DNA of 33,716 nt from Zetaproteobacteria bacterium. GTDB lineage: Bacteria; Pseudomonadota; Zetaproteobacteria; Mariprofundales; Mariprofundaceae. Where the stretch lies: assembly GCA_021545645.1 (NCBI GenBank), contig JAJRWP010000029.1:1-33716 (forward strand). The letters run 5' to 3'. The translations under genes and the position numbers were made by a program. Shown here piece after piece: positions 1 to 33,716 of this stretch. Position 1 is the first letter of the stretch, and each line of letters starts with the position of its first letter. The notes beneath the pieces were generated by a model. It was given only the letters and a program-made list of their open reading frames with translations. It did not search any database and was not told where the DNA came from.

Positions 1-1
1 A

Positions 2-154
2 GCGGTCGCACGGGTGTTCGTCTGGCGCGAAGGTATTGCGCAGGACCGTATCCATATCGAAGGTCGCGGGGCCGCCGATCCGGTGGCGGATAATGCCACG
101 CCGGAAGGCCGGGCCAAGAATCGACGCATCGAAATCTTTATCCTCGGCAGTTGA
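2..154 (+). CDS. OmpA/MotB-family C-terminal domain protein (3' fragment, start outside window)
   Basis: Open frame from window edge: ...RIHIEGRGAADPVADNATPEGRAKNRRIEIFILGS*, typical OmpA-C tail (NATPEGRAKNRRIEI). Confidence 0.9.
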   Translation, partial: AVARVFVWREGIAQDRIHIEGRGAADPVADNATPEGRAKNRRIEIFILGS

Positions 155-157
155 TCT

Positions 158-346
158 TTAGCGTTTGGCAGCGCGCAGGCATAGCCAAGCGAGCAATAGC
201 GGTATGAGTACACCGATGCCGCTGAACCACAGGGGCATAACCCAGCCCTGAATCACAATTTCAACGCCAAGCAGCAGGCGCACGACATGCGCTGCCGCAA
301 CCAGCACAAACACAACACTAACCAGATACAATACCGCTTTTTGCAT
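158..346 (-). CDS. Small hydrophobic membrane protein (62 aa), two predicted TM segments
   Basis: ORF with AAGGAG Shine-Dalgarno just upstream of ATG; hydrophobic composition. Confidence 0.7.
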   Translation of the reverse strand: MQKAVLYLVSVVFVLVAAAHVVRLLLGVEIVIQGWVMPLWFSGIGVLIPLLLAWLCLRAAKR

Positions 347-433
347 GCACTACTCCTTGCCTGCCTTGATTGGGGAGGCACTCATTAGTATAGCAGTGTC
401 GAATGGGCTTGTGTGCGGCTTAGGCTCCGGAAA

Positions 434-913
434 CTATGAATAACGCAGTTGATTGATGCGTGCCTGAAACATGGCGCGGCGCAGCGCTTTGTTGCGCACC
501 TTGCGAATGTCCTTGGCAATGCGCCGTTTATCCCTCCACGTCGGATGTTTTGGCGGTGTACTGATTTTTTCCCGTTGCGGCATGCCTGCGCCGGGCTGCA
601 TGCGCGTGCGCACATTGCTGATGCTTTTGACGCGGCAACGGCGAAAACATGCATTGCGAATTTCCTGTTGCAGAAAACGCACCTGCTGGGCCATGGCCGG
701 GTGATCGACGGCGATATGCAGGCAGCCTGCCTCGATATTTAGCGGTTCTGTGTGTTGGGCCAGCACCGAGCCGACGATTTCAGCCCATTGGCGGCGCACA
801 CGGCCAATGTCGGCCAGGCGCTGCAATTGCTCCTCGCCGAGCACGGCGCAAAGGCCGGATTGCAACGGTGTTAAGTGCGAACGGACGCGGAATTTTTCTT
901 TGAAACGGCTCAA
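434..913 (-). CDS. dciA: DUF721/DciA-family protein (probable helicase-loading factor)
   Basis: N-terminal ~100 aa resembles DUF721 (...W..IVG..LAQHTEPLNIEAGCLHIAVDHPAMAQQVRFLQQEI); basic C-terminal tail; 4-bp overlap with upstream HIT gene. Confidence 0.75.
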   Translation of the reverse strand: MSRFKEKFRVRSHLTPLQSGLCAVLGEEQLQRLADIGRVRRQWAEIVGSVLAQHTEPLNIEAGCLHIAVDHPAMAQQVRFLQQEIRNACFRRCRVKSISNVRTRMQPGAGMPQREKISTPPKHPTWRDKRRIAKDIRKVRNKALRRAMFQARINQLRYS

Positions 914-1239
914 AACGGAAGTTTTTTACCGCCGAGAATATGCGCATGCAGATGAAAAACCTCCTGCCCGCCACCTTCGCGGACATTGATCACCACCCGG
1001 TATCCGGCAGCCAGATTCAACACATCGTCGGCAATCGTACGCACCCGGTTCATCAGTAGGCCGAGCACAGCCGGATCATTGCAATCGGCAAGCGTCGCCA
1101 CATGTTTTTTGGGAATCACCAGCACATGCACCGGCGCTTTCGGATGGATGTCTTTGAAGGCGAATACATCTGCATCCTCATACACCGTATCGGAAGGAAT
1201 GCTTCCTTCGATAATTTTACAAAACAGGCAATCAGGCAT
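910..1239 (-). CDS. HIT-family (HINT-like) nucleotide hydrolase
   Basis: DCLFCKIIEG N-terminus, histidine triad HLHAHILGG. Confidence 0.95.
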   Translation of the reverse strand: MPDCLFCKIIEGSIPSDTVYEDADVFAFKDIHPKAPVHVLVIPKKHVATLADCNDPAVLGLLMNRVRTIADDVLNLAAGYRVVINVREGGGQEVFHLHAHILGGKKLPF

Positions 1240-1266
1240 GGCATCACTCCTTGTTGAAGCTTAAGT

Positions 1267-1539
1267 TTAACAACAGAAGGGGCTTTCACCAGTTAAAATC
1301 ATCCGCTCCTTGTCTTTTTTGCATAGTTTTTTGATGTTTATTTCGGCCTTGAGTGCATCGGCATGCGAGCCTACTGATTGTTGATAAACGAGTTGAAGGG
1401 GCGATTTCCCACGCAGGTATTTTGCACCTTTGCCCGATTGATGTTCGGAAAAACGTCTTTCCACATCGGTGGTGATGCCGGTGTATAAGCTATTATCCTT
1501 GCAGCGAACGAGGTAAAGGAACCATATTTGTTCGGTCAT
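1267..1539 (-). CDS. GIY-YIG domain protein (UPF0213-like)
   Basis: WFLYLVRCKDNSLYTGITTDVERRFSEHQSGKGAKYLRGK motif set. Confidence 0.9.
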   Translation of the reverse strand: MTEQIWFLYLVRCKDNSLYTGITTDVERRFSEHQSGKGAKYLRGKSPLQLVYQQSVGSHADALKAEINIKKLCKKDKERMILTGESPFCC

Positions 1540-2019
1540 TTAATAAATCGCCGAAATTTCATAACCATGTTGTTTACCCGCGCTGTGGATTTCAACTTCC
1601 TCACCTTGTTCTTTGCCCAACAACGCGCGCCCCAAAGGTGATTGCGGGGTAATGACGGTAATGATTTTTTTATTGTGTCGAATTTCTAAACCACCGGCAT
1701 CGCCAGCAACCCACACGTGTTTTTCTTGGCCGTGTTCGTCGGTCAGTGTTACCAACGAGCATAAGGCAATACTGGCTGTGGATTCTGGTAGTTTGAGTTG
1801 CTTAAAATAGGCAAGCGCGCGTTGTATTGCTAATAATCGACGCCCTTGTCCGTGTGCCAAATAGGCGGCTTCGGTTCCCATCGTTTCATACTTGCTTGAG
1901 CCGAGGCAATCTTTATGCGTTGCCGTGTCGCGTGCCGTTTTTACCGCTTGTTCGGCAATCAATATGTCTGCTTCGAGTTGCCGGATGATGCATGCTACGA
2001 TGTGGTGTTTATCCAGCAT
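1540..2019 (-). CDS. GreA/GreB-like transcription elongation factor family protein
   Basis: N-terminal helical region plus C-terminal Gre-like domain (VTPQSPLGRALLGKEQGEEVEI). Confidence 0.8.
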   Translation of the reverse strand: MLDKHHIVACIIRQLEADILIAEQAVKTARDTATHKDCLGSSKYETMGTEAAYLAHGQGRRLLAIQRALAYFKQLKLPESTASIALCSLVTLTDEHGQEKHVWVAGDAGGLEIRHNKKIITVITPQSPLGRALLGKEQGEEVEIHSAGKQHGYEISAIY

Positions 2020-2062
2020 CGGGGGAATGATCTTTTTGCATGTTTTAGTTCAATTTGTGCGA

Positions 2063-2392
2063 TTATTTATTTCTTGATGCCTTTTCATCATGTCCCGAAA
2101 TGCCGAAGCGGCGGGCCAATTCGCCCAGCACATCGTCCGGCGACAGGCCTTTTTGCGCCAGCATGACCATGCTGTGAAACCACAAGTCGGCGGTTTCATA
2201 GATGATTTGTTGGCGGTCGTCATTTTTGGCGGCGATGATGGTTTCCACCGCTTCTTCACCGATCTTTTCCAGCATTTTATCCGGTTTGGCGTATAGCGAG
2301 GCGACGTAGGAGGAATCCGGCGATTCGGATTTTCGTGTTTCGAGTACGGCGGCCAGTTGTTTGAGAATATCGTTGCTTACGGATTCGTTCAT
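2063..2392 (-). CDS. hisE: Phosphoribosyl-ATP pyrophosphatase
   Basis: [21 protein letters not shown]...[17 protein letters not shown]; adjacent to hisI. Confidence 0.93.
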
Positions 2393-2745
2393 ACAAGAGG
2401 CTCCTCAATCGTAATCCATTCACCGCGCTGATTCTGCCGGTAAAAACAGGCTTGGCGGTTGGTGTGGCAGGCCGGTCCGGTTTGTTCGATCTGAAGAAGA
2501 AGCGTGTCGCCGTCGCAATCGAGATACATGGCCACGATTTTCTGCACATGGCCGGAGGATTCGCCCTTTTTCCACTGGCATGCGCGCGAACGCGAATAAT
2601 AGTGTGCAAACCCGGTTTCAATGCTTTGCCGAACAGCTTCTTCGTTCATCCACGCCAGCATCAGCACACGCCCGGATTCGCAATCCTGCGCGATGGCCGG
2701 AATCAGGCCGTGCGCATCGAATTTAAGCTCGTCGAGCGGGTTCAT
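2389..2745 (-). CDS. hisI: Phosphoribosyl-AMP cyclohydrolase
   Basis: [37 protein letters not shown] and downstream Cys motifs. Confidence 0.95.
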
Positions 2746-4058
2746 GTGGTTACTTTAGCCAGCGCCCGTCCGGCGGCGGCGATGGTGGCGTCGATGTCTT
2801 CATCTGTGTGTGCAGCCGAGACAAATCCCGCTTCGTATTGTGAAGGGGCGAGATAAACGCCTTCATCAAGCATGGCGTTGAAAAATTTGCCGAAAAAGGC
2901 CAGATCGCAATGCTCGCTGACATCCGAGCAACAGTTCACACTATCCAATTCGGTGAAGAAAACGGTAAACATCGCGCCGACCTGATTGGCCACTGCCGGA
3001 ACACCGGCTGCTTTGCAACCATCCAACAGACCTGCGACGAGCTTTGTCGTTTTGCGTTCCAGTTCCTCGTAAAAACCGGCTGCGCGCAGACGTGTTAAGG
3101 TTTCCAGTCCGGCGCGCATGGCCAGCGGATTGCCGGACAGCGTGCCCGCTTGATACACCGGACCGTCCGGTGAAATTTGCCGCATAATATCTTCGCGGCC
3201 ACCGTAAGCACCGACAGGCAGACCGCCGCCGATGATTTTTCCCAGACAGGTCAAATCCGGCATAATGCCGAAACGCTGCTGCGCACCGCCTGCGCCAACA
3301 CGAAAACCGCACATCACTTCGTCGAAAATCAGCAGCGCGCCTTCGGCTGTGCACAAATCGCGCAACTGCTGCAAAAATCCGCTGCTATACAAATCCATGA
3401 CCCCGGTATTGCCGGGAACCGGCTCGACAATAATACAGGCGATTTCGTTTTTATTTTCTGCAAACAGGCGTTTTATGGCGGCAAAATCGTTAAACGGCGC
3501 GGTCAGGGTCAGTTTGGCATAATCGGCGGGCACACCGGCGGAATCGGGTTCGCCAAAGGTGGCCGCACCGCTTCCCGCTTTGACCAGAAAACCATCGGCA
3601 TGACCGTGGTAGCCGCCGTCGAATTTGATGAATTTATCGCGCCCGGTAAAACCGCGCGCCAAGCGTAGCGCACTCATCGTCGCTTCCGAACCGGAATTCA
3701 CAAAACGCACCACCTCAATCGACGGAACCATGTCGATCACCAGTTCGGCCAGTTCGATTTCCAGTTCGCACGGCGCGCCGAAACTCATGCCCAGTTCTGC
3801 CGTTTGCTGAACGCCTTTGACCACATCCGGGTGCGCATGACCGAGAATCATCGGTCCCCAAGAGCCGACGTAATCAATATAATCGTTGCCATCGACATCT
3901 TGCACATGACTGCCCACAGCGCTGGCCAGAAAACGCGGCGTACCGCCGACCGATTTGAAGGCGCGCACCGGCGAATTGACGCCGCCGGGCAGGATTTTGC
4001 AAGCAGCGGCAAAATCGGCTTCGGATTGTTGAATGTTTTGTTGTTGGTTGCTTGGCAT
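2742..4058 (-). CDS. hemL: Glutamate-1-semialdehyde 2,1-aminomutase
   Basis: PGGVNSPVRAFKSVGG N-term; FDEVMCGFRVG, CLGKIIGGGLPVGAYGG PLP-lysine region. Confidence 0.97.
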   Translation of the reverse strand: MPSNQQQNIQQSEADFAAACKILPGGVNSPVRAFKSVGGTPRFLASAVGSHVQDVDGNDYIDYVGSWGPMILGHAHPDVVKGVQQTAELGMSFGAPCELEIELAELVIDMVPSIEVVRFVNSGSEATMSALRLARGFTGRDKFIKFDGGYHGHADGFLVKAGSGAATFGEPDSAGVPADYAKLTLTAPFNDFAAIKRLFAENKNEIACIIVEPVPGNTGVMDLYSSGFLQQLRDLCTAEGALLIFDEVMCGFRVGAGGAQQRFGIMPDLTCLGKIIGGGLPVGAYGGREDIMRQISPDGPVYQAGTLSGNPLAMRAGLETLTRLRAAGFYEELERKTTKLVAGLLDGCKAAGVPAVANQVGAMFTVFFTELDSVNCCSDVSEHCDLAFFGKFFNAMLDEGVYLAPSQYEAGFVSAAHTDEDIDATIAAAGRALAKVTT

Positions 4059-4180
4059 GAGTACTCTCTCGATTAGAAAATGATTGCTGACGTTAAAAAA
4101 CCGACTTGCTTCAATATTAAAGCCTTCAATATCAAGCCTGTGCGGTCAAAATAGCTGTGATTTTTCTGATGGCAGCCGGG

Positions 4181-4966
4181 CTAATCGCGCGGGCCGACCC
4201 ATGTGTCGTGGATGCCCAGTTGCGCTTCCAGTGCGCCGCGTTGGGCGCGTGCTTCGCTATCGCTGGCAAAACCGGGCACACGAATACGATACCAGACCCT
4301 GCCGTTGGATACGGCGCGCACACTTTCGGCATTGATGCCCATGCGGCGCAGGCGGGCGACTTCCTGATAGGCGGATTCCTGATCGCTGACCGAGGTGATA
4401 TTGACCACCCAGCCGCGATTGCTGCGGTTTTGCGCCGGATACGACGAACTGCTGATCGGCGGCGGCAGCGAACGGTTGCGTAATACATTGTTGTAGCCGC
4501 CGGAAGACTGGCGGTTGTTGGCAATATTATTATCGGGAACCGGTTGGATGGAAATAGGGGCGCGCGTATTTTCTGTGCGTGGAATTGTCGCGCGTGGAAT
4601 CGTCTGCCGGGGCAGGGTGGGGGCCAAACGCGGCTGGATGGCGGCAATGCTGCGTGGGTTGCGGTTTTTAGCTTGCGATTTTAAGTGATTGGCCAGTGCT
4701 TGCGTGACGCTGTCTAGCTGGTTGCTGATGTCGGCGATTTCAGTGCTTAGATTCGTGTTTTTGGCCGGTTCTTTGAGTTGGGCGATGGTTTCTTCAAGGC
4801 TGGCAACCCGATTGGAGAGGCCGAGATTCATCCACAATAGCATGGCTGCAGCACCTGCGCCGGCAAGCAATGCGACGATAATGACCGGATTGGGCCGGGA
4901 AGGGCGATTGCGCGGTGCGAATTCGTCGTCGTCATCCAGATAATCCATGCTCACCTCTCTTGCCAA
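4181..4966 (-). CDS. SPOR-domain membrane protein
   Basis: Single N-terminal TM helix, low-complexity linker, C-terminal SPOR-like repeat (GWVVNITSVSDQESAYQEVARLRRMGINAESV...WYRIRVPGFASDSEARAQRGALEAQLG). Confidence 0.8.
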   Translation of the reverse strand: MAREVSMDYLDDDDEFAPRNRPSRPNPVIIVALLAGAGAAAMLLWMNLGLSNRVASLEETIAQLKEPAKNTNLSTEIADISNQLDSVTQALANHLKSQAKNRNPRSIAAIQPRLAPTLPRQTIPRATIPRTENTRAPISIQPVPDNNIANNRQSSGGYNNVLRNRSLPPPISSSSYPAQNRSNRGWVVNITSVSDQESAYQEVARLRRMGINAESVRAVSNGRVWYRIRVPGFASDSEARAQRGALEAQLGIHDTWVGPRD

Positions 4967-5051
4967 GATTCAGAACGACAGTGTGACGGAAAAGGTGGTG
5001 ATGTGGCAAGTCGAAATTCAATTGTTTTTGCATAAACACCTGTATCGCTAC

Positions 5052-5393
5052 TCATAACGGGCCATCAGGTAGCTGTGGATTACCTTTGCCGAGCGGCAGG
5101 CTGTGGATATTGTCGCCGTTTTCGTTGCGGGTGATTTTGGCTTTTCCCTGACGTTCTACTTCGTCAATACGGATGATGCAGTGCATGGGAATATAGCTGC
5201 GTTTGACACCGGAAAATTCGTTTTTCAGGCCTTCTTCCGAAGGGTCGAGCAGCAGCGCTGATTTTTCGCCGAAAACCAGTTCGCCGATTTCGACAAAACC
5301 CGGAATACCGGCTGGGCCGACGCTATGTGCATAAACTTCGTACACCTGTTGTTGATTGATGAATTGGATTTTGTAGATGTGTTTTTCGGCCAT
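5052..5393 (-). CDS. DUF1820-family protein
   Basis: IYKIQFINQQQVYEVYAHSV...GFVEIGELVFGEKSALLLDPSEEGLKNEF...RSYIPMHCIIRIDEVERQGKAKI. Confidence 0.8.
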   Translation of the reverse strand: MAEKHIYKIQFINQQQVYEVYAHSVGPAGIPGFVEIGELVFGEKSALLLDPSEEGLKNEFSGVKRSYIPMHCIIRIDEVERQGKAKITRNENGDNIHSLPLGKGNPQLPDGPL

Positions 5394-5445
5394 TAAACTT
5401 CCTTTGTGCTTATGTTGGGGCGGGAATTACCGGGAAATACGCCGC

Positions 5446-5820
5446 TCACGGGCGGTAGGTGACTTCGGCGGTGCAGGTTTCGCCGATACCAATGCGCGAT
5501 ACTTGCAGGCGTTCGTTATTCAGCCGTTCGGCCATGCGCTCATATAATATCCGCGCCACATTTTCGCTGGACGGATTGATGCGGTCGAAGGGTGGAATAT
5601 CGTTCAAATTGTAATGGTCCCAGTCGGCGAGGGCGGCTTTCAACTCTTTTTTGAGGATTTTGTAGTCGATGGCAAGGCCGATGTCGTCCAGTGCTTCGCA
5701 AGCGACATATAATTTGACCCGCCAATTGTGCCCGTGCAGGCGTGCGCAATCGCCCGCATAATCGCGCAGGCTGTGGGCAGCGGCAAAATCGGTTTTTATC
5801 ATCAATTCGTAATGTGCCAT
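5446..5820 (-). CDS. queD: 6-carboxy-tetrahydropterin synthase (QueD family)
   Basis: FAAAHSLRDYAGDCARLHGHNWRV (Zn His and catalytic Cys), later PTSSENVARILYERM-like motif. Confidence 0.9.
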   Translation of the reverse strand: MAHYELMIKTDFAAAHSLRDYAGDCARLHGHNWRVKLYVACEALDDIGLAIDYKILKKELKAALADWDHYNLNDIPPFDRINPSSENVARILYERMAERLNNERLQVSRIGIGETCTAEVTYRP

Positions 5821-5861
5821 GCGCGCAGGCTAACGTGTTCCGCGCCGGGTATAAACGGCGC

Positions 5862-5890
5862 TTGTAAATTAAATGAGAATGGTTATCATT
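5862..5890 (+). promoter_or_regulatory. Putative fur promoter (TTGTAA-N16-TATCAT) with overlapping Fur box AATGAGAATGGTTATCATT
   Basis: -35 5862-5867, -10 5884-5889; 19-bp imperfect palindrome 5872-5890 resembling the Fur consensus GATAATGATAATCATTATC. Confidence 0.75.
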
Positions 5891-5896
5891 CCGATC

Positions 5897-6298
5897 ATGA
5901 AACGATTAACGACACAACGGCAAGCGATTCTCGATCTTATCAATGCCTCCAACCGGCATTGGGATGCCGAAGAAGTGAATCGCGAACTGGCCGATCGCGG
6001 GCATTCTGTTGGCATTGCTACGGTGTATCGCGGCTTGACGGCTCTGGAAGAGGCAGGGCTGGTCGCCAGCATCCAGTTGGCGGATCGAAAACGCTACGAA
6101 CGCGCCGACAAACAGCATCACGACCATATGATTTGCACCGAATGCGGTGCCATCGAAGAATTTTCACACCATAAAATCGAAGCGCTGCAAGAAGCGGCTG
6201 CACTGGAAAAAGGCTTCGAAATGAGCGGCCACCAGCTTGTTTTGTTCGGGCGCTGCGCCCGCTGTGTGGGCGAATCGACAGAGAGAGGAAAGCTATGA
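5897..6298 (+). CDS. fur: Ferric uptake regulator family repressor
   Basis: MKRLTTQRQAILDLI...HSVGIATVYRGLTALEEAGL...HHDHMICTECGAIEEF, CARC. Start at 5897 preferred over 5873, because the latter ATG lies inside the Fur box. Confidence 0.85.
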   Translation: MKRLTTQRQAILDLINASNRHWDAEEVNRELADRGHSVGIATVYRGLTALEEAGLVASIQLADRKRYERADKQHHDHMICTECGAIEEFSHHKIEALQEAAALEKGFEMSGHQLVLFGRCARCVGESTERGKL

Positions 6299-7137
6299 CT
6301 TCCGCACTGATTATCGTGTTCCGGGAAATGTTGGAGATGGCATTGGTGCTTGGTGTGCTGTTTGCCGCCACCAAAGGCATGCGTACTGGCCGCTATTGGA
6401 TCAATATCGGCATTGTGGTGGGTGTAATCGGGGCCATGTTGTTTGCTTTGTTTATGGAAAAAATCGAAAGCGCCGCCAGCGGTGACGGGGAATTCCTGTT
6501 CAATGCCGTGGTGTTGGCGATTGCATCGCTGTTGATTGCTTGGACGGTGATGTGGATGAGTAAACACGGGCGTGATTTAAGCGGTAAAATGCGCCGGGTT
6601 GGGCAGTCTGTTGCCGATGGTGATGCGCCGCGCACAGCGTTGGCGGCTGTGGCCGCAGCAGCGGTGATGCGCGAGGGCGGCGAAGCGGTTTTCTTCTTGT
6701 TTGGCACAGCGCAAACCGTGCAGGAAGACGGGACATCAATGCTTTTCGGTGCGGCTTTGGGCATGTTGTTGGGTATTCTCACCGCCTATGTTGTCTACCG
6801 TGGTTTGGTGCGTGTTCCGTTGCATCGCCTTTTCGCTGTTGTCGGTTGGTTGCTGATTCTGATTGCTGCCGGTATGGCGTCGCAATCGGTCGCCAATTTG
6901 GTGATGATTGATATGTTGCCATCGTTGATTGATCCGATGTGGGATACCTCGGCATGGTTGTCCGAGTCCAGTATGTTTGGTGAGGTTTTGCATGTCATGG
7001 TGGGGTATAGCGATCAGCCGAGCGGCATGCAGATGTTGGTTTTCACGATGGCACTGACGATCATGGTATGGTTGAATCAACGCCTGCGCCGGACATCTTC
7101 GCAATCGGTGTCGCAAGGTGCGAACGCCGCCGCCTGA
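6295..7137 (+). CDS. FTR1/EfeU-family high-affinity iron permease
   Basis: REMLE and REGGE motifs (REXXE signature) in a multi-TM protein; 4-bp overlap with fur. Confidence 0.88.
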   Translation: MTSALIIVFREMLEMALVLGVLFAATKGMRTGRYWINIGIVVGVIGAMLFALFMEKIESAASGDGEFLFNAVVLAIASLLIAWTVMWMSKHGRDLSGKMRRVGQSVADGDAPRTALAAVAAAAVMREGGEAVFFLFGTAQTVQEDGTSMLFGAALGMLLGILTAYVVYRGLVRVPLHRLFAVVGWLLILIAAGMASQSVANLVMIDMLPSLIDPMWDTSAWLSESSMFGEVLHVMVGYSDQPSGMQMLVFTMALTIMVWLNQRLRRTSSQSVSQGANAAA

Positions 7138-7149
7138 GTTTCTCTGCAT

Positions 7150-8427
7150 CTATATCTGCGATAGCCAGATGGCAGCAGCCAAGCTGATAAAAATCATGGG
7201 CAGCAGGCCGATCAGCAGCCAGCGGTGTGCAGCGGCGGGGGCGATGATTAGTCCGATAGCCAGTTTAACTGCCGAATTGGCGGCGCAGGCAAGCAAAATG
7301 GCTTGTGCGGCCAATTGCGCAACAATTGCCGCCGAATCCATCTGACTGACCGACAGGGTGATGGCATCGACATCGCTAAGCCCGGAAAGAAAAGCAATAC
7401 CGAGAATGCCCGCATCGCCGAAATAATCTTGCGCTGCGCGGGTAAGCAGTACAATGAACGCGAAAAATGCACCGAAACCGAGAGCCACCGGCAGTGATAA
7501 CGGGTTGAATTCCGGTCGATAATGTTTGCTGACATGCGGGCTTCCGGTTTTTTTCCACAACAGCACGCAGACAACCAGTGTTACCGCGATCACCGCAATT
7601 GCCGGAAACAGCAGAAACAGACTTAACTGCGCATTAAAAATCAGCGTCAGCGCCCAAACACGCGGAAACATCGTCGCGCAGGCCAGTAAAATAGCCAGTA
7701 CGCACTGCATTTGCAGTGCCGGATTGCTGCGGCACAGGCGCGACATGGTCAGGGTGACTGCTGTGCTCGATACCAGTCCGCCGAGCAGACCGGTCAGGCT
7801 GAGCCCGGCTTTTTGCCCCAGTGTTTTGATCAAGGTGTAGGCGGCAAAGCCGATGCCCGAGATTAGCACCACCATTAACCATGTCCGTTGCGGATTAAAC
7901 GCGCCGTAGGGGCCATAGGCTTGGTCGGGAAGGATGGGCAGAATAACCACCGTGACAATCAGAAATTGTAGCGCTTGATGCATATCCATCGGTGATAGCG
8001 CGCCGGAGAAACGGTGCAACAGTTTTTTGTAGGAAAGCAGCGTGAAGACGACGACGGCAAGGATGCTGGCCTGTAAAACATGACCAAGCCCGGTCAATAC
8101 ACCGAGAACGAAGGTCAGGACAAGGGCGATTTCGGTAGTCATACCGACGTCCGCGCGTTTTCTATTGCTGCTGCGCTGGTAGGCGAGCATGGCCAGACCG
8201 GCGGTGGCGGCAAGACCGAGCATAATGCCCCAGCTCATCATTTGCGCGGGTAACCAAGTGAGTAAATTGCCCAACAGGGAAACAAAGGCAAAGGTGCGGA
8301 TGCCGGCGGGTTCGCTGTGGTGTGCGGTGTCTTTGCGGCGTTGATCGTATTCGCGTTCTAGGCCGATAAGTAGGCCGATACCCAGAGCGGCGATTGCAGG
8401 CATCAACAATTCCAGATCGATTAGCAT
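7150..8427 (-). CDS. MgtC/SapB-DUF4010 family membrane protein
   Basis: ALGIGLLIGLEREYDQRR N-terminal MgtC-like motif; C-terminal polytopic region with FLSGLSDVDAITLS. Confidence 0.85.
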   Translation of the reverse strand: MLIDLELLMPAIAALGIGLLIGLEREYDQRRKDTAHHSEPAGIRTFAFVSLLGNLLTWLPAQMMSWGIMLGLAATAGLAMLAYQRSSNRKRADVGMTTEIALVLTFVLGVLTGLGHVLQASILAVVVFTLLSYKKLLHRFSGALSPMDMHQALQFLIVTVVILPILPDQAYGPYGAFNPQRTWLMVVLISGIGFAAYTLIKTLGQKAGLSLTGLLGGLVSSTAVTLTMSRLCRSNPALQMQCVLAILLACATMFPRVWALTLIFNAQLSLFLLFPAIAVIAVTLVVCVLLWKKTGSPHVSKHYRPEFNPLSLPVALGFGAFFAFIVLLTRAAQDYFGDAGILGIAFLSGLSDVDAITLSVSQMDSAAIVAQLAAQAILLACAANSAVKLAIGLIIAPAAAHRWLLIGLLPMIFISLAAAIWLSQI

Positions 8428-8494
8428 AAAAACAGTGTAGCAGTTGACGGCGGTGTATGGTTGACAACGTAGCGATTGATTCGTTGCATGCCGG

Positions 8495-8522
8495 TTGACT
8501 TGGCAGATGCCATTTATATAGT
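8495..8522 (+). promoter_or_regulatory. Putative sigma70 promoter of tRNA-Gln (TTGACT-N16-TATAGT)
   Basis: -35 8495-8500 and -10 8517-8522 a few nt upstream of tRNA 5' end. Confidence 0.6.
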
Positions 8523-8534
8523 TCGCATCCCATT

Positions 8535-8608
8535 TGGGGGATCGTCTAGTGGTAGGACTACGGACTCTGACTCCGTCAACCGAGGTTCGAATCCTCGTCC
8601 CCCAGCCA
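8535..8608 (+). tRNA. tRNA-Gln (anticodon CUG), CCA encoded
   Basis: Acceptor TGGGGGA/TCCCCCA, loop CTCTGAC, T-arm CGAGGTTCGAATCCTCG, GCCA end. Confidence 0.95.
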
Positions 8609-8692
8609 GTTTTTTTGAATATTTACAGCCGGAACTTTCAGATGAACGCTTTTTAATTTTCACTTCATCCTCTTTCAACAAAGGGTGTGTAA

Positions 8693-8783
8693 AGTTCGCA
8701 TCAGTCCGGCGCGATTCCCTCCTCCCCTCCCTATAAATTTCGCCGGACTATCCTGACCCCGGCTTCTGCCGGGGTCTTTTTTT
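8693..8783 (+). ncRNA. Candidate sRNA: hairpin with C-rich anti-Shine-Dalgarno loop followed by rho-independent terminator
   Basis: Perfect 9-bp stem AGTCCGGCG (8703-8711)/CGCCGGACT (8741-8749) enclosing CGATTCCCTCCTCCCCTCCCTATAAATTT; immediately followed by terminator 8755-8783; no credible ORF. Confidence 0.5.
8755..8783 (+). terminator. Rho-independent terminator
   Basis: GACCCCGG-CTTCTG-CCGGGGTC stem followed by TTTTTTT. Confidence 0.93.
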
Positions 8784-8803
8784 GTCCCAGCTTATCTTTG
8801 CGG

Positions 8804-9565
8804 CTAAGCAATATCTAATTCGACATCAGCAATGATTGGCAGATGATCCGAGCCGATAAACGGCATCGCTGCAAGCTTTACAATGCGTGCTTTTCCGCGT
8901 GTCAGGATATGATCGATGCGTCGTTGCGGTTGCCAACTGGGAAATGTCGGCGGTGCGGCAAGCGGTTGATGCAATCCGGTATCGGCCAGCAGCAGGCGAA
9001 ATTCGTCCGAAGTCGGTTCGCAGTTTAAATCACCCATCAGAATGGCGTTTTCATGTTGTTTCAGTTGACGTCCGATATAACGTAGCTGGCGATTGCGGCT
9101 GGATTGTTTGAGGGAAAGGTGGGTAACAAAAACCGCAACATAGCAATTGCCAATCTGAAAAACAGCTTCCATCAGGCCGCGACCATGGCGCGATGCGGGT
9201 AATCTGTGCCGCTGTAAATAGATGCAGGGAAAACGGCTCATCAGACCGAGGCCGATACTGGCAATGGTGCCGACATCGCGGGTGATTTGGGCATGGCAGT
9301 AAGGTAAATATGCGTGTTCGGCGATGTATTGCGCCTGTTGAATGTGTTGGCTGCGGAAGGAACCGCAATCGGCTTCTTGTAGGCCGACAATGTCGAAAGG
9401 GCGCATCTGCTCGGCAATGCGTTGGAGATTACCGATTGCCTGCCGGTGCGGCAGCACATAACGAAAACTATAGGTCAGCATATGCCGCATACGGCGCGCA
9501 CCGATACCGGCTTGTATATTGAAACTGGCTAGGCGGAGTGTGGTATGCGCAGGTTTATCGGTCAT
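8804..9565 (-). CDS. Endonuclease/exonuclease/phosphatase family protein
   Basis: RLASFNIQAG, DIVGLQEADCGS, ILMGDLNCEP, RIDHILTRG, SDHLPIIADVEL. Confidence 0.93.
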   Translation of the reverse strand: MTDKPAHTTLRLASFNIQAGIGARRMRHMLTYSFRYVLPHRQAIGNLQRIAEQMRPFDIVGLQEADCGSFRSQHIQQAQYIAEHAYLPYCHAQITRDVGTIASIGLGLMSRFPCIYLQRHRLPASRHGRGLMEAVFQIGNCYVAVFVTHLSLKQSSRNRQLRYIGRQLKQHENAILMGDLNCEPTSDEFRLLLADTGLHQPLAAPPTFPSWQPQRRIDHILTRGKARIVKLAAMPFIGSDHLPIIADVELDIA

Positions 9566-9999
9566 GCAAGATTGGTTTTGAGTTGCTGCATGTATTGCTG
9601 CAGCTTTTTCTCTTGCGGCGTTTCGGCCTGTACTTGCCCTACTTTGACTGGCCGCCGTTGCTTATCCACCGCCGCATAGACGATTACCGCATCCATGACG
9701 CAGGCTTTTTGATTGTTCGTTACTTCGATCTGTACCCAAATACTGCTGTTGCCGGTCAGGCCGACCTGTGCTTGCAGGTGGATAAGCTCGCCTTCAGGAC
9801 ATGGGCGGTAAAATCGCGCCCGGTGCACGGCCACAGTCAGACAGTCACGATTGCAAAATCCGTGCGCGGCAAGGAAACCAACCTCATCGGCTAGGGTAAG
9901 CAGCCTGCCGCCGTGCAACACATGATAACCGTTCAAATCAGCATTTTGTACCGTGTACGAAACGGACAGGCGGGTGGCACTGATGGCGACATCGTTCAT
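9562..9999 (-). CDS. Hotdog-fold acyl-CoA thioesterase family protein
   Basis: LNGYHVLHGGRLLTLADEVGFLAAHGFCNRDCLTVAVHRARFYRPCPEGELIHLQAQV. Confidence 0.8.
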   Translation of the reverse strand: MNDVAISATRLSVSYTVQNADLNGYHVLHGGRLLTLADEVGFLAAHGFCNRDCLTVAVHRARFYRPCPEGELIHLQAQVGLTGNSSIWVQIEVTNNQKACVMDAVIVYAAVDKQRRPVKVGQVQAETPQEKKLQQYMQQLKTNLA

Positions 10000-10156
10000 A
10001 CCTGCAAGGTAACGGTTGCGGGCGAAAATAGAAACGATATGTGTGACAGGCTATTTACAACATGGCATTCGACTTGCTGATGTTTCCCGGTATGGACGCT
10101 TTTTTTCTTGTTAGAACCGATGTTTTTGCATGGTTGCGCGGCATGTTTGCCGGTTG

Positions 10157-10783
10157 ATGATGGCATTATCAACCTTTTTACCGCCGGAAACCGTTGAAAT
10201 GTTGGCAGCGGTCGGCTCGGATTTTCCCGACGACTTGGCTTTTGATGTTGAAATGACGGTTTTATTCAGCGATATGCGCGGTTTTACAGAATTGGCCGAG
10301 GCGCATCCGCCGCGCCAAGTCTATGCCGCCATCAATACAAGCTTAGCGATTCAAACCCGATTGGTTCTCAAGCATCAGGGCAGCGTCAATAAATTCCTCG
10401 GTGATGGTTTGTTGGCCTGTTTTTCTGGAGATCAGCGCGTGCTGCATGCAACGGAATGTGTGCAAGCGATGTTAAGCACACTCAAAAAACGCGATGCCGA
10501 AGGTTTGTTCTTACCCAGTCCGGTGGGTTTCGGTATTAACGATGGCAAGGTGCTTCTTGGGTTGTTGGGAACCGAAGAGCGGCGGGAATTTACGGTTATT
10601 GGCGATGTGGTCAATACAGCCGCCAGATTGTGCGGGATTGCCAAGCCGTTTCAAGCATTGATAACCGACAATGCCTTGCGCGGCTTGCCTGCGGAGGTGG
10701 TTGAAAAACATTGTTGTTTTTACCGCCAACAGCAGTTCAAGGGCAAGTCGATGCCCATCGATGTTTATTGTATCAAAGAATAG
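10157..10783 (+). CDS. Stand-alone class III adenylate/guanylate cyclase
   Basis: TVLFSDMRGFTELAE, NKFLGDGLLACF, VGFGINDGKVLLGLLG, REFTVIGDVVNTAARL; no obvious sensor domain. Confidence 0.9.
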   Translation: MMALSTFLPPETVEMLAAVGSDFPDDLAFDVEMTVLFSDMRGFTELAEAHPPRQVYAAINTSLAIQTRLVLKHQGSVNKFLGDGLLACFSGDQRVLHATECVQAMLSTLKKRDAEGLFLPSPVGFGINDGKVLLGLLGTEERREFTVIGDVVNTAARLCGIAKPFQALITDNALRGLPAEVVEKHCCFYRQQQFKGKSMPIDVYCIKE

Positions 10784-10807
10784 CGTCATTCGCCTGATTC
10801 TTCTGCA

Positions 10808-11389
10808 TTGCCCCGGCTGCTGCTACACTGCTCGCCGATGCTAAGATTCCTTTTTCGCGCCTTGCCGCATTTCGCCCTGTATGTACTGTTTTATGGTCAG
10901 TTTTTGCTGCCTGCACATGCCGCAGCGACGATGCAATTGCAGGTGGCGATGCAGGGCGATGTGCTGACTTGCAGTGCTTCGCCTGTGTCTTTGCCCGACG
11001 GTCTTGAGCGCGCCCTGCGTGATGGCAGCGAAATCAGTGTGAACTGGCGTATCATTGTTGAAATCGAGCGTAAATATTGGTTGAACAAATCGGTGGCCAG
11101 TATTGAGTTGAATCGGCGGGTGATTCCCGATTTGGTATCGCGCAGTTGGTTGCTGGTGGATCAGACCAGCGGCATCACGCGGCGTGTGTTTGCGTTGCGC
11201 GAAGCCACGGATTTTTTAACCGTGTTGCAGCATTTTCCGGTGTTGGACCGTAGTTTATTGAGTGCCGGACAGGCGTATGTGGTGAAGGTTGCCGTCCGTG
11301 AGCGTGAAGGCGAGGTGCAAGATAGCTGGTGGCGCACATGGTTCGGCGGTGAGAACAGCTCGGCCAGCAGTGGCTTTACCCTACCGTGA
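10808..11389 (+). CDS. DUF4390-family protein
   Basis: N-terminal hydrophobic leader and location directly upstream of ntrY; WRIIVEIERKYWLNKSVAS..RRVIPDLVSRSWLLVD. Confidence 0.8.
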   Translation: MPRLLLHCSPMLRFLFRALPHFALYVLFYGQFLLPAHAAATMQLQVAMQGDVLTCSASPVSLPDGLERALRDGSEISVNWRIIVEIERKYWLNKSVASIELNRRVIPDLVSRSWLLVDQTSGITRRVFALREATDFLTVLQHFPVLDRSLLSAGQAYVVKVAVREREGEVQDSWWRTWFGGENSSASSGFTLP

Positions 11390-13557
11390 ACAGCCTGCGT
11401 CTGATGCGTTTCCTGCCCTTGTTGATGGGCGCAGCATTGTTAATCGGGATCGCTTATCTGTGGCCGTCATCATCAATTAGCGGCGGCAGTGTGCTGCTGA
11501 CTTGGATTAATATTTTTCTTATGCTTGGTCTGGCCGTGCTTTGTTTGCAGTACGGGGTGCGTCTGCTGCGCGAACGCGAGGAGCCGCGACCGGGTTCGCG
11601 TTTGCGCGCCAAGCTGGTGATGGCGCTGGTCGGTATGTTGATGATTCCTTCGATGGTGACGCAAATTACCGCCAATCAGATGATGGAGCGCGGGCTAAAT
11701 GTCTGGTTTGATGTACGTGTCGATACCTTGCTCGATCGGGCGCTGGATTTGGCACGCGGTTTTTACGGGCGTGTAGAAACCGATCTTAAACGCGGTATGC
11801 AGCAATATGTCGAGGATCCGGTGTTGCTCGCATCGTTGGATTGTGGGGTTGATTATGCGGCGTTGAATACGCGTCTTGGGCAAATTATGCGCAAGGAAGG
11901 CTGGCATCAACTGCAAATATTCGATCCGAGCGAGCGTTTGCTTGCCGGGGTTCAACAAAGCGGTCTTGAAGCCTTGGAAGCCGATGCCTTTGGTGAAAAT
12001 GCCAAGCTTGCCGTAACCCTTGGGCGGGTGATGACCGATTTGAAGACGGCGGCGGGTAGCGAAATGGTGACCGGTTTTGCGCCGTTGGTGAATCAGCAAA
12101 AAAACGTAGTGGGCGTGTTGCGTGCGGAAATCACCTTGCCTGCGGGGGTTGTGCAAAGCGCGCGGGCGGTGGAGCAGGATTACCGCACGTATCGCGAGCT
12201 GGAACGCAACCGGCAGGCCATCGGTAGTCTGTTCACCAATACCATGCTGCTTGTTACCCTGATTGTGATTTTAATCGCCGGTGGCGTGGCGGTTGTTTTC
12301 GCCCGCCAACTGACGGCCCCGATTGGGCGGCTGGCCGAGGCTTTGCACCGAATCGGCGAGGGGGATTTGCGGGTTTCTGTCGAGGAAACAACGCACGACG
12401 AATTGGGTTCGCTGGTGCAGTCTTTTAATCGCATGGCCGAGCGTTTGCGACAGAATGTGGCGGCATTGCAGCGTACCCAACAGGAATTGACCGAAGCCTT
12501 GGACAACAGCAGGCAGCGGCGGCTGATTTTGGAAAAATTATTGTCCAGTTTGCAAACAGGTGTATTGCTTTGCGAACCGGACGGGCGCATTCGATTGCTT
12601 AACGAGGCGCTAAAATCCTTGCTCAGCCTACCCTCGGGTTGGATTCCGGGCCGCGATGTCGGGGCTTTGTGTACGGGCCGTTTGCGCTCAATAGGTGTTT
12701 GTTTCGAGGAGTTGCGCAATCAGCAACAGGAACAGTTGCAGCAGGAGCTGGATGTGTCGGTCGGCAAAGCCAATTTGCACCTTCTTTTGCGTGGTGCGCG
12801 CTTGTATTCCGGGGGAACAAAGGGTTTGTCGGGTTATCTGATTGTGATCGACGATATTAGCAGCCTTGCCGAGGCGCAGCGGAGCAAGGCTTGGGCCGAG
12901 GTGGCGCGGCGTCTGGCACATGAAATTAAAAACCCGCTGACGCCTATTAAATTAGCCACCGAGCGTTTGCAACGGCGCTTTTCCGATCAGGTCGAGCCTG
13001 TCGATGTGTTCGATTCATGCACGCATACGATTATTGCTCAGGTTGAGCGTTTACAGCGGTTGATCACCGATTTTTCGACACTTGCGCGCTTGCCGCAACC
13101 GCGTCTTGATGAAGTGGCTGTGCTACAATTGATGGATGAAATGCGTAATCTTTATGCGCCGTATGCGCGTGTGCAGGTCGCTTCGATTGATGTCGAGATG
13201 CGCTGTTTATGCGATATCGATCAGATTCGGCAGGTGTTGATTAACCTGCTCGACAATGCGCTGGCGGCGACGGAAGCGGCAGGATATGTGCGCTTATCTG
13301 CCAGTTATGCCGGGGAAATGGTCGAATTCCATGTTGAGGACGACGGCGAGGGTATTAGCCCGGAAGCCTTGGAACATATTTTCGATCCGTATTTTTCCAC
13401 CAAGGCCGAAGGCTCCGGTCTTGGCTTGGCGATTGCCCGGCGCATTGCCCACGATCACGAGGGTGAGTTGAGCATTCGCCAAACCGGTAAGCCGACGATT
13501 TTCTGTTTGGCGTTGCCGAAGTTTACAAGAGCGGATTCAGAGGAGCTGAGGGGATGA
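11386..13557 (+). CDS. ntrY: NtrY-type membrane sensor histidine kinase
   Basis: TM segments, HAMP (RQLTAPIGRLAEALHRIGEGDL), PAS, H-box RRLAHEIKNPLTPIKLATERL, HATPase (LINLLDNALAAT..GSGLGLAIARRI). Confidence 0.93.
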   Translation: MNSLRLMRFLPLLMGAALLIGIAYLWPSSSISGGSVLLTWINIFLMLGLAVLCLQYGVRLLREREEPRPGSRLRAKLVMALVGMLMIPSMVTQITANQMMERGLNVWFDVRVDTLLDRALDLARGFYGRVETDLKRGMQQYVEDPVLLASLDCGVDYAALNTRLGQIMRKEGWHQLQIFDPSERLLAGVQQSGLEALEADAFGENAKLAVTLGRVMTDLKTAAGSEMVTGFAPLVNQQKNVVGVLRAEITLPAGVVQSARAVEQDYRTYRELERNRQAIGSLFTNTMLLVTLIVILIAGGVAVVFARQLTAPIGRLAEALHRIGEGDLRVSVEETTHDELGSLVQSFNRMAERLRQNVAALQRTQQELTEALDNSRQRRLILEKLLSSLQTGVLLCEPDGRIRLLNEALKSLLSLPSGWIPGRDVGALCTGRLRSIGVCFEELRNQQQEQLQQELDVSVGKANLHLLLRGARLYSGGTKGLSGYLIVIDDISSLAEAQRSKAWAEVARRLAHEIKNPLTPIKLATERLQRRFSDQVEPVDVFDSCTHTIIAQVERLQRLITDFSTLARLPQPRLDEVAVLQLMDEMRNLYAPYARVQVASIDVEMRCLCDIDQIRQVLINLLDNALAATEAAGYVRLSASYAGEMVEFHVEDDGEGISPEALEHIFDPYFSTKAEGSGLGLAIARRIAHDHEGELSIRQTGKPTIFCLALPKFTRADSEELRG

Positions 13558-14912
13558 GTAGACGCATTATGATCGTCGATGATGAAGCTGCGATTCGTGA
13601 ATCGTTGCAGGGCTTGTTCGAGGATGAAGATTATCGGGTCGAGTGTGCGCCTTCCGGCGAGGAGGCGGTGGCACGCTTCCGCAAACAACCGAGCGATTGT
13701 GTGTTGCTGGATATATGGATGCCGGGTATTGATGGTTTGGAAACGCTGGCCCGGTTGAAATTACTGGATGCCGATGTGCCGGTCATTATGATGTCCGGTC
13801 ACGCTACTATCGATACTGCGGTGCGCGCCACCCGGCAGGGAGCTTTCGATTTTGTCGAAAAACCGTTGTCTTCCGACCGTTTGCTGATTCTTGTGCGCAA
13901 TGCGTTGGATAAACGCAAACTGGCGCGTGAAAATCTCGAGCTGAAGCAGCAGTCTGTTGTTAGCGAAGCACAGGAATTGGTCGGCCAAAGCGAGGCTATC
14001 GAAAATGTACGTAAGCTGATTCGCAAGGTGGCGGCGACCGATGCTTCGGTGCTTATTCTCGGTGAGCACGGTACGGGCAAAGCAGTGGCCGCACATCTTT
14101 TACACCGCCACTCCCGGCGGGCGGAAGCGCCGTTTGTGGCGATAAATACCGCAGGTATTCCCGAATCGCGCATGGATTCCGACCTTTTCGGGCATGAAAA
14201 AGGCGCGTTTCCCGGTGCGTTGCACAGTCAACGCGGGCGTTTCGAAATGGCCAACGGCGGCAGTTTGTTTTTCGATGAAATCATCGATCTCAGTCCGAGC
14301 GCGCAAGCCAAGGTGTTGCGCGTACTGCAAGAACATGCGGTACAACGCCTTGGTGGAGCCGAACCGGTGGATGTGGACGTGCGTCTGATTGCCGCCAGCA
14401 GCTACGATCCCGAGCAGGCCATGCATGACGGACGCCTGCGCGAAGATATTTATTACCGGCTGAATGTGGTGACAATTCGCATGCCGACTTTGCGCGAGCG
14501 CGCCGGTGATATTCCGCTGTTGATTGAGGCGCTTGCTGCCGAGCAGGCGGATATGCTGAGTGGTGATCCGGTTGTTTTTTCCGACGATGCAATTGCTATT
14601 TTGCAAGCCTGCCGTTGGGCTGGCAACGTGCGCGAATTACGCAATTATGTCGAACGCTGTCATATTTTGCGCCAAGGCGAAGTGGTCCGGGCATCGGATA
14701 TGCCGCCGCTTGATCAAGGCGATATGCATCCCGGCACGGATATATCGGATAATTATCACAGAGCTAGAGAAGCTTTCGAACGCAGTTATTTGCTTTACCA
14801 TTTGAACGAAAACGACTGGAATGTAAGCCGTACAGCGGAGGATATTGGCATGGAACGCAGCCAATTGCATCGCAAAATCAAGAGCTTCGGTTTGAAGGAG
14901 GACCGCACATGA
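13554..14912 (+). CDS. ntrX: NtrX-type response regulator (REC, AAA+, Fis HTH)
   Basis: MIVDDEAAIRESL receiver; AAA+ with GEHGTGKA, GAFPGA and GGSLFFDEI; C-terminal Fis-like HTH. Confidence 0.92.
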   Translation: MSRRIMIVDDEAAIRESLQGLFEDEDYRVECAPSGEEAVARFRKQPSDCVLLDIWMPGIDGLETLARLKLLDADVPVIMMSGHATIDTAVRATRQGAFDFVEKPLSSDRLLILVRNALDKRKLARENLELKQQSVVSEAQELVGQSEAIENVRKLIRKVAATDASVLILGEHGTGKAVAAHLLHRHSRRAEAPFVAINTAGIPESRMDSDLFGHEKGAFPGALHSQRGRFEMANGGSLFFDEIIDLSPSAQAKVLRVLQEHAVQRLGGAEPVDVDVRLIAASSYDPEQAMHDGRLREDIYYRLNVVTIRMPTLRERAGDIPLLIEALAAEQADMLSGDPVVFSDDAIAILQACRWAGNVRELRNYVERCHILRQGEVVRASDMPPLDQGDMHPGTDISDNYHRAREAFERSYLLYHLNENDWNVSRTAEDIGMERSQLHRKIKSFGLKEDRT

Positions 14913-16279
14913 ATGTCCTTATTCTAGGTGCCGGCGAAGTGGGTTTTAGCATCGCCCAGCGTCTGGCCTCGGAAAATTGCAATGTGGTGGTCGTCGATCG
15001 CGATCCGCAGCTTCTGAAAAAGGTCGCCGATTGCATGGATGTGAAAACAGTATGCGGCCATGCCTCGCTGCCCAGCGTGTTGGAACAAGCCAATGCCGCC
15101 AATGCCGATTTACTGATTGCTGCGACCACCAACGACGAAGTGAATATGATGGCCTGCCAAGTGGCGCATTCGTTGTTTAAAGTACCGACCAAGCTGGCAC
15201 GGGTCAGGGAAACCGAATACGTCAAACATGCGAAACTGTGCGGGCGTGACGATTTACCCATTGATTTGATTATTTCTCCGGAAACGGAAGCCGCAAAAGC
15301 AATTATCAAGCGTTTTCAGGTGTCTGCGGCGGCCGATGCGCAGGATTTTGCCGATGGCCGCATCAGTCTGGTGGGCTTGCGGATTCCTCCGAAAAGCGCT
15401 TTGGCAGGGATTTCGCTGAAGGAAACCACCGAAGCGATGAACGACATTCCGGTGATGGTCGTAGCCCACGAACACAATCAGAATTGGCGGGTTCCAAGCG
15501 GCGATGCGGTGCTGTTGGCTGGCGATACCATTTACGTCGCTATGGCCAAGGCGCATACCGATATGTTTATGGATACTGCCGGCTTGCACTGCGAAGAGCA
15601 TGCCAGCAGGCATGTGATGTTGGTCGGTGGCGGGCATGTCGGATATATCGTTGCCCAACAACTGGAAGCGCTGAATGTGTCGTTGAAAATGATTGAATTC
15701 AACGCCGAACGGGCGGAATGGCTGGCCGAACATTTGGAAAATGCCACGGTGATTCACGGCGATGCCATGGATCGCCAGTTGCTTGAAGAGGAAAATGTCG
15801 GCGAAATGGACGATTTTCTGGCCCTCACCAACGACGACGAGACCAATATTTTGGCCAGTCTGATTGCCAAAAAATATAAAGTTCCGCATATCGTGACACT
15901 GGTGAATCGGGCGATTTATACCGATTTGATTGCTCAGATTGGGCTGGATATTACCGTTTCACCGCGTTTAACCACGGTTTCCAGTGTGCTCAGCCATATT
16001 CGTAAAGGGCGTATTCTCGGCATGTCGTCGCTGGGTGACGGCAGTATTGAGGTGCTGGAAGCGGAAGCGCTGGAAACCAGCGATATTCTGGATACACCGC
16101 TGCGCGAGCTTGATTTGCCCGCAGAAACCGTGGTCGGTGCCATCTTGCGAGATGGCGAGGTGGTGATTCCCGATGGCGATACGCGGGTTCAAGCGCACGA
16201 TCTGGTGTTGATGGTGACGCGCAGTAGTTCGGTGATGGCAACAGAGAAATTATTTGAAGTGCATTTGGAGTTCTTTTAA
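14909..16279 (+). CDS. trkA: Trk system potassium uptake protein TrkA (two RCK domains)
   Basis: MNVLILGAGEVGFSIAQRLASENCNVVVVDRD and second VMLVGGGHVGYIVAQQLE Rossmann motif. Confidence 0.95.
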   Translation: MNVLILGAGEVGFSIAQRLASENCNVVVVDRDPQLLKKVADCMDVKTVCGHASLPSVLEQANAANADLLIAATTNDEVNMMACQVAHSLFKVPTKLARVRETEYVKHAKLCGRDDLPIDLIISPETEAAKAIIKRFQVSAAADAQDFADGRISLVGLRIPPKSALAGISLKETTEAMNDIPVMVVAHEHNQNWRVPSGDAVLLAGDTIYVAMAKAHTDMFMDTAGLHCEEHASRHVMLVGGGHVGYIVAQQLEALNVSLKMIEFNAERAEWLAEHLENATVIHGDAMDRQLLEEENVGEMDDFLALTNDDETNILASLIAKKYKVPHIVTLVNRAIYTDLIAQIGLDITVSPRLTTVSSVLSHIRKGRILGMSSLGDGSIEVLEAEALETSDILDTPLRELDLPAETVVGAILRDGEVVIPDGDTRVQAHDLVLMVTRSSSVMATEKLFEVHLEFF

Positions 16280-16282
16280 GCG

Positions 16283-17731
16283 ATGAATCCTCGTGGTGTT
16301 GCTTGGACGATTGGTATTCTGGCGGCGTTTTTCGGTGCCAGTATGCTGCTGCCAGCATTGGTCGCATGGCATTATGATACCGAGCATCTGCGCGAATTTC
16401 TTGCCGCCGGGCTGATTGTTTCGGCGATTGGTTTTATCATGATGCGTTTGGCTGGCGGTGCGCCTGAATCACTAAGTCATCGCGACGGTTTTCTGATTGT
16501 GGCCTTGGCTTGGGTGGTGCTTTCGGTGCTTGGTGCGGTGCCTTTTTGGACGACAGGTACGGCGGCGACGGTGATGGATGCGTTGTTTGAATCCGCCTCC
16601 GGTTTAACCACCACGGGGGCGACGGTATTTTCCGGTCTGGATAAAATGCCGGCATCGATTTTGTTTTGGCGTTCGATGGAGGAATGGCTTGGCGGCATGG
16701 GTATTATTGTGCTGGCCGTAGCCATTATGCCGCTGCTCGGCATTGGCGGCATGCAGCTTTTTCGCGCCGAGGCTCCGGGGCCGGTGAAAGATAAATTAAC
16801 CGCGCGCGTTGCCGAAACAGGCAAAATTTTGTGGTATATGTATCTGGCGATGACCTGTGTTGTTGCCGTCGTTTACTGGTTGTTGGGCATGAGCGGTTTC
16901 GATGCGATTAATCATGCGATGTGTACGATTTCCATCGGTGGATTTTCAACGCACGATGCCAGCATGGGTTATTTCGATTCGTTGTGGATTCGTTTGGCAG
17001 CGGTTTGTTTTATGTTTATGGCAGGCATCAATTTCACCTTGCATTTCGCGGCTTTGCGTCGTGGTTTGAGTGCCAATGTGCTGCGCACCTATTTCACCGA
17101 TGACGAATTCCGCACCTATTTCAAGTGGATAATCGTACTGGTTGCGATTGTCGGTTTGCCGACCTTATTGACGGCAAAAGGAAGCTGGGACGAGGTGTTG
17201 TTCAATACCGTCGCCGTGGCCACGACAACCGGATTTGCGGTCAGTGATTATTCGCAATGGCCAGTGGTCACCAGTTTACTTTTATTCGCCACCATGTTTG
17301 TCGGTGCTTGCGCCGGTTCCACCGGCGGCGGCATGAAAATAGTGCGTGTGTTGTTGTTGTTCCGTCAGGGCATGCGCGAGGTGCGCCGCTTGATTCATCC
17401 GCATGCCGTGGTGACAGTAAAACTGGGCGGCACCAAGGTGACCGGCTCGGTGGTTGAAGCGCTGTGGGGCTTTTTTGTGCTGTATATCGTCTGTTTTATG
17501 ATGATTGCCGTTTTGGTGGCGGCTTCCGGTGTCGATATGTTGACCGCGTTGGCTGCGGCTGCGGCCTGCATTACCAATACCGGTCCCGGTTTCGGAGGTG
17601 TCGGTCCGGCTGAAAATTACGCTGCTTTGCCGGATTTCGCCAAAGCGGTGCTGATGTTCGGTATGGTGTTGGGACGTCTGGAAATTTTTACGTTTTTTGT
17701 GCTTCTTGTGCCCGAGTTCTGGCGCAAATGA
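16283..17731 (+). CDS. trkH: Trk system potassium transporter TrkH (copy 1)
   Basis: SGLTTTGATVFSGLD, EEWLGGMGIIVLAVAIMPLLGIGGMQLFRAE, STGGGMKIVR, ITNTGPGFGGVGP. Confidence 0.95.
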   Translation: MNPRGVAWTIGILAAFFGASMLLPALVAWHYDTEHLREFLAAGLIVSAIGFIMMRLAGGAPESLSHRDGFLIVALAWVVLSVLGAVPFWTTGTAATVMDALFESASGLTTTGATVFSGLDKMPASILFWRSMEEWLGGMGIIVLAVAIMPLLGIGGMQLFRAEAPGPVKDKLTARVAETGKILWYMYLAMTCVVAVVYWLLGMSGFDAINHAMCTISIGGFSTHDASMGYFDSLWIRLAAVCFMFMAGINFTLHFAALRRGLSANVLRTYFTDDEFRTYFKWIIVLVAIVGLPTLLTAKGSWDEVLFNTVAVATTTGFAVSDYSQWPVVTSLLLFATMFVGACAGSTGGGMKIVRVLLLFRQGMREVRRLIHPHAVVTVKLGGTKVTGSVVEALWGFFVLYIVCFMMIAVLVAASGVDMLTALAAAAACITNTGPGFGGVGPAENYAALPDFAKAVLMFGMVLGRLEIFTFFVLLVPEFWRK

Positions 17732-17745
17732 TAGCTGTCTAACAC

Positions 17746-19185
17746 ATGCACCTGAGAGGTGTTGTGTGGACCTTAGCCATGCTCTCGGTGTTGTTTGGCG
17801 CGGGTATGGCGGTGACGGCGGTGGTCGCGCTTTATTATCAAACCGGTCATGCGATGGAATTCTCCGCATGCGGTGGCATCATCATTCTATTCGGGGTGCG
17901 GGTGGCGCGTGTGTCGGGTCCGGCACCCTCGCAACTTGGCCATCGCGACGGTTTTTTGATTGTTATACTGGCTTGGTTTTTATTGTCCTTGTTCGGTGCT
18001 GCGCCGTTGATTGCTACAGGTGTGTGCCATTCCATTGTCGATGCCGTGTTTGAGTCGGTTTCCGGCTTGACGACAACGGGTGCGACCATCCTTACCGGGC
18101 TGGACCATATGCCGCCGTCGATTTTGTTCTGGCGTTCGATGCTGCAGTGGTTGGGTGGCATCGGTATTATTGTGTTGGTGGTTGCGGTGATGCCGTTTCT
18201 TGGTGCGGGCGGCATGCAATTGATGCGTGCCGAAGTGCCGGGTCCGGTCAAGGATAAGTTGACAACCCGTGTTTCCGAAACCGCCAAGGTATTATGGACG
18301 CTGTATCTCGGTATCACTGTTTTATGCGCGCTGTCCTACGGCTGGGCGGGTATGGGTTGGTTCGATGCCGTGAATCATGCCATGACTACGGTATCGACAG
18401 GCGGTTTTTCCACACACGATGCCAGTTTCGGGTATTATGGTAAGCCCGCATTACATATTCTTGCAGTGATTTTTATGTTCGTTTCAGGGGTGAATTTTGC
18501 ACTGCATTTTGCGGTCATGCGCAAGGGTGTTTCGCTGAAAATATATCTGGCCGATGATGAATTCCGGTTTTATTTGATGGGTTTATGTTTTTTTATGCTG
18601 CTTATCGGTTTATTGGTGGCGCACGGAACGGAAAGCGGCTGGGATGAGGTCGTGTTCAGCGTTGTCTCTATCGCTACGACGACGGGATTTACCGTCGGCG
18701 ATTACAGCACATGGGCAGCAGGGCCGGTGTTGATATTGTTGTTGATTATGTTGGTTGGCGCTTGTGCCGGTTCGACATCGGGTGGCATGAAGGTGATTCG
18801 CCTGTTGTTGTCCTTCCGGCATGCGCGTCTTGAATTGCGGCGTCTGATTCATCCGCATGGTGTTATGCATGTGAAGATTCACAACCATAGTTTGTCGTCG
18901 GGTTTGGCGGAATCTCTGTGGGGCTTCACTATTTTGTATCTGGTCAGTTTTTTCGTGATTGCTATTCTGGTCGCGCTGAGCGGTGTGGATGTGTTGACGG
19001 CGCTGAGCGCATCGGCGGCGTGTCTTTCCAATACCGGCCCCGGTATTGGCGATGTCGGCCCGGCTTCGACCTACGCGTCGCTTCCGGAGATGTCTAAAAT
19101 CATTCTGATGTTGGGCATGATCGTCGGGCGGCTTGAGATTTATACGTTTTTTATTATTTTTATTCCGGAGTTTTGGCGCAAATAA
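17746..19185 (+). CDS. trkH: Trk system potassium transporter TrkH (copy 2, tandem paralog)
   Basis: SGLTTTGATILTGLD, LQWLGGIGIIVLVVAVMPFLGAGGMQLMRAE, STSGGMKVIR, LSNTGPGIGDVGP. Confidence 0.95.
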   Translation: MHLRGVVWTLAMLSVLFGAGMAVTAVVALYYQTGHAMEFSACGGIIILFGVRVARVSGPAPSQLGHRDGFLIVILAWFLLSLFGAAPLIATGVCHSIVDAVFESVSGLTTTGATILTGLDHMPPSILFWRSMLQWLGGIGIIVLVVAVMPFLGAGGMQLMRAEVPGPVKDKLTTRVSETAKVLWTLYLGITVLCALSYGWAGMGWFDAVNHAMTTVSTGGFSTHDASFGYYGKPALHILAVIFMFVSGVNFALHFAVMRKGVSLKIYLADDEFRFYLMGLCFFMLLIGLLVAHGTESGWDEVVFSVVSIATTTGFTVGDYSTWAAGPVLILLLIMLVGACAGSTSGGMKVIRLLLSFRHARLELRRLIHPHGVMHVKIHNHSLSSGLAESLWGFTILYLVSFFVIAILVALSGVDVLTALSASAACLSNTGPGIGDVGPASTYASLPEMSKIILMLGMIVGRLEIYTFFIIFIPEFWRK

Positions 19186-19918
19186 GGGCCATCAAGGCTT
19201 GCGGGCTACAAGTCGTGTATTCACCGGCGGCAAGCCCGGTTTGTTGCAGGCTTAGCGCGCCGATATGGGTGCGGCACAGGGCCGTAACATGATTGCCGAC
19301 AGCCGCGAACATGCGCCGTACTTGATGGTAGCGGCCTTCATGCAAAATCAATGAAACCTGCTGATTGTCGAGCATCTGCAATTCCGCAGGCAGGCATGCT
19401 TTTTCTTCACCTTCGAGCAGCAGTTTTCCGCTGGCGAAGATGTTTTTTTCTTTTCCGCTAAGCGGTTCGGCCAGTGTTGCCAAATAGGTTTTGGAAATAT
19501 GTTGTTTGGGGCTGGTGATACGGTGGTTGAGCTGCCCGTCGTCGGTTAGAATCAATAAACCGGCGGTGTCTTTGTCGAGACGGCCAACGCTTGAAAGGGG
19601 TGGTTTTCTGTCCAGCCAGCGGGCCGGGAAATCATCGTAAATCAATCGCCCGCCTTCCTTGCGCGAACACACCGAGCCAGCCGGTTTATGGTAGATAATG
19701 GTAAGTCCGAAAGGGTGATCCAAGGCTTTGCCTTCAAGCAATACCTGATCGGCTGTGACCTTCTGTGCTGGCGAAGTGGTCATGCTGCCATCAACGCTGA
19801 CAATACCTTCGTTGATCCAAGCGCGCACATCCTTGCGTGCACCGTAACCGAGGTTGGCGAGCAGTTTATCCAGACGTTCCGCTTTGATTTGTTTCACCTC
19901 ACGCGCCTTAAATTGCAT
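19160..19918 (-). CDS. RsuA/RluB/RluE-family rRNA pseudouridine synthase
   Basis: S4 domain (ERLDKLLANLGYGARKDVRAWINEG), GRLDKDTAGLLILTDDGQLNHRI catalytic motif, EGRYHQVRRMFAAVGNHV. Confidence 0.92.
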   Translation of the reverse strand: MQFKAREVKQIKAERLDKLLANLGYGARKDVRAWINEGIVSVDGSMTTSPAQKVTADQVLLEGKALDHPFGLTIIYHKPAGSVCSRKEGGRLIYDDFPARWLDRKPPLSSVGRLDKDTAGLLILTDDGQLNHRITSPKQHISKTYLATLAEPLSGKEKNIFASGKLLLEGEEKACLPAELQMLDNQQVSLILHEGRYHQVRRMFAAVGNHVTALCRTHIGALSLQQTGLAAGEYTTCSPQALMALICAKTPE

Positions 19919-21965
19919 CCATGAGTGTGACGTTAATCATGCCGCGTACCGGATCGGTGGAATCAATTCGCAGCTTCACAGCATCGCCCAATTGGTAGGC
20001 CATATTGTTGCGTTTGGAGACCAGCCGCTGTGTTGTGTCATCCAGTTCAAACGGGCCGTCCAGTGCATCGGCGGGCATGGACGCCTCGGCTAGCGTGGTT
20101 TCCAGCTCGAAAAAAATACGCCGCTGGGTGAGCCCGGAAATACGTCCTGGCATGCTTTCACCGACATCTTTCTGATGGTAGAGGGCGGCAAGCATGGCCT
20201 GCACATCCCATTCACCGCGCTGTTGTTTGCGTTCCTGTTGCGAGGTTTGCTCACCGATGGCTGGCAGTCCGGCAGCCGGTTGCACTTTGTCGGGCGATTG
20301 TTTGCTGATCAGTGCTTTTAGTCTGCGGTGTACGGTCAAATCGGCGTAGCGGCGGATTGGGCTGGTGAAATGGCAATAACAATCGTAAGCCAGTCCGAAA
20401 TGGCCCTCGTTTTCCGTCGTGTAGCGGGCCTGCTGCATTGAGCGCAGTACCAAGCGCTGCAACGGATGCGCAAACGGTTTGTCGGCGGCGTTTTTGAGTA
20501 CGAACTGCACATCGCCCGGTTGCACGCTTTTTTCCTTGTCGGCGGCCTTGGGCATGCGCACGAACAGCCCGAACGGGGCGAGAAAATCGTTCAGTTTTTC
20601 AATCGACTGACGTTTCGGTGCGGGATGCACGCGATACAGCAGCGGGCAGCGGTGGGTGTGCATATATTCGGCGACCGAGGTGTTGGCGGCCAGCATCATT
20701 TCCTCGATTAGATGGTGGGCGATATTGCGCTCGCCGGAACCCATGCCGGTTAAGCGCCCTTCGTGCAGCACAGCGCGAACCTCCGGCACATCGAGATCCA
20801 GTGCGCCGCGTTTTTTGCGTTTATCGGCCAGTTTGGCGTGCAAGCGCGCCGCATCATCGAGCATATTGCGCAGTTTGGCATCGGGTACGGCATCGGTATT
20901 GCGTTCTTGCAGCCAAATCGAGGCTTGTGTGTAGGTCAACCGCGCTTGCGAATGAATGACTGCCGCATACATGCTTGCGGTACGTTTGCGTCCGGTAATG
21001 TCGAAACGCATGCGCACCACCATGGCCAAACGATCGACATGCGGATTCAGCGAGCAAAGACCATTGGACAGGCGCTCCGGCAGCATCGGAATCACCCGGT
21101 CCGGAAAATAGAAGGAATTGCTGCGTTCCAACGCCTCGTTGTCCATCGCACTGTTCGGGCGCACATAATGCGCGACATCGGCAATCGCTACCCATGCCTC
21201 GAAACCATCGCCGCGTGGTTGCACGCAAATAGCATCGTCGAAATCGCGTGCATCCTCGCCGTCGATGGTGACAAACGGCAGGTGGCGCAGATCAAGCCTG
21301 TCTTGCCGGTCGGTATCGCTGATGTGTTCGGCAATCGCTTCGGCTTCTTTGTTGACGGCAGAAGGGAAATCATCCGGCAACTGCAATTCGGCAATGACCA
21401 GCTCAATCAGCGATGGCGGGTCCAAATTGGAGCCCAATACATCGAGAACACGACCATGCAGCGGTTGCTTGCTGCGTTCGATTTCAATGCGTACCCAATC
21501 GCCGTCTTGCGCACCATTGGCATCCCTGCCGCGTATCAGAATTGCTTGCGGCATGCGTTTGGAACGCGGTTGCACTAGTGCAGCGCCGCCTTTGAAGATG
21601 AATTGGCCGACGATAACGGACGGTGCTTTTTTGATGATACGGATGAGCTCGGCGGATTCACGACCGCGAACGAGGCGGTTGCGTACCTCTACCTCGTCGC
21701 CGTGCATCAGTTCGTACATTTCCTGACGTGGCAGGAACAATCCTTTTTCCCGGCCCGCAACATCGACAAAACCGAAGCCGTCGGGATGTGCGGAAACAAT
21801 GCCGATAAATGTTTCGCCGCTGTTTTTGTCCGTTGCACGCTTATGCGACGGTTTGCGGTGGCGGGCGGCGCTCTTTTTCCCCGCTTTGTCCCATGGCGAC
21901 GGCTTTGCAGCCCGTTGTTGCTGTTTTTTGCCGTTTTCCCGGTTGCTGGTTTTCTTTCTTGACAC
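19908..21965 (-). CDS. rnr: Ribonuclease R (GTG start)
   Basis: DLRHLPFVTIDGEDARDFDDAI, ADVAHYVRPNSAMDNEALERSNSFYFPDRVIPMLPERLSNGLCSLNP, FTSPIRRYADLTVHR, C-terminal S1. Confidence 0.96.
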   Translation of the reverse strand: MSRKKTSNRENGKKQQQRAAKPSPWDKAGKKSAARHRKPSHKRATDKNSGETFIGIVSAHPDGFGFVDVAGREKGLFLPRQEMYELMHGDEVEVRNRLVRGRESAELIRIIKKAPSVIVGQFIFKGGAALVQPRSKRMPQAILIRGRDANGAQDGDWVRIEIERSKQPLHGRVLDVLGSNLDPPSLIELVIAELQLPDDFPSAVNKEAEAIAEHISDTDRQDRLDLRHLPFVTIDGEDARDFDDAICVQPRGDGFEAWVAIADVAHYVRPNSAMDNEALERSNSFYFPDRVIPMLPERLSNGLCSLNPHVDRLAMVVRMRFDITGRKRTASMYAAVIHSQARLTYTQASIWLQERNTDAVPDAKLRNMLDDAARLHAKLADKRKKRGALDLDVPEVRAVLHEGRLTGMGSGERNIAHHLIEEMMLAANTSVAEYMHTHRCPLLYRVHPAPKRQSIEKLNDFLAPFGLFVRMPKAADKEKSVQPGDVQFVLKNAADKPFAHPLQRLVLRSMQQARYTTENEGHFGLAYDCYCHFTSPIRRYADLTVHRRLKALISKQSPDKVQPAAGLPAIGEQTSQQERKQQRGEWDVQAMLAALYHQKDVGESMPGRISGLTQRRIFFELETTLAEASMPADALDGPFELDDTTQRLVSKRNNMAYQLGDAVKLRIDSTDPVRGMINVTLMDAI

Positions 21966-21986
21966 GATAGTGCTCCATCCTATGAT
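21959..21986 (+). promoter_or_regulatory. Putative sigma70 promoter of tRNA-Leu (TTGACA-N16-TATGAT)
   Basis: -35 21959-21964, -10 21981-21986; overlaps the divergent rnr start codon. Confidence 0.75.
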
Positions 21987-22030
21987 TGCCCGCCTCCTGC
22001 AGCCATGCTGCAGGGGTGTGTGTTTTCTAT

Positions 22031-22117
22031 GCCGAGGTGGCGGAATTGGTAGACGCGCTAGCTTCAGGTGCTAGTGTCCTTATGGACGTGCTGGTTCGAC
22101 TCCAGTCCTCGGTACCA
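22031..22117 (+). tRNA. tRNA-Leu (anticodon CAG), CCA encoded
   Basis: GCCGAGG acceptor, long variable arm, anticodon loop TTCAGGT, T-loop GGTTCGACTCC, ACCA. Confidence 0.95.
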
Positions 22118-22146
22118 TTTAGAACATCCTGGGATGTTCGGCTAAG

Positions 22147-22177
22147 GCCCGTAACTGTTGTGGTTGCGGGCTTTTTT
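22147..22177 (+). terminator. Rho-independent terminator after tRNA-Leu
   Basis: GCCCGTAAC-TGTTGTG-GTTGCGGGC stem (one G-U) then TTTTTT. Confidence 0.9.
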
Positions 22178-22351
22178 CTTAAAGGTTTTCCTGATTCTCT
22201 ACTGCCCAAAATCATACCAGAACCTTGCTGGGTATTTTATTGCTGCGGCTATTCGATTTCAGTTTCAATTGTGAAAAGTAGCAACAAATCGGCGGTGTCA
22301 CAATGGCGTTATCCTTAGAAGGCTTGGGGGGCATGAGGTGCGCGCATAATG

Positions 22352-23275
22352 TTACTGATTGTGCAGCCAGATGCCTTCGAGCAATCCGGCATAGACGACG
22401 GTCATTTCCTGATAATTCCAGCGTGCGAGAATTGCCTCGATGATGGCCAGTCCCGCAATCATCAGATCGGCACGGCCTTGTTCGATACTGGGGATGGCTT
22501 GGCGCTCGGCAAGCGGCATGGCCAGCAGGCGGTCGCGCAGTTGCATGAATTTGCTTTTTGAAATCACATGATTATTGATTTTTTCAGCCACATAGGGGTG
22601 CAAATCAAGGTGGACGGCGGCCAGCGTGGTGACTGTTCCGGCGGTGCCGATCAGGTGTTCGGGAATGCGATGATCGCCCCAGTGCGCTTCGACGGCCATC
22701 AAGTGTTCGTTGGCGGCTGCCAGCATGGTGTTGTAATCGTCGAGAGATGGCGGGTCGCTGTGTAGATGCGTTTCGACCAAGCGCACGACGCCCAGTTTGC
22801 GGCTGATGGCATCGTCCATGCAGGTACGACGGGCGCGCACGAATTCGGTACTGCCGCCGCCGATGTCGAAAAGCAGCATATTTTGACGTTTTTGCGCATG
22901 GAGTACGGCTGTTGCACCGGCCAACGACAATTTTGCTTCCGTATCGCCGTCGATGATGCGAATATCAATGCCTGTTGCGGTGCGGATGCGCTGCTGCAAT
23001 TCGCCACCGTTTGCCGCTTCGCGCATGGCGGCGGTGGCAACGGCATAGGTGTCGGCAGTGGATAAACCGTGTTCGGCGATGGCGGCGGAGAATTCTTGCA
23101 TGGCTTTTAATGCGCGCGCCATGCCTGCATCGCAAAGCCTGCCGCTATGATGCAAGCCCTCGCCGAGACGCACGATGCGGTGCGTGTAATATTCGGTTTG
23201 CCATGTCCCGGAATCATTTGGCTTGGCAATGAGCAGGCGGAAGGTATTGGAACCGATGTCGATGGCGGCGTGCAT
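22352..23275 (-). CDS. Ppx/GppA-family exopolyphosphatase/guanosine pentaphosphatase
   Basis: MHAAIDIGSNTFRLLIA start, LLFDIGGGSTEFV, GTAGTVTTLAA. Start moved from 23398 to 23275, the point where homology-like sequence begins. Confidence 0.9.
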   Translation of the reverse strand: MHAAIDIGSNTFRLLIAKPNDSGTWQTEYYTHRIVRLGEGLHHSGRLCDAGMARALKAMQEFSAAIAEHGLSTADTYAVATAAMREAANGGELQQRIRTATGIDIRIIDGDTEAKLSLAGATAVLHAQKRQNMLLFDIGGGSTEFVRARRTCMDDAISRKLGVVRLVETHLHSDPPSLDDYNTMLAAANEHLMAVEAHWGDHRIPEHLIGTAGTVTTLAAVHLDLHPYVAEKINNHVISKSKFMQLRDRLLAMPLAERQAIPSIEQGRADLMIAGLAIIEAILARWNYQEMTVVYAGLLEGIWLHNQ

Positions 23276-23282
23276 ATTGGGG

Positions 23283-23795
23283 TTAGGGATTTGGCATGTG
23301 GGTTTTGGCCAATTCGACGTAGTGCGTCGCTGAAGCTTGCAAAAAGGCTTTTTCTTCGTCGCTGAGTTCGCGCCGTTCACGCGCCGGTGCACCGGCATAC
23401 AGATAACCGCCGCGCAATATTTTACCTTCCGGAACCAGCGAACCGGCGGCCAGCAAGCAACCGGACTCGAGTTTTGCGCGGTCCATCAAAATGGAACCCA
23501 TGCCGACCAGACAGCTGTCCTCGACTTCGCAACCGTGCAGAATCACCCGGTGACCAACAGTGACATCGTTGCCGATGATACACGGCGTGACGTGATGGCT
23601 GGTATGTACGACCGAATGATCCTGAATATTGCTGCGCGCACCGATGCGAATATCGTGCACATCGCCGCGCAGCACGCACTGATACCAAATATTCGCATCG
23701 GCAGCGATTTTAACGCGCCCAATAACTTCTGCAGAGGCGGCAACAAAGGCCGTCGGGTCGATGTCCGGCTGCCAGTGCAGGTAGGGTGAAATCAT
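23283..23795 (-). CDS. Gamma-carbonic anhydrase/hexapeptide transferase family protein
   Basis: Hexapeptide repeats, NIQDHSVVHTSHHVTPCIIGNDVTVGHRVILHGCEVEDSCLVGMGSILMD. Confidence 0.93.
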   Translation of the reverse strand: MISPYLHWQPDIDPTAFVAASAEVIGRVKIAADANIWYQCVLRGDVHDIRIGARSNIQDHSVVHTSHHVTPCIIGNDVTVGHRVILHGCEVEDSCLVGMGSILMDRAKLESGCLLAAGSLVPEGKILRGGYLYAGAPARERRELSDEEKAFLQASATHYVELAKTHMPNP

Positions 23796-24223
23796 GCGGC
23801 TTGGGTCAGTTCGGGGCTTTTTTCCAGACGCGGATTGGCGGCGGTTTTTTCTATGGCGGGCTGTTTTTCATCAATGCGGTTGCAGCGGCCATTGATGGAT
23901 GCGCCTTCGCTCAGCGAAATGACATGATATTCGACATCGCCGATTAGTTTTCCGGTGGCGGTTATTTTCAGGTTCTCACTGGCCCGTACATTGCCGCGAA
24001 CCGTGCCGTGCAGCACCAGATTGGGCACATCGACCTCGCCGGTGATTTTTGCCACTTCGCTGACGATGAGCGTGCCGCCGTTGTGCGAATGGATGTTGCC
24101 GTCGAATCGTCCGTCGATGCGTACTGCGCCTTCGAATTCCAGTTCGCCGGTAAAGCTGGCGTGTTGGCCGATAATGGTTTCGATATTATTGTTATCCACT
24201 GTGTTTTTTCCCAGTTTCATCAT
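23792..24223 (-). CDS. Bactofilin
   Basis: TIIGQHASFTGELEFEGAVRIDGRFDGNI...VSEVAKITGEVDVPNLVLHGTVRGNVRASENLKI. Confidence 0.92.
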   Translation of the reverse strand: MMKLGKNTVDNNNIETIIGQHASFTGELEFEGAVRIDGRFDGNIHSHNGGTLIVSEVAKITGEVDVPNLVLHGTVRGNVRASENLKITATGKLIGDVEYHVISLSEGASINGRCNRIDEKQPAIEKTAANPRLEKSPELTQAA

Positions 24224-25026
24224 TCACCTTCCTTTGTTGCGGGAGCGGCAGCTTGCATCGGTTCGTTACGTGTTGATTCGTCACGCGTCGATGCATCCTG
24301 CGCCGTTGCGTCGTGTTCTAGTGTTATTCCCATTTGATCGCGTTCTGCGCCTTGATAATTCAGGCGGGTAATTTGTAGTTTTTCCGGTTGCCACGTGTGT
24401 TGCCACGGGGTGTTGCCTTCGAGAAAGACGTGGGTATCCATTTTATAGGGCAATTCGGCGGTTTTTTTACCCAGTTTGAGCAGTGCTTTTTGGCCTTTGC
24501 CGCCAATCGCATGGATGCGCACGCTGCCTCTGACACTACGCGGATAATTACCGCCTTTCACCAGCACCAGATTGTAGTTCAGTATATTGCCTTCCTTGAT
24601 GCGCGCGGTGGCGCGCAGAATACGCACGCCGCCGGATTTGCGTGCTTCAAGGATGCTTTCGTAGATATTCAAGCGCTGACGCAGTGTTTCGTTTTTCTGC
24701 TGGCCGGACAGCAGTTCCTTTTTGAGACCGTCGATTTGTTCTTTGGCCAGCGCGAATTCGCCTTGCAGGCTTGCCGCTTGATCTTGTAAGCCCTGATTCT
24801 GCTGCTGCAACTGATAAAAGCGGGTGGAAAGGGTTTCGGTGCGCGGTGGTGCGTAATACCAAGCTAAAGCAGCAGAACTGAGCGCGATAACAAGGATAAT
24901 GGTGATAATTCCGGCGATGTTCACACGCATATTGCGCACAGTATGGCCGCCCTGAGGTTCCAGCAGCATCAGTTGGTAGCGTTTGAATAGTCTGCGCAGG
25001 ATTCGACGTAACATGGTTACGGCCAC
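24220..25026 (-). CDS. Membrane-anchored coiled-coil protein (DUF6776-like)
   Basis: N-terminal TM segment, Q/L-rich coiled coil, C-terminal beta-rich domain; 4-bp overlap with bactofilin gene. Confidence 0.65.
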   Translation of the reverse strand: MAVTMLRRILRRLFKRYQLMLLEPQGGHTVRNMRVNIAGIITIILVIALSSAALAWYYAPPRTETLSTRFYQLQQQNQGLQDQAASLQGEFALAKEQIDGLKKELLSGQQKNETLRQRLNIYESILEARKSGGVRILRATARIKEGNILNYNLVLVKGGNYPRSVRGSVRIHAIGGKGQKALLKLGKKTAELPYKMDTHVFLEGNTPWQHTWQPEKLQITRLNYQGAERDQMGITLEHDATAQDASTRDESTRNEPMQAAAPATKEGE

Positions 25027-26051
25027 ACCGCGTGGGCGCTGAGTGCCAGCGTTTCGTTAAAGCCGAACATGATGTTGGCATTTTGCACGGCCTGTCCGGC
25101 AGCGCCCTTGAGCAGATTATCCAAGCAACCGACCACGACAGCGCTGTTTTTTCCGGTAACACAAAGGCCGATATCGCAGCGGTTGCTGCCGTTGACAGCC
25201 TTGCTGGACGGCAGCGAACCCTCGGCCAAAACCTGCACGAAAGGCTCATCGGCATAGGCTTCGGCGAGCAGTTGATGCCAGTTGTCGGGATTTTCTCCGC
25301 TTACATGCAGGGTGGCCAGCATGCCGCGTGTCATGGGCAGGATATGCGGCACAAATTGCACGGAAATAGGGTTCCCAGAGAAGGCTTCGCCCCATTCTTC
25401 CATTTCCCAAGCATGCCTGTGCCGTGGCAAGCCGTAAGCCCGCACACCTTCATTGATCTCGCAGTAGAGAAGGTCGGTCTTGGCACTGCGTCCGGCCCCC
25501 GATGTGCCGGATTTGGCATCGACGATAATGCGCGAGGTGTCGATGACGCCCGCCTTGAGCAGTGGCAGCAGCGGCAGCAGCGTGCAAGTCGGGTAGCAGC
25601 CAGGATTGGCGATCAGTTGTGCATCGGCGATGTCTGCTCTGGCGTATTCGCTAAGGCCGAAGATGGCATCGTTCAGCAGTTCGGGAAACGGATGTGCCTG
25701 CCCGTAGGCCTCGGCATAGGTGGCAGCACTCTGGTGACGAAAATCGGCGGATAAATCGACCACCCGGCAACCAGCATCTAGCGCTTTTTTAACGCTGGCG
25801 GCGGCAGCGCCGTGCGGCAGGGCGGTGAGAACCAGTTCGATGCCGTCGGCCAGCGGTGTATCGGAAGCAAGAAGGGGCATGTTGGCAATATTCTTGGCTA
25901 GGCCGGGCAGCACTTCGCCAGCCAATTTTCCGGCTTGCGAATGCGCCCCGAGATGCGCGATGGCAAAGTGCGGATGTGCATCCAGCAGGCGAATCAGTTC
26001 GCTGCCGGTATATCCGGTGGCACCGAGAATGGCTGTGGAAATCTGTTTCAT
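25017..26051 (-). CDS. argC: N-acetyl-gamma-glutamyl-phosphate reductase
   Basis: ILGATGYTGSELIRLL, LIANPGCYPT catalytic Cys, SGTSGAGRSAKTDLLYCEINEGVRAYGLPRHRH. Confidence 0.96.
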   Translation of the reverse strand: MKQISTAILGATGYTGSELIRLLDAHPHFAIAHLGAHSQAGKLAGEVLPGLAKNIANMPLLASDTPLADGIELVLTALPHGAAAASVKKALDAGCRVVDLSADFRHQSAATYAEAYGQAHPFPELLNDAIFGLSEYARADIADAQLIANPGCYPTCTLLPLLPLLKAGVIDTSRIIVDAKSGTSGAGRSAKTDLLYCEINEGVRAYGLPRHRHAWEMEEWGEAFSGNPISVQFVPHILPMTRGMLATLHVSGENPDNWHQLLAEAYADEPFVQVLAEGSLPSSKAVNGSNRCDIGLCVTGKNSAVVVGCLDNLLKGAAGQAVQNANIMFGFNETLALSAHAVWP

Positions 26052-26088
26052 GCAGCCATCTTACGCATCACAGCCGCCGCATCAATGC

Positions 26089-26119
26089 AAAAAAAACGGG
26101 AAGGCCGAAGCCTTCCCGT
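26089..26119 (-). terminator. Rho-independent terminator of rplM-rpsI
   Basis: On minus strand: ACGGGAAGGC-TTCG-GCCTTCCCGT followed by T-tract. Confidence 0.93.
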
Positions 26120-26140
26120 GATCTGTGTGTTGCCAAGCAA

Positions 26141-26533
26141 TTAACGCTTGGAGAACTGCGGTGCTTTTCTTGCCTTGTGCAGGCCATATTTTTTACGCTC
26201 AACCTTGCGTGCATCGCGGGTCAGCATGCCGGCTTGTTTGACTTGTCCACGCAGGCCCGAATCGTATTCGATAAGCGCGCGGGCAATGCCGTGACGAATC
26301 GCACCGGCTTGGCCGGATGTGCCGCCACCATGCACGTTCACACGAATGTCCATACGCCCGGAAAGCTGGGTGAGTACCAGCGGTGAAAGGGCGTGCTGGC
26401 GCACAATTTCAACGGGGAAATAATTGGTTACATCGCGACCGTTGACTTCGATTTTGCCGCTTCCCGGCTGAAGAATCACGCGTGCAACGCTGCTTTTGCG
26501 GCGGCCAGTGCCGCGATAAGTGGTATCTGCCAT
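26141..26533 (-). CDS. rpsI: 30S ribosomal protein S9
   Basis: [14 protein letters not shown]...C-terminal [16 protein letters not shown]. Confidence 0.98.
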
Positions 26534-26547
26534 GGCTATGGTCTCCG

Positions 26548-26979
26548 TTAGTCCAGACTTAGTGATTTGGGTTGCTGGGCGGTATGCGGGTGATCTTCGC
26601 CAGCATATACCTTCAGCTTTTTGAACATCTTACGTCCGAGCGGGTTTTTCGGTAGCATACCTTTGACGGCGGCTTCGATGATGCGCTCCGGGAACTGCTG
26701 GCGTTGTTTTTCCAGCGTGATGCTTTTCAGGCCACCGGCATAACCGGAATGGCGATAATAAACTTTCTGTTCTTCTTTACGCCCGGTGACCCGAACACGT
26801 GCCGCATTGATGACGATCACATGATCGCCGCAATCGGCGTGCGGGGTGTATTGCGGACGGTGTTTGCCGCGCAGAACTGAGGCTGCACGGGTGGCCAGAC
26901 GACCGAGAATCAGGTCGTTGGCATCAATGATATACCATTCGCGTTCAATACTTCCGGGACTGTAGGTCCAAGTGCGCAT
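26548..26979 (-). CDS. rplM: 50S ribosomal protein L13
   Basis: [45 protein letters not shown]. Confidence 0.98.
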
Positions 26980-27030
26980 GTGCTTCTACTCCATAACCGA
27001 CCACACGGGTCGTTTTTCGCAAGGCGGCGG

Positions 27031-27058
27031 ATTATATGCAGTCGAAGGCGGATGTCAA
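27031..27058 (-). promoter_or_regulatory. Consensus sigma70 promoter for rplM-rpsI
   Basis: Minus strand TTGACA-N16-TATAAT (-35 27053-27058, -10 27031-27036). Confidence 0.85.
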
Positions 27059-27134
27059 AAGCTTTTCAGTGGTGGTTTGCCGTTTGTCTCAAGGATTGTC
27101 TCCAGCACGACCGGCGTTAGACTGCCAAGCTGTT

Positions 27135-28181
27135 ATGACAACGCATTCCACACATAATCTTGGTCAGCGCCACGAGTTGATTCTCGGTGAGGTGGTGCGC
27201 GCCTATTTGGGCAGCGGTCAGCCGGTCGGTTCGCGTTCGCTAGCCGAGCAGGGAGCGATTGCTCTGAGTTCGGCATCGATTCGCAATGTGATGGCCGATC
27301 TTGAGCATCTCGGCATGTTGTGTTCGCCGCATACCTCGGCGGGACGGGTGCCGACCGATCATGGATTACGTTATTTTGTCGATGCGCTGATGGTGATGGA
27401 CCCCAAGATTGGACAATCGATGGAGCAAGTGTTGTCGGGGAATCTGTATGCCGCCGATGCGCAACAGGATTTATTGCACAAAGCGACCGACGAATTGGCC
27501 AGTTTAACGCGTTATGCGGGTTTGGTCTGGGTACACGAAACGAAGATGAAACGCATTCGCCGCATCGAATTGGTGGCAGTGAGTTCCGAAAAAGTATTGG
27601 CGGTGATTGTTTCCGATCACGGCGATGTGCAAAATCGGCTTATTTCCCGTCCATCCGGTTTGAATGAAGCGGCTTTGCACGATGTCAGCATGCGTTTGAA
27701 TGCACTTTTGGCCGATTGCGATTTGCAGGAGGCGCAGCGCCGCCTGCAACACGAAATGGACGACGATAGACTGCATGTGCGGCGTTTGTTGGAGGGCTTG
27801 AAACAATGGGCCGAGGCCCCTACACAAGGGCAAGAAGATATGTTTGTCAGCGGTCAGCGGCAATTGCTGGACATGCCGGAGTTCGGGGTTATCGATACGG
27901 TTCGTTCGTTACTTTCCGCGTTTGAAGAAAAAGAGCATCTGTTGCATTTGATGCAACAGGTGGAAGATGACGAGCACGGTGTGCGTATTTTTATCGGCAG
28001 TGAGCATGCTATGGTCGATATGGAGCAGGTGTCGATGGTCATGGCGCGCTACGAAGGGCCGATGAATACCGTCGGCACGCTCGGCGTAATCGGTCCCAAA
28101 CGCATGCAATACGAACGTGTGCTGCCGATTGTCGATTGCACGGCCAGATTGGTCAGTAGAATTTTAGGAGGTAAGGCTTGA
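27135..28181 (+). CDS. hrcA: Heat-inducible transcription repressor HrcA
   Basis: RHELILGEVVRAYLGSGQPVGSRSLAEQG...SSASIRNVMADLEHLGMLCSPHTSAGRVPTDHGLRYFVD. Start at 27135 fits family N-terminus; 27036 start falls inside the rplM -10 element. Confidence 0.92.
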   Translation: MTTHSTHNLGQRHELILGEVVRAYLGSGQPVGSRSLAEQGAIALSSASIRNVMADLEHLGMLCSPHTSAGRVPTDHGLRYFVDALMVMDPKIGQSMEQVLSGNLYAADAQQDLLHKATDELASLTRYAGLVWVHETKMKRIRRIELVAVSSEKVLAVIVSDHGDVQNRLISRPSGLNEAALHDVSMRLNALLADCDLQEAQRRLQHEMDDDRLHVRRLLEGLKQWAEAPTQGQEDMFVSGQRQLLDMPEFGVIDTVRSLLSAFEEKEHLLHLMQQVEDDEHGVRIFIGSEHAMVDMEQVSMVMARYEGPMNTVGTLGVIGPKRMQYERVLPIVDCTARLVSRILGGKA

Positions 28182-28759
28182 ACGAAAAGAATAACGAACG
28201 GAATCACAAAGAAGAAACTGAAACAGAGATTGAAATGGATCATCCGGATGCGGTAAGCGAAGCAGCCGATAGCGGTGATGTTTCAGAAGGCGATGTGGTT
28301 ACCGACGAGCTCGAAGCAGCCTATGCCGAAATCGCCGAATTAAAGGATAAATTACTGCGCAATCACGCCGAAATGGATAATTTACGCAAACGCACGCAGC
28401 GCGAAGTCGCCGATGCACATAAATTCGGTATTGAGAAGTTTGCCGTTGCACTGCTTGATGTGGTGGACAATCTTGAGCGCGCGCTGGAAGTCGATGAGGG
28501 CAACGAACAAGCACTGCGCGACGGCGTGAAGCTAACTCTCGGTAGCTGGCACAATATGATGGAAAAATTCAATCTGGAACGTATCGATGCGGTGGGCGAA
28601 TCATTCGATCCGCATCAGCACGAAGCCTTGTCGCAAATGCCACACGAAGAACCTGCGGGAACTGTGGTGGCACAGCATGTTGCCGGCTATAAATTGCACT
28701 GGCGTTTGTTGCGCCCGGCCAAGGTTCTGGTTTCGGCAGGGCTGCCGGAAGACAAGTAG
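28178..28759 (+). CDS. grpE: Nucleotide exchange factor GrpE (TTG start)
   Basis: AEIAELKDKLLRNHAEMDNLRKRTQREV...FDPHQHEALSQMP; AGGAGG SD 5' of TTG. Confidence 0.95.
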   Translation: MNEKNNERNHKEETETEIEMDHPDAVSEAADSGDVSEGDVVTDELEAAYAEIAELKDKLLRNHAEMDNLRKRTQREVADAHKFGIEKFAVALLDVVDNLERALEVDEGNEQALRDGVKLTLGSWHNMMEKFNLERIDAVGESFDPHQHEALSQMPHEEPAGTVVAQHVAGYKLHWRLLRPAKVLVSAGLPEDK

Positions 28760-28797
28760 ATAGGGTGCAAGCACCAAGCAAACAATCTCAGGGGGGG

Positions 28798-28826
28798 TTG
28801 AAAGGCGTAAATCGCACCCCCATATA
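28798..28826 (+). promoter_or_regulatory. Putative RpoH (sigma32)-type promoter of dnaK
   Basis: TTGAAA (28798-28803)-N14-CCCCATATA (28818-28826), close to the CTTGAAA-N13/14-CCCCATNT consensus; ~90-nt leader to dnaK ATG. Confidence 0.8.
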
Positions 28827-28919
28827 AGCTGAGTATGATGATTGAAACCACCGATGTAAGACCGGCGCAGTGCCTTAGTGCATGCGGGCTTTCGAATGAA
28901 AATATGGAGATAAAGAACA

Positions 28920-30866
28920 ATGGCAAAAGTAATCGGAATAGATCTTGGCACGACCAATTCGTGTGTGGCGGTAATGGAAGGCGACAAGGCCAAAGTCATC
29001 CCCAACAGCGAAGGCGATAATACCACGCCGTCGGTGGTGGCGTTTGCTGCGGATGGCGAACGTTTGGTCGGCGCATCGGCAAAGCGTCAGATGGTGACCA
29101 ACCCGGACAAAACATTTTATGCAGTCAAACGCTTAATCGGGCGCAAGGCCGATGCCAAAGAAACCGCGCATCATAAGAAGCTGGTATCCTATCCGGTGGT
29201 CGCTGCCGATAACGGCGATGCATGGGTTGAGGCGGACGGTAAGAAGATGAGTCCGCAGGAAATCAGTGCGATTACCTTGCAGAAGATGAAACAGACCGCC
29301 GAGGATTATCTGGGCGAGAAGGTGACTGATGCGGTGATTACCGTGCCTGCGTATTTTAACGATTCGCAGCGTCAGGCCACCAAGGATGCCGGGGCGATTG
29401 CCGGTTTGAACGTGCAGCGCATCATCAACGAGCCGACTGCCGCAGCTCTGGCCTACGGCCTGGACAAAACCGAGGAAAACCACCTGATTGCGGTTTATGA
29501 TTTGGGTGGCGGTACATTCGATATTTCGGTGCTGGAAATCGGCGACGGCGTGTTCGAGGTCAAGGCGACCAACGGCGATACCTTCCTCGGCGGCGAAGAT
29601 TTCGATCAGGTGATTATTCAATATCTGGCCGATGAGTTCAAAAAGGAAAGCGGTGTCGATTTGACGAGCGACAAGCTGGCCTTGCAGCGCCTGAAAGAGG
29701 CTGCCGAGAAGGCTAAAATCGAGCTTTCCAGCGGTCAGCAGACGGAGGTGAACCTGCCGTTCATCACCGCCGATGCATCCGGTCCGAAACATCTGTTGAT
29801 TAAGCTGACGCGCGCCAAATTCGAAAATATGGTGTCCGATCTTGTCGACCGCTCGATTGCACCGTGCAAACAGGCGCTCAAGGATGCCGGCGTGTCTGCT
29901 TCGGATATTCACGAAGTGGTGTTGGTCGGCGGTCAGACACGCATGCCGCTGGTGCAGCAGAAAGTGGAAGAATTCTTTGGTCGTGAGCCGCATAAGGGCG
30001 TGAACCCGGATGAAGTGGTCGCTATCGGTGCTGCTATTCAGGGCGCGGTGTTGTCCGGCGATGTGACCGATGTGTTGCTGCTGGATGTGACGCCGCTGAG
30101 TCTGGGTATTGAAGTCGAAGGCGGGCTTTTCAATAAAATCATTGAAAAGAACACCACGATTCCGACCAAAAAGAGCCAGACCTACACCACGGCTGCCGAT
30201 AATCAGACGGCGGTGACGATTAAGGTGGCGCAGGGCGAACGCGATATTTTCTCGGCCAATAAGCAGCTTGGCTTGTTCAATCTTGAAGGTATTGCCCCGG
30301 CTCCGCGAGGCATGCCGCAGATCGAAGTGACTTTCGATATTGATGCCAATGGTATTATGCATGTGCATGCCAAGGATAAGGGTACGGGCAAGGAAACATC
30401 GATTCGTATCGAGGCCGGTTCCGGTTTGTCCGAGGACGAAATCGAGAAGATGAAGAAGGATGCCGAGGCGCATGCCGACGAGGACAAGCAGAAGAAGGAA
30501 GAAATCGAAACTAGAAACCGCGCCGATGCACTTGTTTATGCTACCGAAAAATCGCTCAAGGAGCATGGCGACAAGGTGGATGACGACACCCGCAAGAGCA
30601 TCGAAGATGCCTTGGCCGAATTGAAATCGGCGCTGGAAGGCGGCGATATTGAGGCAATTAAAAAGGCCGAAGAGGATTTGTCGGAGAAATCGCAGAAGCT
30701 CGGTGAAGAAGTGTATAAACAGATGCAGGCTGAAGCTGCGGCTGGTGAAGGTGCAGCTTCGACGGGCGATGCCGCGAGTAGCGATGCCGGTGCGGCAGAC
30801 GGCGATACGGTGCAGGATGCCGAGGTGGTCGATGCCGAGGTTGTTGACGACGACAACAAGAAATAA
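28920..30866 (+). CDS. dnaK: Chaperone DnaK
   Basis: [21 protein letters not shown]; full Hsp70 signature set. Confidence 0.99.
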
Positions 30867-31002
30867 ACCGGGCTTTACAGCCTTCGGCCTTCGTCGCCTG
30901 CATGCCCGTTTATCGGTAATGCAGGCGGCGGAGGCTGTTGGCGTTTTAAGTGGTTCGGATGTTTTTAGTGTGGAGCTAGTGTGAAGCAGGGAAGGAGATA
31001 AC

Positions 31003-32145
31003 GTGCCGACAAAAGGCGATTATTACGAAATTCTGGGTGTGGATAAGGGCGCGGACGCCAATGCCGTCAAGCGCGCCTACCGCAAACTGGCCATGAAATA
31101 TCACCCCGACCGCAACAAGGACGATGCGGCTGCCGCAGAAAAATTCCGCGAAGTGACCGAGGCCTACGAAGTGTTGTCCGACAAGGAAAAACGGGCGCGC
31201 TACGATCAATACGGGCATGCCGGTGTCGATGATCAGATGAATGATTTCTGGTCGCGCGGCGGTCAGGATTCGCAGGCTTTCCGCGATTTTGGCGATGTAT
31301 TCGGCGATGTATTCGGCGATATGTTCGGTTTCGGCGGTTCGGGACGTTCCAACCGTGGTGCGGATTTACGTTATCAGCTGGAAATGACGTTGGAAGATGC
31401 GGCCAATGGCCGGGAAGCGGAATTAGAGATTCCCAAGCATGTCGGTTGCACCACTTGCAAGGGCAGCGGTGCGCGACCCGGGACCAATCCGGTTCCCTGC
31501 CGGACTTGCGGCGGTCATGGTCAGGTGCAGATGCAGCAGGGCTTTTTCGCCATGCGCCGTACTTGCCCGGAATGTCACGGTCAGGGCACACGTATCGAAT
31601 CGCCGTGTACGGACTGCGGCGGCAGTGGTTTGGTGCAGACGCGCAAAAAACTGAAAGTGCGCATTCCGCCCGGCGTGTACGACGGGGCGCAGGTGCGGGT
31701 CGGTGGTGAAGGCGAAGCGGGTGCGCAAGGTGGTCCGCCCGGCGATTTGTATATTGTAGTGCGCTTGAAGAAACACAGCATGTTCGAGCGCGAGGGTGCG
31801 GATTTGCATTGCGATATGCCGATTACCTTCCCGCAGGCGGTGCTTGGTTCCGAAGTGGATGCGCCGACGCTGAACGGGCGTGTGAAAATCAAGATTCCGG
31901 CCGGGACCGACAGCGGCAAGGTGTTTCGCCTGCGTGGCAAGGGTGTGCCGGATATTCGTGCCAACAGAACCGGCGATTTGTTTGTGCGTTTAAATGTGGC
32001 CGTGCCGAAGAAATTGAGTAAAAAACAGGAAGATTTGCTACGCGAATTCGCCGCCGAAACCGGCGACGAAGTGTATCCGGAACGGGCCTCGTTTCTTGGT
32101 AAAGCCAAACAGTTCTGGGACGATTTGTCCGGCGAGGTGAAATGA
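31003..32145 (+). CDS. dnaJ: Chaperone DnaJ
   Basis: J domain with HPD, G/F region, four CxxCxGxG-type zinc motifs. Confidence 0.99.
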
Positions 32146-32942
32146 TGCGGGTAATCATAACAGGCGCTTCTGGGCGCATGGGGCGCATGTTGGTGCGCGC
32201 GGTGACGGAAGCGGACGGCGTGCAACTGGTCGGCGCAACAGAGCGGGCGGGTTCCGAATGGATGGGCCGCGATGCGGGCGAATTGGCTGGTATGGATGCG
32301 CTCGGTGTGGTGTTGAGCGATGATTTGAGTGCATTGCCTGCAGCCGATGTGTTGATTGATTTTACCGCCCCCGAAGCGTGTTTAGCGCATGCCCGTTATG
32401 TTGTGCAAAACGGTCTCGGCATGATTGTCGGTACTACCGGCCATACGCCGGAACAATTGCAGGAATTGCGCGATATTTTATCTGCTTCGCCGGTGGTCAT
32501 GGCAGCTAATTTTTCGGTCGGGGTGAATCTGGCGCTGCAACTGATTGAGCAGGCGGCAGGCGTGCTTGGCGATGATTACGATGCGGAGATTTTCGAAGCG
32601 CATCACAAGCACAAAGTCGATGCGCCGAGTGGTACGGCCTTGGCTATGGGGCGTTCGCTGGCTGCCGGGCGCGATGTCGATTTGGATGATGTGGCTGTTT
32701 ATGCCCGCGAAGGCATCACCGGCGCGCGCAAGGCCGGAGATATTGGTTTTTCGGTGATGCGTGCGGGGGCGATTGTCGGTGAGCACAAGGCGATGTTTGT
32801 TGCCGATGAAGAGCGTATCGAAATCAATCATGTGGCCACAGATCGCTCGGTGTTTGCACGCGGTGCGGTGCGTGCTGCCCGCTGGTTGCAAGGTCAGTCT
32901 GCAGGTTGGTACGGCATGCGCGAGGTGCTGGGTCTGGACTGA
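32142..32942 (+). CDS. dapB: 4-hydroxy-tetrahydrodipicolinate reductase
   Basis: [31 protein letters not shown]. Confidence 0.97.
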
Positions 32943-33039
32943 ATTTACCCATTCCCGGTATACCGATTTGATCAGGGTTTGGCTTACGCAGCCTTTCGGT
33001 GCTAAAGTCGCCTGCATTGCAGTTCCTAGGAGGGATGCC

Positions 33040-33687
33040 ATGGGATACCTGAGATGGGTGAGTTTCATGCTGGTTGCTATGTTTTCTGCGTCGTTTGCGC
33101 AGGCGGCGGGCAATGTCGAAGATGGGAAATTCGTATTCAAAAGTTACTGTATTTTGTGCCATCAGGATCCGGATCATCCCGATGAAGAGCAGATTCGTGT
33201 GCGCGCTGGGCTGGATTTACGCGGTGTTTACGGCTCCGAATCGGCCATTGGCCTAGGTATTCTGAACGAACAGAAGCTGATTCAGTGGGTGACCAAGCCA
33301 CGCGCCCTGAAACCCGATACGCAGATGATTCGTCTGCCGCTGACGGAAAAACAGGTACGCGATGTGGTCGCTTATCTGGAAACCATTCCCGCCCCGCACG
33401 AGGGCAAAGGCATGAAAAAAGCGCCGCTGCAAACCCGCCGCTGCCATTCCTGCCATGATTTCCGCCCCAACGGCAAGAAAAAAGTCGGGCCGCCGTTATA
33501 CGGCGTGTTTGGACGTAAACCGAGTATCGAAGGTGTGCCGTTTGCGGTGTGGAACGAGGATACGCTAGATCGCTGGTTGAAAAATCCACGTGCCGTCAAA
33601 GCGAAGACCAAGATGCGCTTTTCAGGCATCAAACAAGCGGCGGACAGGCAGGCGGTGATTGATTATCTGAAGTCGCTGCACGACTAA
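33040..33687 (+). CDS. Diheme c-type cytochrome, exported
   Basis: Signal peptide MGYLRWVSFMLVAMFSASFAQAA, two CXXCH motifs (CILCH, CHSCH); SD TAGGAGGG before ATG33040. Confidence 0.9.
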   Translation: MGYLRWVSFMLVAMFSASFAQAAGNVEDGKFVFKSYCILCHQDPDHPDEEQIRVRAGLDLRGVYGSESAIGLGILNEQKLIQWVTKPRALKPDTQMIRLPLTEKQVRDVVAYLETIPAPHEGKGMKKAPLQTRRCHSCHDFRPNGKKKVGPPLYGVFGRKPSIEGVPFAVWNEDTLDRWLKNPRAVKAKTKMRFSGIKQAADRQAVIDYLKSLHD

Positions 33688-33716
33688 GTCTGTTCACATA
33701 ACATCCACATGATTCG

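Follow-up and report, generated by a model that had tools for sequence, protein, structure and literature searches.

Zetaproteobacteria carry a conserved family of compact elements, each consisting of a promoter array, a hairpin with a C-rich loop and an intrinsic terminator, and one member lies downstream of tRNA-Gln in the 33,716-nt stretch of DNA analysed here (the window). The conservation of this family, its structure, promoter array, copy number and distribution are shown by the comparisons below. We consider it likely, in the absence of transcript data, that its members form a regulator-activated, redundant family of trans-acting small RNAs (sRNAs) directed against Shine-Dalgarno (SD) sequences. 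Expression, the type of regulator, pairing, targets and the direction of the effect are all inferred. The family is near-universal in the class, and the promoter signature, in its exact form, occurs only with the sRNA.

The element downstream of tRNA-Gln

The window belongs to a zetaproteobacterial assembly of 1.99 Mb in 185 contigs. Two covariance models were used: R1, which describes the hairpin and terminator without the promoter, and R2, which describes promoter, hairpin and terminator together. The features of the window element are listed below. The ends of the RNA are inferred, the start from its spacing to the -10 box and the end from the terminator.

8535-8608, plus strand: tRNA-Gln(CTG), syntenic neighbour of the window copy, outside the RNA itself
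8642-8678, plus strand: predicted OmpR/PhoB-type activator site, with four direct repeats of 11 bp (ATGAA, TTAAT, TTCAT and TCAA, the last degenerate)
8690-8695, plus strand: -10 box TAAAGT (consensus TANNNT), without a -35 box
8703-8783, plus strand: sRNA of about 81 nt, predicted from the fold and from covariance models R1 and R2
8703-8711, plus strand: 5' arm of the covarying stem, AGTCCGGCG (68-member alignment)
8712-8740, plus strand: loop with the near-invariant tract ATTCCCTCCTCCCCTCCCTA, predicted anti-SD seed
8741-8749, plus strand: 3' arm of the covarying stem, CGCCGGACT (68-member alignment)
8755-8783, plus strand: intrinsic terminator hairpin and T-run (stem 8755-8776, T-run 8777-8783)

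The two stem arms pair perfectly around a 29-nt loop, and the terminator starts 5 nt past the stem. The predicted RNA folds at -38.2 kcal/mol (z = -5.7 relative to dinucleotide shuffles), with none of 200 shuffles equally stable. The C-rich tract TCCCTCCTCCCCTCCC has a single occurrence in its own genome. The window copy is situated 95 nt 3' of tRNA-Gln, a placement shared by many relatives. An Rfam scan of the window returned two tRNAs and nothing else.

An earlier note on the window had described this hairpin, its loop and its terminator, and had read them as a candidate C-rich anti-SD sRNA. The description held exactly, in both coordinates and fold. The reading is supported, with SD pairing as the best mechanism, itself inferred from complementarity only. 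The note had missed the promoter ahead of the hairpin, with its array (8642-8695), and a further copy of the element that this genome carries on contig C179 (33108-33248).

Conservation and covariation

A DNA search with tRNA-Gln and its downstream sequence recovered the element in all three congeners and in several other genera. The C-rich loop hardly varies across 13 genomes, in which the stem and terminator differ by compensating changes. In a 68-member alignment, built without structural information, 96.4% of the stem cells are paired, compared with 28-50% when the stem is slid. Two-sided stem changes occupy 85 cells versus 26 in shuffles, and eight of the nine stem pairs show changes on both sides. 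The earlier note had held that a lack of conservation of stem and loop in relatives would refute its reading; both are conserved, and the stem covaries.

The C-rich tract has a median length of 19 nt, usually with three CCTCC units, and predicted folds leave on average 97% of it unpaired. All members have one C-rich hairpin and a terminator per RNA, and the order promoter-hairpin-terminator is fixed in about 96 distinct members. An unpaired CCUCC-type seed, a conserved structure, an own promoter and a terminator together meet the sequence criteria of an anti-SD sRNA. In G037, from another family of the same order, the tRNA-Gln-linked copy (L080:1499-1578, minus strand) has a completely different stem and has kept the loop; its upstream array is degenerate.

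The promoter and its predicted regulator

The regions upstream of the R1 hairpin matches, found without any promoter in the model, were compared in a non-redundant set of 71. They share the consensus ATGAA-N6-TTMAY-N6-TTMAY-N7-TMA; a TANNNT -10 box comes next, a short way ahead of the hairpin. At the four array positions, spaced 11 bp apart, T is present in 92-100% and A in 100% of the 71 sequences, which meet the criterion for OmpR/PhoB-type repeats (11-bp direct repeats overlapping the -35 region). The T and A of the aligned -10 box are near-invariant (68 members). The window array departs from the consensus by one mismatch, and a sigma-70 scan at the window promoter found no full promoter.

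Response regulators of the OmpR/PhoB family bind to direct repeats of 11 bp. Sites for ArcA comprise three to five direct repeats with 11-bp centre-to-centre spacing (PMC3798270). The sRNA promoter shares this spacing, a likeness confined to the promoter, whereas its array always has four repeats and keeps a constant distance to the -10 box. Given the 11-bp direct-repeat array, the regulator is therefore predicted to be of the OmpR/PhoB family. Binding of the array by such a regulator is likely, and the missing -35 box is as expected of an activated promoter. Both statements are inferred from sequence alone, with no binding data, and the regulator is unidentified.

In 18 genomes, every zero-mismatch array (28/28) is followed by a C-rich hairpin, and the reversed array pattern gave few matches in the same search. 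When one mismatch was allowed, 16 of 52 distinct sites in the loci at hand lacked a hairpin. These were not accepted as real sites, as they look like chance occurrences, for example the array at L212 upstream of a ribonucleotide-reductase-like gene. Two one-mismatch arrays, L209 and L212, precede protein genes judged by eye to be PD40-like periplasmic and ribonucleotide-reductase-like, respectively; chance is the probable explanation, and direct regulation of these genes remains possible.

Distribution and copy number

R1 matched 71 of the 78 class genomes at E <= 0.1. Its matches above 70 bits (n = 33) are orthologue-like, and those at 25-50 bits include many paralogues, some of them in tandem, that have other stems around a loop of the same type. 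Several matches at 20-23 bits in the window's own genome proved to be ordinary terminators. R2 identified the family in 73 of 78 Zetaproteobacteria and in 39 of 39 good-quality genomes, with one to six copies each.

With R2, no member was found in 321 sampled genomes of other Pseudomonadota. Outside the class R1 gave matches of 30-39 bits, which are uninspected, and R2, with the promoter included, finds none there. The absence outside the class is limited to the sampled genomes and to a model that includes the promoter. G004 (genus g2) is the only 99%-complete class genome without a clear member. It has three weak, uninspected R2 matches (best E 1e-7), and its petA gene has an ordinary AAAAAGGAGG SD sequence.

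Candidate targets

The earlier note had also pointed to an 8-nt match between the loop and one SD sequence in the window:

33028-33035, plus strand: AGGAGGGA, SD sequence 4 nt upstream of the start codon (ATG) of a cytochrome c gene; possible but weak target

The match is real, yet weak taken alone. The low specificity conceded for it was borne out, as loop matches of at least 8 nt occur in 7 of 369 start regions (congener and window). Only 1 coding-sequence window of 369 has such a match, a contrast that speaks for pairing with start regions. High scorers among the 369 start regions include petA (Rieske protein) and petB (cytochrome b) of the bc1 complex. Genes were ranked for loop complementarity in two complete genomes from genus g9: petA comes first of 342 and first of 349, and petB falls in the top 6 and top 7; the chance of two named genes ranking so high is about 3e-4 per genome. 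In most other genera petA has loop matches of 8-11 nt that differ in sequence (GAGGGGAGGAG, AUAGGGAGGGG, AGGGAGGG). In the same test across genera, the carriers G006, G010, G026, G038 and G040 yielded no petA match. G003 and G081 have the sRNAs and a divergent petA without complementarity, and petA of G004 has no loop match. As several carriers lack the petA match, other targets must exist.

The two ranked genomes belong to one genus and are not independent. SD strength was one criterion in choosing start codons, and such calling favours SDs. In addition, the reversed loop matches as many start regions as the true loop, because the tract is nearly mirror-symmetric; with a C-rich, near-symmetric loop, general SD G-richness cannot be separated from specific pairing. 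For these three reasons, the target claim is suggestive and not shown. On this suggestive evidence, and without expression data, petA and petB are the best candidate targets, better supported than the cytochrome c gene at 33028. Long near-perfect complements of the whole loop in the genomes show no excess over the reversed pattern. Recurrent GGCAGGCGAGGAGGGA matches were rejected as targets, being the complement of a tRNA gene that, judging from the anticodon, probably encodes tRNA-Trp.

Proposed mechanism and alternative explanations

In the mechanism that we favour, an unidentified OmpR/PhoB-family response regulator would bind the four 11-bp repeats and activate a promoter with only a -10 box. 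The resulting trans-acting RNA of about 81 nt would begin at the base of the hairpin and stop at the intrinsic terminator. Its unpaired CCUCC-repeat loop would pair with G-rich extended SD sequences and thereby block ribosome binding. The several sRNA copies may be redundant on shared targets, with the bc1 genes petA and petB predicted to be among them. A bolder reading holds that the detectable regulon of the regulator consists only of the one to six redundant anti-SD sRNAs, which would brake bc1 and other genes with G-rich SDs. This reading is possible but less likely than not. If true, it would represent a class-wide, RNA-only two-component output controlling respiration in iron oxidisers.

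The rival that survives best, although unlikely, is that an RNA-binding protein binds the C-rich loop, which would then be no antisense seed. The RNA would serve as a sponge or RNP scaffold, in the way that CsrB-type RNAs serve CsrA, and the regulator would tune the free amount of the bound protein. In favour of this explanation, conservation of the tract extends over about 19 nt, longer than a short seed requires, and near-perfect long complements are not enriched in the genomes. Against it, CCUCC is the anti-SD core itself, through which similar loops are known to act (PMC10746234, PMC5869019), the petA and petB start regions are complementarity outliers, and there is no protein candidate.

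A set of phosphate-starvation sRNAs controlled by PhoB is very unlikely. The 11-bp repeats, whose TCAY-like cores occupy the -35 position, do resemble a Pho box. However, the repeats at the pstS promoters of G006 (L132, L137) read TGTCAY and those of the sRNA arrays TTMAY, with T and not G before the core. The Pho-regulon criterion, TGTCAY repeats as at same-class pstS promoters, is not met by the sRNA arrays. Classical TGTCAY 11-bp Pho boxes thus occur in the class, at L132 and L137 upstream of pstS, and PhoB sites are therefore distinguishable from the sRNA arrays.

A functionless 3' trailer of tRNA-Gln with its terminator, an alternative that the earlier note had left standing, is all but excluded. 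The window copy does lie close behind tRNA-Gln, as in many relatives, but most copies have no tRNA next to them, many follow an RND efflux gene, and the loop is more conserved than the stem. The element has its own conserved promoter, common to all copies, and most members lie away from tRNA-Gln; it is therefore no tRNA trailer. That the C-rich tract acts as DNA, as a minus-strand G-quadruplex or protein site with an incidental hairpin, can be set aside with similar confidence: the minus strand GGGAGGGGAGGAGGGA is G-rich, but the stem covaries, the terminator is on the same strand, and the order of promoter, hairpin and terminator never changes across the members.

Relationship to known sRNAs

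No Rfam 15 family reached its gathering threshold on the window element or on 20 further member loci. SorY, ncr1175, GadY and ar14 gave weak scores far under the cut-off and were rejected. The earlier note had likened the element to the alpha-r14 and cuckoo RNAs. Membership fails by sequence model, with the alpha-r14 model (RF02344) scoring 17.2 bits on the window element against a gathering threshold of 58.8. It also fails by architecture, as several CCUCCUCCC-loop hairpins per RNA would be expected and each member has one C-rich hairpin.

NfeR1 (alpha-r14) of Sinorhizobium and the CcsR1-4/cuckoo RNAs are CCUCCUCCC RNAs of Alphaproteobacteria (PMC10746234 on NfeR1, PMC3927594 on Rhizobiales models, PMC10253847 on CcsR). 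The zetaproteobacterial sRNA resembles them in its variable stems, conserved CCUCC-type anti-SD loop and intrinsic terminator, and shares with CcsR the presence of several copies per genome. The alpha-r14/cuckoo RNAs block target start regions, the same action that we propose here. In contrast, RNAs of the NfeR1 type carry three or four CCUCCUCCC hairpins, whereas the zetaproteobacterial sRNA has one longer C-rich hairpin. CcsR RNAs are processed from the ccaF1 (DUF1127) transcript under RpoH, while each zetaproteobacterial sRNA has its own promoter with a four-repeat array (DUF1127 was not searched for at every locus).

GsrN of Caulobacter likewise exposes a single 5' C-rich loop, its most conserved part, which pairs with a G-tract in an mRNA leader; unlike the RNA proposed here, it is under the general stress sigma factor and activates katG (PMC5869019). 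By BLAST, GsrN is restricted to Caulobacteraceae (PMC5869019). The Qrr sRNAs of Vibrio also exist as several redundant copies under one response regulator, a trait shared with the zetaproteobacterial family. They differ in using sigma-54 and LuxO and a different pairing region, and in having no C-rich hairpin loop.

As the alpha-r14 model and architecture both fail and the control region is different, the family is placed as a new one within the C-rich anti-SD sRNAs. That it was previously uncatalogued, and is not an alpha-r14 or cuckoo member, rests on Rfam 15 and the open-access literature searched. These sources contain no regulatory sRNA family specific to Zetaproteobacteria, but this family may still have been described in a subscription journal. 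One possible place is a 2017 survey of structured RNA candidates, which reportedly names a Zetaproteobacteria motif; the motif name is absent from the open-access literature searched. The family appears to be an independent case of C-rich anti-SD loops. It brings defined respiratory-chain target candidates, and the regulator and its signal in iron oxidisers become directly testable.

Genomic neighbours

One sRNA lineage lies downstream of tRNA-Gln. In the window, a gene for an MgtC and DUF4010 membrane protein (7150-8427, minus strand) is situated upstream of this tRNA, on the opposite strand. In eight genera, copies of another lineage immediately follow an RND efflux gene (ACR_tran). The second copy of the window's own genome is one of them, and there an OEP gene precedes ACR_tran. 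No two-component system was seen beside an RND-linked copy among the ORFs of the one locus read. At L240:6438-11049 (contig C179) and at loci L241-L247, the genes for an outer-membrane efflux protein and an RND permease form a two-gene operon, and it is possible that this operon is a functional partner or target of the sRNA.
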